DNA of 64,000 nt from Marinomonas lutimaris (GTDB taxonomy: Bacteria > Pseudomonadota > Gammaproteobacteria > Pseudomonadales > Marinomonadaceae). A program made the position numbers and the translations under genes. The notes beneath the pieces are model-generated. The model was not told the DNA's origin. It saw only the letters and a program-made list of their open reading frames with translations, and did not search any database. The stretch covers positions 62,001-126,000 of the forward strand of contig NZ_JAHLLW010000012.1 of the NCBI RefSeq assembly GCF_019426345.1, in the 5' to 3' direction. Shown here piece after piece: positions 1 through 64,000 of the stretch. Positions within the stretch are counted from its first letter, which is position 1; each line of letters begins with the position of its first letter.

Positions 1-474
1 AAACCATTGATCCCAACAAATACCACAACCAATTCGACCAAACTTCGTATCCCAAACTTTCACGCCAGTATTACCCGGTGTGAAATAGTATTTTTCTTGG
101 TAACCAGGACCATCTGGAATATGCGTCTTGCGATACAAGTCCATCACATCACCATTGGCATCAATCATCACCAAGGAGTTGTAAAAGACATTGCCATCAC
201 GCTCAAAAAAGCTAATAGGTAAAACCACCCCTAACTCTTTTGCAAGCTTACTCATTGTCTGAATAGCCAAGCAATCATTTACCGGTTGCGCCCAATCAAA
301 ATACGCTGGCTTTTGATCAATGCAAAAATATGGCCCCATAAACAATTCTTGTAAAAGAATAATATTAGCCTGATTTGCAGCCGCTTCTCTTACTTGCACC
401 ACCGCATTATCTAAATTCGCCTGAAAGTCTGTACTGACCGCCATTTGGACACAGGCCACTTTTACATTACTCAT
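1..474 (-). CDS. aguB: N-carbamoylputrescine amidase, 3' part cut off by the window edge
   Basis: Nitrilase-superfamily enzyme that hydrolyses N-carbamoylputrescine to putrescine, the last step of the agmatine route. Only the first 158 codons lie in the window; the family is usually about 290 residues. The start ATG (474) is preceded by a good ribosome site, GGAGG at 483-487. The catalytic triad can be followed: Glu43 in LLQELF, Lys in the YRKTHIPDG segment, and Cys153 in GICWDQWF right at the window edge. It lies 47 bp downstream of speA on the same strand, which fits: SpeA makes agmatine, an agmatine deiminase (not in view) makes carbamoylputrescine, and this enzyme finishes. Family assignment is confident; the exact substrate rests on the speA neighbour and the close match to AguB motifs. 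Confidence 0.88.
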   Translation of the reverse strand, partial: MSNVKVACVQMAVSTDFQANLDNAVVQVREAAANQANIILLQELFMGPYFCIDQKPAYFDWAQPVNDCLAIQTMSKLAKELGVVLPISFFERDGNVFYNSLVMIDANGDVMDLYRKTHIPDGPGYQEKYYFTPGNTGVKVWDTKFGRIGCGICWDQWF

Positions 475-521
475 ACTTACTACCTCCAAAATATGTTGCG
501 CCACAAGCACAGAGGCTCAAC

Positions 522-2426
522 CTATACTTGAGTCAAATAGGTCGTACCTTCCAGCACTTTTTTATAGGTCGCCATTAGTGATACTTGCTCTTCTTGGCTA
601 AGTGGGCTCGCTGACACTTTATCCTGATAACTCTTCATCAGCTCTTGCTCATTATAACTAACAGACTTAAGTACATCCTGAACGCTATCACCTTTCAATA
701 CGTGATCAATTCTGAAACCGTCGTCTGTTAAATAAACGTCAACAGAACAAGTATCGCCGAATAAATTATGTAAATCCCCTAAGGTTTCTTGATAAGCCCC
801 GACTAAGAAAAAGCCCATTAAATAGTCTTCACCTTTTGGTGGCGCTGGTGGCAATGGCAAAGAAGACTCAATACCTTGGCCATCTACATAGCTGTACAAG
901 CAACCGTCCGAATCACAAGTAACATCTTGGATTTTACCTCTAAAAGAAGGCGCCTGATCCAGCCCCTGTAAAGGCAATACTGGGAACAGTTGATCAATCC
1001 CCCATGCATCAGGCATAGACTGAAACACAGATAAATTAACAAACAACTTCTCAGCCAAACGTTCGTTTAGTTCATCAATTACAGCACGATGCCCTCTGTT
1101 TCGGTTATCTAAACGAGGCAACAAGTTGCGACACGCAGAAAGAAAAAGGTTTTCTGCTTGTGCTCTTTGCGACAGGTTAAGCTGGCCATGGTTATATAAG
1201 GTCAAACTATCGTTAAAGTCATCTAACAAGTCATGATAAATCTCGACCAAGGATCGACTTTCCTCTTCGTTTTCACCTTTCAAACTTTGATAAGACGCCC
1301 AAAGTCGTTGCAGCTCTAGCTCACTGCCTTCCGCTGGTTCTTCAATCGGCAAAAGCTCAGCACCATGAGAGAAAACATCTGCAATCATCATGGCATGATG
1401 AGCTGTGACAGCTCGGCCAGACTCGGAAATCAAATGAGGATGAGGAAGTTCATATTGCTCACACACATTATGGAAAGCAAATACCACATTGTTAGCATAT
1501 TCGCCAATACTGTAGTTCGCAGAAAAATCATTTTGACAACGAGTACCTTCGTAATCGACACCTAAACCACCACCAACATCGACCCACTTCACTTTGACAC
1601 CCATCTGGTGAAGTTCAGCGTAATAACGAGCACACTCTTTTAGACTATTTTGAATATCTCGAATACGCGTAATTTGTGAACCTAAATGGAAGTGAATCAA
1701 CTCAAGGCAATGTAACAAGTCCAATTCGCGTAAACGATCAATAGCTCGTAGCAATTGTGATGTAGTCAAACCAAATTTAGATTTTTCGCCGCCACTATTG
1801 CCCCAATGCGTCGTACAAGTAGACGCCAATCGGATACGAATACCAATACGCGGCTGAACCCCAATTTTGTCTGCTTCTTCTAGAATCCAATCAAGCTCAT
1901 GCATCTTCTCAACAACAATAAAAACTTGATGCCCCATTTTTTCAGCCATCAAAGCAAGATGAATAAACTCGCGGTCTTTATAGCCATTGCAAACTATGAT
2001 GCCATCAGCGTTTTTATGCATGGCCAAAACTGCCATAAGCTCCGGTTTACTACCTGCTTCCAAGCCAACAGTAGCTGAGTTATCTGGTTGACATGCCGCA
2101 ATTTCTTCTACAACACGACGCTGCTGATTTACCTTGATAGGATAAACAATGGCGTAGTTTGCCTTATAATCATAATAATCTATTGCTTGTTGAAACGAAT
2201 TGGTAATTTTCTCAATTCGCGAATGCAAAATATTAGGAAAACGCACAAGACATGGATAAGGGATGCCTTGCTGCTTAAGCGCCACAGAAAGCTCTGTCAA
2301 ATCAATGCTATTTTCCCTATCAGGTAACGCAATAACGCGACCTTTATCATTGATTGAAAAAAAACCACTGCTCCAATGACTTACATTGTAAAGTTCCATC
2401 GAATCTTTGATTGACCAAGGCTTCAT
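522..2426 (-). CDS. speA: Biosynthetic arginine decarboxylase
   Basis: PLP-dependent fold-III (alanine-racemase-like barrel) decarboxylase converting arginine to agmatine, of the usual SpeA length (634 aa). The PLP lysine is Lys98 in the YPIKVNQQRR motif. Further family signatures are FHLGSQITRIRDIQ, the phosphate-binding DVGGGLGVDYEG loop, and ESGRAVTAHHAMM. The C-terminal CDSDG segment supplies the cysteine that acts across the dimer interface in this family. No signal peptide is seen. The ATG at 2426 has a GGAGAT-type ribosome site a few bases upstream. It is followed by aguB, so agmatine is probably the putrescine precursor in this organism. A terminator of the upstream lipA gene separates it from the lipoate cluster. 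Confidence 0.96.
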   Translation of the reverse strand: MKPWSIKDSMELYNVSHWSSGFFSINDKGRVIALPDRENSIDLTELSVALKQQGIPYPCLVRFPNILHSRIEKITNSFQQAIDYYDYKANYAIVYPIKVNQQRRVVEEIAACQPDNSATVGLEAGSKPELMAVLAMHKNADGIIVCNGYKDREFIHLALMAEKMGHQVFIVVEKMHELDWILEEADKIGVQPRIGIRIRLASTCTTHWGNSGGEKSKFGLTTSQLLRAIDRLRELDLLHCLELIHFHLGSQITRIRDIQNSLKECARYYAELHQMGVKVKWVDVGGGLGVDYEGTRCQNDFSANYSIGEYANNVVFAFHNVCEQYELPHPHLISESGRAVTAHHAMMIADVFSHGAELLPIEEPAEGSELELQRLWASYQSLKGENEEESRSLVEIYHDLLDDFNDSLTLYNHGQLNLSQRAQAENLFLSACRNLLPRLDNRNRGHRAVIDELNERLAEKLFVNLSVFQSMPDAWGIDQLFPVLPLQGLDQAPSFRGKIQDVTCDSDGCLYSYVDGQGIESSLPLPPAPPKGEDYLMGFFLVGAYQETLGDLHNLFGDTCSVDVYLTDDGFRIDHVLKGDSVQDVLKSVSYNEQELMKSYQDKVSASPLSQEEQVSLMATYKKVLEGTTYLTQV

Positions 2427-2514
2427 ATCATCTCCAAAAGTCTAAATTAGCACCGTTTCTAATAAAGGTACGTCGTAGTAAAACACAGACATATTTTTTA
2501 GGTTTAGTTCAAAT

Positions 2515-2552
2515 AAAAAAAGCGGGGCTAAGAAACATCTTAACTCCGCTTT
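2515..2552 (-). terminator. Rho-independent terminator after lipA
   Basis: On the minus strand a stem AAAGCGG/CCGCTTT, continued inward by further pairs around a short loop, runs into a T-tract. It closes the proA-to-lipA cluster 20 bp past the lipA stop, so speA needs its own promoter in 2427-2514, where I could not settle on a clear one. Confidence 0.8.
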
Positions 2553-2571
2553 ATTCTAACGAACGAACAAA

Positions 2572-3531
2572 TTAAGAAACGTGTTCGCCATGTGCTTGCT
2601 TATCCGCGTGGTAAGACGAGCGAACCAAAGGTCCACACGCCGCATGCTTAAAGCCCAACTCTTTCGCGACTTCCTCATAACGCGCAAATTCTTCAGGCGG
2701 AACAAAACGCGCCATTGGAAAGTGATGCTTAGATGGCTGTAGATATTGACCAATCGTCAACATATCAACGTTATGAGCTCTCAAGTCTTTTAATACTTCA
2801 ACAATTTCTTCAAATGTTTCACCCATACCAACCATCAACCCAGATTTAGTTGGTACATCAGGGCATCGATCTTTAAAGTTTTTCAAAAGATCTAGCGACC
2901 ACTGATAATCAGACCCTGGTCTTACCTGACGGTACAAGCGAGGAATAGATTCTAGGTTATGATTAAACACATCTGGCGGTGCTATTGACAGTGTATCAAT
3001 GGCAACTTCCATTCGACCACGAAAATCTGGTACTAATGTTTCAATTTCGATATTTGGACTTTCTGCACGAGTCTCTCTAATACAATCTACAAAATGCTGA
3101 GCACCACCATCACGAAGATCATCACGATCAACAGAGGTAATAACCACATATTTTAGTTTCATGTCGCGAATAGCAGCCGCCAATTCTTTTGGCTCATCAA
3201 CACTAAGCGGATTAGGACGACCATGCGCAACATCACAGAAAGGACAGCGACGAGTACAAATTTCACCCATAATCATAAAGGTAGCCGTGCCATTACTGAA
3301 ACACTCACCTAGATTTGGACAATTAGCCTCTTCACAAACTGATGCTAATTTATGCTCACGTAAAGTAGCCTTGATACGGGCTATCTCTGGCGACGCAGGC
3401 ATACGAACACGAAGCCAATCAGGCTTACGTGGAATTTCTTCAGTAGGAACAATCTTAATAGGGATACGCGCCATTTTATCGGCACCACGTAATTTTTCCC
3501 CTTGGACAACGCGTTTGCGTTCTGCTGTCAT
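2572..3531 (-). CDS. lipA: Lipoyl synthase
   Basis: Radical-SAM enzyme that inserts two sulfurs into protein-bound octanoyl groups to make lipoate (319 aa, typical). The radical cluster motif CX3CX2C is Cys92, Cys96, Cys99 (CTRRCPFC). The auxiliary cluster that gives up sulfur is Cys66, Cys71 and Cys77 in [12 protein letters not shown]. The C-terminal RSSYHA motif carries the serine ligand of the auxiliary cluster. The start lies one base past the lipB stop, so the two are almost certainly co-translated. LipB transfers the octanoyl group and LipA finishes it. The N-terminal extension before MARIPIK is common in gammaproteobacterial LipA; the second Met (about residue 20) is an alternative start. 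Confidence 0.97.
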
Positions 3532-3532
3532 T

Positions 3533-4177
3533 CTATTTCCACCCTTGTTGGATAGCCGGATAACTGTATCCGAGTTGCTCAGCCAGCTGATTCGCCAGCT
3601 GAACCTTTACATTCGATAAAAGGACGTCTTTATTAAGACGCTTCATATCAACCATCTGCAAGCCTTGATAGCCACATGGGTTAATACGATTAAATGGGGT
3701 GAGATCCATATCAACATTCAAGGCAAGTCCATGAAATGAACAACCTCTGCGAACACGCAATCCCAGTGACGCAATTTTTTGTTCATTTACATAAACGCCT
3801 GGTGCATCTGGCTTTGGGTATGCGTCTATAGAGTTCAATGCTAGAGCATTCACTACAGAATTTTCCAGTACACTGACCAAATCTCGAACACCTATCCCAA
3901 GACGCTTCAAATCAACCATGACATAGGCAACCAATTGGCCCGGCCCATGATACGTGACCTGACCACCACGGTCGACCTGAATAACAGGTATATCGCCTGG
4001 AGCCAGAAGATGTTCTTCTTTACCAGCCTGACCTTGTGTAAACAAGGAAGGATGCTCTAGCAACCAAACTTCATCAGCATCGTCTTTTGAACGAATTTGA
4101 GTAAATTTCTTCATCCTTTCCCATGTTTCGGCGTAGTCAACAATACCTAAATCACGGCAAATTAAATCAAGTTCCAT
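3533..4177 (-). CDS. lipB: Octanoyl-[acyl-carrier-protein]-protein N-octanoyltransferase
   Basis: Transfers octanoate from acyl carrier protein to the lipoyl domains of 2-oxoacid dehydrogenases and the glycine cleavage H protein. At 214 aa it has the normal length. Motifs seen: [15 protein letters not shown], the catalytic Lys134 in QKIASLG, and the catalytic Cys168 in NPCGYQG (the Escherichia coli pair is Lys135/Cys169). It sits between ybeD, whose stop abuts the lipB start with no gap, and lipA. This is the conserved dacA-ybeD-lipB-lipA order of gammaproteobacteria. Confidence 0.96.
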
Positions 4178-4483
4178 TTACATGACCATCTTAACAGCTT
4201 CGATTGACATTAAGTCACGATGCAAAGCCGATAATTGATCTTCACTTTGAGCCACAATACGAAAACTAAAGCTAATAAAACGCCCTTTACTGGAACGATT
4301 AGTGTTCTCGGCAGCAGTATTCATTTCCGGAGCATGAACAAGCAATCGCTCAGTTATTTCAGTATGAATACCATCTACATCAAGTGAAACCACCTTGATA
4401 ACGTAGTTTTCACAGGGGAACTCTATCTTTGGTGCATCGATCGCTTTTTCAGCCTGATCACCGTTTTTCGTAATTAGTGCCAT
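4178..4483 (-). CDS. ybeD: DUF493 family protein (YbeD-like)
   Basis: Small cytoplasmic protein of 101 aa in the DUF493 family, which has an ACT-like fold in known structures. The segment FPCENYVIKVVSLD near the N-terminus and the C-terminal LHRDLMSIEAVKMVM match the family pattern. The biochemical role is not settled; the position between dacA and lipB is conserved across gammaproteobacteria and has suggested a regulatory part in lipoate metabolism. The stop codon directly precedes the lipB start, so expression is probably coupled. The gene begins 31 bp after dacA ends. Confidence 0.9.
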   Translation of the reverse strand: MALITKNGDQAEKAIDAPKIEFPCENYVIKVVSLDVDGIHTEITERLLVHAPEMNTAAENTNRSSKGRFISFSFRIVAQSEDQLSALHRDLMSIEAVKMVM

Positions 4484-4514
4484 TAATCTAATCTACCATT
4501 CGCCTATATAGGGC

Positions 4515-5669
4515 TTAAAATAAATTCATAAAGAAGAGTTTAATTTTATCAAACATTCGCTTGAAGAAACCACCCTCTTCTACCGCTTCTAATGCAACAA
4601 CTGGGCGTTCTAGCAAAACATTACCTTCAGAACCGACAATGATTTTACCCAACACATCGCCAACAGCAATTGGAGCCGTGATTTCTTTATTCATGTCCAA
4701 TGTAGCAGGAATAGACTCGCCTTGCTGACGCGGCATAGTTACCAGAACATCATCTGCGAACCCAACTTTTACGTTTGGCTGACTACCGCCCCAAACACGA
4801 GCATTATTAACGACTTGACCACGACTATATAGTTTACGAGTTTCATAATATCTAAAACCAAAATCTAATAGTTTTTGAGATTCAACCGCACGAGCATTAT
4901 CTGATTTTGTCCCCATAACAACAGTGATCAGGCGTGTTCCGTTACGAACTGCTGATGCAGCCAAACAAAACCCAGCGGCTTCTGTGTGGCCCGTTTTCAA
5001 ACCGTCAACAGTTTTATCTCTCCATAACAAACGGTTACGGTTAGGTTGACGAATGTCGTTGTAGGTAAACTCTTTCTCAGAATACATACTGTAATTATCT
5101 GGGAACTGCATAATAGTCGCACGCGCCAATTTCGCTATATCATGGGCGCTAGAATAATGATCTTCTGCTGGAAAACCAGTCGCATTCACAAAATGCGAAT
5201 TTTTCATACCAAGAAGTTGAGCATGTTGATTCATCAAATCAGCAAAAGCAGACTCACTGCCAGCAATATGCTCTGCGGCGGCAACACTTGCATCATTACC
5301 AGATTGAATAATAATACCGCGCATTAAGTCTTCTAGCTTAACTTGTGTTCCTTCTCGAATGAACATGCGCGAACCTTCCATTCGCCATGCTTTCTCACTC
5401 ACATTAACCATATCATCCAATGATAAATTACCACGAGCTAACTCGTATTCAATGATATAAGCCGTCATTAATTTTGTCAGACTGGCAGGCGGTAAAGCCT
5501 GATCAGCATTATGTTCAACCAATATATCGCCAGTATATGCATCCATAAGAATGTAACTACTCGCAGATAATTGTGGCGGTGTTGGGATTAATGAAGGAGC
5601 GGCAAAAACAGAGCCACTAACAAAGCAAATCACAAGGGATAAAGTAACTAGGAGTTTTTTCATACTCAA
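4515..5669 (-). CDS. dacA: D-alanyl-D-alanine carboxypeptidase (PBP5/6 type)
   Basis: Low-molecular-weight penicillin-binding protein that removes the terminal D-Ala from peptidoglycan stem peptides in the periplasm (384 aa). A signal peptide covers about residues 1-24 (cleavage near VFAAP). The active site is SLTK with Ser63 and Lys66, then an SGN motif (SGNDAS) and KTGHTEAAG. The C-terminal beta domain ends in an amphipathic helix (GGFFKRMFDKIKLFFMNLF), the membrane anchor of PBP5-like enzymes. It follows rlpA and precedes ybeD, as in Escherichia coli. Confidence 0.96.
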   Translation of the reverse strand: MSMKKLLVTLSLVICFVSGSVFAAPSLIPTPPQLSASSYILMDAYTGDILVEHNADQALPPASLTKLMTAYIIEYELARGNLSLDDMVNVSEKAWRMEGSRMFIREGTQVKLEDLMRGIIIQSGNDASVAAAEHIAGSESAFADLMNQHAQLLGMKNSHFVNATGFPAEDHYSSAHDIAKLARATIMQFPDNYSMYSEKEFTYNDIRQPNRNRLLWRDKTVDGLKTGHTEAAGFCLAASAVRNGTRLITVVMGTKSDNARAVESQKLLDFGFRYYETRKLYSRGQVVNNARVWGGSQPNVKVGFADDVLVTMPRQQGESIPATLDMNKEITAPIAVGDVLGKIIVGSEGNVLLERPVVALEAVEEGGFFKRMFDKIKLFFMNLF

Positions 5670-5746
5670 AAATATCGTCTTCTTAAAAAAATGTTAACAA
5701 ATGATACTAGAGGCCCTTACGAATCTCTAGCCCAAACACACTGCAT

Positions 5747-6682
5747 CTAAGGTACCAAGGCAACTCTAACAGGATTACCAAAACCTTCTTGCTGTAATTT
5801 TTGCTGCCATTGCGCTAACTCGTTAGCATCATTAAAAGGCCCAACTAGAACCTTAAACAAACCATCCTCCTGCTTATTAATTACGACATTAACACTTGTA
5901 TCAAACGCTTCAAAAAGGCGCTGTTTAAGCTTTTCAGCAGACTCTTCTGAGCTAAACGCCCCCATCTGCAGATGTGAAAAACTCAGCTCAGGAGATGAGC
6001 CCTCCACCTTACCAGGAGAAGCGGCTGGAGCCTTAATTGGCAAGGCTTCCGGCGGAGTAACCACTTCCCTAACAACGGGTTTTGATGGACTATAAGTCTG
6101 TCCTCGTGCCGGAGTAATCGCTTCTATCCGCACACGGGCCAATCCCTTTTTGTGATAATCAAGTCGAGCTGCAGCAGCATAAGAAAGGTCAATCAAACGA
6201 TCCCCATGAAACGGCCCCCGGTCATTCACTCTCACAATGACAGAGCGCTGATTATCAAGATTCGTAACCTTTAGGTAGGTTGGCAAAGGCAGCGATTTAT
6301 GGGCAGCAGAGAAAGCATACATGTCATATGTTTCCCCATTTGAGGTCTTATGCCCATGAAACTTTTTGCCATACCACGACGCTGTCCCTTCTGCCACATA
6401 ACCTTGAGCAGAATCCATTACCCAATATTTTTTCCCCCACACTTCATAGGGGCTTTTATTACCACCACGACTTTTTTGCTCCCATTTCGGAACCAGGTCG
6501 GGAAGATGATCAACCTTTATATCACCGGTAGGAGCATGATCCTGTAAAATTGAATAACGCCCTCCACCTGATGCTTTTTCATAATCTGCGTCATCTTTAC
6601 CTAAAACATGACGCGTACTCATACATCCATTCAATACCAGCAAACTAATGCCAGCAACAAACAGCATGTTAATTACTTTCAT
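5747..6682 (-). CDS. rlpA: Septal ring lytic transglycosylase / rare lipoprotein A
   Basis: Outer-membrane lipoprotein with lipobox LNGC (Cys20), a double-psi beta-barrel domain at about residues 95-185 (GTASWYGKKFHGHKTSNGE, YLKVTNLDNQRSVIVRVNDRGPF, IDLSYAAAARL) and a C-terminal SPOR domain (about 233-310) that binds denuded glycan strands at the septum. In Pseudomonas aeruginosa RlpA is a lytic transglycosylase acting on such strands; the Escherichia coli homologue lacks that activity. The barrel carries the conserved Trp-Tyr-Gly and Asn-Asp-Arg-Gly-Pro motifs. The start overlaps the 3' end of mltB by 14 bp, pointing to coupled expression of two glycan-cleaving lipoproteins. Confidence 0.95.
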   Translation of the reverse strand: MKVINMLFVAGISLLVLNGCMSTRHVLGKDDADYEKASGGGRYSILQDHAPTGDIKVDHLPDLVPKWEQKSRGGNKSPYEVWGKKYWVMDSAQGYVAEGTASWYGKKFHGHKTSNGETYDMYAFSAAHKSLPLPTYLKVTNLDNQRSVIVRVNDRGPFHGDRLIDLSYAAAARLDYHKKGLARVRIEAITPARGQTYSPSKPVVREVVTPPEALPIKAPAASPGKVEGSSPELSFSHLQMGAFSSEESAEKLKQRLFEAFDTSVNVVINKQEDGLFKVLVGPFNDANELAQWQQKLQQEGFGNPVRVALVP

Positions 6683-7727
6683 AGGTCCCTATACTCTCAG
6701 CGAGCTCCAATACAGACATGGCATATCGTCTACTAGGGTTGTAATCCATAATCGTGAAGAAGTTCTCATATGCAAGCCAATAAGACACTTCTTCTGGCCC
6801 AGTACGCAAACCAATCAACCCCGTTTTTTGAGGAATAAAAGGCTGTGTAGGAAGTACATTTAGCGCCGACCACTCAGTCATATCAGCACTCGGTGCTCTA
6901 CCACGATTAATAAAATCTGTCACTTTATCTGGCTCTGCAACATAAGCCATCACAAACCAAGGTTGTCGAGACTGCCAACCATGATGTTTAAGGTAATTAG
7001 CTACACTGCCAATGGCATCAGCCTCGGATCCCCATAAATCAATATGCCCATTTTTGTCATAATCTATTGCCAGTTTCTGATAGTTACTGGGCATAAACTG
7101 CACCATCCCCATCGCCCCACTGTAAGACCCTTTTGTGTCGCCAATGTTCCAGCCTTCTTTACGAGCAAGCAATAAATACGCTTCTAACTCGCTTTGAAAG
7201 TAATCTTTTCGTCTTGGGTAATCAAACGCCAACGTCGTAAGAGAGGTAAAAACGTCTTTCGATCCAGTAATGCGCCCGTAATAAGTTTCAACACCGATCA
7301 GAGCAACAATAACATTAGGCTCAACACCAAATTCCCGCTCTGCTTTACGCAGCCATTTTGCATTACGTGCTGCAAACTCTCTGCCGAGCTTTGCCCTTTC
7401 TTCGTTCACAAAGCGAGTTTTATACTCATAGTAAGGTGTCACCACTTCGGGCTGATTATCAGATTTTTCAATCACTTTAGGGCGCACTTTTATATGAGAA
7501 AACGCCAATTCGAGGCGTTCTTTATCATAGGCATGTTCTTTAACCAGCCGGTTAATAAACAATTGAACTTCGGGATTGCCCGCATAAGAATCCGCCCATT
7601 CTTTGGGCATATCTTCAAGAAGAGAGTCACTGACTCCCGAATTTGAAGGCAATGTAGAATGATCCATACTACTACACGCAGTTAGACCAAGCGCTAGAAA
7701 TAACAATGTAGCTTGCTTAATCATCAT
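6669..7727 (-). CDS. mltB: Membrane-bound lytic murein transglycosylase B
   Basis: Lipoprotein (lipobox LTAC, Cys18) of the SLT family 3 / MltB group, 352 aa. It cleaves the beta-1,4 bond between N-acetylmuramate and N-acetylglucosamine, leaving a 1,6-anhydro end. The catalytic Glu147 lies in VALIGVETYYGR. GAMGMVQFMPSNYQ and the DYDKNGHIDLWGSEADAIGSVANYL segment (an EF-hand-like calcium site in MltB) are conserved. The start overlaps rodA by 4 bp and the 3' end overlaps rlpA, consistent with one translationally coupled transcript. Confidence 0.95.
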   Translation of the reverse strand: MMIKQATLLFLALGLTACSSMDHSTLPSNSGVSDSLLEDMPKEWADSYAGNPEVQLFINRLVKEHAYDKERLELAFSHIKVRPKVIEKSDNQPEVVTPYYEYKTRFVNEERAKLGREFAARNAKWLRKAEREFGVEPNVIVALIGVETYYGRITGSKDVFTSLTTLAFDYPRRKDYFQSELEAYLLLARKEGWNIGDTKGSYSGAMGMVQFMPSNYQKLAIDYDKNGHIDLWGSEADAIGSVANYLKHHGWQSRQPWFVMAYVAEPDKVTDFINRGRAPSADMTEWSALNVLPTQPFIPQKTGLIGLRTGPEEVSYWLAYENFFTIMDYNPSRRYAMSVLELAESIGTYESN

Positions 7728-8854
7728 CTTGCTCTTTTATGTGTTTGTATTGACATTAAAATTCCAAATGTCGCCATGATAGTAATAATAGAAGTACCAC
7801 CATAACTGACGAGTGGTAAGGGTACCCCAACCACAGGAAGAATGCCTGACACCATCCCAATATTTACAAACATGTACACAAAAAAGGTAAGCGTTAAACT
7901 ACCCGCTAATAATCGCGCATAGTTATCTTCCGCGTATGCCGCAATATACAAACCCCGAGCGATAACCAGTAAATAGGCCAAAATCAAAACACCACAGCCC
8001 AACATACCAAACTCTTCAGCAAGGACGGCGATAATAAAATCCGTGTGACTTTCCGGAAGGAAATCTAGCTGGGCCTGTGTCCCCTGTAAAAAACCTTTAC
8101 CATAGAGACCACCTGAGCCAATCGCGGTTTTGGACTGAATGATATTCCAACCAGATCCAAGCGGATCACTCTCGGGATTCAAAAAGGTCAATACTCGCTG
8201 ACGCTGATAATCATGCATAAACTGCCACAATGCATAACCTGCAATAGGTGCCAGTGCAGCCGCACCCAATATATAACGCCAGCCAAGACCCGCAAGAAAA
8301 AGAACAAAAATACCAGACACAGCAACCAATAAAGCCGTACCTAAATCAGGCTGTTTAGCTATCATCAATACAGGCAATACTATTAGACCAAGAACGGCCA
8401 ATATCTGTTTAAAATTTGGAGGTAGCTGCCGATCAGAGAAATACCAAGCAATCATCATCGGCATGACAATTTTCATTATCTCTGAAGGCTGAAAACGCAA
8501 CCCTCCAGGCAAAGCCAACCAACGCTGCGCGCCCTTCGCCCCAACACCAAATAACAACACACCAACCAATAGCACAGTAATAAAGATGAATAACGCAGGA
8601 GAAGCACGTCGCATATATTTCGGAGGCAGCTGAGCCAACGCCACACAAATCAACAAACCTATTACCAATCGAAATACCTGCCGCTCAACCATTGCCACAT
8701 CTTGCCCAGAGGCTGAGTACAGAATAAAAAGCCCGCCACCGATAAGCAGCAACAAAGACCCCATCAGCAAAACGTCAATGTGAACCAGCTGCCATAAGCG
8801 AGCATTGGTAAAAGACAGGGCTCTACGATAAAAGCTATCAGTCATTTTTATCAC
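7724..8854 (-). CDS. rodA: Rod-shape peptidoglycan glycosyltransferase RodA
   Basis: SEDS-family polytopic inner-membrane protein (376 aa, about ten membrane segments) that polymerises lipid II during cell elongation with the transpeptidase PBP2. Family signatures include the QPDLGTALL motif, GSGGLYGKGFLQGTQAQLDFLPESHTDF(I) in the large periplasmic loop, and the terminal PLPLVSYGGTS segment. The 5' end overlaps mrdA by 17 bp and the 3' end overlaps mltB by 4 bp. The PBP2-RodA pairing is the conserved elongation core. Confidence 0.97.
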   Translation of the reverse strand: MIKMTDSFYRRALSFTNARLWQLVHIDVLLMGSLLLLIGGGLFILYSASGQDVAMVERQVFRLVIGLLICVALAQLPPKYMRRASPALFIFITVLLVGVLLFGVGAKGAQRWLALPGGLRFQPSEIMKIVMPMMIAWYFSDRQLPPNFKQILAVLGLIVLPVLMIAKQPDLGTALLVAVSGIFVLFLAGLGWRYILGAAALAPIAGYALWQFMHDYQRQRVLTFLNPESDPLGSGWNIIQSKTAIGSGGLYGKGFLQGTQAQLDFLPESHTDFIIAVLAEEFGMLGCGVLILAYLLVIARGLYIAAYAEDNYARLLAGSLTLTFFVYMFVNIGMVSGILPVVGVPLPLVSYGGTSIITIMATFGILMSIQTHKRAR

Positions 8855-10718
8855 CCTTTAAATAATCGTAACGCGCAGGATAATCATCGTGCAAATAAGC
8901 ATCAAATAATGCTTTCGTTAAATCAGCAGGCTTAGAACTACTACCGCCGTTTTCAAAAATAGCGAACACCGAAATTTTAGGGTTTCTAGCGGGAGCAAAA
9001 CCGATAAATAACGCATGATCGTGTAAACGCTTTTCAAGGGCATCAGCATCGTACTCTTGATCTTCCTGCAAACTAAATACTTGGCCTGTACCTGTTTTGC
9101 CTGCAATCTCGTAATCCGTTCCCTGAAGACGTCTTGCAGTACCATGTGGATCGGTTACAACCTTACGCATTGCATCAATCATCCGATCCCAATTACGTTG
9201 ATCTTTTAAGACAATGTCATGCTCATCACCCAGTCCATCTGCAAACTCGGCAGGCTCATCCCCCACAAGCTGAGTCATACGAGGATAAAAATAATGACCT
9301 TTACTTGCCAATGCAGAAGTCGCAGAGGCAATTTGCACTGGCGTAGCAACCATAAAACCTTGCCCGATACCAACGTTCACTGAATCCCCTGGGTACCAAG
9401 GCTCTTTGTACTTAGCTTTTTTCCATTCATTAGAAGGTAGCAAACCGCCACTTTCACCATTCAAATCAAGTAAGTTTGTTTGACCAAAACCAAAACGTGT
9501 CAGAAAATTATGAATCGGAGTAATCCCCATTTTATTGGCCAACTGATAGTAATAAGTATCAACGGATTCAATAATAGAGCGTTCTAAATTAATCCAACCG
9601 TGCCCTGTGCGTTTCCAATCTCGATAACGACGACCATTTGGATTGATTTGATAGTAACCTTTGGCAAAATAGCGCTCGGTCCATGATGAAAAACCATATT
9701 CAAGCCCAGCCAGCCCCATGAAAGGTTTAATAGTTGACGCAGGTGGATAGCCACCGCGTAAAGCGCGATTAAATAGAGGAAGTTTTTTAGATTGACGTAG
9801 TGTGGCGTAATCATTGACCGAAATGCCACGTACAAAAAGATTGGGGTCATATCCTGGCTTAGACACTAGCGCAAGTATCCCGCCTGTCGTTGGATCTATG
9901 GCGACAACTGAACCTGTGTAATCACCCAGAAGGTCATAGGCATATTGCTGAAGTCTGGCATCTAAATAGAGATGCAGATCTTTACCGGGAGTTGGATTCT
10001 GTCGCTCTAGCTCGGACATGATCCGACCACGAGCATTCACTTCTACTTTACTGAGACCAGCCTCACCAAAAAGTGTTTTTTCGTAAAACCCCTCTACCCC
10101 TGTTTTACCTATAAACAAGGCGCCCTGATAAGCTAACTTGTCGACTGTTTCTAAATCTTTCGTGGTAATTCGCCCCACGTAACCAACAGCATGAGCAAAA
10201 GCTTCTCCATATGGATAATAGCGCGTTAACTGTGCTTCAACCTGGACACCGTCGAGCTTATAAAGATCAACAGAAACCTTAGCCCACTCTTCATCTGTTA
10301 ATTGGGATTTTAAAGTAAGAGACTGATAAGGACGACGATACTCTTTTCGTCTTTCATCAAAATCTTCCCACTCATCATCACTAATATCGATAATGCCGGA
10401 AAGCATTTGCTTTAACTTCGGAAAACTTTCTACCCGTTCAGGTATCACAGTTAAACTGTGAATAGGACGATTATCAGCCAACACCAATCCGTTACGATCG
10501 TATATCAAACCTCTAGGCGGCGGTTCTGTAACCAACATCACTCGGTTGTCATTCGCCTTGGTTTGATACAGATCATGCTCTATCACTTGAAGATAGAATA
10601 ATCGAGCCATCAATACGATAGCCATTAGCAAGACAAATACGACAGCGGCAAGTACACGCTGCTGCGTCAGCCGTTGCTCTTGTCGATAGTTACGGAAATT
10701 TTGATGTCGACGACTCAC
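8838..10718 (-). CDS. mrdA: Penicillin-binding protein 2 (elongation transpeptidase)
   Basis: Class B PBP that crosslinks peptidoglycan made by RodA (626 aa). It has a short cytoplasmic N-terminus and one membrane anchor (about residues 20-42), then the pedestal domain with RGLIYDRNG, and the transpeptidase domain. The active-site motifs are STIK (Ser328, Lys331), SVD (in SVDTYYYQL) and KTGTGQ. The start lies just past rlmH (9 bp gap), the standard rlmH-mrdA-rodA order. Confidence 0.97.
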   Translation of the reverse strand: MSRRHQNFRNYRQEQRLTQQRVLAAVVFVLLMAIVLMARLFYLQVIEHDLYQTKANDNRVMLVTEPPPRGLIYDRNGLVLADNRPIHSLTVIPERVESFPKLKQMLSGIIDISDDEWEDFDERRKEYRRPYQSLTLKSQLTDEEWAKVSVDLYKLDGVQVEAQLTRYYPYGEAFAHAVGYVGRITTKDLETVDKLAYQGALFIGKTGVEGFYEKTLFGEAGLSKVEVNARGRIMSELERQNPTPGKDLHLYLDARLQQYAYDLLGDYTGSVVAIDPTTGGILALVSKPGYDPNLFVRGISVNDYATLRQSKKLPLFNRALRGGYPPASTIKPFMGLAGLEYGFSSWTERYFAKGYYQINPNGRRYRDWKRTGHGWINLERSIIESVDTYYYQLANKMGITPIHNFLTRFGFGQTNLLDLNGESGGLLPSNEWKKAKYKEPWYPGDSVNVGIGQGFMVATPVQIASATSALASKGHYFYPRMTQLVGDEPAEFADGLGDEHDIVLKDQRNWDRMIDAMRKVVTDPHGTARRLQGTDYEIAGKTGTGQVFSLQEDQEYDADALEKRLHDHALFIGFAPARNPKISVFAIFENGGSSSKPADLTKALFDAYLHDDYPARYDYLKGDKND

Positions 10719-10727
10719 AACATCGCC

Positions 10728-11195
10728 CTATCTATGATACGGATGATTGTTCATGAGAGTCCAAGCGCGATAGATTTGTTCAGCCAAGATAACTCTCACC
10801 ATAGGATGCGGTAATGTCAGACGAGATAAAGACCAAGTTTGATCCGCGCGAGCGGTACACCTTGGATCAAGACCATCAGGACCTCCCACCAACAAGCTCA
10901 CATTATAGCCATCCATTCGCCACTGCTCGGTCTGATCTGCCAACTGATCGGTAGACCACTCTTTACCAAGAACTTCCATTGCAATTACTTTATCCCCAGA
11001 AGGTATAGCTTCGAGCATACTATCTCCTTCCTTACGAATAGCTTTTGGTATGTCAGTATTTTTTCCACGAGGAGACATTGGAATTTCGACAAGTTCTAAT
11101 GCAAAATCTTTCGGCAAGCGTTTAGCATACTCATCGTAACCCTCAGTCACCCACTTTGGCATTTTATTACCAACAGCAATCAAACGAACACGCAT
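10728..11195 (-). CDS. rlmH: 23S rRNA pseudouridine-1915 N3-methyltransferase
   Basis: SPOUT-class methyltransferase of 155 aa that modifies pseudouridine 1915 in helix 69 of 23S rRNA on the assembled 70S ribosome. The trefoil-knot SAM site is visible as LLVGGPDGLDP, and the C-terminal YRAWTLMNNHPYHR matches the family's conserved YRA...HPYH end. It lies 11 bp after rsfS and 9 bp before mrdA in the same orientation. Confidence 0.96.
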   Translation of the reverse strand: MRVRLIAVGNKMPKWVTEGYDEYAKRLPKDFALELVEIPMSPRGKNTDIPKAIRKEGDSMLEAIPSGDKVIAMEVLGKEWSTDQLADQTEQWRMDGYNVSLLVGGPDGLDPRCTARADQTWSLSRLTLPHPMVRVILAEQIYRAWTLMNNHPYHR

Positions 11196-11206
11196 TTAAA
11201 AGAGCC

Positions 11207-11560
11207 TTACAGTTGTTCTGGCTTAATGTCCCACAGCTTCTCAAGATCATAAAAAGCTCGAGCTTCTTCTGTCATTACATGCACAACAACATCATGTAAA
11301 TCAACCAACACCCAATCGCTACCCATACCACGACCTTCTGAACCCAATGGCTGAAGACCTTGACCTTTTAAATGTTCAAATACATTTTGACCCAAAGCAT
11401 TAACATGACGCTTTGAAGTACCGGTACAGATCACCATGTAATCCATCATGTCTGTATGATTTCCTACATTCAATACTGTGATCTTATCACCTTTCACATC
11501 TTCCAATGCTTCAACAGCAAAAGCCAAAATTTGATCTGCTGTGAGGTTAAGCTGACTCAT
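11207..11560 (-). CDS. rsfS: Ribosomal silencing factor RsfS
   Basis: Small protein (117 aa) of the RsfS/Iojap family. It binds ribosomal protein L14 and blocks joining of the subunits when nutrients are short. Conserved stretches are DMMDYMVICTGTSKRHVNALGQNV and the SDWVLVDLHDVVVHVMTEEARAFYDLEKLW C-terminal half (read in sections). Gene order nadD-rsfS-rlmH is standard; spacing is 14 bp to nadD and 11 bp to rlmH. Confidence 0.95.
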   Translation of the reverse strand: MSQLNLTADQILAFAVEALEDVKGDKITVLNVGNHTDMMDYMVICTGTSKRHVNALGQNVFEHLKGQGLQPLGSEGRGMGSDWVLVDLHDVVVHVMTEEARAFYDLEKLWDIKPEQL

Positions 11561-11574
11561 ATAATTACGTTACC

Positions 11575-12258
11575 CTATCGATATAATTGATGTTGTTCTA
11601 TATATTTTTGGACTGGCTCTGGCAACAAATAAGCAATAGACTCGTTTTTACGAGCTAGCGCCCTAATCATGCTAGAGGATATCCCCAAAGGAGTAAGAGT
11701 CTCGAACCAGACCCGCCCTGAGGGCGCGCATTGTAACTCATGCGACGATGCGGCACGATAGTTTTCGCAAAAACCGCTCAACTCAGAGATCAAGTCAGGC
11801 TCCCAACCGGGGCGCGACACCACCAACAAGTGAGCGTACTGGATTATCTGCTGCCAATTATGCCAAGTTGGAAGGGATAAAAAGCTGTCCATTCCTAGCA
11901 CCATAATGAGTGATTCATCTGGGCCTATTTCGTCCCGAAGATCTCGTAATGTATCGATACTATAACTTGGACCTTCTCTATCAATCTCACGAGAATCAAC
12001 ACTTAATCGAGCATCACCAGATACTGCAAGCCTAGCCATTTCGAGTCGTTGCTGAGGCAAGACACTTGGTCGATCTTTATGCACAGGCTGAAAACAGGGT
12101 ATTAACTTCAAAGCAGAGTAATGGTAGCGATCTAAAATCTCAACCGCTGTTCTTAAGTGGCCATTATGAACAGGATCAAATGTCCCACCCATAATAGCCA
12201 ACCCAGAAGTCTTTACATTATCGTTAACTCTAGTTGTCACGAGTATGACCATCACCAA
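11575..12258 (-). CDS. nadD: Nicotinate-nucleotide adenylyltransferase
   Basis: Adds AMP to nicotinate mononucleotide in NAD synthesis. The nucleotidyltransferase motif [12 protein letters not shown] and the C-terminal ISSSMIRAL motif are both present. The longest frame starts at ATG 12258, inside the end of proA (29 bp overlap), and gives 227 aa. Family members begin only 8-10 residues before GGTFDP, so a GTG at 12240 (221 aa) is a good alternative; no in-frame ATG lies closer except the Met directly before GGTFDP, which would remove the first beta strand. The overlap with proA suggests translational coupling. Confidence 0.94.
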
Positions 12259-13489
12259 GAACGATATATTTCTGGCTAGTTAAACCCAACAATCCGACCG
12301 GGCCACGAGCATGAATTTTATCGGTAGATATACCAATTTCAGCTCCAAAACCATATTCAAAGCCATCAGCAAAAGACGTCGATGCATTCACCATAACCGA
12401 TGAGGAATCCACTTCCGTCATAAACGCTCGTGTTTTTGAATAGTTCTGTGAAACAATTGCGTCCGTATGATGAGAGCCATATTTATTGATGTGTGCAATC
12501 GCCTCATCCATATCTGAGACAATTTTGATAGATAACTTAGGAGCGTGGTATTCGGTATACCAATCCTCTTCACTAGCAGAACCAATTGAAGCCGACATAG
12601 CCTGAGTTGCCTCGCATCCCACCAACTCAACACCCTTCTCTAAAAATGCAAAAATCAATTTAGGAAGAACATCGCGAGCAATTGCTTTATGGACCAACAA
12701 GGACTCCATAGCATTGCACACACCATAACGACGTGTTTTTGCATTCAGAGCAATATTGAAGGCTTTAACTAAATCCACTTCATCATCAATGTAAACATGG
12801 CAGTTACCGTCAAGGTGCTTAATCACAGGAACTCGAGCGTCTTCACTAATGCGCTGAATCAAGCCCCTACCACCACGCGGAACGATCACATCTACGTACT
12901 CAGGCATGGTTATCAATTTACCAACCGCTTCACGGTCTGTCGTATTTAACACCTGAACCGCTTCTTCAGGTAAATTTACAGACTTAAGACCAGCCGATAT
13001 GGCCTCTGCAATCACCTGATTAGAATGAAACGCTTCTGAGCCACCACGTAAAATAGTTGCGTTACCAGACTTCAAACATAAACTTGCGGCATCAATCGTC
13101 ACATTTGGGCGAGACTCATAGATAATACCAACCACACCAAGCGGTACGCGCATTTGCCCACGCTGAATTCCAGATGGCAAATACACCATATTTGATATCT
13201 CACCAATAGGATCAGGCAGTGACGCCACCTGCTTTAAGCCTTCAATCATGCCATCAATACGAGCATCATTTAGCAATAGTCGATCTAGCAAAGCCGAATC
13301 AAGACCTTTAGCACGGCCATTCTCCATGTCTTTCGCATTTTCCTCTATCAATCGAGGTCGAGCATTTTCCAAAGCGTCTGCCATAGCAAACAGGGCCATA
13401 TTTTTTTGCTTTGTGGATGCTTTGGCAAGAAGACGAGAAGCCGCTCTAGCTTGCTGACCAATTCGATTCATATAAGATTCTAAAGACAT
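12230..13489 (-). CDS. proA: Gamma-glutamyl phosphate reductase
   Basis: Aldehyde-dehydrogenase-fold enzyme (419 aa) that reduces glutamyl-5-phosphate to the semialdehyde for proline synthesis. The catalytic cysteine is Cys258 in [31 protein letters not shown] (near the N-terminal third) and the C-terminal [16 protein letters not shown] are family signatures. It is the first gene of the long minus-strand run toward lipA and is divergent from trmO across a 132-bp gap that must hold its promoter. The partner kinase proB is not in view. Confidence 0.97.
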
Positions 13490-13621
13490 TTTTAATCTCT
13501 AATAAAAGTAAAAAGAACAAACAGTAGATCGTCAAATAAGTCGCGATCTATTTCATCAAGACAGTATACTATCACAATATTTTTATTCATTTAGTGCAGA
13601 TTTTCACGAAAGGATCTTCCA

Positions 13622-14356
13622 TTGCCGCCCCTCAATTCTTTTACCCTTAACACCATTGGCATAGTACATTCTTGTTACAAGGAAAAATTTGGCATACCGC
13701 GACAACCTGGGCTAGTAACAGAAGCAACGGCACGGTTAGAACTAATACCTCCTTACAGCAGATTAGATATACTGGAAGGGTTAGATGGTTTTACTCATAT
13801 ATGGATCCAGTTTGTTTTTCACGCCTGCATGACGGAAAACTGGAAAGCAAAAATACGCCCTCCGCGCCTAGGTGGAAAAGCCAAAATGGGCGTCTTTGCC
13901 ACAAGAGCCACACATAGACCGAATCCTATAGGCCTATCAGTTGTAAAAATTGGGCGCATCTATCAAGAAGACAAAAAAACCTTCATTGATTTACATGGTG
14001 CAGATTTACTCGATGGCACACCAGTTCTCGACATAAAGCCTTACTTACCTTATGCCGACAGCATTGCAGATGCAAAAGGAGGCTTCGCCCCAACACCAGC
14101 ACAGATGCAAATAAAGCCCGTACTATTTTCAGAACTTGCAAAAGCACAATGTGATAGATATCAAAATTTGCACAAAAGAGAAATAACGACTTTAATTAAA
14201 CAAATTGTGGAACAGGATCCTCGACCACCCTACTTATCAGGACAAGTTGATAGAGAGCACGGCATCAAGCTTTGGGACATCAATATAAAGTGGTGCGCAA
14301 GAAACGACCATTTTGAAATACTTCGCATAGAAGAGGAACAAGAGAGCAGGAGATGA
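13622..14356 (+). CDS. trmO: tRNA-Thr (m6t6A37) N6-methyltransferase TrmO
   Basis: YaeB/TsaA family protein (244 aa) that methylates t6A37 in threonine tRNA. The beta-barrel core shows IGIVHSCYKEKFGIPRQ, FTHIWIQFVFH, GVFATRATHRPNPIGLS and the C-terminal DPRPPYL...GIKLWDINIKW segment, all typical. The start is TTG at 13622, supported by AAAGGA at 13608-13613, about 8 bp upstream, and by the family's usual N-terminus; no suitable ATG is nearby. Its stop overlaps the next small gene by 4 bp. Confidence 0.92.
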   Translation: MPPLNSFTLNTIGIVHSCYKEKFGIPRQPGLVTEATARLELIPPYSRLDILEGLDGFTHIWIQFVFHACMTENWKAKIRPPRLGGKAKMGVFATRATHRPNPIGLSVVKIGRIYQEDKKTFIDLHGADLLDGTPVLDIKPYLPYADSIADAKGGFAPTPAQMQIKPVLFSELAKAQCDRYQNLHKREITTLIKQIVEQDPRPPYLSGQVDREHGIKLWDINIKWCARNDHFEILRIEEEQESRR

Positions 14357-14601
14357 ATAAAAAACAGTTTTTAAACACTTATAAAAAAATCGACTCGCTC
14401 AACCAAGAGCGAACAGAAAACACTCAAAATCGGACACTTTATCGTTCAGAACACGACGAGCGCCTAATAAAAGACTTCCATTACGCTAAATTCCAAAAAA
14501 ACCTCCACAACGCACAGCAAAGTAAAGCACTCAAAGAGCTATTAGAAAAAGATAATTGGAACGAGGAAGACACCGAAAAACTGCTTAGCTCCTTACGCTA
14601 A
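14353..14601 (+). CDS. Small conserved-looking charged protein of unknown function
   Basis: An 82-residue, strongly hydrophilic, probably all-helical cytoplasmic protein rich in Lys, Glu, Asn and Gln, with no membrane segment, cysteine or recognised motif. The ATG overlaps the trmO stop in an ATGA arrangement, so translation is very likely coupled to trmO. It is followed by a bidirectional terminator. That coupling is the main evidence that it is a real gene. I do not recognise the family; nothing in the sequence points to a nucleic-acid-binding fold beyond its charge. Confidence 0.6.
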   Translation: MNKKQFLNTYKKIDSLNQERTENTQNRTLYRSEHDERLIKDFHYAKFQKNLHNAQQSKALKELLEKDNWNEEDTEKLLSSLR

Positions 14602-14629
14602 AAAACATACACCAAGTCTATACCCATGG

Positions 14630-14652
14630 TTATCCACATGTTCTGTGTATAG
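14630..14652. other. Pair of inverted DnaA-box-like sequences between convergent genes
   Basis: TTATCCACA (14630-14638) matches the DnaA box consensus exactly. On the other strand, 14644-14652 reads CTATACACA, one mismatch from the weaker box TTATACACA. An exact 9-mer is expected about once in two windows of this size by chance, so the evidence is thin. Confidence 0.25.
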
Positions 14653-14682
14653 TTTTCCTGTCAATAAATTCAAAAAAATAAG

Positions 14683-14713
14683 TAAAAAAAAGCGGACCTA
14701 AGTCCGCTTTTTA
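14683..14713. terminator. Bidirectional terminator between the trmO operon and rpsA
   Basis: Perfect 9-bp stem AAAGCGGAC/GTCCGCTTT with loop CTAA (14689-14710). It is flanked by an A-run on the left and a T-run on the right, so it works as a Rho-independent terminator for both convergent transcripts. Confidence 0.9.
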
Positions 14714-14733
14714 TAACAACTAGAAATCAAAAC

Positions 14734-16416
14734 TTAGTTTTGGTTCTCTAGCTGTGCTTTGATCAAATCACCGATAGTGGTTGGACCATTAGTTTCTGCT
14801 TGTTGCTTCTCGGAATGAGATTTCAACGCTGCTTTCTCTTCAGTAGCATCTTTCTGCTTGATAGATAGAGTGATAGTACGTGCTTTACGATCAACGTTAA
14901 TGATCGCAGCTTCTACTTTATCGCCCTCTTTCAATGCAGTTGTTGCATCTTCGATACGCTCGCGGCTGATTTCAGATACTTTCAAAGTAGCTTCAACGCC
15001 TTCAGCAAGAACAACTACAGCACCTTTCGCATCAACTTCAGAGACAGTACCGTTAACGATAGTGCCTTTGTCATTTTCAGCAACGAAAGCTAGGAACGGA
15101 TCTTCTTCTAGTTGTTTAACACCTAGAGAAATACGCTCACGCTCAGCATCGATAGACAATACAACTGTTTCTAGCATATCGCCTTTCTTGTATTGACGTA
15201 CTGCATCTTCACCAGTTTCGTCCCAAGATAGGTCAGATAGGTGAACAAGACCGTCGATACCGCCGTCAAGACCAATGAACACACCAAAGTCAGTGATAGA
15301 CTTGATTGCGCCAGAGATTTTGTCGCCTTTATTGAAAGAAGTAGCAAATTCTTCCCATGGGTTCATTGTGCACTGCTTGATACCCAAAGAAATACGACGA
15401 CGCTCTTCATCAATATCAAGAACCATAACTTCAACTTCATCACCAATCTGAACAACTTTAGATGGGTGAATGTTTTTGTTAGTCCAATCCATTTCAGAAA
15501 CGTGTACTAGACCTTCTACGCCTTCTTCAAGTTCAGCGAAGCAACCGTAATCAGTCAAGTTAGTAACTTTAGCAGTTACTTTAGTGTTTTCTGGGTAACG
15601 AGCTTTGATAGCAACCCATGGATCTTCACCCAACTGCTTAAGACCTAGAGACACACGGTTACGCTCGCGGTCAAACTTAAGAACTTTAACGTCGATTTCA
15701 TCGCCAACAGCAATAATTTCGCTTGGGTGCTTAATGCGTTTCCAAGCCATGTCAGTGATGTGTAGAAGACCATCAACACCACCAAGATCAACGAAAGCAC
15801 CGTAGTCAGTAAGGTTCTTAACGATACCTTTAACTTCTTGACCCTCTTCAAGAGAAGCAAGCAATGTTTCGCGTTCAGCGCTGTTAGTCGCTTCCATAAC
15901 GGCACGACGAGAAACAACAACGTTGTTACGTTTTTGATCAAGCTTGATAAGTTTGAACTCTAGATCCACACCTTCCAAATGAGATGTATCGCGGATTGGG
16001 CGAACATCTACCAAAGAACCAGGCAAGAAAGCACGGATATTTGCGATATCAACAGTGAAGCCACCTTTGACTTTACCATTGATAACACCGTGAACAATGG
16101 CGTTTTCTTCGTAAGCTTTTTCAAGAACAGACCAAGTTTCTGCACGTTTAGCTTTTTCGCGAGACAGTTTAGTCTCACCGAAACCATCTTCAACAGCATC
16201 AAGAGCAACTTTAACTTCGTCACCGATGTTTAAGTTGAACTCACCACTATCCGTTAGGAACTGAGAACGAGGAATTACGCCTTCAGATTTAAGACCTGCA
16301 TGAACAGTTACCCATTCGCTGTCAATATCAACAACAATACCAGTAACAATTGAGCCTGGCGCCATTTCGACGGTTAATAGGCTTTCTTCAAACAGTTCTG
16401 CGAAGCTTTGAGTCAT
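14734..16416 (-). CDS. rpsA: 30S ribosomal protein S1
   Basis: S1 unwinds and recruits mRNA to the 30S subunit. From ATG 16416 it is 560 aa and begins [13 protein letters not shown], as in other gammaproteobacteria; AGGAAA at 16421-16426 is the ribosome site. A 23-codon upstream extension of the frame has no support. Six S1 (OB-fold) repeats follow one another (for example [62 protein letters not shown]), the first two binding the ribosome and the later four binding RNA. It sits downstream of cmk, the usual order. The long structured leader suggests autogenous control by S1 as in Escherichia coli. Confidence 0.97.
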
Positions 16417-16542
16417 TGTATTTCCTATATAGTCGGCCCATAAAAGAACTAGGCCATATCCACATTGCCAGCAAATGTGGGTCAATTTTTTTGGATGATG
16501 CGATAAAGGCTTGCTGGCACCTTTATCGACTTGAATAACATT
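16417..16542 (-). promoter_or_regulatory. Structured rpsA leader: three hairpins with complementary loops
   Basis: Read on the minus strand, 5' to 3': hairpin 1 (stem 16501-16509 with 16520-16528, 9 bp, 10-nt loop), hairpin 2 (stem 16460-16466 with 16474-16480, 7 bp, 7-nt loop), hairpin 3 (stem 16435-16440 with 16450-16455, 6 bp with one G-U), then AGGAAA and the start. The loop of hairpin 1 and the loop of hairpin 2 are exact reverse complements over 9 nt (16511-16519 against 16466-16474, TTGCTGGCA/TGCCAGCAA), so the loops could kiss or refold. Three hairpins ahead of rpsA resemble the Escherichia coli autoregulated leader; the loop complementarity is what I see here and is not assumed from elsewhere. 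Confidence 0.65.
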
Positions 16543-16548
16543 TGATCT

Positions 16549-16557
16549 ATTCTAGCA
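16549..16557 (-). promoter_or_regulatory. Candidate extended -10 promoter for rpsA
   Basis: On the minus strand TG-C-TAGAAT reads as an extended -10 element (-10 hexamer 16549-16554). No strong -35 is seen. Transcription from about 16542 would give a leader of about 125 nt holding all three hairpins. Confidence 0.45.
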
Positions 16558-16596
16558 CATTCTACATGCAAAAAAGTAGACGCAAAAAAGAACAGA

Positions 16597-17280
16597 TTAT
16601 ACGAGACCTGCTTTTGCTGTTTCGGCAAAAATCATCTCGACAACCTGCTCTATCGTCAAATCCGTGCTATCTATAACTAAAGCGCCTGCTGCAGGCACAA
16701 GAGGAGCAATCGCTCTATTTGCATCTCGCTCATCTCGCTCTTTAATCGTTTTAACAAGTTCATCTAGATTAACAGCTTCGCCTTTTTGCTGCAATTGCTG
16801 CAAACGACGTTGCGCACGCTCTTCTGCCGACGCGGTTAAAAATACTTTGATCTGGGCTGAAGGAAAAACCACCGTCCCCATATCACGACCATCCGCCACC
16901 AAACCCGGCGCTTGTGAAAAAGCACGCTGACGAAGTAACAAACCTTCTCGAACTTCTGGAATAGACGCTAATTTAGATGCACTATTACCAACCTCTTCTG
17001 TTCGAATAGCTTGAGTAACAATTTCACCTTCTAGAATAATTTCAACTTTACCTTCTTCTGACTGCTCAAACTGTATATCCAAATGCTCTGCTAAGATTTT
17101 TAACGTCTCAACATCATCAGAAGACATACCGTGATGCGATACAGCAAGTGCAAGCAGTCGATATAAGGCACCACTATCAAGTATGTGCCATCCCAGCTTT
17201 TCTGCGATTAACTGACTTACGGTGCCTTTACCTGCACCACTTGGACCATCAATCGTAATAACTGGGCCTTGGTTGATCAT
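16597..17280 (-). CDS. cmk: Cytidylate kinase
   Basis: Phosphorylates CMP and dCMP to the diphosphates. 227 aa, with the P-loop [12 protein letters not shown] at the N-terminus, [12 protein letters not shown], and the [11 protein letters not shown] motif of the NMP-binding region; [14 protein letters not shown] and [14 protein letters not shown] form the lid region. It lies 19 bp after the tyrA-aroA fusion and upstream of rpsA, the conserved aroA-cmk-rpsA order. Confidence 0.97.
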
Positions 17281-17299
17281 AACTATTCCTCTTAAAAAA

Positions 17300-19546
17300 C
17301 TATTGCGCCACCGAGCAATGAAAACCTAATTGCATCGCGACACTCTCCAACTCGTTAAATTCTTCTAATAATTTTTGACAATCATTCACCTTGGTTATCG
17401 ATTTACTTCGTGCCCCCAGCGCCAACATGGCAAGCGCTAACTTATCATCACCAGCACAATCCAACTCACCACCCTGAGGAAGCCCGCCATCAATAAGCAA
17501 ATCACCATTTTCATAAACACAGGCAATTTTCATATGCGCAAGCGCATCCACAAAAGCCAACACTCTATCCTCATAGTAATAAGGCAGAGAACCAACTCCT
17601 TGAATACGACTTTCGCCTTTTGCGTAAGCAGCTGCGACACACAACAAAGGCAACTCATTTCTAAACTGATAACTCTGCTCTGGTAATAGAGTGAACGACT
17701 GTAACTCAGCAAACCCTACCTGCACCTTACCTTCGCACAACCCAGTAACACTCTGCTTAGGAATAGACACGTCCGCACCAATCGATTTTAAAAACGAAAA
17801 AAATGCAAAAGACACCGAATCTAAACCAGCGTTTTCAATGAGCAACTCCGAACCAGGCAGCAAGCTCGATAACAACACGAGCCAAGCCGCCTCATACTCA
17901 TCGCCAGACAATACAATATCCGTACCAACCAAAGGAGCCGAAACAAGCCTAAAACCACCAGCCTGATCCAATATAGTCACACCAAATTGACGCAATAACA
18001 CTTCACAGTGAGAGACACCTAATAACAACGGTTTAACAAAACTCTCAGCGGGCGAATACAGCGCAGCCAAAAACGCTGACATGCGTAAGCGCTCAGATCC
18101 AGCTTTCAAATCCACAGATATATTCGAAGACTTACCAGGAAAAAGATTCACCGGCAGACAATCCGCCATTTCAGAAACAACACGGCCGCCCATTTTGCGC
18201 ACCAAAGAAAATAAATCACCCATTGATTGATTGAGCAACTTACCTTCAGCAACGACAGACACAGAAAATGACTGCCCAGCCAAAACAGGCAACAGCAAAT
18301 ATAAACTTTCCCTAGACTGATGCACGTTAATTGGTGCAATGGGCGCTTTTAAACCGCGAAGACCAACACCATGAACCCGCAAATGGTCAGCAGATACCTC
18401 TTCAATCACCACCCCCATATCCCTAAAAGCCTGCATGGTGATGCGCACATCCCCAGTCAGATCAATGTTCTTTATCTCACTCACACCCTCTGAAAGCGCC
18501 GCTATAGTAATCGCTTTATGTGACAAAGATTTGTCACCTAACAAAGAAATATCACCTTTAATGGCAGAAGCCGGCAAAACAGAAACAGATACGGGACGAA
18601 CTTCTTTCACAGCACCAATTGTACGCTGCTCTAGTAATCGAAGAAAATGATCTCGCGCAGACTTGGCTCGAGTAAAAACACCAAACATGCTAGTGCCGTC
18701 ACCTTGGTCTATGGCGGCGCGCATATCAGCAAGACGATCAGTAAAATGATCCAAGGTGGCTAAAGTAGCCTCTTTATTTGCTAAAAAGACATCTCGCCAC
18801 ATCACAGGATCACTGGATGCTATTCGAGTGAAATCACGAAAACCACCCGCAGCAAACTTGAATATATCTTGACTACGCTCACCATTAGCAAGCGCATCAA
18901 CCAAGGTGTAAGCAAGCAAATGCGGCAAATGACTTGAGGAAGCCAATACATGGTCATGATGATCAACATCCATGCTCACAACATCCGCCCCAACTGCACG
19001 CCAAAGGCGATGAAGACGATCCAACAACACAGGATTACTGTCAGCCAATGGCGTCACTATGGCCATATGTTTTTCAAAAAGCAGAGGGTTAGATGCCAGC
19101 ACACCGCTTTTTTCCGCACCAGCAATAGGATGACCCGGAATAAAATTAGCCGGAACATATCCGAAAACGCGACGAACCGCCTCAACCACACTACCTTTCG
19201 TTGAACCCACATCAGTCACTAACGTATGCTCAGACAAAAAAGGCTTAAGATCAGACAAGACAGACTCCATCGCCCTTACCGGAGTAGCGAGAACAATGAC
19301 ATCCATCTTAGAGATAAAATCCGCCGACATCTCTGCAGGATGATCTATAACACCCGTTGAAACACCTAGAGCCAACTCACCTTCTCGCCGATCAACCGCA
19401 TATAGCGTTGCTAAGCCACGCTCTTTCAGCGCTTTCGCGAATGAGCCACCTATCATGCCAAGACCGATGATCATTACATTGCCAAATTTCTTTTTTTCTT
19501 GGGACGTCATATCAACAGACGCTTGAAAATCATTTTCACCAGTCAA
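17300..19546 (-). CDS. tyrA: Prephenate dehydrogenase fused to a degenerate EPSP-synthase (AroA-like) domain
   Basis: 748 aa. The N-terminal half (about 22-315) is a TyrA-type dehydrogenase making 4-hydroxyphenylpyruvate: NAD loop GLGMIGGS (residues 28-35), [22 protein letters not shown] and [11 protein letters not shown] are intact. The C-terminal half (about 325-748) is homologous to AroA over its whole length, as in the Pseudomonas fusion, but key positions differ. GDKS is kept (337-340), the following Arg is Lys344, the NSGT loop is QSRES (410-414), the SAQVKSA motif is SERLRMS, the catalytic Asp before Glu is Asn630, KESDR is YYEDR (about 657-661), and DHR is DDK (700-702). The dehydrogenase should work; EPSP synthesis by this domain is doubtful, so another aroA would be needed. 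The frame is intact, so the domain is being kept. Confidence 0.9.
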
Positions 19547-19568
19547 AGCACAACACTCTTATTAATTA

Positions 19569-20690
19569 CTAAAGCACAGCCACAGGATAGGAACCCAACA
19601 CCTTCACTTCCGAAGCACGTTCACGTAATTCATCGATTACGGCACGACAATCTTCATCTTGATAATGACCGACGAAATCAATATAAAATATATAACCCCA
19701 ACGACTCATTAAAGAAGGACGAGTTTCCAGACGCGTCATATCAACCCCATGGCGCTCAAAAGCCTCAAGCAATCGATACAGAGCACCCGGCTCATTTTTC
19801 GCACTAATTAGCAGCGATGTTTTATCTTTACCACTTGGTGGAACATCCTGATTACCAACAATCAAAAAACGCGTAGTATTATCAGGACGATCTTCAATAT
19901 TAGAAGATACTTTCAATAAACCGTATAGCTCACAAGCTACCTCACCCGCAATCGCAGCAATAGCACGACCACTGCGACCCGCTTCAGCCGCAAGACGAGC
20001 CGCTTCAGCGTTGGAGCTTACAGCAACACGCTCTACATGCGGCCAATAACGATCCAACCAAGCACGACATTGTGCTAAAGACTGTTGATGAGAATAGATA
20101 TGAGTGACATCTTCAGAGTTGATATTCGGACTCACCAATAAATGATGGTGAATTCGTTCTTCCACTTCTCCGCAAATTTTCAAACGCGAATCCCGAAAGC
20201 TATCTAAGGTATGATTAACAACACCTTCGGTCGAATTCTCAACTGGCACAACACCATAATTCGCAGCACCAGACTCAACTTCACGAAAAACCTCATCAAT
20301 AGCCGCCATAGGTGCACTAATAATAGATTTACCAAAGTGCTTTAACGCTGCCTGTTGCGTAAAAGTGCCCTCTGGCCCTAAAAACGCAATGCGCATCGGC
20401 TTCTCAAGCGCGAGACATGAAGACATAACCTGACGAAATATCTTCGCCATTTCCTCATTCCCCAAAGGCCCTTCATTGCGCTCCATAACCCTACGCAGAA
20501 CCTGAGCCTCACGTTCAGGGCGATAAAAGACAACGGCTTCCCCACCTTGCTCAGCAAGCTTAACTTCAGCCACTTTTTGAGCGCAGGATGCACGCTCATT
20601 AATGAGCATTTGAATTTGCGAATCAATCGAATCAATACGATCACGCAATAAAGGCAGCGTATCTGGCACTGCTTGTTTAGAATTTGACAT
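19569..20690 (-). CDS. pheA: Bifunctional chorismate mutase / prephenate dehydratase
   Basis: P-protein (373 aa) that converts chorismate to prephenate and then phenylpyruvate. It has an AroQ-type mutase domain (about 10-95, LRDRIDSIDSQIQMLINERA...YRPEREAQVLRR), a dehydratase domain (about 100-275, FLGPEGTFTQQAAL, VPVENSTEGVVNHTLDSF) and a C-terminal ACT domain (about 283-365, NEPGALYRLLEAFERHGVDMTRLE and ETRPS) that senses phenylalanine. It sits between serC and the tyrA fusion, 22 bp before the latter. In Pseudomonas a hisC-type aminotransferase lies at this junction; here it is absent. Confidence 0.97.
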   Translation of the reverse strand: MSNSKQAVPDTLPLLRDRIDSIDSQIQMLINERASCAQKVAEVKLAEQGGEAVVFYRPEREAQVLRRVMERNEGPLGNEEMAKIFRQVMSSCLALEKPMRIAFLGPEGTFTQQAALKHFGKSIISAPMAAIDEVFREVESGAANYGVVPVENSTEGVVNHTLDSFRDSRLKICGEVEERIHHHLLVSPNINSEDVTHIYSHQQSLAQCRAWLDRYWPHVERVAVSSNAEAARLAAEAGRSGRAIAAIAGEVACELYGLLKVSSNIEDRPDNTTRFLIVGNQDVPPSGKDKTSLLISAKNEPGALYRLLEAFERHGVDMTRLETRPSLMSRWGYIFYIDFVGHYQDEDCRAVIDELRERASEVKVLGSYPVAVL

Positions 20691-20730
20691 GCTAATTATT
20701 ATCCGTAGAGGTTACTGTCTTTAAAAAGTA

Positions 20731-21810
20731 TTATCCGTGACGTTTTTCAAAGCCACGCATAAAATCAATTAAAGCTTCAATTCCTTCCATAGGCATGGCG
20801 TTATATATACTTGCTCGCATACCACCAACAGAACGATGGCCAGCTAAAGTGCGCAGACCAGCCGCTTCAGATTCCTGCAAAAAGAGGGATTCAAGTGATT
20901 CATCCGCCAAAATAAATGGCACGTTCATGCGAGATCTATAAGCAGGATCAACAGGGTTTGAATAAAAATCGCTAGCGTCGATGAAGTCGTATAAAGCCTG
21001 TGCTTTACGAATATTGATTGCCTCAATAGCCTCAACACCACCCTGCTCCTCCAACCACTCAAACACTAAATCAGCCAAGTAAATTGCAAAAGTTGGCGGC
21101 GTATTAATCATCGAGTCATTTGCCGCTAAATTCGCAAAATTCCAAATTGATGGCAACTCATCACTGCTGCGCGCCAATAAATCCTTACGAATAATACAGA
21201 TAACCACACCCGCTGGACCAACATTCTTCTGCGCCCCAGCGTAAATCAAACCGTATTTGCTCACATCAATTTTGCGAGACAAAATCGTTGAAGACAAATC
21301 TGCAACGATAGGCAAATTCGTTTCAGGCAAGCCAGAAAACTCTAGACCGCCAATAGTTTCATTTGGACAAAGATGCAAATATGCTGCACTTTCATCCAAC
21401 TCTAGAGTAGAAAAATCAGGAACCGTACTGTAGTTCTGCTCTTTTGAAGATCCCACCACATTTACTTTAGTATATCTTTTGGCCTCTTTAATTGCTTTTG
21501 AAGACCAAGCACCTGTATCTAAAAAGCAAGCAGAATCAAAACCATTCACCAAGTTCGCCGGAATTTGAGCAAATAAAGTAGACGCTCCACCTTGAACAAA
21601 AAGAATTTCATAGTCATCGCTAATATTCATCAAACGCGACAAACGCGCCTTAGCAGATGCAAGAATGGACATAAACTCAGAACTACGGTGACTCATTTCC
21701 ATTACAGAAACGCCAGCACCATGCCAATCTAGCATTTCAGCCTGCGCTTTTTTCAAAACCGCCTCTGGAAGCGCTGCTGGACCAGAACAAAAATTATATA
21801 CTCGGCTCAT
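20731..21810 (-). CDS. serC: Phosphoserine aminotransferase
   Basis: PLP aminotransferase (359 aa) making 3-phosphoserine from 3-phosphohydroxypyruvate, and also the matching vitamin B6 precursor step. N-terminal FCSGPAALPEAVL, MEMSHRSSEF and the PLP lysine in YAGAQKNVGPAG are typical. It begins the serC-pheA-tyrA/aroA-cmk-rpsA run, 40 bp ahead of pheA, and lies downstream of gyrA behind a terminator. Confidence 0.97.
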   Translation of the reverse strand: MSRVYNFCSGPAALPEAVLKKAQAEMLDWHGAGVSVMEMSHRSSEFMSILASAKARLSRLMNISDDYEILFVQGGASTLFAQIPANLVNGFDSACFLDTGAWSSKAIKEAKRYTKVNVVGSSKEQNYSTVPDFSTLELDESAAYLHLCPNETIGGLEFSGLPETNLPIVADLSSTILSRKIDVSKYGLIYAGAQKNVGPAGVVICIIRKDLLARSSDELPSIWNFANLAANDSMINTPPTFAIYLADLVFEWLEEQGGVEAIEAINIRKAQALYDFIDASDFYSNPVDPAYRSRMNVPFILADESLESLFLQESEAAGLRTLAGHRSVGGMRASIYNAMPMEGIEALIDFMRGFEKRHG

Positions 21811-21862
21811 CCTGCTTATTTACCTCTAGTATTTTCAGGAACTACTTTACAAGAACGATCTA

Positions 21863-21895
21863 CAACAAAAGCGACGCACCTAGGTGCGTCGCTTT
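21863..21895 (-). terminator. Terminator after gyrA
   Basis: 28-bp perfect palindrome (21868-21895, arms AAAGCGACGCAC, loop CTAG). On the minus strand it is followed by a T-rich stretch (TTTTGTTGT). It lies directly past the gyrA stop and before serC. Confidence 0.8.
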
Positions 21896-21900
21896 ATTTT

Positions 21901-24588
21901 CTATTCCGCGTCAGTATCAAGGATATCTGGAGATTCGTCACCATCACTTGGCGCCTGATCAACAACGACATCACCTGCCTCATCGATCTCAATATCTTCT
22001 TCATCATCTTCAACAACACGTTCAATACCAACCAAATGCTCATCATTGGTCAAACGAATCAAAGTAACACCTTGAGTATTTCGCCCCTGACATGACACTT
22101 CTGTCACACGAGTACGAACCAAGGTACCTTGATCGGTAATCAAAATAATCTCATCCGTTTCATCTACCTGAGCAGCACCAACAACAGGGCCGTTACGCTC
22201 AGAAACTTGAATACCGATAACACCTTGACCACCACGACCATACACTGGGAAGTCTTCTACTAAAGTACGTTTACCATAACCATTTTCACAAGCCATCAAT
22301 ACAGCAGAGCCATCCTGAGGAACGATAAGCGAAACAACCTTAGCGCCTTCATTCAAGCGAATACCACGAACACCTGCCGCAGTACGTCCCATTGCACGAA
22401 CATCAGACTCTTTAAAGCGGATTGTTTTGCCCGAAGATGAAACCAACATAATATCGTTTTCACCATTGGTAACAGACACACCAACCAGCTCATCTGTTTC
22501 ATCCAAGCTAAGTGCAATCAAACCAGTTGAACGAGGGCGAGCAAAATGCTGCATCGCTGTTTTCTTAACTGTTCCGTTTGCCGTCGCCATAAAGATATAG
22601 CTGCTTGCCTCAACGATAGCGTCATCGGCAACCTCATCATCCGCTTCCGAATCAGCTTCAACCGCCTCAACAACCGGCAAAGGTAATAGCGCGGAGATAG
22701 ATTCGCCTTCTCTCAACGGCAACAAGTTAACAATAGGACGACCTTTCGCACTTCGACTAGCTACTGGAATTTCAAACACACGCAACCAGTAAACTTTACC
22801 AAAATTACTAAATAGCATGATGGTGTCATGGCTACTAGTAACCAATAGGTGCTCAATGTGATCTTCGTCTTTCATGCTCGCAGAAGATTTACCACGACCA
22901 CCACGACGCTGAGCTTGATACTCAACTAATGGCTGAGATTTCGCATAACCTGTATTCGAAATCGTCACCACCATTGGCGCTTCATCGATCAAATCAGCAA
23001 TAGTCAAATCTTGACGAGAAGTTAAGATTTCAGTACGACGAGCATCACCAAAAGTATCTCGAACCTCTTCTAGCTCTTCACGAATAACTTCCATTAAACG
23101 ATCTGGGTTAGACAAAATGTTCAACAACTCACCAATAAGCTCAATCAGAGACTTATATTCGCCCAGTAATTTATCGTGCTCCAAGCCTGTTAAACGATGT
23201 AGACGCAAGTCCAAAATTGCTTGAGCTTGATCTGGTGACAAATGATATGCACCATCAACAAAGCCGTATCCAGCTTCAAGATCGTCAGGACGACAAGCAT
23301 CCGCACCAGCGCGCTCAAGCATGGCAACCACATTACCTGGCTCCCAAGACTCGCTAACAATTTTCTCTTTTGCTTCTGCAGACGTTGGCGATGTACGGAT
23401 TAGCTCAATTACGCGATCAATGTTCGCTAGGGAAACAGCCAAGCCTTCAAGAATGTGACCACGTTCGCGCGCTTTACGAAGTTCGTAAATAGTACGACGA
23501 GTAACGACTTCGCGACGGTGTTTAACAAAGCATTCAAGAATTTGTTTGATATTAAGTAACTGAGGACGACCATCAACCAAGGCCACCATATTAATACCAA
23601 ACACTGACTGCAATTGAGTTTGCGTGAAGATGTTATTCACAACAACATCAGGGTTTTCACCGCGACGCAACTCTATAACGATACGCATACCGTCTTTGTC
23701 AGATTCATCACGAAGCTCACTGATACCTTCCAGTTTTTTCTCTTTAACTAGCTCAGCGATTTTTTCAATCACTTTCGCTTTGTTTAACTGATAAGGAATT
23801 TCAGTAAAAACGATGGATTGGCGATTGCCTTTTTCCATGTCTTCAAAATGGTGACGAGCGCGCATGTAAATACGACCGCGACCAGTTTTGTAAGCTTCAA
23901 TAATACCTGCGCGACCATTAATAAACGCCCCAGTTGGGAAGTCTGGCCCCGGTATATGATCGATAAGCTCATCAATAGTAATATCAGCGTTATCAATAAC
24001 CGCCAAACAACCATCGATAATCTCACCAAGATTATGAGGTGGGATATTAGTTGCCATACCTACCGCAATACCCGCCGAACCGTTTACTAACAGTCCAGGC
24101 ACACGCGCTGGCAATACTTCTGGCATAAATTCCGTGCCATCATAGTTAGGCACGAAGTCGACAGTTTCTTTCTCTAAATCCATCAAAAGATGATGAGAAA
24201 TTTTCGCCATACGGATTTCGGTATAACGCATTGCCGCAGCACTATCACCATCGACAGAACCGAAGTTACCCTGACCATCAACCAAGGTGTAACGCATTGA
24301 GAAAGGCTGCGCCATACGAACAATCGTATCGTATACAGCAGAATCACCATGTGGGTGATATTTACCGATTACATCACCGACGATACGCGCCGATTTTTTG
24401 TACGGTTTATTCCAATCATTTTTAAGTTCATTCATCGCAAATAGAACGCGACGGTGAACAGGCTTTAACCCGTCTCGTACATCAGGTAATGCTCGGCCTA
24501 CAATAACGCTCATTGCGTAATCTAGGTAAGATCCCTTAAGTTCATTTTCGATACTGACGGGAATAATTTCTTTGGCTAATTCACCCAT
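21901..24588 (-). CDS. gyrA: DNA gyrase subunit A
   Basis: Type II topoisomerase subunit that cuts and rejoins DNA during negative supercoiling (895 aa). The catalytic tyrosine is Tyr122 ([11 protein letters not shown]). The quinolone-determining region reads [19 protein letters not shown] with Ser83 and Asp87, the residues of susceptible strains. The C-terminal beta-pinwheel carries the GyrA-box QRRGGRGK, and there is an acidic insert (about residues 640-662, [17 protein letters not shown]) and an acidic tail; both occur in other gammaproteobacterial GyrA proteins. Upstream lies a 347-bp gap shared with ubiG. Confidence 0.98.
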
Positions 24589-24935
24589 AGATACAATCGA
24601 TCCTTATGCCTCGGAGTCAAAAAGACTCCCTAATATCTTTTTATAAGCGCCGCATTGTAACATAAGGAAATAAATAACACCCCTTCAAGGAGCATGTTTT
24701 GTTGCTCTATATTGCATTTATAGAAACCACCCATCACACACACCCTTTGACAAAGTAAGTTTGCTATTGGTCACCTCTTAGGTTGACGCTATACTAGAGA
24801 GACACTAGAAAAAACACGCTTCAACCCCAATACTTTAAATACACGAAAAAGCATTAAAGAATATAAGCCAGCAGTTCAGTACAACGAACACCGCTTCCAC
24901 CACTTTTAGCGACACTGAAAAATGGAAACCAAAAC
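24589..24935. promoter_or_regulatory. Divergent intergenic region between gyrA and ubiG
   Basis: 347 bp without a gene. For gyrA (minus) an extended -10, TG-T-TACAAT (hexamer at 24654-24659), is followed in the leader by a small hairpin GGAGTC/GACTCC (24613-24618 with 24624-24629). For ubiG (plus) TTGGTC (24767-24772), a 17-bp spacer and TATACT (24790-24795) form a reasonable sigma-70 promoter with a leader of about 135 nt. I see no RNA gene here. Confidence 0.5.
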
Positions 24936-25658
24936 ATGACAAACACACAACAAAGCAATGTAGACCTAAATGAAGTGGCGAAATTTGAAGCACTTGCAAG
25001 CCGCTGGTGGGACACTGAAAACGAATTCAAACCATTGCATGATATCAACCCTCTACGTACCAACTATATAAGCGAACGCGCCAATGGCTTACAAGGAAAG
25101 AAAGTCATCGACGTGGGCTGCGGTGGCGGCATCCTATCAGAAGCAATGGCAAAGCTAGGTGCAAATGTTAAAGGCATTGATATGGGCGAAGCACCTCTTG
25201 CCGTCGCAAAACTGCATAAAGAAGAATCTAAATTAGATATTGATTACGAAAAAATCACTGCCGAAGAAATAGCGCATCGAGAAGCAGGTCAATATGACGT
25301 TGTTACCTGTCTTGAAATGCTAGAGCACGTACCTGATCCATCCTCTGTAATAAAGGCCTGCATGACATTAGTAAAACCTGGTGGTCACGTGTTTTTCTCT
25401 ACCATCAACAGAAACCCTAAAGCGTATCTTTTTGCCATCGTTGGCGCGGAATATATCTTAAAAATGCTACCAAAAGGAACGCACGATTACGCTAAATTCA
25501 TCCAACCAGCCGAGCTAAACAATTACGCAAGACTAGCTGGATTAGAAGTCACCCACATGACTGGAATGACCTACAACCCTCTGACCAAAGTATACAAACT
25601 TAACGACAAAGATGTGTCTGTCAATTACATGATGCACACTCAAAAAATCGAAGCCTAA
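24936..25658 (+). CDS. ubiG: Ubiquinone biosynthesis O-methyltransferase
   Basis: Class I SAM-dependent methyltransferase (240 aa) that performs both O-methylation steps in ubiquinone synthesis. The SAM motif is [16 protein letters not shown], with [25 protein letters not shown] at the N-terminus and [11 protein letters not shown] and [23 protein letters not shown] further on, all diagnostic of UbiG. A membrane-binding insert typical of the family covers the last of these. It is followed 20 bp later by yciK. In Pseudomonas a phosphatase gene (mupP) usually lies between them; it is missing here. Confidence 0.97.
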
Positions 25659-25678
25659 CTAAGGCACAAGGAGGAGAT

Positions 25679-26422
25679 ATGTTTGATTATCAAGCCCCAA
25701 GCCAACTACTTAAAGACAAGGTCATTCTTGTTACTGGAGCTGGCGACGGTATAGGAAAGACTGCCGCCATCACCTACGCAAAGCATGGTGCAACCGTCAT
25801 ACTCTTAGGCCGCACGACAAAAAAACTCGAAGCGGTTTACGATTACATCGAAAAACAACAATATCCCCAAGCCGCTATTGTCCCCTTAAACCTAGATGGC
25901 GCTGCAGAACACGACTATATAGAGCTAGCCAATACTATTGAGAGTGAATTTGGTCACCTTGACGGCATTCTTCACAATGCCAGCTTACTGGGCGAAAGAA
26001 CTAGCATAGCCACTTATGATCCAACACTGTTTGAGCAGGTTATGCGCGTTAACGTCACCAGCCAGTTATTACTAAATCAAGCCCTACTCCCTCTAATGCA
26101 AAAAGCAAAATACGCCTCCATCATCTTCACATCCTCTGGAGTAGGAAGAAAAGCGAAAGCCAATTGGGGGGCCTATGCAGTATCAAAGTTCGCCACTGAA
26201 GCAATGATGCAATTACTATCCAGCGAACTAGAGAGCCTATCACCTAATGTTCGGGCAAACGCCATCAACCCAGGTGCGACAAGAACCAGCATGCGAGCAA
26301 GTGCCTATCCAGATGAAGACCCAAAAACACTCCCCACACCAGAAGATATAATGCCTGCTTACCTCTATTTAATGGGTCAAGACAGCCTCGCCATCAACGG
26401 CAAATCACTGGATGCCCAATAA
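25679..26422 (+). CDS. yciK: YciK-type short-chain oxidoreductase
   Basis: Short-chain dehydrogenase (247 aa) of the YciK group. NADP-binding GAGDGIGKTAAI, the NAS motif in LHNASLLGERT, and the catalytic YxxxK in WGAYAVSKFA are all present. The physiological substrate is unknown. An excellent ribosome site (AAGGAGGAGAT) sits right before the ATG. Linkage to ubiG is common in gammaproteobacteria, though no role in quinone synthesis has been shown. Confidence 0.92.
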   Translation: MFDYQAPSQLLKDKVILVTGAGDGIGKTAAITYAKHGATVILLGRTTKKLEAVYDYIEKQQYPQAAIVPLNLDGAAEHDYIELANTIESEFGHLDGILHNASLLGERTSIATYDPTLFEQVMRVNVTSQLLLNQALLPLMQKAKYASIIFTSSGVGRKAKANWGAYAVSKFATEAMMQLLSSELESLSPNVRANAINPGATRTSMRASAYPDEDPKTLPTPEDIMPAYLYLMGQDSLAINGKSLDAQ

Positions 26423-26436
26423 AACAATCGCCTTAC

Positions 26437-26467
26437 ATGCAATGGGCAAAGAATGTGCCCATTGCAT
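26437..26467 (+). terminator. Strong hairpin after yciK
   Basis: Perfect 12-bp stem ATGCAATGGGCA/TGCCCATTGCAT with a 7-nt loop. No T-run follows, so it may be a 3'-end stabiliser or a weak terminator before the protease gene. Confidence 0.5.
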
Positions 26468-26497
26468 CACACCACATGCTTCAGTTAATCTGAAGCC

Positions 26498-29400
26498 ATG
26501 ATCAATATTAAAAGAAAAGTCATCACTTATTGCTTTCTACTTACTGCACTTGCATCTTTTTCGATACAGGCGGGCACCCCTCACCCTATCGAAAACAACA
26601 CACCATCCAAAATAAGCAATAACATGAACCAAGACGCCCCATCAAATAAAGCAATACAAGACGGCACCCACACCGACCTACAAGAAACTGAAGACAGCAC
26701 AATCGCAATAGAAACGATAAACAATCAAACCACCAACATACCCAACAAAAGCCTGACCGATAAAAACCACTACCACTTCATAACACTTACCAATAATTTA
26801 AAAGTGCTATTGGTAAGCGACCCACAAGCGGAACGCTTTTCAGCATCACTATCTGTTGACGTCGGCAACTTTCAAGACCCTGACAACCAGCAAGGCTTAG
26901 CTCACTTTCTAGAGCACATGCTTTTTCTTGGCACAAAAAAATACCCAGAAGCTGGCAACTATCAATCCTATATAAACACACACGGCGGCTCACACAACGC
27001 CTACACAAGCACAGACGTAACAAATTTCTATTTCGACATCAAACCATCAGCGTACGAAGGCGCACTAGACAGATTCTCACAGTTTTTTACCACACCGCTG
27101 TTCAGCGAAGCTCTCACACAAAGAGAAAAGAACGCAGTTGACTCGGAATATAAAGCCAAATTAAAAGATGAAAACAGACGAAACAATCAAGCACTAAAAA
27201 CCCTATTTAATCCCAAGCACCCTTACAGCCGCTTTGCGGTCGGCAGCTTAGACACACTCAAAGATCGACCAAACAACCCGTTACGAGAGCAATTACTCAA
27301 ACTCTACAAAGAAAACTACTTTAGCGATAATATGGCACTGGTTATGGTGGCAAATCTACCCTACAACCAAATGGCCACACTTGCTCGTCAGTACTTCTCA
27401 GACATTCCTAGCAAACCTACTATCCGCAAAAAGACACACTTTCCGACATTAATATCTCCAACGGATAAACCACACTTACAATTTGTTCGTTCACTAATAG
27501 ACAACAGCACATTAAATTTCTACTACCAAATAGATGCCCAAGAGAAAAACTACAAGACCCAGCCAACTCGCTACCTTTCCTACATTTTAGGCAATGAAAA
27601 CAAAGGCTCACTTTATGCATCCCTTAAGTCTGAAGGATTAATTAATGGCATATCAGCCAGCACCAGCGCCGACTATGGTGACAACGCACTCTTCATGGTA
27701 AAAATCCAACTCACCAATGAAGGCTTAGCAAAAATAGATACCGTCGCAAAACGTTTTTTTGCCACTATTAGCACGTTAAAATCATCACCAATCAATCCGC
27801 TATACCTTGAAGAGGGACTTAAACTTAGCCAACTCATGTTCAACCACCAAAGTTATGTTGACCCCCAAAACCTAGCTCGCTCCTTATCAGCAAGAATGCT
27901 AAAAACACCGCCAGAAGATATATTAAGCTGCTTTCGTCTAGAAAAAGCAGCCGATGAAAAACAGGTTAGAGCACTTCTAAAACGGCTTTCCCCAGAAAAC
28001 CTGTTAGTACAACTATCCTCAAACAAAACATTTCCAGACAACTGGGCAGCAAAAAAACCAGAATGGCAAACAGAGCCTTGGTATCAAAGTGAATACAGCA
28101 ACAACCATTTCAGTAAACTATTTTTAGATCTAGTTAATCTATCAGTAAAAGACACACAAATAAGCCTACCGGAAAAAAACACCTTTATTCCTGAGTCTCT
28201 GGATTTAATAGAGGAAAAGGACACAACCCCATCAATCGTTTTCCAAAAAAGAGGCTTCACCTATTGGAATAAATCCGACGCCAGCTTTGGCAAACCCACC
28301 GCAATGAATTTTCTAGCAATACGTTTTGCCAATGCCGCCGACACTCCTGAGCACACGCTACTTAATAGGCTGTGGAGTCGACTCTTCAACGACAGTGTAA
28401 GCGAATCAACCTACGCACCTTATGTCGCAGGACTGGGCTATGCATTTTACCCTCACACTAACGGCGCAACCTTACGAACTAGCGGCTACTCAGACAAGCA
28501 AAACACCTACACCACTTGGCTGATAGACCAACTATTCTTATTTCGCCCAACGCCTGAACGATTTGAGCAAGCTAAAACACAACTCGCCAAAGATCTCAGC
28601 AATCAAAAAAGCAGACAAGCCTACAGCAACGCCAATAGCGCATTAAGCACACTAATAACTAAAAATAGTTTCACCACAAAACAGCTAGAAGATGCATTAA
28701 GAACACTCACCCTAGAAGACCTTCAGGAATATACAAAAAAGGCACGTGAGAACTTCGACATAGTTGGCTACAGCACTGGCAACCTAACTAAAGAGCAAAC
28801 AAAAAAGCTTGCAGACTCCATTTATCAACGCTTTAGCGATCGCCTTAGCCCGAAAGAGCCCTTAGAAATCGAAACAAAAAACCTTACCACTCCGAAAAAA
28901 TATCACTACCAGTTCGAATCAACGAGCGATGACAACGTGGTTTTGTACGCATTAATAGACACCAGCGCACAGTCAACAAAAAAAGCCATTACAGAAAAAG
29001 CCTATTTTTCGATACTAAGAAAACTAGTCAGCAGCCCGTTTTATCAAGAACTAAGGACCAACCAACAGCTAGGTTACATTGTTGGGGCACAAGACCTAAG
29101 TATTCGCAACACACCCATTTTAGGACTATTAGTACAGTCCCCCAATAAAGATACGTTTACCATCATTAACGCTATTGAGGAATTTCTACAAGAACAAAGA
29201 AGTCGGCTACCGAACGTATCCGAAAAAGAATTTTCTCAAGCCAAAAACGCACTACTAAGCGAACTAAAAATGACCGCAAAAAACCTAAGCGACAACGCAT
29301 TAGACGAATGGCATCAAATAGCTAAGCCTGACCCAGATTTTCTTACCAGAGAAGAATGGATAAACAACGTAGAAAAAATTCAGCGAGAAGACTTCATCGA

Positions 29401-29527
29401 ATTCATTAAGCGTAAACTACAATCAACAGACACAACTAAAATAATCACTCACAACAAAGCATTTCCAAAACAGCTTATTGAACAACAAGAATGGCAAGAA
29501 ACATCACCTAGTTCACCCAAACTTTAA
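26498..29527 (+). CDS. Pitrilysin-like M16 zinc metalloprotease, exported
   Basis: Large insulinase-family protease (1009 aa). The inverted zinc motif HxxEH is His136-Glu139-His140 (HFLEHMLFLGT), with the third ligand probably Glu217 in NAVDSEYKAK. An N-terminal signal peptide (hydrophobic about 10-25, SIQA-G) sends it to the periplasm. A low-complexity Thr/Asn/Asp-rich linker (about 28-88) separates it from the catalytic domain and is longer than usual. Four M16 half-domains follow, with LRTNQQLGYIVGAQ as the conserved segment in the last part. This matches Escherichia coli protease III (Ptr), which degrades small periplasmic peptides. It appears to be a single gene between yciK and a converging gene. 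Confidence 0.9.
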   Translation: MINIKRKVITYCFLLTALASFSIQAGTPHPIENNTPSKISNNMNQDAPSNKAIQDGTHTDLQETEDSTIAIETINNQTTNIPNKSLTDKNHYHFITLTNNLKVLLVSDPQAERFSASLSVDVGNFQDPDNQQGLAHFLEHMLFLGTKKYPEAGNYQSYINTHGGSHNAYTSTDVTNFYFDIKPSAYEGALDRFSQFFTTPLFSEALTQREKNAVDSEYKAKLKDENRRNNQALKTLFNPKHPYSRFAVGSLDTLKDRPNNPLREQLLKLYKENYFSDNMALVMVANLPYNQMATLARQYFSDIPSKPTIRKKTHFPTLISPTDKPHLQFVRSLIDNSTLNFYYQIDAQEKNYKTQPTRYLSYILGNENKGSLYASLKSEGLINGISASTSADYGDNALFMVKIQLTNEGLAKIDTVAKRFFATISTLKSSPINPLYLEEGLKLSQLMFNHQSYVDPQNLARSLSARMLKTPPEDILSCFRLEKAADEKQVRALLKRLSPENLLVQLSSNKTFPDNWAAKKPEWQTEPWYQSEYSNNHFSKLFLDLVNLSVKDTQISLPEKNTFIPESLDLIEEKDTTPSIVFQKRGFTYWNKSDASFGKPTAMNFLAIRFANAADTPEHTLLNRLWSRLFNDSVSESTYAPYVAGLGYAFYPHTNGATLRTSGYSDKQNTYTTWLIDQLFLFRPTPERFEQAKTQLAKDLSNQKSRQAYSNANSALSTLITKNSFTTKQLEDALRTLTLEDLQEYTKKARENFDIVGYSTGNLTKEQTKKLADSIYQRFSDRLSPKEPLEIETKNLTTPKKYHYQFESTSDDNVVLYALIDTSAQSTKKAITEKAYFSILRKLVSSPFYQELRTNQQLGYIVGAQDLSIRNTPILGLLVQSPNKDTFTIINAIEEFLQEQRSRLPNVSEKEFSQAKNALLSELKMTAKNLSDNALDEWHQIAKPDPDFLTREEWINNVEKIQREDFIEFIKRKLQSTDTTKIITHNKAFPKQLIEQQEWQETSPSSPKL

Positions 29528-29551
29528 AATCAAACTACAGTAAAGCTACGA

Positions 29552-30091
29552 TCAGCCACCAATAAGCTTCTCTAGCTTCTCTTGATCCGTTGCTGGAGCA
29601 CCTTTAGCGCCACTGGCAGCAGGAGCAACACCCTTTCCAATGGGGGAAAAATCGCCTACGTCGGGCTGCACATTATCAGCAGGTACATCCTCTGCTTTTG
29701 CTTGATCACCGAAAATACCAATCTCTGGCATCATCCTCAGACGCTTAGCTTGAATATCTTCAGGTATATTGCCCGTAAACAAAACCGTAAAAGGCGCCTC
29801 TTCAGTTCTCTTATTAACCTCATCGTAAATTGCTTGCTCGCGTTCAGCGATGGCATTCTCTTCCAAATAAGACATACCTTTGCCATCAGCCGTAATCACA
29901 ATATTTGGCCCCAAGGTCATTTTTGCCTTTTCAGCCGGAATGACAGCCACTTCTTCCTGCGAGCTAATCACAACTTGATGTTGGGTGTGAATTACTTGAT
30001 TACCATAAATAATATCGACCGGTTGGCGCTCGACTGTCTGAGCATTTGCAAACAAGGACACCGCACAGAACAACCCCAATGAATATTTCAT
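29552..30091 (-). CDS. Small exported protein of unknown function
   Basis: From ATG 30091 (a GGGGTG ribosome site just upstream) it is 179 aa and begins with a clear signal peptide (MKYSLGLFCAVSLFANA, cleavage near residue 17). The frame also extends 8 codons upstream, less likely. The mature part is charged, with beta-type repeats of Val/Ile, no cysteine, and an Ala/Gly-rich, low-complexity C-terminus ending EKLEKLIGG. I do not recognise the family. It follows fabV but is cut off from it by a strong terminator, so it has its own promoter in 30092-30140. It converges on the M16 protease gene. Confidence 0.6.
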   Translation of the reverse strand: MKYSLGLFCAVSLFANAQTVERQPVDIIYGNQVIHTQHQVVISSQEEVAVIPAEKAKMTLGPNIVITADGKGMSYLEENAIAEREQAIYDEVNKRTEEAPFTVLFTGNIPEDIQAKRLRMMPEIGIFGDQAKAEDVPADNVQPDVGDFSPIGKGVAPAASGAKGAPATDQEKLEKLIGG

Positions 30092-30140
30092 AATCACCCC
30101 AAGATAAGACTCCATTCACTATAAGAGATAAAAAGACATA

Positions 30141-30177
30141 AAAAAAGGAGCTCAAGCGACACTTGAGCTCCTTTTTT
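30141..30177 (-). terminator. Terminator after fabV
   Basis: Perfect 16-bp stem (30141-30156 with 30162-30177), loop of 5 nt, with a run of six T on the minus strand. It isolates fabV from the small exported protein. Because the stem starts in A6 and ends in T6, it could also end plus-strand transcription. Confidence 0.9.
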
Positions 30178-30194
30178 GTCTCTTTAAGTAAATA

Positions 30195-31397
30195 CTAAAG
30201 TGTAATAACTTCAAAGTCAGCTTCAGGGTTTGCCTCAGCATCATAATCAACGCCATCAACCCCAAAACCAAACAACTTCAAAAACTCATCCTTGTAAAGT
30301 TGGTAATCCGTCTCTGAAAATAGATTCGCATCATTCACTTGCGGCCAAAGTTCACGACAAGCTTGCTGCACATCTTCACGCAATTCCCAATCATCCAAAC
30401 GAAGACGGTTTTTATCATCCGTCAATTCTGCTGGATTATGATTGTTGTACAAACGCTCAGAGAACATACGGTAAATCTGATCCATACAGCCTTCATGAAT
30501 GCCTTTTTCACGCATCACTTTGAAGACCATAGCCAAATACAGAGGCATCACCGGAATAGCGGAAGACGCTTGCGTCACCACAGACTTCAATACCGCCACG
30601 TTAGCGCCGCCACCAATCTTAGACAACTGAGCATCAATAGCAGCAGAGGCACGATCCAAATCTTCTTTCGCCTTACCTAATGCGCCATGCCAATAGATCG
30701 GCCAAGTAATATCAGAACCAATATAAGAGTAAGCTACGGTGCGAACACCTTCCGCCAAAACACCTGCTTCTTGTAAAGCAGACATCCAAAGCTCCCAATC
30801 TTGACCGCCCATTACGGTTGTAGTCGCTTCAATTTCTTCTTCTGTAGCTGGCTCAATTTCCGCCTCAATAATGACATCTTTGTTCGTATCAATAGCTGTT
30901 GAGCAGTAAGGCTGGCCAATAGGCTTAAGAACTGAACGAACAACCTCACCAGTTTCTGGCATTTTACGGACAGGAGAAGCTAAAGAGTAAACCACCATAT
31001 CCACTTGACCAAGATCTTGCTTAATCAAATCAATAACCGTATCGCGAGCTTCATTTGAGAAAGCATCGCCATTAATACTTTTGGCGTACAAGCCTTCTTC
31101 TTTGGCAACTTTATCGAATGCCGCAGAGTTGTACCAACCCGCTGTGCCAGTTTTCTTATCAGTGCCTGGTTTTTCAAAGAAAACACCAATGGTTGCTGCG
31201 CCAGAACCGAACGCAGCAGCAATACGAGAAGACAAGCCATAACCACTTGACGCACCGATTACGAGTACTTTTTTAGGGCCGTTTTCAATAGCACCTTTGC
31301 TTTTAGTAAAAGCAATTTGCTCTCTTACATTTTGCTCACAACCTACTGGGTGTGTTGTTGTACAAATAAATCCGCGAATCTTTGGTTTTATGATCAT
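30195..31397 (-). CDS. fabV: Enoyl-[acyl-carrier-protein] reductase FabV
   Basis: Enoyl reductase (400 aa) of the FabV type, which completes each fatty-acid elongation cycle using NADH and is poorly inhibited by triclosan. Signatures: the N-terminal [20 protein letters not shown], the [17 protein letters not shown] cofactor motif, and the catalytic Tyr235-X8-Lys244 ([10 protein letters not shown]), which differs from the shorter spacing in FabI. It stands alone with its own promoter region shared with the divergent glycosyltransferase gene. Confidence 0.97.
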
Positions 31398-31461
31398 AAT
31401 ATCTTCTCAACGTCATGTTTTGCTTACATCTTACCAGACAATCCCTTCAAATGAGGCAGGC

Positions 31462-31489
31462 AAGACAAATCTGTCCGCCATGATACAAT
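31462..31489 (+). promoter_or_regulatory. Candidate promoter of the glycosyltransferase gene
   Basis: AAGACA (31462-31467), 16-bp spacer and TACAAT (31484-31489) with an extended TG two bases upstream. This gives a leader of about 65 nt before the GTG start. Confidence 0.4.
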
Positions 31490-31560
31490 AGCCAGACGAA
31501 TATGTCCTGATTCTGCTAAAAATTCAGAACCAAAAATCATTGAAACATTGAGAGAACACC

Positions 31561-32793
31561 GTGCACCTACTTGTCATCGGCTACGTCTGGCCAGAACCCA
31601 ACTCATCTGCCGCTGGTAGCCGAATGATGCAACTGCTCAATTGCTTTCACAAAGAGCAGTGGCAGCTGTCTTTTGCTAGCCCAGCTCAACAAACTGAGCA
31701 TATGACAGATCTATCTCAACTAGATATACAGGCTGAACACATCGAACTTAACGACGCTTCATTCGATACCTATATCGCAGATAAAAAACCAGACATTGTG
31801 ATATTTGATCGCTTCATGATGGAAGAACAATTTGGTTGGCGCGTCGAAAAATTCAGCCCAGACTCGTTACGAGTCCTTAATACGGAAGATCTTCACTCAC
31901 TAAGACAAGCCAGACACAACGCACTTAAACAAAATAGATCTTTTGTAATTGAAGATCTTTATAACGACCACGGCATTCGTGAAATCGCCGCCATTCATCG
32001 CTGTGACTTAACCTTAATGATTTCCGAAGTAGAAACCAAATTGTTGATCGATGAGTTTCATGTACCGGAAAACCATGTTTTTCACCTGCCGTTTATGCTC
32101 CCTAAATCTCAAGACACTGAATACCTAACCAGCTTTGAAGAGCGCCAACACTTCATTAGCATTGGCAATTTTCGTCACGCGCCAAATTGGGATGCTGTTC
32201 TGCAATTAAAAACAGAGATATGGCCAAAGATTCGCAAACACCTACCAAAAGCAGAAATGCATATTTATGGTGCTTACCCACCACCAAAAGCTACACAATT
32301 ACATAACGCCAAAGAAGGTTTTTTAGTAAAAGGCTGGGCAGAAGATGCTCAAAAAGTCATGCAACAAGCTCGACTTTGCTTAGCTCCATTACGTTTTGGC
32401 GCAGGCATTAAAGGCAAATTGGTTGAAGCCATGCAAATGGGAACCCCAAGTATTACTACAACGATTGGCGCAGAATCCATGTACGGCGAACTACCTTGGA
32501 ATGGCGTCATTACAGACGACATTGAAACCTTTGTCGATGCGTCAGTGTCTCTCTATGAAGACAAAGAAAGCTGGCAACTGATGCAGCAAAATGGCAATAG
32601 GATATTACAAGCTCGCTATCAAGCAGAAGAATGGGAACCCAAATTAATCAATCGATTGAAGCTACAGGTTCAACTAAAGGAAAGTCTGAGGAAAAAACAT
32701 TTCTTGGGGTTAATGCTGCGACACCACAGCCTTAAAAGCACGCAATACATGTCGCAATGGATAGAACTTAAAAACAAAAATGAAGAGAAGTAA
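31561..32793 (+). CDS. GT4-type glycosyltransferase
   Basis: Putative glycosyltransferase (410 aa), GT-B fold. The N-terminal MHLLVIGYVWPEPNSSAAGSRM is typical of the acceptor half. The C-terminal half has the SIGNFRHAPNWDAVL, MHIYGAYPP, VKGWAEDAQKVMQQARLCLAPLRFGAGIKGKLVEAMQMG pattern (read in sections) of Glyco_trans_1-type sugar-nucleotide binding. No signal peptide; probably cytoplasmic or membrane-associated. The start is GTG 31561. No polysaccharide cluster surrounds it, so the glycan it serves cannot be told. Confidence 0.78.
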   Translation: MHLLVIGYVWPEPNSSAAGSRMMQLLNCFHKEQWQLSFASPAQQTEHMTDLSQLDIQAEHIELNDASFDTYIADKKPDIVIFDRFMMEEQFGWRVEKFSPDSLRVLNTEDLHSLRQARHNALKQNRSFVIEDLYNDHGIREIAAIHRCDLTLMISEVETKLLIDEFHVPENHVFHLPFMLPKSQDTEYLTSFEERQHFISIGNFRHAPNWDAVLQLKTEIWPKIRKHLPKAEMHIYGAYPPPKATQLHNAKEGFLVKGWAEDAQKVMQQARLCLAPLRFGAGIKGKLVEAMQMGTPSITTTIGAESMYGELPWNGVITDDIETFVDASVSLYEDKESWQLMQQNGNRILQARYQAEEWEPKLINRLKLQVQLKESLRKKHFLGLMLRHHSLKSTQYMSQWIELKNKNEEK

Positions 32794-32808
32794 CACTAAC
32801 AAAAAACA

Positions 32809-33003
32809 CTAGCCAGAAACAAAATTGCTTTTGGCTTCTCGCTCACGAACCTTCTTCATAACGGCCTGCTGCGAAGCCTTATTCAAGCTTCCCCACAGGC
32901 TAATTTCCTTACCCGTACGATAACAGCCAACACAAATATCTTCGTCATTGAGAAGACAGACATTGACACAGGGAGATTTCAACTGAGGTTTTGGCTTAGT
33001 CAT
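32809..33003 (-). CDS. DUF1289 family protein
   Basis: 64-residue protein with the DUF1289 four-cysteine pattern (SPCVNVC...ICVGCYRTGKEI), suggesting a metal or iron-sulfur site. Function unknown; members are often annotated as Fe-S proteins without proof. It is transcribed toward the glycosyltransferase 3' end and lies downstream of a terminator of the yebC gene. Confidence 0.85.
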   Translation of the reverse strand: MTKPKPQLKSPCVNVCLLNDEDICVGCYRTGKEISLWGSLNKASQQAVMKKVREREAKSNFVSG

Positions 33004-33020
33004 ACTTAATCAACACACAT

Positions 33021-33054
33021 AAAAAAGCCTTAGTGAGAAGTATCACCAAGGCTT
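33021..33054 (-). terminator. Terminator after the yebC-type gene
   Basis: On the minus strand AAGCCTT...AAGGCTT, extended by GTGA/TCAC, followed by TTTTTT. Confidence 0.85.
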
Positions 33055-33060
33055 CTAATT

Positions 33061-33777
33061 CTAATATTCAGCGTTGTGATAAACACGCTGCACATCGTCA
33101 AGATCATTCAAAAGATCCAAGAAGCGATCAAACTGTTCCACTTCTTCACCTTGAATTTCTGTCATGTTTTGAGCCACAAATTGAATTTCATCAATTTCAA
33201 ACTCAATCTCGCCAAATGCATCTGTTAATGCAGTTTTGGCCTTGCTGTAATCTGTATGTGGCGCAAAAACAGTCACTTTACCGTCTTCTAGCTCAATATC
33301 TGTTACATCAACATCGGCCATCATCAAAGCTTCTAATACAGCTTCTTCATCAGTACCTGCAAAAACAAAAATAGCACTGTGGTCAAACATATGACTCACA
33401 CTACCTTGGCTACCGATTTTACATTTTACTTTGTTAAAGCAAGTGCGCACATCACCAAAAGTACGGTTTGGATTATCAGACAAACAATCGACGATAACCA
33501 TCGTATTGCCAGGACCAAAACCTTCATAGCGAGCCGTATCAAAGTCTTCTCCACCGCCACCTTTCGCCTTATCAATCGCTTTGTCGATAACGTGAGTTGG
33601 CACCTGATCTTTTTTAGCTCGGTCGATCAGAGAACGAAGTGCCAAATTACCATTAGGGTCGATACCACCGGATTTTGCGCAAACATAAATCTCACGGCCG
33701 TACTTACTGTAAACCTTGGCTTTTTGGTCAGACGTTTTTGCCATGGACTCTTTGCGGTTTTGAAAGGCTCTGCCCAT
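33061..33777 (-). CDS. YebC/PmpR-family protein, YeeN type
   Basis: YebC-family protein of 238 aa. YebC proteins act as transcriptional regulators (PmpR) or in translation of polyproline motifs on the ribosome. The N-terminus with [22 protein letters not shown] and the [20 protein letters not shown] segment place it with the YeeN subgroup, a paralogue of canonical YebC, so the canonical gene (near ruvC) may lie elsewhere. Single gene ended by a terminator. Confidence 0.88.
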
Positions 33778-33956
33778 TACATATTCCTATTCTATACAGT
33801 CTTAAAAGTAAGATTCTAACGTGTCACCCAAAAAGAAGGAACTGCTAGCCAAGCATAAATACAATAAAAAGCCAGCCTTACCACAACAAAAATGCTACAG
33901 AACAAGAAACCTAGCCAATATAGACATACAACCAGCAATCTCTAGGTAACAAGTAA

Positions 33957-35123
33957 CTAAGCAAGCTGTCGAATAACTTTCGCAAGCACCGTGATTGCTT
34001 GATGAATTTGCGCCGGAGAAACACGAGCAAAACTCAATCTTAGAAACGAATCATCAAGTGGGCTTTTACACGGGAAAAATGGCGTACCTGGAAGAACCAA
34101 CACCTTATCTTTCAACGCTTCAGTCAGTATTAATTGTGATGAGACACCCGCGGGCAACTTCACCCAAAAGAACATACCACCAGCTGGAAGCGAAAATTCA
34201 ATGAGATCGCCAAGCTCTGCATTTAAAGCTTCAGCCATCACATCTCGCTTTTCCTTATAGGCTCTTTGGAGGTTAATAACGTGATCTGGATATTCTCCAG
34301 ATTTAAAGAATTGGGTAATCATACTCTGACCAAGACGGTTGGTATGAAGATCAACAGCCTGCTTTACTTTCACCAAGTACCCAGAAAAAGCATCACAGGA
34401 AACGATATAACCAGTACGCAATCCTGGCCACAAAACCTTAGAAAAACTCCCCATGTAAAGCCAAGGCGCTTGTTTTATCAAAGTTGAAATAGGCGTAAGG
34501 TCGACATTGTCATAACAAAGATCACGATACGGATCATCTTCGATCAACAATATGTTTTTCTCGTCAAGTAAAGCAGCTATCTCGCGTCGACGCTGCAAGC
34601 TATAACAATGCCCTGCTGGATTCTGAAAATTGGGAATCAAATAAACCGCTTTCGGATGGTGCTTTTCAATCGCATCACGCAAAGCTGAAACAGACATACC
34701 CTCAGCATCAGATAAGACATCTTGAACCTTTGCACCTTGTAATTTAAATACCTGACAAGCAGCAAGATACGTCGGCTGCTCAGTTAAAATGGTCGAGCTT
34801 TCGTCCAAAATTAAGCGACTAACGATATCCAACCCCTGCTGCGAGCCATTGGTTACCAGCACATTATCCGTAGATGTCTCAATACCTCGATCCGCCACAA
34901 TCGACACAATACATTCGCGCAGGTCTTTTTCGCCTTCACTTGGGCCATATTGTCGACTGTCGGTTAATTGCTTCAGTTCTGGGTAAGCTGGCATCAAATT
35001 TTCATCTGGCAAACCGCCCGCTAAAGATAGAACGTCTGGCTGTTGACTATAATGAAGCAATTCACGAACCAAAGAAGCTTCCATGCTTCGCGAGTGTAAA
35101 GTCAATAAATGAGATATATCCAT
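33957..35123 (-). CDS. PLP-dependent class I/II aminotransferase
   Basis: 388 aa, fold-type I aminotransferase of the group containing 2-aminoadipate and multisubstrate aminotransferases and the aminotransferase half of MocR regulators. Seen: the N-terminal LAGGLPDENLMP, TNGSQQGLDIVSRL, the cofactor Asp/Tyr region EDDPYRDLCYD, and the PLP lysine in GSFSKVLWPGLRTGY. No winged-helix domain is attached, so it is an enzyme rather than a MocR regulator. Substrate cannot be set from sequence. It is upstream of the yebC-type gene with a 179-bp gap holding no other gene. Confidence 0.85.
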   Translation of the reverse strand: MDISHLLTLHSRSMEASLVRELLHYSQQPDVLSLAGGLPDENLMPAYPELKQLTDSRQYGPSEGEKDLRECIVSIVADRGIETSTDNVLVTNGSQQGLDIVSRLILDESSTILTEQPTYLAACQVFKLQGAKVQDVLSDAEGMSVSALRDAIEKHHPKAVYLIPNFQNPAGHCYSLQRRREIAALLDEKNILLIEDDPYRDLCYDNVDLTPISTLIKQAPWLYMGSFSKVLWPGLRTGYIVSCDAFSGYLVKVKQAVDLHTNRLGQSMITQFFKSGEYPDHVINLQRAYKEKRDVMAEALNAELGDLIEFSLPAGGMFFWVKLPAGVSSQLILTEALKDKVLVLPGTPFFPCKSPLDDSFLRLSFARVSPAQIHQAITVLAKVIRQLA

Positions 35124-35233
35124 ACCAAACGCCTCGATAATTTAAGAATAAAGAAACAGAGTCAGACATTTAAAAAAAATAGAAAAGATACAATTCTCGA
35201 TTTATTGGAGGATACAGAAATAAAATGTGTTAT

Positions 35234-36139
35234 TTAATGCTCAATATTTTTCAATTCAGCATGTAGTAAGCATTCAAACTGCTGGTCTTTTTGCTGCCAA
35301 AGTTCATTCACCCATTGCTGGAAATACGCTCTATAATCTGCGTCATTTTGATAATCGCCAAGCAAGGAGTTTTCGATCGACATCACTCTGAGATGCACTT
35401 TTATTTCTGGCACTTTGCCACAAAGGTAGTCGAAAAAATTCGGAACCCCCTCTGGGTAAACAATGGTCACATCAATCAATTGATGCAATTTCCCATCCAT
35501 AGCATTTAACGCAAACGATAAGCCGCCCGCTTTTGGCATGAGAAGATGCTTATACTGACCCGATTGTTGATCGTGCTTTTCAGGTGTAAAGCGCGTCCCT
35601 TCAAGAAAATTCATAATCGACACAGGAAAGTACTGAAATTTATCGCACGCCCTTTTCGTCACTTCAATATCTTTCCCTTTGAGTTCAGGACGTTTTTTTA
35701 GCAGAGCAGAACTGTAACGCTTCATAAAAGGGAACTCTAACGCCCACCAAGCTAGACCGATAAAAGGCACCCAAATAAGCTCTCGCTTTAAAAAAAACTT
35801 GATAAAAGGAATGCGTCTATTGAACAGACGCTGCAAGACAAGAATATCTACCCAAGACTGGTGATTCGCCGTAATCATATACCAATCTTTTAATACAAAA
35901 TCATTCTCACCAGAGACATGAAGAACAGATTTGCCCAATACGCGCTGGTTTACATTATTTACACCGATCCAAAACGTCGCTATGTTATCCAATATGACAT
36001 TCAGAAACGCGCGCACTGATGCAAACGGCAAAACACACTTAAATAGTGCCAATACCATCACTGGAATGAAGCACAACAAGGTATTTACAACAATCAAAAT
36101 AAATGAGACCGCACCTTTTGAAGCAGATAAAACCGACAT
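35234..36139 (-). CDS. yihG: YihG-type 1-acyl-glycerol-3-phosphate acyltransferase
   Basis: Membrane acyltransferase (301 aa from ATG 36139). The PlsC-family motifs are NHQSWVDILVL (HX4D) and FLEGTRFTP, with FMKRYS and GLSFALNAM in the usual order, close to Escherichia coli YihG. The N-terminus is a hydrophobic membrane anchor. YihG works on the sn-2 position and influences membrane fatty-acid composition. A TTG 21 bp upstream extends the frame, but ATG 36139 is the better start because it begins where homologues begin. It diverges from the baeS-like gene. Confidence 0.88.
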   Translation of the reverse strand: MSVLSASKGAVSFILIVVNTLLCFIPVMVLALFKCVLPFASVRAFLNVILDNIATFWIGVNNVNQRVLGKSVLHVSGENDFVLKDWYMITANHQSWVDILVLQRLFNRRIPFIKFFLKRELIWVPFIGLAWWALEFPFMKRYSSALLKKRPELKGKDIEVTKRACDKFQYFPVSIMNFLEGTRFTPEKHDQQSGQYKHLLMPKAGGLSFALNAMDGKLHQLIDVTIVYPEGVPNFFDYLCGKVPEIKVHLRVMSIENSLLGDYQNDADYRAYFQQWVNELWQQKDQQFECLLHAELKNIEH

Positions 36140-36381
36140 AAATAGACCCAGAAAATACAAAATTGACGCATAATACTAAAGGAATTGATTTATTGGAAAT
36201 CCTCATTATTTACACTGCAACCAAGTAGCCAGCTTTCCCTATAAAACTGTATAGTAAACAGACGATTAGAGTAACCAACGAACTAGCTCGATACCAACGA
36301 CACAGTGATCTCGTATCGATGATTATCAATCCCCTGTAAAGACCGCCTAACAGGACACACAATAGGATTTCAAACTCCACT

Positions 36382-37788
36382 ATGGCAATGACCAAAGGCT
36401 TAAAGATTCGACATAAACTTTTTGCAGTTTTTGTTTTGAGTAATATTTTACTCATTGTTTCTATGTGGCAAGTATTTCAATGGAGCTTTGATAGAGGATT
36501 TGTTTCCTACGCGACGGAACGTGATCGTGACTTTTTAGAACAAATGGCAAACCGAACAGCTAACCTCTACCTCTATTATGATGATTGGTATTTTCTTGTC
36601 CAAGAGAGTCGAATGGAAAGCGAGTGGCATCAGGCTAAACTCGAAAACTTACGAGACTTAGTGCCACCACCGAGCACGCCTAATTTAGATTTAATTTATC
36701 CGTCTCAATACTATCGCCAACGCTTTCTATTGTTTGATGACCAACAAAAACCCATCATTGGTAAGACGCGATTTACAGACGCCGAAACATACGCTGTGAC
36801 TGTAAATAAAAAAATAGTCGGCTATGTAGGATTACGCTCAATTAGAGAGTTAGTTCAGGATCAAACACTACGCTTTGTTCGCCAGCAGGGAGAAGCCTTC
36901 TTACTCATATCCGCATTCATGCTTGCTATCGCGGCCCTCCTAACATGGCCATTAGCTCAGTGGTTAAGTCGCCCTATCATTTCCATGCAAAAAGCCACGA
37001 AAAAATTGACAGCAGGAAAATATGATACACGCATAACGGTAAAAGGAGGCGACGAGTTAGCCAGTCTTAGCTGCCACTTTAACAATCTAGCTTGTACGTT
37101 AGAACATACAAGAGAAGCTCGTAAGCGCTGGGTTGCTGATACCGCACATGAGCTAAGAACCCCTGTAGCGATACTTAGAGGTGAGATTGAAGCGATGCAG
37201 GATGGGATTATTAAAGTTTCTCCTGAAAGTTTATCCTCATTGCATCAAGAAACGCTTCATATTGCACGCCTAATTGATGACTTAAATCAATTATCCATGC
37301 ATGATGTAGGCAACTTAAGTTATGTAATGGAAGATGTTTCACTTAACGACATAATTGAACAAACGATTCAATCTATGACACTTCCTTTTAATGAAGCAGG
37401 ATTAGAATTAGGGTTTGAATATTCTCAGAAAAACCCTATTGTTATGAATGGCGATTCAGATAGATTACATCAACTCTTTTCAAATCTGATGAATAATTCA
37501 TTAAAATATACAAATGCTCCTGGAAAACTCACTGTAAAACTATCAAAAAAGAATAAGAAAGCCGTTATTCTTTTTGAGGACACAGCCCCAGGTGTAAGCG
37601 ACGATGATAAAAACCGAATTTTTGAACAGTTTTTTCGTGTCGAAAATTCAAGAAATAGAGCGACTGGCGGGAGAGGCCTAGGTCTCGCAATCTGCGCTAG
37701 TATAGTGGATGGACACCAAGGCACAATCAGTGCTTATCACTCACCAGATGGTGGCTTAGGAATAAAAGTAGAATTCCCTTTAAACTAG
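36382..37788 (+). CDS. baeS: Envelope-stress-type sensor histidine kinase (BaeS-like)
   Basis: Membrane sensor kinase of 468 aa. Two membrane segments (about 12-32 and 174-198) flank a periplasmic sensor; a HAMP linker (about 195-245), HisKA with phospho-acceptor His256 (DTAHELRTPVAIL) and an HATPase domain (QLFSNLMNNSLKY, GGRGLGLAICASIV) follow. Its partner response regulator is 30 bp downstream and is BaeR-like by sequence, so the pair probably senses envelope damage or efflux substrates. The target genes are not visible. The upstream 220 bp is shared with yihG. Confidence 0.87.
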   Translation: MAMTKGLKIRHKLFAVFVLSNILLIVSMWQVFQWSFDRGFVSYATERDRDFLEQMANRTANLYLYYDDWYFLVQESRMESEWHQAKLENLRDLVPPPSTPNLDLIYPSQYYRQRFLLFDDQQKPIIGKTRFTDAETYAVTVNKKIVGYVGLRSIRELVQDQTLRFVRQQGEAFLLISAFMLAIAALLTWPLAQWLSRPIISMQKATKKLTAGKYDTRITVKGGDELASLSCHFNNLACTLEHTREARKRWVADTAHELRTPVAILRGEIEAMQDGIIKVSPESLSSLHQETLHIARLIDDLNQLSMHDVGNLSYVMEDVSLNDIIEQTIQSMTLPFNEAGLELGFEYSQKNPIVMNGDSDRLHQLFSNLMNNSLKYTNAPGKLTVKLSKKNKKAVILFEDTAPGVSDDDKNRIFEQFFRVENSRNRATGGRGLGLAICASIVDGHQGTISAYHSPDGGLGIKVEFPLN

Positions 37789-37818
37789 TCTCGTTAAACG
37801 AACAGGAACAACAATATT

Positions 37819-38499
37819 ATGAGCAAAGTACTGATTATTGAAGATGAACCAAAATTAGCTGAATTAATGGCTGCTTATTTAGACCAAGCAGGTTATGAAC
37901 ATCACCATCTTGACCGCGGAGATATCGCAGTCAATTACATTAAAAACAACCAAGTTGATATTGTTCTGCTAGATCTAATGCTACCAGGATTAGATGGCGT
38001 AGAAATTTGTAAGCAAGTTCGTCAGTTCAGTGGTGTTCCTATTATTATGGTTACCGCAAAAGCGGAAGAGATTGATCGCTTGATTGGTCTAGAAATGGGC
38101 GCTGATGACTACGTTTGCAAACCTTTCAGCCCTCGTGAAATTGTTGCCCGTGTTAAAGCTAACTTGCGTCGAGTTGAATTAGACCAAGCTGAGTCACCAA
38201 GAACTGATGGCTTCGATCTAGATGTAGACCGTCTACGTGCAACTTACAAAGGCGATTTGATTGATTTAACTACGGTTGAATTCCAGTTGCTTCAACTACT
38301 CATCAAAGAACCTGGTCGTGTTTTCGGCCGCGATCTTATAATGAAAAGCATTTATGCCGACAGCCGTGTAGTGAGTGATCGTACGATTGATAGCCACATC
38401 AAAAAACTTCGTAAGAAAATTTCTGCTGTAGCACCTGAACTAAACGTTATTCATTCAGTTTATGGCGCGGGCTATCGCTTCGAGAACAACGATCAATAA
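37819..38499 (+). CDS. baeR: OmpR-family response regulator (BaeR-like)
   Basis: 226 aa. Receiver domain with phospho-acceptor Asp52 (IVLLDLMLPGLDG), the conserved Thr/Lys pair (VTAKAEEIDRL, VCKPFSPRE), then a winged-helix DNA-binding domain (LTTVEFQLLQLLIKEPGRVFGR, TIDSHIKKLRKKI, VYGAGYRF). The EEIDRLIGLEMGADDYVCKP stretch is very close to Escherichia coli BaeR. Likely phosphorylated by the kinase just upstream. An AEC transporter begins 16 bp past its stop and may be co-transcribed. Confidence 0.9.
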   Translation: MSKVLIIEDEPKLAELMAAYLDQAGYEHHHLDRGDIAVNYIKNNQVDIVLLDLMLPGLDGVEICKQVRQFSGVPIIMVTAKAEEIDRLIGLEMGADDYVCKPFSPREIVARVKANLRRVELDQAESPRTDGFDLDVDRLRATYKGDLIDLTTVEFQLLQLLIKEPGRVFGRDLIMKSIYADSRVVSDRTIDSHIKKLRKKISAVAPELNVIHSVYGAGYRFENNDQ

Positions 38500-38515
38500 C
38501 CCCCTCCTCTAAGGA

Positions 38516-39472
38516 ATGGCGTTGGACAACTTTTTAGATGTACTGGTATTTTCTTTCTCCATAACAATGCCAATATTTTTAATATTGGCATTAGGAGTCT
38601 TCCTATACCGAATACGGATTATCAATGACAATTTTATTGATATTGCTTCTAAGCTGGTGTTCAACGTCACTCTTCCTGCACTACTTTTCATCAGCATTTC
38701 CAAAAGTGACATAAGCTCAGATACAGATTTATCATTGGTTATATATGCAATGATAGCTGTCACTATCACTTATATCGCATTAGAATTGTTGATGTCTATT
38801 TGGGAGCCGGACAAAGCGGAACGGGCAGTGTTGGTACAGGGTGCCTTTCGCTCCAATATGGGCATTATTGGCTTAGCTTACTGTGTTAATGCTTACGACA
38901 ATGAAGTGTTCTCCGTAGCATCAGTCTATCTGGGCGGAGTTACCATATTATTCAATATATTATCCGTAATTGGCTTAAATCGTGCGCTCGGAGCAAACGC
39001 TAGCCTAAAAGGCATAATGAAAGGCATAGCAAAGAACCCTCTAATCATTGCTATTTTAGCGGCCTTTATTGCATCACTAACAGGGCTTTCATTACCTTCA
39101 ACGCTTTATAAAGCGGGCGATTATTTTGCACAGATGACTCTTCCCTTAGCACTATTATGTGCTGGCGCATCACTCAATTTTAAGTCATTAAAAAACGGTA
39201 TGTTAGGAGCGATCATAGCATCCGCAGGAAAACTGATATTTATCCCGTTTATTCTAACATTTGGAGGATATTTATTAGGTTATCGTGGCATGGAGCTTGG
39301 CGTTCTATTCCTTATGTCTTCAGCTCCAACTGCCTCTGCCAGCTATATTATGGTTCGCGCCATGAATGGAAATTCTACCCTTGCAGCAAACATCATCGTT
39401 ATAACCACCATCGCATCCTTGATTAGTACCAGCATTGGCGTTACTTTGTTACGCAGTTTTAATTTAATCTGA
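38516..39472 (+). CDS. AEC-family membrane transporter
   Basis: 318 aa, ten predicted membrane segments, matching the auxin-efflux-carrier (AEC) family of permeases, some of which carry malate or malonate. The N-terminal half shows SKLVFNVTLPALLF, the FRSNMGIIGLAYC loop and a second half with LCAGASLNFKSLKNG, FLMSSAPTASASYIMVRAMNG. Start: ATG 38516 sits directly against AAGGA (38511-38515) with no spacer, whereas TTG 38522 has a 6-bp spacer and is the more plausible start (316 aa). It may be co-expressed with baeSR, and a dctB/dctD-type pair follows; substrate unknown. Confidence 0.85.
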   Translation: MALDNFLDVLVFSFSITMPIFLILALGVFLYRIRIINDNFIDIASKLVFNVTLPALLFISISKSDISSDTDLSLVIYAMIAVTITYIALELLMSIWEPDKAERAVLVQGAFRSNMGIIGLAYCVNAYDNEVFSVASVYLGGVTILFNILSVIGLNRALGANASLKGIMKGIAKNPLIIAILAAFIASLTGLSLPSTLYKAGDYFAQMTLPLALLCAGASLNFKSLKNGMLGAIIASAGKLIFIPFILTFGGYLLGYRGMELGVLFLMSSAPTASASYIMVRAMNGNSTLAANIIVITTIASLISTSIGVTLLRSFNLI

Positions 39473-39521
39473 TTAAACGTTGAAAACTGGCTAAACATAA
39501 TAAAGACTCGCGAGACTCTCT

Positions 39522-41603
39522 TTGATTTCACAATTCCGTAAGCATCGTCTTTTTTTTCTTACCTTCGGTTGCACTCTACTTACTCTACTGTTTTTTGGCG
39601 TAAACACCATCGCTTATCAAGCACTCATTATAGACAAACACTCAGAAGGCCAAGATCAGCTACTTGATTATGTTATTGAGTTACGTAATGAATTAAAAAA
39701 CTATCACATCCTCCCTTACGCCCTTGCTGACAACCCCACACTACTGGCTTTTATGAACAACCCTAAAGATCCAGTATTAACAAAACGCCTACAACGCCAA
39801 CTAGAAGACCTAACTCATGTATCTAAAACGCAAGACTGGTTTATTTTGTCTGCGCAAGGGGATCTTTTGGTATCCAGCGAACAATCCCCTCATTTCAATT
39901 TAGACGACTACTTTAGCAAACAAGACTTGAGCAATGTGCTTAGAGAACAACAAGGAGAATATATTCTTGTCTCTGGCTACAACCCAAAACAATACAAGTC
40001 AGCCCACCTAGTACTGGCTCCTGTGTATACAAAAGCTGGCTTAGCTGGTGCTGTCGCGGTTCGCATTAACGTGACTGATTTAATCGAACGCTGGAATTTG
40101 TTCGATGATCTTGTTGTGATGACTGATCAAAATAGTCTTATCTTTTTAGCCAGTAAATTAAACAGGCTCTTAGTGAGTAATTGGCTAGATGACCATACTG
40201 ACGTTCAATTTTTAAATAATACTCGCTCTAAAATTTACCACCTTAATGATGAGAATTATCTTTTACAAAATGTCACGTTAGATGACCTAAAGTGGCAAAT
40301 TCATTACTTATCAAATTTAAAAGGTATTCATAAAAAAGCTCAAAATATTGCCTTTATTAGTCTAGGGATTTTTGCGCTGATATTCCTTTTCTGGCTTTAC
40401 CGTCGAGAACGTTCACTAAAAATCGCATCAAAACTGGAAAATGAATTACTTATTGCCAATAGCGCTCAGCGCCAAAGAGTCCTGATCGAAAATACTCACG
40501 TGGGATTACTACAACTCACCAAGCGCGGTGAGATATCTTTTGTTAACCCTATGGGTGTGCGTTATTTCGGTCAAAGAATTGAACTTAACAGCCACTATTT
40601 GTATGAATTTCTACCAGATTGCCCAGAGAACCAAACCGCACTAACCTTTATTAAATCCCTACAAACAAAAGAAGTTGCAAGCAATACACTCGCAACAAAC
40701 TTGCTAGAGCAAGAAGTTGTACTGCAAAAAGAGAACGGTCAGGTTTTTCCAGCACTGCTATCAGTATCATCCTTGAAGTGGAGTGATTCACAAGGTTACT
40801 TGGTCACCTTGCTAGACATCAGCAAACGAAAAAAAGCAGAGCTCAATTTGCTAGAAGCAAACTCCCGACTTGAAGAACGCGTATTAGAACGAACAAAAGC
40901 ACTAGAAGCTGCGCAAAAAGAACTATTAAGAACAGAAAAACTCGCTGCGATAGGACAAATGTCGACCGCTATCGCTCATGAATTAAACCAACCACTAACA
41001 GGTATAAGAACACTAGCCTATACTGCAGAATTACTGCTTAAACGCCAAGACTCAGAGCAAGCGTTAAAAACGCTTATCGACCTAGAATCGCTTGTTGTTC
41101 GGATGCAAAAACTAACCAGCGAGCTAAAAGTACTCGCTTATCGAAGACCTGAGCAACTTGCACCCACTTCAGTCAAACACTCTATAGAGCGAGCCATAGA
41201 AAGCCTTGGAGACGATGTTCATGGTATACACTGGGAAATAAAACTTAATAACCTAGATGCTGTCATTGCTGAACCGACTCGACTAGAGAGAATTTTTTCT
41301 AATTTGATCAGTAATTCAGTCCAGGCTTGCTCTGAAATGAAAGTCACACCAAGTATTAAAATATCGTTAGAGACACACGACAAGCAGATCACTATTAGCT
41401 ATCAAGACAACGGACCAGGAATAGAAAAGTCCCAACTTACGCATATTTTTGAGCCTTTTTTCACCACAAAACCAATTGGAAAAGGCCTAGGGCTAGGGCT
41501 TGCTATTAGTGCAAACCTAGCAAAAGACATGAATGGAACACTAAAGGCGTATCATGACAGCGATTCAAAACTCGTATTCCGCTTAACTCTGTTAAAGGCC
41601 TAA
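39522..41603 (+). CDS. dctB: DctB-like sensor histidine kinase
   Basis: 693 aa sensor kinase. Membrane segments near residues 11-33 and 283-302 enclose a large periplasmic sensor of the DctB kind (PDC/dCACHE-like fold). A PAS-like domain (about 320-445, ENTHVGLLQLTKRGEISFVNP) and a coiled coil precede HisKA with His486 (STAIAHELNQPLTGIR) and the HATPase domain (SNLISNSVQACS, GKGLGLGLAISANLA). TTG start at 39522; no strong ribosome site. The partner regulator begins 2 bp after the stop. DctB kinases sense C4-dicarboxylates; the adjacent AEC transporter would fit an organic-acid theme, but no DctP-type transporter is in view. Confidence 0.83.
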   Translation: MISQFRKHRLFFLTFGCTLLTLLFFGVNTIAYQALIIDKHSEGQDQLLDYVIELRNELKNYHILPYALADNPTLLAFMNNPKDPVLTKRLQRQLEDLTHVSKTQDWFILSAQGDLLVSSEQSPHFNLDDYFSKQDLSNVLREQQGEYILVSGYNPKQYKSAHLVLAPVYTKAGLAGAVAVRINVTDLIERWNLFDDLVVMTDQNSLIFLASKLNRLLVSNWLDDHTDVQFLNNTRSKIYHLNDENYLLQNVTLDDLKWQIHYLSNLKGIHKKAQNIAFISLGIFALIFLFWLYRRERSLKIASKLENELLIANSAQRQRVLIENTHVGLLQLTKRGEISFVNPMGVRYFGQRIELNSHYLYEFLPDCPENQTALTFIKSLQTKEVASNTLATNLLEQEVVLQKENGQVFPALLSVSSLKWSDSQGYLVTLLDISKRKKAELNLLEANSRLEERVLERTKALEAAQKELLRTEKLAAIGQMSTAIAHELNQPLTGIRTLAYTAELLLKRQDSEQALKTLIDLESLVVRMQKLTSELKVLAYRRPEQLAPTSVKHSIERAIESLGDDVHGIHWEIKLNNLDAVIAEPTRLERIFSNLISNSVQACSEMKVTPSIKISLETHDKQITISYQDNGPGIEKSQLTHIFEPFFTTKPIGKGLGLGLAISANLAKDMNGTLKAYHDSDSKLVFRLTLLKA

Positions 41604-41604
41604 T

Positions 41605-42978
41605 ATGGAAAACAGTAACACCAACAATCACATTGAAATCTGGCTCCTTGACGACGACGATATTGTTCGCTCAACAACGGCTCAATGGCTGCGCTTATCA
41701 AATTATGCAGTAAGAGAATTTCACGAAGCTCAAGAGCTGATTGATCGATTTGATATTGGATTACCCTGCATCATTGTCAGTGATATCCGCATGACACCAA
41801 TAGACGGTTTAACACTAATGAGTGACTGCTTATCTAAAGAGCATGAGCTACCCTTTATTCTTATAACAGGCCATGGCGATATAGACACCGCAGTCAACGC
41901 TTTGCGAGATGGCGCTTTTGACTTTCTTGAAAAGCCCTTTGATCCAAATCGATTGCTACAAACTGTCGAAAAAGCCATTCAACTGAGAAAAGTCCAACTA
42001 CAGCATGCCAACCAATCGCAATATCTTGGCGACTTACATGGTCTAGAAGAGACCATTATTGGAAAGAATGAGCAAATAATTCGCGTCAGGCAGCAAATCC
42101 GCACCTTTGCTAGCATGGACACTCATGTGATTGTTTACGGAAAAACCGGTTGCGGAAAAGAACTCGTTGCGAAAGCTTTGCATGACTGTAGCCCAAGAAG
42201 CACTAACCCCTTTGTCGCTATAAACTGCGCCGCAATTCCGTCAGATCTTTTCGAAAGCGAGCTATTCGGGCACGAAGCTGGCGCGTTCACCAGTGCTAAC
42301 AAACAAAGAATTGGTAAGCTTGAACACGCAAGTGGTGGCACGTTATTTCTCGATGAAATAGAAAGCATGCCGCTGGCCATGCAAATTAAATTGCTACGAG
42401 TACTACAAGAAAATCAACTTGAACGAGTCGGTAGTAACAATACGATCCAGATAGACCTGAGAGTGGTTGCCGCCGCAAAAAGTGACCTACAGACATTAGA
42501 ACACTTCCGACAAGATTTATTCTTTCGACTAAATGTATCGCAAATACATCTGCCAGACTTACGTAATCGAGGATCCGACATCCCATTACTTTTTGAGCAC
42601 TTTTGTCGAATGGCGGTTAAAGAGCGAGGCGGAGATTTTAGACAACTAAGTCCAATAGACCACGAAACATTAACTTTGTATGGATGGCCTGGAAATGTTC
42701 GCGAGCTTAGAAACGTTGCATTGCGTTATGCTCTTGAACCCAATACAAGCGTAGCAAAGATATTGGCTGGCTATCAAGCACAAGACGATATAGACACCAT
42801 CACACCACTACCACTGAGCGTAAAGGTGCAAGAATTTGAACGCAGCTTAATTGAAGCCAGTATCCGACAGCAAAAAGGCATCATTCAACTTGTCTTAGAA
42901 CAACTTCAACTGCCACGCCGAACACTAAATCAAAAAATGCAAAAATACGGCTTAAATCGCACAGATTATTTAGACTAA
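41605..42978 (+). CDS. dctD: Sigma-54-dependent response regulator (DctD-like)
   Basis: NtrC-class activator (457 aa). Receiver with Asp60 (IIVSDIRMTPIDG), AAA+ domain with Walker A GKTGCGKE (179-186), Walker B GGTLFLDEIE, and a C-terminal Fis-type helix-turn-helix (QLQLPRRTLNQKMQKYGL). The sigma-54-contacting loop is GAFTSA (226-231) instead of the usual GAFTGA. The kinase partner lies directly upstream (1-base gap). No -24/-12 promoter was recognised nearby, so the targets are elsewhere. Confidence 0.87.
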   Translation: MENSNTNNHIEIWLLDDDDIVRSTTAQWLRLSNYAVREFHEAQELIDRFDIGLPCIIVSDIRMTPIDGLTLMSDCLSKEHELPFILITGHGDIDTAVNALRDGAFDFLEKPFDPNRLLQTVEKAIQLRKVQLQHANQSQYLGDLHGLEETIIGKNEQIIRVRQQIRTFASMDTHVIVYGKTGCGKELVAKALHDCSPRSTNPFVAINCAAIPSDLFESELFGHEAGAFTSANKQRIGKLEHASGGTLFLDEIESMPLAMQIKLLRVLQENQLERVGSNNTIQIDLRVVAAAKSDLQTLEHFRQDLFFRLNVSQIHLPDLRNRGSDIPLLFEHFCRMAVKERGGDFRQLSPIDHETLTLYGWPGNVRELRNVALRYALEPNTSVAKILAGYQAQDDIDTITPLPLSVKVQEFERSLIEASIRQQKGIIQLVLEQLQLPRRTLNQKMQKYGLNRTDYLD

Positions 42979-43021
42979 CCCTCCCTATTCCAAGTCACAC
43001 ATCAGATAAAAATATTAATAA

Positions 43022-43098
43022 AGTGATTCTCATACAAAATATTTAATGAGAATCACTTGCATTGAAAACCAAAAGATCTTTTAATGATAACCATTATC
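43022..43098 (+). promoter_or_regulatory. Fur-controlled promoter of the AraC-like / flavodoxin genes
   Basis: Box 1, AATGAGAATCACTTGCATT (43045-43063), and box 2, TTTAATGATAACCATTATC (43080-43098), match the 19-bp Fur consensus at about 15 and 16 positions. The promoter hexamers TTGCAT (43057-43062) and TTTAAT (43080-43085), spaced by 17 bp, lie inside them. Upstream, AAGTGATTCTCAT and ATGAGAATCACTT (43021-43033 and 43046-43058) form a 13-bp inverted repeat with a 12-bp spacer, extending the operator array. Iron repression is the clear inference. Confidence 0.8.
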
Positions 43099-43116
43099 AG
43101 ATTGAGGCAACATACG

Positions 43117-44004
43117 ATGCAACTAAACATGCGCGATGTGTATGACAATTCAGGAAGAATAAAAAAAGAAGTGGCACCATGGCTATCTGGCCATAAACAA
43201 CTACTCGCCTTGCTTCCAAATTTGCAATTGCTTAACCAACACTTAAGTAGCGATACAGATCTCTCACTTTATGAAGAAGCACAATCAGGACTCTATTTTT
43301 CTTTCTTAGGAACGGGACCAATACAAACAGCAAAAGATATAAATTCCGTACAAATTTCATATCAGCCGAAAAATATTGATGGTCATTTCTTGATGTCAAA
43401 AGGCGATGAACATAGTCTGCTGCAAGCTCGTATTAGTCCTGAACATCTGGCTGCTGTACTTGGCGAAACAGAAGACCAAATCATCCAACATTTTATGGCT
43501 ATGCGTGAAAAATTGGGCAATGAAAACGCCATTATCCAGCTTCCAATTACAGAAAGAACCCTTACTTTAATTGAACCAATATTGGCGCACAAAGGTCACT
43601 CAATCAGCCTTGCAGGACACCTTTATTCACTTATCTTCACCTTGATAGAACAACTACAAATGCTGAGTCATTTGTCGCAATGTGAAGGCTGTCAAAGCAA
43701 ACTTTTCCACGCGCAAAATCTAATCGAAACACCAGAGCACGATGCATTAAACATCAAGCACCTAGCTCAACAAGTTGGGCTAAATACCGAAGCTCTGGCT
43801 ATTGGCTTCAACCTTATTGTTGGGCAGTCCATTGAAAGTTACTGTACTCGTAGCAGAATCAAATTTGCAGCAGCTCAACTAAGACAAGACCCAACAGCTA
43901 AATCACATATTGTGGCCCAAAGTGGTTTTTCAGAAGATCAATTCGAAGCCGCTTTTATTCAACACTTTGGTGTCAGCAGCCACCAATATGGACAAATTCA
44001 CTAA
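43117..44004 (+). CDS. AraC-family transcriptional regulator, Fur-controlled
   Basis: AraC/XylS regulator (295 aa from ATG 43117). The longer frame (ATG 43084) starts inside the Fur box and within the promoter's -10 and start site, so it cannot be translated; GAGG at 43104-43107 is placed for ATG 43117. The C-terminal helix-turn-helix pair (LAQQVGLNTEALAIGFN, GFSEDQFEAAFIQHFG) is AraC-type. The N-terminal half lacks a recognisable cupin; a Cys189-X2-Cys192 pair (CEGC) sits just before the DNA-binding domain, like the cysteine-containing linkers of PchR-type iron regulators. It probably regulates iron-uptake or the neighbouring flavodoxin. The flavodoxin follows 23 bp later. Confidence 0.75.
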   Translation: MQLNMRDVYDNSGRIKKEVAPWLSGHKQLLALLPNLQLLNQHLSSDTDLSLYEEAQSGLYFSFLGTGPIQTAKDINSVQISYQPKNIDGHFLMSKGDEHSLLQARISPEHLAAVLGETEDQIIQHFMAMREKLGNENAIIQLPITERTLTLIEPILAHKGHSISLAGHLYSLIFTLIEQLQMLSHLSQCEGCQSKLFHAQNLIETPEHDALNIKHLAQQVGLNTEALAIGFNLIVGQSIESYCTRSRIKFAAAQLRQDPTAKSHIVAQSGFSEDQFEAAFIQHFGVSSHQYGQIH

Positions 44005-44027
44005 ATTACAGAAAGCAAAGGCATAGC

Positions 44028-44564
44028 ATGGCTCAATCAACAATCGCTCTTATCTACGGCACAGACACAAATAATACAGAAGAGGTTGGCCACAAGATAG
44101 CCAAACAATGGGAAGAACTTGGTGAACAAGTAGACATATTCAACATTAAAGATATTGAGCTTAGTCAGCTTGAACAATACCCCATGCTGATTTTAGGTAT
44201 TCCTACTTGGGACTTTGGTGGCATTCAATCTGATTGGGAAGACATTGGAGACAGTTTAGCCGAACTAGCACTTGAAGATAGTGTCATAGCGCTATATGGG
44301 CTAGGTGATCAATTTGGCTACGGCGATTATTTTGTTGACGCTGTTGGTTGGCTATATGAAAAATTATTGCCAACTAATGCCACTTTCATTGGCCAATGGT
44401 CAACAGAAGGTTATGAGTTTGAAGCCTCTAGAGCTTGTGTAGATAGCAAAGAGTTCTTTGTCGGCTTAGCGATTGATGAAGACCAACAATTTGAACTCAC
44501 TGATCAACGTATTGAGCAGTGGGTTATCCAACTTTACGCAGAGAGAGCAGTAGAAGCCGCATAG
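44028..44564 (+). CDS. fldA: Long-chain flavodoxin
   Basis: FMN electron carrier of 178 aa, long-chain type. The phosphate-binding loop is LIYGTDTNNTEEVG; the flavin-stacking regions are PTWDFGGIQSDWED and YGLGDQFGYGDYFVDAVGWLYEKL; an insert (about 120-140) marks the long-chain class. It can replace ferredoxin under iron shortage, which fits its position behind a Fur-regulated promoter and an AraC-like regulator. A paralogue may exist; the gene symbol is a best guess. Confidence 0.88.
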   Translation: MAQSTIALIYGTDTNNTEEVGHKIAKQWEELGEQVDIFNIKDIELSQLEQYPMLILGIPTWDFGGIQSDWEDIGDSLAELALEDSVIALYGLGDQFGYGDYFVDAVGWLYEKLLPTNATFIGQWSTEGYEFEASRACVDSKEFFVGLAIDEDQQFELTDQRIEQWVIQLYAERAVEAA

Positions 44565-44604
44565 ATTATCGCCTGACTGGCCATTATATTTAAGCTAACG
44601 ACTC

Positions 44605-44657
44605 AAATTTGGTTTACCCAAACATTCGCTGCCCCGAATGCCCAAATTTAGCTTTTT
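44605..44657 (+). terminator. Branched hairpin terminator after the flavodoxin
   Basis: Outer stem AAATTTGG/CCAAATTT (44605-44612 with 44642-44649) encloses an inner stem CATTCG/CGAATG (44623-44628 with 44635-44640). Followed by AGCTTTTTATT. Confidence 0.6.
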
Positions 44658-44701
44658 ATTAATGAGATAATTTTACGACTTGCTCTACATAGCGTGAAGA
44701 C

Positions 44702-44756
44702 CGTGGCTACCTCTCCTTTCTCTCCTGCTTGGAGGTAGCCACGTATTTCTTTTACT
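44702..44756 (+). terminator. Second hairpin in the flavodoxin-DUF3301 gap
   Basis: Stem CGTGGCTACCTC/GAGGTAGCCACG (44702-44713 with 44732-44743), pyrimidine-rich loop, then TATTTCTTTTACT. May be a second terminator; the long stem is unusual for a terminator pair in the same gap. Confidence 0.5.
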
Positions 44757-44824
44757 AACGACTATTTTTTTCTCGCTACTATTGGTTATGATGTTCAAAC
44801 TTTATTAAAATTTATTTGGCATAC

Positions 44825-45139
44825 ATGAACCTACAACTCTCCGATATTGTCATACTCCTTTTGATTGCTGCCGCTCTGTACGCATGGTGGCAAAACACGT
44901 CTATTCGAGAACAAGCCCTAATCAGCGCAAAAAAACATTGTGAATCTCTTAACTTACAATTATTAGAGGATAGTGTTGGTGGTGAGGAATGGAAACCAAT
45001 ATGGCAACATGGAACAATCAAAATAAAAAGAACCTACAAATTTGAATTCAGCTCTAGCGGCATAGCTCGCTATCCTGGAAAAATAAGCTATCTTGGCAGC
45101 AAAAAAACAGAAGTGTGGCTAAGCCCGCATGATTTTTGA
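44825..45139 (+). CDS. DUF3301 family membrane protein
   Basis: 104 aa from ATG 44825 (a TTG 9 bp upstream extends it). One membrane helix near the N-terminus (IVILLLIAAALYAWW), then a soluble domain with a Cys-containing segment (AKKHCESLNLQLLED) and FEFSSSGIARYPGKISYLGS typical of DUF3301. No known function. The gene stands alone, after two hairpins and before the chemoreceptor gene. Confidence 0.8.
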   Translation: MNLQLSDIVILLLIAAALYAWWQNTSIREQALISAKKHCESLNLQLLEDSVGGEEWKPIWQHGTIKIKRTYKFEFSSSGIARYPGKISYLGSKKTEVWLSPHDF

Positions 45140-45280
45140 ACAACCCTCTTCATAAATTGCAACAAAAAACGACACTTGCACACATTATTCACACAAGATA
45201 AATTCATATTTTTATGTCAATTAATTGCAAATAAGTTCATAGTAGAAATAGAATGCTTAAGTAAATATTTGTAATGCTTT

Positions 45281-45335
45281 GATAGGCAAAATCCAGATGA
45301 TAAGAATGATTATTACACTTATCCTGATGCCTATC
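45281..45335 (+). promoter_or_regulatory. Hairpin in the chemoreceptor 5' leader
   Basis: Outer pairs GATAGGC/GCCTATC (45281-45287 with 45329-45335) and inner pairs CAG/CTG plus GATAAG/CTTATC (45299-45304 with 45318-45323) form a long interrupted hairpin ending 34 bp before the start codon of the MCP gene. It does not match the c-di-GMP riboswitch. It could be an operator or a leader RNA structure. Confidence 0.35.
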
Positions 45336-45369
45336 GGTTAAACCTATAATAAAAAGTGCAGGATATAAT

Positions 45370-47256
45370 ATGTTGGCTAACCTTAGTTTTCGTACCAAGT
45401 TACTCTCATTACTGATTGCGGCTATTCTTGGATTCGTTGTTGTAACTGCAGTTGCTTTACAAGGATTGAATGTTCAAGAAAGTTCATCTTCAAAATTTGA
45501 ACGTCTAACCACAGTAGATAAAGACCTAGCCTCTCTAATCATTACCTTAATGGAAGAATACGAGTCTCTCTCTAGTATCAATAACGATACCTACGCAAGT
45601 TTTCTAGAGCAGCTAAATGTCAATCATGAAAGCTTCATGGCCACTCTTGAAAAAGACATGAACCTTCTTCAAGATCCCGAAGCGAAAAAGAACATCACAA
45701 GCATCACAGCCTCTTTAGCAAATTACAGTGAAGCCTTAAAGTTATTAGTTAACCAGAGACAAAAAGTAGGCTTTAATGGTTCTTCCGGCCTCAAAGGGGA
45801 GATCTCTCAATTAGGCGAAAAAGTAACAGAAGAGATATCGTTCCTCAGCCTAGTAAAACAAGAATTTTTGCCCGTTCGCGAAGCAGAAAAAAACTTCATA
45901 TTTGAGCCAGCTCCAGCGAATAAAGCGGCCTTCATGGAACGCTATGAAAAATTCTACAAACGCGTAACTAACTTCGGTCTTGAAGAACGCTTTGGTGAAG
46001 TCATTAATAAGTATTTTGCCGCTGTCGAAAATTTTGACAAAGAAAACCAACAACTAAAAACGCTGCAGGCACAATTCATAGCCAGCAAAGCCGATTTTGC
46101 TCAAACGCGCCTAGCTGCGGTTGATTATATGCAAAAAGCGGTTTTAGAAGCACGTAAACAAGCTTCTGAAAGCTCTCAGCAAGCAAGCATTAGTTTGATC
46201 ATTGTAAGTATTGTTGTTGCTGTTATTGCTGCACTTATGATGATGGGGATCGGCAGCAGCGTAAACAGTACCCTGAACCAAATCATTAAAGACTTAGGCA
46301 AAGTAAAAGGTGGTGACCTGACAGCACGCTTGCATGTCAATAAAAAACGCAACGATGAATTTGACTCTTTGTGTAGCTCTGTAAATGAAATGACTACGGG
46401 ACTAAGCTCCGTTATTGGAGACGTTGTCGATACCACTCAAGGTGTCAACAACATGGTCACAGAACTTAACACCTCAGTTACTAACATCGCACAGAGTAAC
46501 CGTTCCGTTAGCGAACAAACAAATTCTCTTGCTGCGGCAACAGAAGAGATTTCCACAACTATTTCTAGCATTTCCAGCACTACAGAAGACTTAAGTAGTC
46601 AGTCTCAACATACTTATGAATCTGCTAAAGTAGGCGCAGAAACCATTAAAAGCGCTCTATCAAACCTTTCTAGTACTATTAGTGTTGTTAACAAAACAAG
46701 TGAACAACTTAATGAGCTTGGCCAATTATCAAAAGATATCGACAACGTTATCGGCATGATCAACGACCTAGCAAACCAGACTAACCTTCTAGCACTAAAC
46801 GCAGCCATTGAAGCGGCGCGTGCTGGCGAAGCGGGTCGAGGCTTCTCCGTTGTTGCCGATGAAGTACGCTCACTTGCTGAAAAAACAGTTGATGCAACCG
46901 CTAAAATCACCGACATTGTTAGTACTATCCAATCATCCACACAAACAGCAATCGAAACTATGCACAGTGGCCAAGAAAGCCTGCACTCAATTGAAGTTTT
47001 CAGCGAGAAAGCAGAATTGGCTATTCGAGAGATTGAGCGAAATGCTCAGACCAGCTCAGCCTCTTCTATCGATATGGCCCGCTCTATCCAAGAAGTTGCT
47101 AAAACTGCAGTACACATGAGTGAAGAAATGGACAAAATTGCCCAACAACTTCAACGAGACAATAGCTATATCAATAGCATTGAAGGTAATACCCGTGATA
47201 TACATAATCAGGTAAGCAGCTTAGATAAAAAGACGAGTGTTTTTACTACTCGTTAA
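45370..47256 (+). CDS. Methyl-accepting chemotaxis protein
   Basis: Chemoreceptor of 628 aa. Membrane segments at about 10-30 and 276-298 flank a periplasmic all-helical ligand domain of about 240 residues, longer than the four-helix bundle of Tar and closer to the two-layer helical (HBM-like) type. HAMP follows, then the cytoplasmic coiled coil with the highly conserved tip (about 463-505: [36 protein letters not shown]). No CheR-docking pentapeptide at the C-terminus. The ligand cannot be told from sequence. Single gene ended by a terminator; CAGGA lies ahead of the ATG. Confidence 0.93.
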
Positions 47257-47278
47257 TTTAAAGGCAAACGACTGATAT

Positions 47279-47310
47279 AAAAAAAACCGGCTTTGATAGC
47301 CGGTTTTTTT
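47279..47310. terminator. Bidirectional terminator between the MCP gene and gltX
   Basis: Stem AACCGGC/GCCGGTT (47285-47291 with 47299-47305), loop of 7 nt, A-run before and T-run after; serves both converging genes. Confidence 0.9.
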
Positions 47311-47358
47311 TACTCAACTTTTCTTTAGCTTTTGTTGCTAATAAGAAATACGAGCCGT

Positions 47359-48840
47359 TTATAGGTCAGCGTATTCTTTTTCCCAACGTTTCGCTTCTTT
47401 CTTAGAAGGGCCACCAAGTACATTTACTGCAGTACGCATTCTAGCCCGAGAAATATCAGAACCTAAAATCGCCATTGAATCAAAAACAGAAACAGATGCC
47501 GTTGTTCCTGAAATAGCAACAAACAAGGGGGCAAAAAAGTCTTTCGGCTTAATTTCCATCGCTTGAGCTAATGATTTCATATCATTAAAGATTTCGTCTT
47601 TTTCCCATTTATTCAATGCTTCCAAACGCCATAAAGCAAACTGCATAGCCTTACGAAGTGTTTCTTCTTCCATTTTAATAGTAGAGAAATCTTCTTTCGT
47701 AATTGGCAACATGCCTTTTAAGAAAAAACCTGCCACATCAGCAACATCTGAAAAGGTTTCAACACGAGGAATAACCAGTGGTAAAATCTTCATCAAGTAT
47801 TCAGGGTTAAGCGCCCATTCAATATATTTCTGTGCAAAGGTTTCTGGCGTTAAATTCTCACGAATCCACATGCCATTTAGCCAGCTCAGTTTTTCAACAT
47901 CAAAAACCGGACCACCCAAAGAAACACGTTGAATATCAAATTGCTCAATCATTTCGTCTAACGAGAACTTTTCACGCTCGTCAGGCATAGACCACCCCAT
48001 GCGACCAAGGTAATTGATTACCGCTTCAGACATGTAACCCATACGCTGATAATACAGAATACTTGTTGGGTTTTTGCGCTTTGATAACTTAGATTTATCT
48101 GGGTTACGCAACAAAGGCATGTGACATAAAGTCGGCATATCCCAACCAAAATACTGGTACAACAATATATGCTTTGGCGCTGAGTTGATCCATTCTTCTC
48201 CACGAATTACGTGAGTGATTTTCATCAAATGGTCATCAACCACGTTAGCCAAATGGTAAGTCGGCATACCATCAGCTTTTAGTAGTACTTGCATATCCAC
48301 TTGCGCCCAATCGATTTCGATAGTGCCACGCAACATATCCTGAACAACGCAAACGCCCTCTTCAGGAATTTTCATACGAATGACATAAGGAACGCCAGCA
48401 TCTAATTTTGCCTGCACCTCTTCTGCTGTCAGATTAAGAGCACGACCATCGTACTTTTGTGGCAAACCTTGCTCTTTTTGCTCATTACGCATTTGATCTA
48501 ACTCTTCAGTTGTCTCAAATGCATAGAATGCATGCCCTTTATCGATCAATTCTTGAGCGTATTGACCATAAATATCACCCCTTTCACTTTGACGATAAGG
48601 ACCATATTCTCCGCCGACATCTGGGCCTTCAGCCCAATCAAGCCCTAACCAACGTAACGCATCTAAAATCATTTTTTCAGATTCTGGCGTACTACGAGTT
48701 TGGTCGGTATCTTCAATACGTAAAATAAACTTACCACCCATTTTACGTGCGAAAGCCATATTAAATAGGGCGATATAAGCTGTTCCTACATGCGGGTCAC
48801 CTGTTGGAGATGGCGCAATACGTGTTCTTACCTCTGACAT
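47359..48840 (-). CDS. gltX: Glutamate-tRNA ligase
   Basis: Class I aminoacyl-tRNA synthetase charging tRNA-Glu (493 aa). The HIGH motif is HVGT in [12 protein letters not shown] and the KMSKS motif is KLSKR ([11 protein letters not shown]); both forms are normal for GltX. The C-terminal anticodon-binding domain ends [19 protein letters not shown]. No zinc-binding cysteine cluster (CxC...C) of the longer GluRS type is seen. Stands alone, converging on the MCP gene. Confidence 0.96.
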
Positions 48841-48927
48841 AAAAATCTCATTTATCCGTTGCCTGAAATGCCGCTATTATAAGCGTCTCATAAGATATGG
48901 GTAAGGGGCTAAACCTATCTTTTCTAC

Positions 48928-49734
48928 TTAGAAGTTTGATATTCTCTCAACTTTACTTTCCATATACCTAAGCTGAGAAAGTCGAACCCCTATTTCTACG
49001 TCTGTTTTCAAGGCAACTAATGAGCGAGACAGTAAACACTGCTCATAACCACCCGCCAGCATTGACTGAATGCGCTCAGAAAAAGACGGTAGATTTGCAT
49101 AAATTTCTTCGATGGTGGGAAACAGACGAATAATACTTAAGGCTGTTTTCGGCCCAATACCTTTGACACCAGGAATTCGATTGGTGGTATCACCCACTAA
49201 AGCCCAATAGTCATTTAACTGATGCGGCTCAACACCATATTTGCCAGGAACCCAGATTTTGTCATAACCTAACTTAGCAAAATAATCATATTGAAGAATA
49301 AGATCATCTCCCAACAACTGAGTAAAACCTTTATCCGTTGAAACAATGTAGGATTTAACCTTGTTACTTGCCGCTTTAACGGCAAGCGTGGCAATAAGAT
49401 CATCTGCTTCCCAACCATCTATTCTCAAACAAGGCAAATGATTAAAACGAAAAACTTTCGCAAATTCTGGCAAAGATTCTAGTAAGGCGTCATCCATTGG
49501 AACGCGACCTAGTTTATATTCTGGATAAACTCGATGGCGCCATGTTTTACCATTTGAATCAAATACAACAACGGCATAAGAAGGGTCAAATTGCTGCGTC
49601 AGCTTCGCTAAGGCTTCAATCGCAATACTTTGGGTTCTCTCAATTCGTCTAGCTGAATCCTGCTCGGACTCCAATGCGGCGTAAAGCCGACGAATCAAAT
49701 TCAATCCGTCAATAATTAGTAATTTTTTGTCCAC
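48928..49734 (-). CDS. xni: Flap endonuclease Xni (5'-nuclease family)
   Basis: 268 aa, related to the 5'-3' exonuclease domain of DNA polymerase I. Motifs: LIIDGLNLIRRLYAALE at the N-terminus, VVFDSNGKTWRH, GWEADDLIATLAV (metal-binding acidic residues), STDKGFTQLLG, and the helix-hairpin-helix DNA contact ALVGDTTNRIPGVKGIGPKTA. Xni lacks the polymerase and one acidic metal site of the larger family and acts on 5' flaps with PolA. Divergent from the exported DUF4139-like gene. Confidence 0.92.
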   Translation of the reverse strand: MDKKLLIIDGLNLIRRLYAALESEQDSARRIERTQSIAIEALAKLTQQFDPSYAVVVFDSNGKTWRHRVYPEYKLGRVPMDDALLESLPEFAKVFRFNHLPCLRIDGWEADDLIATLAVKAASNKVKSYIVSTDKGFTQLLGDDLILQYDYFAKLGYDKIWVPGKYGVEPHQLNDYWALVGDTTNRIPGVKGIGPKTALSIIRLFPTIEEIYANLPSFSERIQSMLAGGYEQCLLSRSLVALKTDVEIGVRLSQLRYMESKVERISNF

Positions 49735-49855
49735 TGCAAACCCTTATTTTTGCTACATTGCCTTGCGATCACATCAATTTATTAGGGTAACATGTGTGAA
49801 GACTCATCACGACAACTAGTATGATGGTATATCAATAAACAAGAAGGACTCGGTC

Positions 49856-51115
49856 ATGCAAAAATATCCTACCTATTTATACCTTAGCATTCTCGTAGGA
49901 GCCGCGAGCCAATCAGCGCTTGCCGCCCCAATAAATGCCGTTATTGGTTTAGATAACAGTCAAATAGTAGAAGACAGTTTGCAACTGAGCCTTACTCCAA
50001 ATACAGGATCGCTGCTACCGCTCCAAGACAACTTTGCGCCGATGACACGCCTAGAGAGCAGTCAAGATGCTAATTGGTTTAACCAGATAAACAAACGAGT
50101 TACTGTCACCCACAGACAAAGAGACTTGAGTTACAGTGGTACATTGACACGCATAGAGAAAAATACTCGTTCTTTTATACTTAAAAGCAAAGACTACTCT
50201 ATGACATTACCCATGGACGATTTCTATCTAATCCCGCTAGAGACAACAAGTACCGCAGAGAAAAAACCAGAAGTAGAAAAAACTGAAGGTAATAACACAC
50301 AGCCTCAAAAAATAAGCTATCAAACAAATGAATTATCGTGGACGCCACAACTTAGTTTGATTTTTGATAACGACAATGTCTCTATTTATCAGCAGGCTTT
50401 GATTCATAACAACTCAAGCTCTTCTATCGAAATACAAAACAGCCTACTTCATTACTCTAGAACGGCTGCTCCACAGCTTTTTAAAGCAGAGCGCAGCGTA
50501 ATGATGATGAGTGCAGACAACCCTAACGTGAATTACCAAGACAATGAGGTTAGTTATTCTCTTGGTGGTGGTAAGCTATCAATTGCACCATATTCAAATA
50601 CATTAATTCCTTTGCCTAGTAGCAATACCAAAATAGACAGCAGCTCTAATAAAGCTAGCCTTCATACTTATAATAACAACGCTGGAAAAACTGATTTAAA
50701 CTTTTATAACGACTTAAGCTTTTCTTTACCTAAGAATGGCCTGCCCGGTGAATATAAGACATTTTGGAAAAGAGGCGATCTACTCATTCCTGGAAACACA
50801 GTACGTCTAGACACTGTTCGGGAAGGTTACCCAGTAAACGTTACAACAAATAAAAGCCAAGACATAAGCGGACATTTAACTTTAGTCAGTGCAACATCTC
50901 AAAAACTGCCGAGTACACAGGTATGGGAAGCAACTATCGTTAACCATTCAGATACTAAGCAAACCTATAAGATAGAGCAAAATACGAATGGCATTGTAGA
51001 TGTATTAGAAGGCAAAGAAGCGGTTCCGATAACGGCGAATAGCGTACTTGTTTCTGGTGAAATAGAAGCTAACTCGACAAAAACCATTACTTATAAAATC
51101 GCACTGAAAAACTAG
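49856..51115 (+). CDS. Exported protein with DUF4139-like C-terminal half
   Basis: 419 aa with an N-terminal signal peptide (cleavage about residue 23, ALA-AP). No lipobox. The central and C-terminal parts (about 155-419) have the W-P-x-L, beta-strand-rich pattern (LSWTPQLSLIFDND, VSIYQQALIHNNSS, SFSLPKNGLPGE, WEATIVNHSDTKQTYKIEQ) seen in DUF4139 proteins, which are periplasmic or outer-membrane beta-sandwiches without assigned function. Not certain: I call it by pattern only. It lies upstream of tolC with a 196-bp gap, so co-transcription is unproven. Confidence 0.6.
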   Translation: MQKYPTYLYLSILVGAASQSALAAPINAVIGLDNSQIVEDSLQLSLTPNTGSLLPLQDNFAPMTRLESSQDANWFNQINKRVTVTHRQRDLSYSGTLTRIEKNTRSFILKSKDYSMTLPMDDFYLIPLETTSTAEKKPEVEKTEGNNTQPQKISYQTNELSWTPQLSLIFDNDNVSIYQQALIHNNSSSSIEIQNSLLHYSRTAAPQLFKAERSVMMMSADNPNVNYQDNEVSYSLGGGKLSIAPYSNTLIPLPSSNTKIDSSSNKASLHTYNNNAGKTDLNFYNDLSFSLPKNGLPGEYKTFWKRGDLLIPGNTVRLDTVREGYPVNVTTNKSQDISGHLTLVSATSQKLPSTQVWEATIVNHSDTKQTYKIEQNTNGIVDVLEGKEAVPITANSVLVSGEIEANSTKTITYKIALKN

Positions 51116-51150
51116 TCGGCAAAAAGTAAGAAGATTATGATCAAAAAAAT

Positions 51151-51243
51151 GTCATTCTTGCATTAACTTTCCACATTAAAAACCTATTTAAACTATTTCG
51201 TTATGATATGGTCAATAGTGATAATAGATATAGCAAGAATGAC
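51151..51243. repeat. Spaced inverted repeat upstream of tolC
   Basis: GTCATTCTTGC (51151-51161) and GCAAGAATGAC (51233-51243) are perfect 11-bp inverted copies separated by 71 bp. A weak promoter, TTCGTT-17-GATAAT (51197-51225), lies between them. This could be an operator pair or a stem at RNA level; not assignable. Confidence 0.4.
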
Positions 51244-51311
51244 ACTGCCACAAGCGAAAAACTTGAGGTACTATTATAACTATATTTCATACTACGAGCC
51301 CACAGAGATCT

Positions 51312-52640
51312 ATGAAAAAGCATATTATACCATCACTCATCGCTGCAGCCGTTCTAAGTAGTACGGCTGCTCATGCAGAAAGCCTTTACGAAGTATATAA
51401 ACTGGCTAAAAAACACGATCCAGGTTTAAGAGCTGCAGCATCAACTTATCAAGCTCAGAAAGAAGGTGTAATCTCCGCAAAAGGTAATTTATATCCTAAT
51501 ATCAGCTTTAACGGCAATTTGGGCTACAGTGATATAGATGCTCCCTCTGCCGATTACGACAACACATCAAACAGCCTTTCGTTAGATTTAAACTACCCTA
51601 TTTACTCGCCTGTTCTAAGCTACGGTGTGGATGCGGTAGAGATAAGTTCTGAAAGTGCAGGTGTTAGCTTTAGCAACTCTGAAGAAGACTTAGCACTTAC
51701 GACTTTAACTGAATACTTTAACCTGTTGACTGCACAATCAACTCTACAGACAACTCAGGCTTTGGTTAAAAGCACAGCAAGCCAGCTAGATCGCGCAAAA
51801 AAACAATATGAAGTAGGCTTGGCCTCTATTACTGATTTGCATGATGCACAAGCAGAGTATGACTCAGTTCGAGTTACCGAACTAAGTGCCCGCTCTAGCG
51901 TGTCTTATGCACAAAAAGCCCTATACCAAAGAACTGGACAAATAATACTAAATATCCCTGACCTGTCTAAAGACTATCCTATTAGTCTAGATCCAAACAT
52001 GACAGTAGATTCTTTAATTGCAAAAGCACATCGTGACAACAAAGAATTGCGTATATTGGATCTGTCTGTCAAAAGTGCAGAAAACAATATAAACATCCAA
52101 AAAGCCAGTGGGCGCACGCCAACAGTATCAATCACTGGATCTTTATCTCGTACAGATAACGATTATGGCGGCGGTGCTCCAGCGTCCATGCAAGACGGCG
52201 CAACGAATACTTCATCTATTGGCTTAGGTGTTACGATTCCGCTTTACCAAGGTGGCGCAATCAATGCAAACATCCGCCAAGCAGTAGCACAAGCCGAGTC
52301 AGCAACAGAACAAAGAGCAAGCTCACTGCAAACAATTGAACTGAATATTCGTAGCATTTATCTAGACCTGCAAACAGCGGTTGCTCAAATTGAAGCTCAG
52401 CAGCAACTTATTCGTTCTAGAAGAAGTGCTCTAGAAGCGACACAAGCTGGCTATGATGTTGGCACGCGTAACCTAGTTGAATTGCTTGATGCTCAATCAA
52501 ATCTATACGATGCCCAAGATGCTTATGAGCAATATAGATATGACTTCGTAGTCAAAAAGCTACAACTATTAGAAGCCACAGGCGATCTTAATGAAGACAA
52601 GATCAAAGAATTGGATAAGTGGCTAGTTGCTAAAAATTAA
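51312..52640 (+). CDS. tolC: Outer-membrane efflux channel TolC
   Basis: 442 aa, signal peptide ending near AHA-ES (about residue 22). The mature protein has the two repeated helical-barrel halves of TolC: SLYEVYKLAKKHDPGLRAA starts the first repeat, YEVGLASITDLHDAQAEYDSVR the coiled-coil motif and YDVGTRNLVELLDAQSNLYDAQDAYEQYRYDF the second. It forms the outer-membrane tunnel shared by drug efflux pumps and type I secretion. The BaeSR-like regulators elsewhere in the window often control such pumps, but no direct link is visible. Terminated by a bidirectional hairpin. Confidence 0.95.
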   Translation: MKKHIIPSLIAAAVLSSTAAHAESLYEVYKLAKKHDPGLRAAASTYQAQKEGVISAKGNLYPNISFNGNLGYSDIDAPSADYDNTSNSLSLDLNYPIYSPVLSYGVDAVEISSESAGVSFSNSEEDLALTTLTEYFNLLTAQSTLQTTQALVKSTASQLDRAKKQYEVGLASITDLHDAQAEYDSVRVTELSARSSVSYAQKALYQRTGQIILNIPDLSKDYPISLDPNMTVDSLIAKAHRDNKELRILDLSVKSAENNINIQKASGRTPTVSITGSLSRTDNDYGGGAPASMQDGATNTSSIGLGVTIPLYQGGAINANIRQAVAQAESATEQRASSLQTIELNIRSIYLDLQTAVAQIEAQQQLIRSRRSALEATQAGYDVGTRNLVELLDAQSNLYDAQDAYEQYRYDFVVKKLQLLEATGDLNEDKIKELDKWLVAKN

Positions 52641-52665
52641 TCCTTAGCTCACTATAACCAAACAC

Positions 52666-52700
52666 AAAAAAGCCGTAAGACATCGTTTTACGGCTTTTTT
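52666..52700. terminator. Bidirectional terminator between tolC and the aminopeptidase gene
   Basis: AAAAAAGCCGTAA/TTTACGGCTTTTTT stem (52666-52678 with 52687-52700), loop of about 8 nt. A-run and T-run flank it. Confidence 0.9.
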
Positions 52701-52726
52701 AACTTTAATTAAACTATCGAATGGTA

Positions 52727-54025
52727 TTAACGAGTAATCAACCTATCACGTTTTGTAAAACGAGCTAGCACTTTATACAACCCATAAGCATCACGACTTC
52801 CCGCCAATTCACGAATAGAATGCATACCAAAGGTTGGCAAACCGATATCAATAGTCGGTACACCTATTTCACCAGATGTAATTGGCCCTATCGTACTACC
52901 ACAAGCCATATCACTACGCACAACAAAACACTGGACCTCATAGTTTTCTTCAGCAGCAATATCACGATACACGCTGGCTGTTTCACTATTTGTTGCATAG
53001 CGCTGATTTGCATTCACTTTAATCACTGCACCTTTATTAATAGAAGGCGCGTGATTCTTATCGTGCTTATGAGCATAGTTTGGATGCAAAGCATGTGCAT
53101 TATCAGCAGAAACTAACATGGAACGCTGAATCGCCTGAACATATTGCTCAGGATTTGGCGTTAGACGACGCAGTACATCGTCCAAGAACGGCCCATTCGC
53201 ACCACAAGCAGACAAACTACCAATCTCTTCATGATCGGTACAAATAAGTAAGCTAGGGCGCTGCAGATCCGAATCCAACAAAGCACGTAAACCAACAAAG
53301 CAACTTAACAAATTATCTAAGCGCGCTGAACAGATATATTCTTTATGCAAACCAACCAAAGCCGCTGGCTGTGTATCATATAAACTCAATTCAAAGTCTA
53401 AAATTGTATCTATTGCCAAATCTGCATATTGCTTCTTAAGCTGGGATTTTAACAATTCATGCAAATCAAACTCGTTTTCAGCGCCACACAAAATCGGCAA
53501 AATTTCCTCTTGAGGGTTAACAGAAAAACCTTCATTCGCTTGGCGATTTAAATGAATTGCCAAGTTAGGCACCACCGCGATTGGGTCTTTAAAATCAACC
53601 AAGCGGCTAACAATATCACCATTCTGCGTTTTCAGCGTTATACGACCCGCAATCGATAAATCTCTATCCAACCAAGTGTGAAGCAAGACTCCACCGTAAA
53701 CTTCAACACCTAATTGATGGTAACCAAAGCGATCAACTTGAGCATTGGGTTTCAATTTCAAACAAGGGCTGTCAGTATGAGCTCCCACCATTCTCCAACC
53801 ACTTTGGCTAAAACTGAGCTGTGGTGTGGTAAAAGCGATTAAGGATGATTCATTGCGTGTGACGAAATACTTTCCGCCCTCCTCTATCACCCAATCGTCT
53901 TCTTCCAATAATTCAACAAAGCCTTCCGCTGTTAAAGCATTACGCATACTTGCCGTTGCATGAAAAGGTGTAGGAGAAGATTTAAGAAATGACAGTAAAG
54001 AGTCATTAAAATTTGAAAATTCCAT
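52727..54025 (-). CDS. apeB: M18-family aspartyl aminopeptidase
   Basis: Metallo-aminopeptidase (432 aa) of family M18, forming large tetrahedral complexes in its relatives. Metal and catalytic motifs: VGAHTDSPCLKLKP, LICTDHEEIGSLSACGANG, and DNAHALHPNYAHKHDKNHAP. SDMACGSTIGPI and a C-terminal ACGSTIG..GIPTIDIGLPTFGMHSIREL pattern match PepC/ApeB proteins. Cytoplasmic. Divergent from prc. Confidence 0.95.
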   Translation of the reverse strand: MEFSNFNDSLLSFLKSSPTPFHATASMRNALTAEGFVELLEEDDWVIEEGGKYFVTRNESSLIAFTTPQLSFSQSGWRMVGAHTDSPCLKLKPNAQVDRFGYHQLGVEVYGGVLLHTWLDRDLSIAGRITLKTQNGDIVSRLVDFKDPIAVVPNLAIHLNRQANEGFSVNPQEEILPILCGAENEFDLHELLKSQLKKQYADLAIDTILDFELSLYDTQPAALVGLHKEYICSARLDNLLSCFVGLRALLDSDLQRPSLLICTDHEEIGSLSACGANGPFLDDVLRRLTPNPEQYVQAIQRSMLVSADNAHALHPNYAHKHDKNHAPSINKGAVIKVNANQRYATNSETASVYRDIAAEENYEVQCFVVRSDMACGSTIGPITSGEIGVPTIDIGLPTFGMHSIRELAGSRDAYGLYKVLARFTKRDRLITR

Positions 54026-54148
54026 AATGTCCTATAAGCAGAATGCTTTAAAAAAGTGACTTTTTAACACTTTGGCTAGCCTTAAAGCCCAGTGTCTAAT
54101 ATGATTTTACCAATGACGTATAAAATAGACAGAGAGAGCCCATACCGG

Positions 54149-56197
54149 ATGAACTATAAACGCCTTTTGCTTTGCCTTTTAACCGGCTATACCTTTGCCT
54201 CAACACCTGCGTCTGCTTATCAGGAGCTACAGCCTCCTCATGAATACGACAAAGTATCAAAAGAACTCGTTGAGATGCTAGAAGGTATTCATTATAACAG
54301 ACCTCACATTGATGACGCTATTTCAGAAAAAGCCTTTGATTTCTATATTGATGCTCTAGACCCTAGTAAAAGCTTTTTTCTGAAAAGCGACATAGACAAC
54401 CTATCGCAATATAGAAACAGCTTTGATGACGCCCTAAGAGATGGCGATACTCAAGTGGCTTATACCATTTACAACCTTTATCTTAAGCGTTTAGAAAAAC
54501 GACTTCTAAGTCTTCAAGACCATTTACCAGAGATGATCAAAGGCTTCGATTATAACGTCGACGAAAACCTCAATACTGATCCAGACACTCAAAAATGGGC
54601 AACAACAGAAGCTGAACTTGATGATTACTGGCGCAAGCGCCTGAAAAATCGAGCGCTAACCATGAAGCTCAATGGTGAAAGTGAGGAGAAAATAATCTCC
54701 ACGCTTGAGCGTCGCTATAAAAACCAAATCAAACAAGTCGACCAAACTAATTCTGTCGATGTTTATCAAATTTTTGCCAACTCAATCACTGCGGCATTAG
54801 ATCCTCACACCAATTACTTTGCACCGCGTGCATCCGAAGCCTTTAACATCAACATGAGTCTATCTCTAGAAGGCATTGGTGCTGTTTTGCAAATGGAAGA
54901 TGACTACACCAAAGTCGTGCGTTTAGTTCCTGGTGGTCCAGCAGCAACCCAAAGTGACCTTTCTCCTAATGATCGAATTATTGCTGTCGGCCAAGAAGGC
55001 AAACCTATGGTCGATGTCGTTGGTATGCGTCTTGACGATGTTGTCGACATGATCCGTGGCGAACGAGACACCAAGGTAATATTGGAAGTAACACCAAGCA
55101 AAGGCGACACACAGACGAGTAAGCGTATTAGCATTGTGCGTAAAAAAGTGAAGCTTGAGGATCAGTCTGCCAAAAAAGAAATCGTGGAAGTGGAACGCGA
55201 TGGTGAAAAATACAAAGTAGGCGTGATTACCTTGCCAACTTTTTATTCTGATTTCGCAGCAATCCAAGCGGGTGACAAAAACTATAAAAGCTCCACTCGA
55301 GATACAAAAGAGCTTATAGAAGAACTACGTAAAGAAGACATTTCGGCACTGATTCTTGACCTAAGAAATAACGGTGGCGGCTCATTGCAAGAAGCAAATG
55401 CCCTGGCAGGATTATTTATTCCATCTGGCCCAACGGTACAAATTCGCGATCAAAGTGGACGCGTTACACCATTAGGCGATTCTGATCCTGCCATTGTTTA
55501 CAGTGGCCCAATGGCGGTGCTGGTAAACCGCATGAGCGCCTCAGCCTCTGAGATCGTAGCTGGCGCCTTACAAGATTACGGCCGTGCCTTAATTCTTGGC
55601 GATCAAACCTTTGGTAAAGGTACGGTTCAAGTTTTGCAAGATATGGACAAGGGGCAGCTTAAGGTTACTCAGGCTAAATTCTACCGTGTATCTGGCGAAA
55701 GTACTCAGCACAAAGGCGTCATGCCAGACATCGCCTTTCCTTCTTTGATAGACAAAGAAACTATCGGAGAAAGCGCCTTAGACAACCCTTTACCTTGGGA
55801 TAAAATCCACGAAACTCGCTACCCAGTTTACTGGAACATGCCTGCTTACTTACCTATTTTAGAACCTCGTCATGAAGCTAGAATGGCGAAAGACCCTAAC
55901 TTCATTGCGATCAATGGACAGATAGATGAGTTCAAAAAACAGGTTGAGACCTATAAAACGGTATCTTTGAAAGAAAGCACACGCATTCAACAAAGAGAAG
56001 ACAATGAAAAGAGCGAGCTAGATCGTGAAAATACTCGCCGTAAAGCACTTGGACTTGAACTACTGAAATCGGTTGAGGACATAAAACCTATCGAAGAAGA
56101 CACTTACGCAAAAGAAGCGTCTGAAATCCTACTAGACTTCATTGCCACCAATCAAATGGCAGAAAAACAAGCTGAAAAGAAAACAGCGCAAAAATAA
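54149..56197 (+). CDS. prc: Tail-specific periplasmic protease (Prc/Tsp)
   Basis: C-terminal processing peptidase (682 aa from ATG 54149). The signal peptide (MNYKRLLLCLLTGYTFASTPASA) begins at this ATG; in-frame GTG 54092 and ATG 54101 and 54113 would add an unneeded cytoplasmic extension. PDZ domain (about residues 230-320, AVLQMEDDYTKVVRLVPGGPAA) and S41 protease core with the Ser-Lys dyad Ser465 (SASASEI) and Lys490 (TFGKGTVQ), 25 residues apart as in Escherichia coli. Prc trims peptidoglycan hydrolases and PBP3. Followed by its own terminator. Confidence 0.95.
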   Translation: MNYKRLLLCLLTGYTFASTPASAYQELQPPHEYDKVSKELVEMLEGIHYNRPHIDDAISEKAFDFYIDALDPSKSFFLKSDIDNLSQYRNSFDDALRDGDTQVAYTIYNLYLKRLEKRLLSLQDHLPEMIKGFDYNVDENLNTDPDTQKWATTEAELDDYWRKRLKNRALTMKLNGESEEKIISTLERRYKNQIKQVDQTNSVDVYQIFANSITAALDPHTNYFAPRASEAFNINMSLSLEGIGAVLQMEDDYTKVVRLVPGGPAATQSDLSPNDRIIAVGQEGKPMVDVVGMRLDDVVDMIRGERDTKVILEVTPSKGDTQTSKRISIVRKKVKLEDQSAKKEIVEVERDGEKYKVGVITLPTFYSDFAAIQAGDKNYKSSTRDTKELIEELRKEDISALILDLRNNGGGSLQEANALAGLFIPSGPTVQIRDQSGRVTPLGDSDPAIVYSGPMAVLVNRMSASASEIVAGALQDYGRALILGDQTFGKGTVQVLQDMDKGQLKVTQAKFYRVSGESTQHKGVMPDIAFPSLIDKETIGESALDNPLPWDKIHETRYPVYWNMPAYLPILEPRHEARMAKDPNFIAINGQIDEFKKQVETYKTVSLKESTRIQQREDNEKSELDRENTRRKALGLELLKSVEDIKPIEEDTYAKEASEILLDFIATNQMAEKQAEKKTAQK

Positions 56198-56210
56198 AAG
56201 ACAAAACCTA

Positions 56211-56254
56211 AAGAACGAAAAACAAATAATCACTGTTTTTCGTTCTTGTTTTTT
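56211..56254 (+). terminator. Terminator after prc
   Basis: Perfect 14-bp stem (56211-56224 with 56234-56247), 9-nt loop, followed by GTTTTTTG. Because it lies between prc and the ybfE-like gene, the latter needs its own promoter. Confidence 0.9.
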
Positions 56255-56298
56255 GTACGTCATTTCACTAATTAATCCATTGATACGAACATTACACC

Positions 56299-56589
56299 AT
56301 GGCAAAAGCGTCATCCGATCGGAACACAATCGACCTCTTTGGCAAATCCCCAGGCCGTCCGCGCACACAACCTCTCACTCGTAAAGACCAACTCAAGATA
56401 AATAAACGAGCACAGCGAGAGAAAGAAAAAGCACAAGGACTAAAACGTTTAGAACTCATCATTGAACAAGACATTATTGACAAGCTAGATAAGCTTTGCG
56501 AGATGAATGGCCTAAAGCGCGCAGAATGGCTAACACTGCAAATAAACAAAAGCCTAGATAAACCTAAAAACACAAGATCCAAAAAATAA
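56299..56589 (+). CDS. ybfE: YbfE-like (LexA-regulated family) protein
   Basis: 96 aa basic protein. [44 protein letters not shown] and the helical C-terminus align with Escherichia coli YbfE, a LexA-repressed gene. The C-terminal half has ribbon-helix-helix-like spacing ([29 protein letters not shown]), so it may bind DNA; this is inference. I see no CTGT-N8-ACAG box upstream, so LexA control is not supported here. It lies between a terminator and tdk. Confidence 0.8.
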
Positions 56590-56609
56590 GGCCATTCACG
56601 ATATTGATT

Positions 56610-56618
56610 TGCTATACT
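56610..56618 (+). promoter_or_regulatory. Extended -10 promoter for tdk
   Basis: TG-C-TATACT (56610-56618, hexamer 56613-56618) is an extended -10 with no good -35. A start near 56625 places the leader before ATG 56660 and rules out the TTG at 56609. Confidence 0.45.
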
Positions 56619-56659
56619 CACCAGCCAAATTAATTAGCAAGCTAGCAAACAGACTTAAT

Positions 56660-57238
56660 ATGGCCAAACTGTACTTTTACTACTCGGCAATGAACGCTGG
56701 AAAATCCACCGTTTTATTGCAATCCGCTCATAACTATCAAGAGCGAGGTATGCGGGTTTTACTCCTTACAGCATCGATAGACGACCGATATGAAACAGGA
56801 CAAATTGCTTCTCGGATTGGTATATCGGCAGAAGCCAGCTTGTTTGATAGCAATACTGACCTCATCTCTTTAGTCAAAGCAGAGCATCAGCCGAAAGCGT
56901 TGAGCTGTATATTGATTGATGAAGCGCAATTTTTAACAAAAGAACAAGTTTACGATCTTTCAGAAATCGTTGATAAAATGCGCATTCCCGTGCTGGCCTT
57001 TGGTATTCGCACTGATTTCCAAGGCGAACTATTCGAAGGCAGTAAAGCATTACTAGCGTGGTCAGATAAACTAATAGAATTAAAAACCGTGTGTCATTGT
57101 GGCAGCAAAGCCACTATGGTCATTCGACTCAATGCACAAGGAATACCTGTTAAAGAAGGCGCACAAGTAGAAATAGGCGGTAACGACCGTTACTTGTCCG
57201 TTTGCCGAAAACACTTTAAAGAAGCCGTGAGAGACTAA
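56660..57238 (+). CDS. tdk: Thymidine kinase
   Basis: Type II thymidine kinase (192 aa from ATG 56660), the salvage enzyme phosphorylating thymidine. P-loop NAGKST (12-17), [10 protein letters not shown], the Walker B/catalytic Glu segment [12 protein letters not shown], the lasso [24 protein letters not shown] and a C-terminal CHCGSKA...C zinc pattern are typical. A TTG at 56609 lengthens the frame but overlaps the likely promoter. The rdgC gene starts 2 bp after the stop. Confidence 0.94.
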
Positions 57239-57240
57239 TT

Positions 57241-58137
57241 ATGTGGTTCAAGAACGCCCAGATTTTCCAACTAAAAGACACCGAATCACTTGATACTAAT
57301 GAATTGATCGACAAAATCCCTGAGTTCCCACTAAAAGAATGTGGCTCTCAGGAAGAATTCTCTTTCGGCTGGTTGCCTCTTATCCGTAACAGTGAACAGT
57401 GGAGCCTAGCCAGTGATCGTTGTTTGCTATTCCGCGCTGGTAAAGAAGAAAAAGTATTGCCTTCTGCCGTTGTACGCGAAGAACTAGAAGCCAAAGTGGC
57501 TGAGATCGAATTAATTGAAGGTCGCAAAGTTGGTCGTAAAGAAAAATCAGACATGAAAGACGAGTTGGTTTTCACACTTCGTCCGAAAGCTTTTTCAAAG
57601 CGTACCGACATTTGGGCATACATTGATCTACAAGCTAAAATTTTGGTTCTCAACAGCACCAATGCCAGCATGACAGAACAACTGTTTAAACACTTGCAAA
57701 CCACACTTGGCAGCTTCCCAATGACGCCATTGCAAGCACAAGTTTCTCCTTCTTCATTAATGACAGATTGGTTAGTGAAAAATGAAGTCCCAGCCAGCCT
57801 AGAAACCGGTGACGAGTGTGAAATACAAGATGGCTCTGAAGATAAAGCCACCATTCGTTTTAAGTCGCTAGAACCTTTATCTGAAGACGTGACCCGCCAC
57901 TTACAACAGGGTATGGCCGTTAAAAACCTTGGCCTTCGTTGGACTGACAAATTGAGCTTCGTTCTGCATGACGACCTAACATTACGTAAAATTAAATTTG
58001 ATGACGCCCTAAAAGAAGCCGCTTTTAATGATTCTCAAGGTGGCGGTTTATCTGATATGGACGCTAACTTCTCCCTAATGTCATTGACTATGAGAGAGTT
58101 TTTTGCATCTTACTGCCTGTGGTTTGAAATAAATTAA
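57241..58137 (+). CDS. rdgC: Nucleoid-associated recombination protein RdgC
   Basis: 298 aa, ring-forming DNA-binding protein that limits RecA filament use at inappropriate sites. The N-terminal MWFKNAQIFQLKD and the C-terminal half with KNLGLRWTDKLSFVLHDDLTLRKIKF are family signatures. It is encoded right after tdk. Confidence 0.95.
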   Translation: MWFKNAQIFQLKDTESLDTNELIDKIPEFPLKECGSQEEFSFGWLPLIRNSEQWSLASDRCLLFRAGKEEKVLPSAVVREELEAKVAEIELIEGRKVGRKEKSDMKDELVFTLRPKAFSKRTDIWAYIDLQAKILVLNSTNASMTEQLFKHLQTTLGSFPMTPLQAQVSPSSLMTDWLVKNEVPASLETGDECEIQDGSEDKATIRFKSLEPLSEDVTRHLQQGMAVKNLGLRWTDKLSFVLHDDLTLRKIKFDDALKEAAFNDSQGGGLSDMDANFSLMSLTMREFFASYCLWFEIN

Positions 58138-58447
58138 AGTTCAGCATCACCGCTAATTTCCTTAGCTTCCCAAGCTTTTCCACAGATATCGTGGATAAAC
58201 TTGGGGAGAACATTGGGTAAGCTAGACAACAAGGCACTCTTGCCACCAAACCTCAAAATGCACCAATTTGAACAGGTATAATCAGCCCTTATTAGTAATG
58301 CTAAAATTAACAAAAATACCGCTCTAATCCGATATTAATTCCTACTTAAACCTACCCCCTTAATAAAAGCTTAAGCTAAGTTAAGTATGATGAAATTTGT
58401 TAAATAGCCTTCACACTTAAAAATTCTACAACAGGTCAAAAAACCTA
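58138..58447. other. Intergenic region with an imperfect 43-bp palindrome
   Basis: 310 bp without a gene between rdgC and the cation efflux gene. 58166-58208 is an imperfect palindrome (stem CTTCCCAAG/CTTGGGGAG, then TTTTCCAC/GTGGATAA), in which TTTTCCACA (58176-58184) and, inverted, TTATCCACG (58190-58198) each differ from the DnaA box by one base. No T-run follows. A -10-like TATAAT (58277-58282) with weak -35 may start the downstream gene. Otherwise AT-rich with no visible structure. Confidence 0.4.
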
Positions 58448-59614
58448 ATGACAAAACTGAAGCAAGAACAAGACATAGCGATAAGAGTCACCCTTGTAGG
58501 GGCTGTGTGGGATGCCCTATTAGGTTTAGCCAAAATAGTTGCTGGATATTTCTCTCAGTCTCAGGCTTTAATCGCGGATGGCATTCACTCTTTATCTGAC
58601 TTAGTCACAGATGTATTTGTGTATTTTGCCTCAGCCAACTCCCGCCAAGGGCCTGACGAAAATCATCCTTACGGCCACCTTCGTTTTGAAACATTAACCA
58701 CCGTATTTCTTGGTATGGTGCTTATTATCGTCGCGCTCGGCATAGCCTACGAATCGATTACGGCATCTGCATCACAAGCGCAATTCACCTGGTATGGCCT
58801 TGCGGCGTTAGTTGCGACCATCGTCATCAAAGAAGCAATTTTCCATTACACCAAAAAAGCAGGCGATGAAATTGGCAGCAAAATGTTAGTTGCTAACGCG
58901 TGGCATAGCCGTAGTGATGCACTTTCCTCTGTTGCTGTGTTGATTGGATTGATCGGTGTTTACTTCGGTTATGGCTGGGCAGACATGGTGGCTTCAATTG
59001 TCGTTGCCCTATTGATCGGCAAAATGGCCGTCAGCATGGTATGGGAAAACTTAGCTGAACTGGTAGACACAGCACCAGACCCAAAACTCATTGCACAAAT
59101 CAAAGAAACGGCCAACAGCCTAAAACACGTTATGGCACCTCATGATGTCAGAGCAAGATCCATGGCAGGCAAAATCTATTTAGATATGCACATCCATGTA
59201 CCAAGTCATGCCAGTGTCAGCGAAGGTCATTACCTTGGAGATTTGGTCGCTTACACCATCAAAAAAGCTCACTCGCAAGTGCAAGATGTCATGGTTCATA
59301 TTGACACAGACGATAAGATTCAAACGGAAAGCTTTATTCACGAGTCAGGCAAACCACCGCATTTAAAACTGCCCGCACGTCATCAAATATTGGCGGACTT
59401 AGGCTTTTTATTGCGCCAACATACCGCTTATGTGGATATCCCTAACTCTCGCTTGCACTATTTAAACAACCTGCTTGATTTAGAGATCATCGCTAATTCA
59501 GCCAAGATTCCAGAAGGCACTGACTTGCAAAAACTGACCACTAGAATTCTTCAGGAACTGCAAACCACCAACTACATAAATAAGGCCACTGTGCTTTGGG
59601 TTTTCCCAGAATAA
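58448..59614 (+). CDS. Cation diffusion facilitator transporter
   Basis: CDF-family metal/proton antiporter (388 aa), six membrane helices. The metal site reads ALIADGIHSLSDLVTD (HxxxD-type) with VANAWHSRSDALSS in the second half, and HPYGHLRFE is the family loop. The cytoplasmic C-terminal domain (about 210-290) is typical, and a further extension of about 90 residues follows, longer than FieF (about 300 aa). Substrate is likely Fe2+ or Zn2+ but not decidable. It lies alone, downstream of rdgC and before the converging rmuC gene. Confidence 0.85.
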   Translation: MTKLKQEQDIAIRVTLVGAVWDALLGLAKIVAGYFSQSQALIADGIHSLSDLVTDVFVYFASANSRQGPDENHPYGHLRFETLTTVFLGMVLIIVALGIAYESITASASQAQFTWYGLAALVATIVIKEAIFHYTKKAGDEIGSKMLVANAWHSRSDALSSVAVLIGLIGVYFGYGWADMVASIVVALLIGKMAVSMVWENLAELVDTAPDPKLIAQIKETANSLKHVMAPHDVRARSMAGKIYLDMHIHVPSHASVSEGHYLGDLVAYTIKKAHSQVQDVMVHIDTDDKIQTESFIHESGKPPHLKLPARHQILADLGFLLRQHTAYVDIPNSRLHYLNNLLDLEIIANSAKIPEGTDLQKLTTRILQELQTTNYINKATVLWVFPE

Positions 59615-59698
59615 CAAAGAAAATTAATCAGCTAAGATTTTTGTAGGCCTGATGAGGGAGGTACGACCGTAATCAGGCATTACACACTTTAATATCAA

Positions 59699-61012
59699 CT
59701 AATCACTAGACTCGTCAGTGAGAGTATCGTCATTTAGGTACTCTACTGGCAATGCCTTGCTCGTCTTTGCACCCATCAATTTGAGCTTCTCTGCTCTAGC
59801 AACCAGATTACCCCGCCCTGCGGTTAGCTTCTTCAAGGCCGAATCATGAGTACGACTCACGGCATCAAGCTTACTACCAATATCATCCATATCCTGTACG
59901 AAGCCAGAAAACTTGTCATACATAGCGCCAGCCTGACGAGCAATTTCGATGGCATTCTGACTTTGTTTTTCATTGCGCCAAATATTCTGAATGGTGCGCA
60001 AGGTCGCCAATAAGTTAGACGGCCCGACGATAATAATATTGTGCTCGAAGGCTTCGCTAAACAAACCATTGTCACCCTGTAACGCCAAACCAAACGCTGC
60101 TTCGATTGGGATAAACAACAACACAAAATCCAACGAAGTAACGCCTGGCAAATCGTGATAAGACTTGGCGCTTAGTTCCTTCATATGACGACGCACCGCA
60201 TCCAAATGCTGTTTTAGCGCTCGATTTCTGTCTTCATCGGTTTCGGCTTCCATATAAGCCAGATAACTGATCAGCACCATTTTGGAATCGACAATGATTT
60301 GTTTACCTTCAGGCAAATGGATCACTACATCTGGCTGTAAACGTCGACCTTCTGCAGTTTGATAAGAAGCTTGCGTCTCATATTCACGACCTTTTTCCAA
60401 ACCAGAACGTTCTAAAATGCGCTCCAGAATCACTTCACCCCAACCACCCTGCAGTTTATTTTGACCTTTCAATGCATGGGTTAGACTCACTGCATCATCG
60501 CTGATTTTTTGATTCAGCAACTGCAGACCTTTGATTTCTTTCACCAACGAAAAACGCTCGCGGGCCTCTTCTTGATAACTCTTTTCTACACTCTCTTGAA
60601 ACTTTTGGATTTGCGAACCAAGCGGCGTTAATAAAGAACCCAACTGGCGCTCGTTTTCTTTCGCCAACTGCTGGCCTTGCTGACTCATGATTTCATGTGC
60701 CATTTGCTTAAATTCAGTTTCGTTTTGCTTTTTTTGCTCCCGATAAAAAGCTTCCTTTTCTTGCCAAACACTTTGTGCTGCCGCGAATTGTTGCTCTAAA
60801 GTCAGTGACTCTTTCTCCAAATAATGAACTTGATCTTTCGATTGTTCTAAAAGACGCTGTAATTCCTCATTTTGTTGCTGCATTTTTTCTTGTGTGTGCT
60901 GCCACTGACGGCGCATAGCCTGTACAATAGCGCCAGCAATGCCAGATAGAAGAATCGCGCCGATACAAAAGCCCGATAACACCCAAACTGATTGCGAAAG
61001 CCAATCTGTCAT
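59699..61012 (-). CDS. rmuC: DNA recombination protein RmuC
   Basis: 437 aa. An N-terminal membrane helix (about 6-27) and a long coiled coil (about 35-170) precede the RmuC nuclease-like core with GGWGEVILERILERSGL, DSKMVLISYLAYMEAETDEDR and TSLDFVLLFIPIEAAFGLAL in succession. RmuC limits inversions at short repeats. The family has a restriction-endonuclease-like fold. It converges on the CDF gene. Confidence 0.92.
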   Translation of the reverse strand: MTDWLSQSVWVLSGFCIGAILLSGIAGAIVQAMRRQWQHTQEKMQQQNEELQRLLEQSKDQVHYLEKESLTLEQQFAAAQSVWQEKEAFYREQKKQNETEFKQMAHEIMSQQGQQLAKENERQLGSLLTPLGSQIQKFQESVEKSYQEEARERFSLVKEIKGLQLLNQKISDDAVSLTHALKGQNKLQGGWGEVILERILERSGLEKGREYETQASYQTAEGRRLQPDVVIHLPEGKQIIVDSKMVLISYLAYMEAETDEDRNRALKQHLDAVRRHMKELSAKSYHDLPGVTSLDFVLLFIPIEAAFGLALQGDNGLFSEAFEHNIIIVGPSNLLATLRTIQNIWRNEKQSQNAIEIARQAGAMYDKFSGFVQDMDDIGSKLDAVSRTHDSALKKLTAGRGNLVARAEKLKLMGAKTSKALPVEYLNDDTLTDESSD

Positions 61013-61098
61013 ATAAATTTAAACTCGCTATTTTAAATGTCTGTTTTAATACGATATTGGCACGCAAAGCCGTCGCACTAAGGTTTCGATAAGTTTAC

Positions 61099-61716
61099 AT
61101 GGATTACTACCTAAGCCCAACACACACGCAACGCTTTGATCTAGAAATAAAAAATAGCCAGTTCATCACCACCGTTTGCCGTACTAACGGACGTGATGCA
61201 GCAAAGGCTTTTATCGAAGAAATGCGCCAGCGTTACCCAGATGCTAACCATCATTGTTGGGCGTTTATTGCAGGTATACCAAATAATGCCCATTTATGGG
61301 ATCAAAGTGACGATGGCGAACCCAAAGGCACGGCAGGAAAGCCCATGCTGAATGTGTTACAGCATTCAGATTATGGTGAAACCACAGTCGTCGTAACGCG
61401 TTTTTTTGGCGGGGTAAAACTCGGTGCGGGCGGCTTAGTCAGAGCTTATAGCCAAGCCGTACAAGAAGCGCTTTCGCAAACAGAATATGAAAATGTGTAC
61501 CCGCGCAGCCCCGTTCAGCTAAAAATCGCCTACTCTTTACTGGGTAAGGTTGAATATTGGCTAGAACAGAGCGATATAGAAATAACCAACAAAACATACA
61601 GTGATAGCATAGTGATTGATCTTGCTGTTATTGAACGTACTTGGCCCGAACATAAAATCGTATTGACGAATTTATGCCAAGGCAGTTTAACTTTAATTGA
61701 ACCGGACAACGAATAA
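61099..61716 (+). CDS. yigZ: YigZ/IMPACT-family protein
   Basis: 205 aa. The N-terminal UPF0029 domain with KNSQFITTVCRT, DANHHCWAFIAG, DDGEPKGTAGKPML and TRFFGGVKLGAGGLVRAYSQA is unmistakable; a short C-terminal domain follows (DUF1949). Eukaryotic IMPACT acts on Gcn2; the bacterial role is unknown. Its stop is 2 bp before the rapA start, so the two are probably co-transcribed. Confidence 0.93.
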   Translation: MDYYLSPTHTQRFDLEIKNSQFITTVCRTNGRDAAKAFIEEMRQRYPDANHHCWAFIAGIPNNAHLWDQSDDGEPKGTAGKPMLNVLQHSDYGETTVVVTRFFGGVKLGAGGLVRAYSQAVQEALSQTEYENVYPRSPVQLKIAYSLLGKVEYWLEQSDIEITNKTYSDSIVIDLAVIERTWPEHKIVLTNLCQGSLTLIEPDNE

Positions 61717-61718
61717 CT

Positions 61719-64000
61719 ATGTACCAAACTGGACAAAGATGGAGTAGCCGCAACGAGCCAGATCTCGGCGTAGGCATGATAGTAGACAAACAAAACAAGT
61801 CTTTTACCTTGCACTTCCCTGATGCGGAAGCGGATCGTCAATACTCAAATGACCAGACCAGTCTTGTTCGACGCACTTTAACTGTCGGCGATCAACTGCA
61901 CTTCCAAGATGAAACCTTCACCATATTGGAAGTAGAAGAAATTGATGACCTAATCGAATACCGTATCAGCGAAGACGATGATTGGTTAGAAGAATCCATA
62001 ATTCAATTCCCACGCAATGACAAAAACGAGCTAGATTCATTATTGGCATTGTCGCCCGCTCGCCGTATGTGGTTCGACTTGCGTCGTCATACCCTTGAAC
62101 ACCAAGCGGCCAATGCGGCATCGCCAGTGCGCGGCTTAATGGGCTTGAAAGCAGAGCTTCTACCGCACCAGATTTATCTGGCTCACGAGATTGCCAATCG
62201 CCCGAAAGCTCGCGCGCTTTTGTGTGACGAAGTGGGTATGGGTAAAACCCTAGAAGCGGGCTTGATCTTGCATCAACGTTTACTAAACGGTCTTTGCAAA
62301 CGCGTACTGATTTTGACACCTACCAACCTGCAACATCAGTGGTTGGTTGAAATGTTACGCCGCTTCCACCAGCCATTCTCACTGATCAACGAATCCGTGT
62401 ATGAAGACTTTATGGACGGTGACGACAACCCATTCGAACAACAACCTTTTGTTATCTCGCCAATCGATTGGGCAAGCCAACACCCGAAAGCCACTCAGCA
62501 TATGCTAGATGCGGAATGGGACATGGTGATTGTCGACGAAGCCCATCACCTTGCTTGGCATCCCGAAACACCAAGCATCGGTTATCAAGTGGTGGCACGT
62601 TTAGCCGCAAAAACAGAATCACTATTACTGTTGAGCGCAACACCAGAACAAACTGGCGAACGCGAGCATTTCTCTCGCTTGCAACTGTTGGATGCCGATC
62701 ATTACCACGACTTCGAACATTACCAAGCCCAACAACAAGCCTTCAAACAAGCCGCTGAATTAGCAGAAGCGCTGCTGCCGTTCAGTCAAGAAGACAACTC
62801 ACCAAAAGCACTAGATTGGAACGCGGCGTTTGGCTCTTACTTACAAGAAGTTAGCGCCAAAGACTGGTTCCAAGCACTAACAACTAAATCAGGTGCAGAA
62901 CAAACCGCAGCCGCGAAAGAAGCCATTAGCTGGTTGATCGACCGCCACGGAACTGGACGCGAAATGTTCCGTAACACCCGTGCCGCTGTTGGTGGTTTCC
63001 CGGATCGTTACCTTCATTCCTATCCGTTGGAAAACAATGAACACTTTGAATCCGCTGATCGCCATGTGCAACCAGAAACCGAAGTGTCTGACGGCTTATG
63101 GGAAAAAGATCCTCGCTGGATTTGGTTAAAAGAATTTCTAGAATGCCAAGCAGACAAAGTCCTCGTCATCTGTCATACCGCCGACATGGCGCAATGGCTA
63201 AATGATCAACTGACTTTTGCTGGCTTCCAAAGTGCGGATTTCCACGAACAAATGCCACTAATCCACCGTGACCGCGCTGCCGCTTATTTCGCAGACGAAG
63301 ACGGCGCGCAAATTTTAGTGTGTTCTGAAATCGGCAGTGAAGGCCGTAACTTCCAGTTCAGCCATCATATCGTCATGTACGATCTGCCAGAACACCCAGA
63401 TTTACTAGAACAGCGTATTGGTCGTCTTGATCGTCTAGGACAACTAAACGACGTGCAAATACACGTACCTTATATCAAGAAAAGTGTGCAAGAGCGCCTA
63501 TTCAACTGGTATCACCACGCCCTAAACGCATTTTGCCGAACCACAGGTGCTGGCGATAAAGTCGAAGAAGCTTTTGGCGACAGCTTACATGCGTACTTGC
63601 ATGGTCAAGACGACGACACTGATTTGCTAAAAGAAGCAAACATTTACCATGAAGCGCTACTAAAACAAATGGAAGAAGGTCGTAATCGCTTACTAGAAAT
63701 GAGCTCATGCCGCCCAGAACAAGCCCGTGCGTTAATCGAACAGATTAACAACCAAGCGACAAAAGGCCTGCATCACTACATTGAGCAAGTTACTCACGCG
63801 TTCAACATCTACGCAGACTGCATCAATGATGATCCAGATCGCGCAGCTTGGTTCTTGCGCCCTTCTACCGACATGATGCTCGAAGCACTGCCAGGCATCG
63901 AAGAAGAAGGTAAAATGCTCATGCTTGATCGCCGTCAAGCGAGCCAGCGTGAAGACGTAGCATTCGCAACCTGGGAACATCCATTAATTACCATGCTGAT
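61719..64000 (+). CDS. rapA: RNA polymerase-associated helicase-like protein RapA, truncated at the window edge
   Basis: SWI/SNF2-type ATPase that frees stalled RNA polymerase for recycling. 760 codons are present; RapA is about 960 residues. The N-terminal Tudor-like domains (MYQTGQRWSSRNEPDLG) are followed by Walker A DEVGMGKT (170-177), the Walker B DEAH box (273-276) and the second helicase lobe with VICHTADMAQWLNDQL, SEIGSEGRNFQFSHHIV and DLPEHPDLLEQRIGRLDRLGQ. The ATG follows the yigZ stop directly. Confidence 0.96.
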   Translation, partial: MYQTGQRWSSRNEPDLGVGMIVDKQNKSFTLHFPDAEADRQYSNDQTSLVRRTLTVGDQLHFQDETFTILEVEEIDDLIEYRISEDDDWLEESIIQFPRNDKNELDSLLALSPARRMWFDLRRHTLEHQAANAASPVRGLMGLKAELLPHQIYLAHEIANRPKARALLCDEVGMGKTLEAGLILHQRLLNGLCKRVLILTPTNLQHQWLVEMLRRFHQPFSLINESVYEDFMDGDDNPFEQQPFVISPIDWASQHPKATQHMLDAEWDMVIVDEAHHLAWHPETPSIGYQVVARLAAKTESLLLLSATPEQTGEREHFSRLQLLDADHYHDFEHYQAQQQAFKQAAELAEALLPFSQEDNSPKALDWNAAFGSYLQEVSAKDWFQALTTKSGAEQTAAAKEAISWLIDRHGTGREMFRNTRAAVGGFPDRYLHSYPLENNEHFESADRHVQPETEVSDGLWEKDPRWIWLKEFLECQADKVLVICHTADMAQWLNDQLTFAGFQSADFHEQMPLIHRDRAAAYFADEDGAQILVCSEIGSEGRNFQFSHHIVMYDLPEHPDLLEQRIGRLDRLGQLNDVQIHVPYIKKSVQERLFNWYHHALNAFCRTTGAGDKVEEAFGDSLHAYLHGQDDDTDLLKEANIYHEALLKQMEEGRNRLLEMSSCRPEQARALIEQINNQATKGLHHYIEQVTHAFNIYADCINDDPDRAAWFLRPSTDMMLEALPGIEEEGKMLMLDRRQASQREDVAFATWEHPLITML

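Follow-up and report, generated by a model that had tools for sequence, protein, structure and literature searches.

Organization of the fusion gene and its neighbors

On the minus strand of the window, by which we mean the whole stretch of Marinomonas lutimaris DNA analyzed here (64,000 nucleotides), we found a tyrA-(pseudo)EPSPS fusion gene of 748 codons (positions 17300-19546). The reading frame starts with TTG as listed, with an ATG 12 codons further in, and runs through without a single internal stop codon. The product scored 952 bits against the NCBIfam model NF011381 and thus passed the curated cut-off (902 bits), its TyrA half and a full-length EPSPS-like half sharing one frame. Pfam placed PDH_N/PDH_C at residues 36-290 and EPSP_synthase (PF00275) at residues 326-726 (E 6.8e-39), which agreed with the initial annotation of an AroA-like domain within one intact frame. 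The TyrA (prephenate dehydrogenase) half covers residues 20-300 (18647-19489, minus strand), and the degenerate EPSP synthase domain, delimited by profiles, alignment, site rates and predicted fold, covers residues 322-748 (17303-18583, minus strand). The nearest named relative was a protein of M. polaris (91% identical), in a search that may omit the own genome.

The fusion gene lies directly downstream of pheA (chorismate mutase/prephenate dehydratase; 19569-20690) and directly upstream of cmk (cytidylate kinase; 16597-17280), both on the same minus strand and both conserved operon neighbors. Judged by their own sequences, the flanking genes are pheA and serC on the upstream side, and cmk and rpsA on the downstream side. 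Synonymous divergence at the 3' end of the fusion gene (residues 680-745; 17300-17509) was about half that of the other parts (0.27 vs 0.52-0.68 in eight close pairs), which is perhaps linked to the start of cmk just downstream.

Loss of active-site residues in the fused domain

Our alignment combined the window domain, E. coli AroA, 54 fusions for comparison and 56 free class-I AroA proteins (43 from the genus and 13 others). The comparison fusions comprised 34 fetched from the 52 fusions of the order sample described below that lack a class-I aroA, and 20 mostly Halopseudomonas/Pseudomonas loci, whose second aroA status was unchecked. Sites are numbered after E. coli AroA, whose sequence was matched letter for letter against 1g6s. 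We took 18 class-independent positions, known from the E. coli enzyme, to represent the active site of EPSPS; two of them are touched by PDB titles (1q36, Asp313Ala; 1mi4, Gly96Ala). All 18 were canonical in every one of the 54 comparison fusions and the 56 free class-I AroA proteins, whereas the window domain retained six (K22, S23, D49, S169, R344 and D384). The remaining positions were replaced (N94Q, G96R, T97E, R100Y, R124Q, Q171R, D313N, K340Y, E341Y, H385D, R386K and R27K), and so the active-site residues expected of an NF011381 member are largely missing.

The initial annotation had listed six altered AroA motifs, and the alignment recovered each of them in its place on the minus strand. 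The former NSGT loop reads QSRES (residues 410-414; 18305-18319), the former LSKRPM motif reads LLNQSM (437-442; 18221-18238), in which Q440 is the equivalent of R124, and the former SAQVKS motif reads SERLRMS (484-490; 18077-18097), in which R486 is the equivalent of Q171. Asn630 occupies the position of D313 (17657-17659), YYEDR has replaced KESDR with loss of K340 and E341 and retention of R344 (657-661; 17564-17578), and DDK has replaced DHR (700-702; 17441-17449). Among the key residues of EPSP synthase (K22, Q171, D313, K340, E341, R344, H385 and R386), K22 and R344 were present and six were replaced. The EPSPS half also scored 145 bits against TIGR01356 (EC 2.5.1.19), below the cut-off of 287. 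From the sequence, we infer that the fused domain lacks EPSP synthase activity. Moreover, 53 of the 152 positions that are invariant in intact fusions were retained in the window protein; invariant positions outside the pocket were lost to a similar degree, so the loss extends beyond the pocket.

Similar results were obtained across the Marinomonas group, for which we analyzed 48 genomes (the own genome included, one genome per species). In all 48 the fusion frame was open over 731-772 codons and the fused domain fell below the TIGR01356 cut-off. Four sites (K340, E341, H385 and R100) were retained in no genome, and others in a minority: G96 in 1, Q171 in 4, N94 in 8, R124 in 10, R386 in 11 and D313 in 18 of the 48. 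On the other hand, R344 (47/48), K22 (46/48), S23 (42/48) and S169 (41/48) were mostly retained. When 33 of the Marinomonas-group proteins were scanned, 11 reached about the NF011381 cut-off (with E 2e-271 taken as a proxy for 902 bits). The deviations had been open to explanation by sequencing error; since all 48 genomes agree on the open frame and losses at the same sites were seen repeatedly among them, both sequencing error and a recent pseudogene could be ruled out.

A free class-I aroA and the decay of fused domains in related families

Three matches to the EPSPS family were found in the own genome, scoring 478 bits (a 430-codon ORF), 411 bits and, for the fused domain, 136 bits; the first two we take, from sequence and score, to be class-I AroA and MurA. 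The separate class-I aroA lies at C65:130617-131843, and its active-site residues were canonical in the alignment. Thus, the second aroA that the initial annotation had predicted for this genome is present. An uninterrupted free class-I aroA was also found in 46 of the 48 Marinomonas-group genomes. One exception (G041) lacks a free aroA in an assembly that is 77% complete; the other (G026) has a free class-I aroA interrupted by a frameshift (about 1070-1160 of L081) that may be an assembly error or a recent break, and its fused domain is dead as well. This broken gene was left out, as were the free aroA genes of G012, G022 and G035, which were not fetched.

In the order sample, we counted by hand 62 genomes with an open frame of at least 700 codons over the AroA match among 115 evenly sampled genomes (shorter partial frames in G058 and G152 were excluded). 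Class-I aroA was defined here as a free frame with about 460 bits or more against TIGR01356. It was absent from 52 of the 62 genomes; 51 of their fused domains scored 396-434 bits and that of G127, cut by a contig end, 356 bits. The 10 genomes with a class-I aroA included three intact fused domains (406-417 bits), three half-decayed ones (297-308) and four from Marinomonas (147-175). Decayed fused domains therefore occurred in 7 of the 10 genomes with a class-I aroA vs none of the 51 uncut genomes without it, where genomes of one family are not independent and the seven decayed cases represent three families (f1, f6 and f37). Of seven further genomes with a class-I aroA, five (two of them from f6) had TyrA alone, in frames of 296-333 codons, and two had a frame of about 646 codons.

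In two families, class-I aroA was defined as a free match scoring 165-205 bits against the fusion model. In f6, a free class-I-type aroA was present in all 22 genomes, beside a full-length fusion in 8 (fusion-model scores from 897 to 540 bits) and TyrA alone in 14 (297-365 codons). The f6 fusions beside this gene (L244, L245, L095, L096 and L246-L249) were in graded decay, with 17 of 18 sites retained in L247, 16 and 14 in others, 4 in L245 and 2 in L244. In f44, one genus (g44; L250-L254, L162 and L163) had shortened frames of 607-647 codons that retained 1-4 of the 18 active-site residues, and the matches of their tails to the domain profile lay mostly near the beginning and in the second half of the profile, residues 425-545 being 89% gaps. 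In all six loci fetched from another genus of f44 (g86; L255-L260; 529-561 codons), TyrA ran in frame straight into cytidylate kinase without an EPSPS domain, a TyrA-Cmk fusion that is probably the product of a middle-domain deletion. The free-standing TyrA proteins of f6 and the sampled genomes indicate that TyrA as such is independent of the domain. Conversely, all 18 sites were retained in L097-L099, three fusions that occur beside a class-I aroA, and in the fusion of G163 (L261); redundancy can thus precede decay and does not alone force it to be quick.

In a 24-row tree built for the free aroA, the 13 class-I genes from outside the genus clustered with E. coli AroA, apart from the fused type. 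The seven Marinomonas-group rows stood next to f37 (support 89/82); the f6 rows were split among three positions and the f44 rows between two, with several forks weak. This scatter of f6 and f44 suggests that a free aroA was acquired more than once. A class-wide outgroup search for the free aroA returned the own genome as the sole match at the threshold used.

Predicted fold

We predicted the structure of the window protein with AlphaFold2 from an alignment of 53 sequences (the window protein and 52 of the 61 loci L164-L224), which gave a mean pLDDT of 86.6. The best structural matches of the domain were EPSP synthases, with a TM-score by target length of 0.90 for 5buf. Because intact fusions were part of this alignment, the prediction was repeated with 33 Marinomonas-group sequences only (the window protein and 32 of the same 61 loci). 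In this second model the pLDDT of the domain (320-730) was mostly about 90, better than that of the TyrA half, and the best structural matches were again EPSP synthases, a result to which the program's memory of the fold may contribute. Of the genus cells in columns with strong hydrophobicity in intact fusions, 78-89% were hydrophobic, vs 12-19% in columns never hydrophobic in intact fusions. Thus, catalytic residues have been lost while the fold is predicted to be kept, as in a pseudoenzyme. The crystal structures of EPSPS from Acinetobacter baumannii (5buf/5bs5) and Coxiella (4egr) resemble the predicted domain in fold, with TM-scores of 0.88-0.90 by target length, whereas the window domain is 25-27% identical to them and has lost the active site. 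Among the 45 PDB chains listed, none spanned both halves in its best stretch.

Selection on the fused domain

Site rates were estimated on one tree per set, for the genus and for two sets of intact fusions. First, the ratio of domain to TyrA rates was 3.44 in the genus vs 0.61 and 0.55 in the two intact sets. Second, the mean rate percentile of 21 pocket positions was 0.53 in the genus (0.51 in random sets), whereas it was 0.27 and 0.16 in the intact sets, where none of 2000 random sets was as low. K22, S23, S169, R344 and D384 were still slow sites in the genus, which could reflect residual ligand binding.

A one-ratio codon model was then applied to 22 members of the genus, namely the window protein and those sharing at least 75% identity with it. 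Omega was 0.106 for the domain and 0.030 for TyrA, and pairwise estimates were about 0.10 and 0.03, respectively, so that the domain behaves as a pseudoenzyme maintained by selection. The free AroA (21 of the 22 genomes) also had an omega of 0.030. The N-terminal third (residues 322-424; 18275-18583, minus strand) was the most conserved part (0.048 in the one-ratio model and 0.02-0.03 pairwise; overall range 0.02-0.05) and the middle (residues 425-679; 17510-18274, minus strand) the fastest (0.121; range 0.12-0.14), with the C-terminal part at 0.083. In 20 Halopseudomonas-type loci, omega was 0.053 for the whole domain and 0.035, 0.051 and 0.077 for its parts. Their pairwise omega for the domain was 0.07-0.10; in absolute terms, therefore, constraint on the dead domain is about equal to that on a presumably working domain, or as low as half of it. 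The TyrA half itself was more conserved in Marinomonas than in these fusions (0.030 vs 0.093).

Constraint at the nucleotide level could be ruled out for the N-terminal third, where dS was the same as in TyrA (0.52 vs 0.54 in eight close pairs); the constraint consequently acts on the protein. In this third, 43 of 103 positions were conserved at 95% in the genus vs 52 of 103 in intact fusions, whereas for residues 425-545 the counts were 8 vs 50 of 121. There were also 13 positions conserved at 95% in both sets with different residues. Newly constrained sites in the genus numbered 16 of 424 in the domain vs 69 of 281 in TyrA. The proportionally higher TyrA control leaves a new function acquired through such sites unsupported, but this is weak evidence against it, as the control sets a high bar: the TyrA half as a whole evolves slowly in the genus (4.59 vs 16.37 changes per site in the order set).

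The initial annotation had proposed a dN/dS test and reasoned that the domain is either retained for something other than EPSP synthesis or altered in its chemistry. With an omega of about 0.11, far below 1 and without conservation of the pocket, and with a canonical aroA elsewhere in the genome, the first of these options appears the better one. Changed chemistry is disfavored, since pocket positions evolved no more slowly than random domain positions and newly constrained sites were not in excess.

Possible reasons for retention of the domain

We consider it likely that the fused domain has become a pseudoenzyme scaffold after redundancy with the free aroA, and is not a second EPSP synthase. 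An ancestral bifunctional TyrA-EPSPS of the Marinomonas lineage would have been redundant for EPSP synthesis once a separate class-I aroA was present. Relaxed catalytic constraint on the fused domain would then have allowed the active site to be replaced piecemeal, the replacement itself being visible in the sequences. A profile search with PDH_C gave a single match in the own genome, the TyrA half of the fusion; as this first half is the only TyrA, the fusion gene cannot disappear. The dead domain would stay in frame and folded, in keeping with an omega far below 1 and the predicted fold. It would be retained because TyrA depends on it or is burdened by it, probably with the role of scaffold or stability partner. 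Most likely, TyrA leans on it physically (through solubility, oligomer formation or interdomain packing), mostly via the N-terminal third.

A rather unlikely alternative is that the domain has no function, is spared misfolding since breaks or aggregation would harm TyrA, and will be lost at the first clean deletion. Mere avoidance of misfolding may explain an omega near 0.1, and the domain-less TyrA of related families, the shortened relics of g44 and the TyrA-Cmk fusion of g86 are outcomes that it would anticipate. However, none of the 48 Marinomonas-group genomes has lost the domain or broken its frame, even though identity to the window protein falls to 52% among the proteins compared, and the omega of the N-terminal third is near that of TyrA. 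It is also conceivable, but doubtful, that the former EPSPS domain has turned into a module that serves the control or assembly of TyrA without catalysis, with the N-terminal third and cleft-side loops as its new working surface and with parallel conversions in progress in other families of the order.

A regulatory module, which would sense a metabolite of the shikimate pathway (such as shikimate-3-phosphate or phosphoenolpyruvate) and tune TyrA without catalysis, appears less likely still. A role of this kind is possible given the retention of K22, R344, S169 and S23 in most genomes and an N-terminal third about as constrained as TyrA at the amino-acid level. It would also accord with the 13 positions conserved with different residues in the two sets, and with positions that are variable in intact fusions and (nearly) invariant in the genus (390, 401, 403-405 and 692-699). 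Passages of Song et al. (2005) suggest a similar fate for the remnant in P. syringae (PMC1173090). On the other hand, the pocket positions taken together change at the average rate of the domain, and the proportion of newly constrained sites is lower than in the high-bar TyrA control. Finally, despite the predicted EPSPS fold and the retained K22, R344 and D384, it is very improbable that, with its altered residues, the domain still acts as an EPSP synthase or as some related carboxyvinyl transferase, since the positions of D313, E341, K340, Q171, R124, H385 and R386 are all substituted in the window protein and variable across the genus, the pocket is unconserved and a canonical aroA lies elsewhere.

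Comparison with known systems

The window protein belongs to a graded series across related bacteria, from intact fusion through redundant, half-decayed, dead-but-folded and shortened forms to full loss of the domain, which offers a testing ground for the cost and benefit of retaining a dead enzyme domain. In the literature searched, whose scope excluded most subscription journals, we found no paper on a TyrA-EPSPS pseudo-domain in Marinomonas. The bifunctional prephenate dehydrogenase/EPSP synthase of NF011381 (PRK14806) has the same architecture as the window protein, which exceeds its cut-off but lacks the EPSPS active site; the family name probably misstates the second function. Automatic annotation can thus assign a second activity that is very probably absent, a point of relevance to metabolic modeling and to surveys of EPSP synthase classes.

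A similar situation is described for Candida albicans Aro1 (PMC9074039), whose DHQase domain is inactive through active-site substitutions, with Dqd1 compensating; this dead domain mediates the homodimer, and its deletion had no growth effect. As in Marinomonas, a fused shikimate-pathway domain with a substituted active site is kept while a separate enzyme supplies the step, but the domain and the organism differ, and inactivity and structure were measured there.

The closest precedent is the P. syringae fusion, whose EPSPS (AroF) domain, according to passages of Song et al. (2005, PMC1173090), lacks about 200 residues and occurs beside a probably laterally gained EPSPS gene; two passages place the deletion at the N-terminus and a third at the C-terminus, and the remnant was proposed as a possible new regulatory domain. 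As far as these passages describe it, the fusion and the kind of operon are the same, the gene order around the window fusion being close to their supraoperon, and fused EPSPS function was likewise lost beside a stand-alone EPSPS gene. In contrast with that deletion, the Marinomonas domain is full-length and has been changed by substitutions genus-wide, with selection measured. Therefore, the principle is already in print (PMC1173090, PMC9074039), and what our results add is a full-length domain kept across a genus, on which selection can be measured, and parallel decay series in related families.
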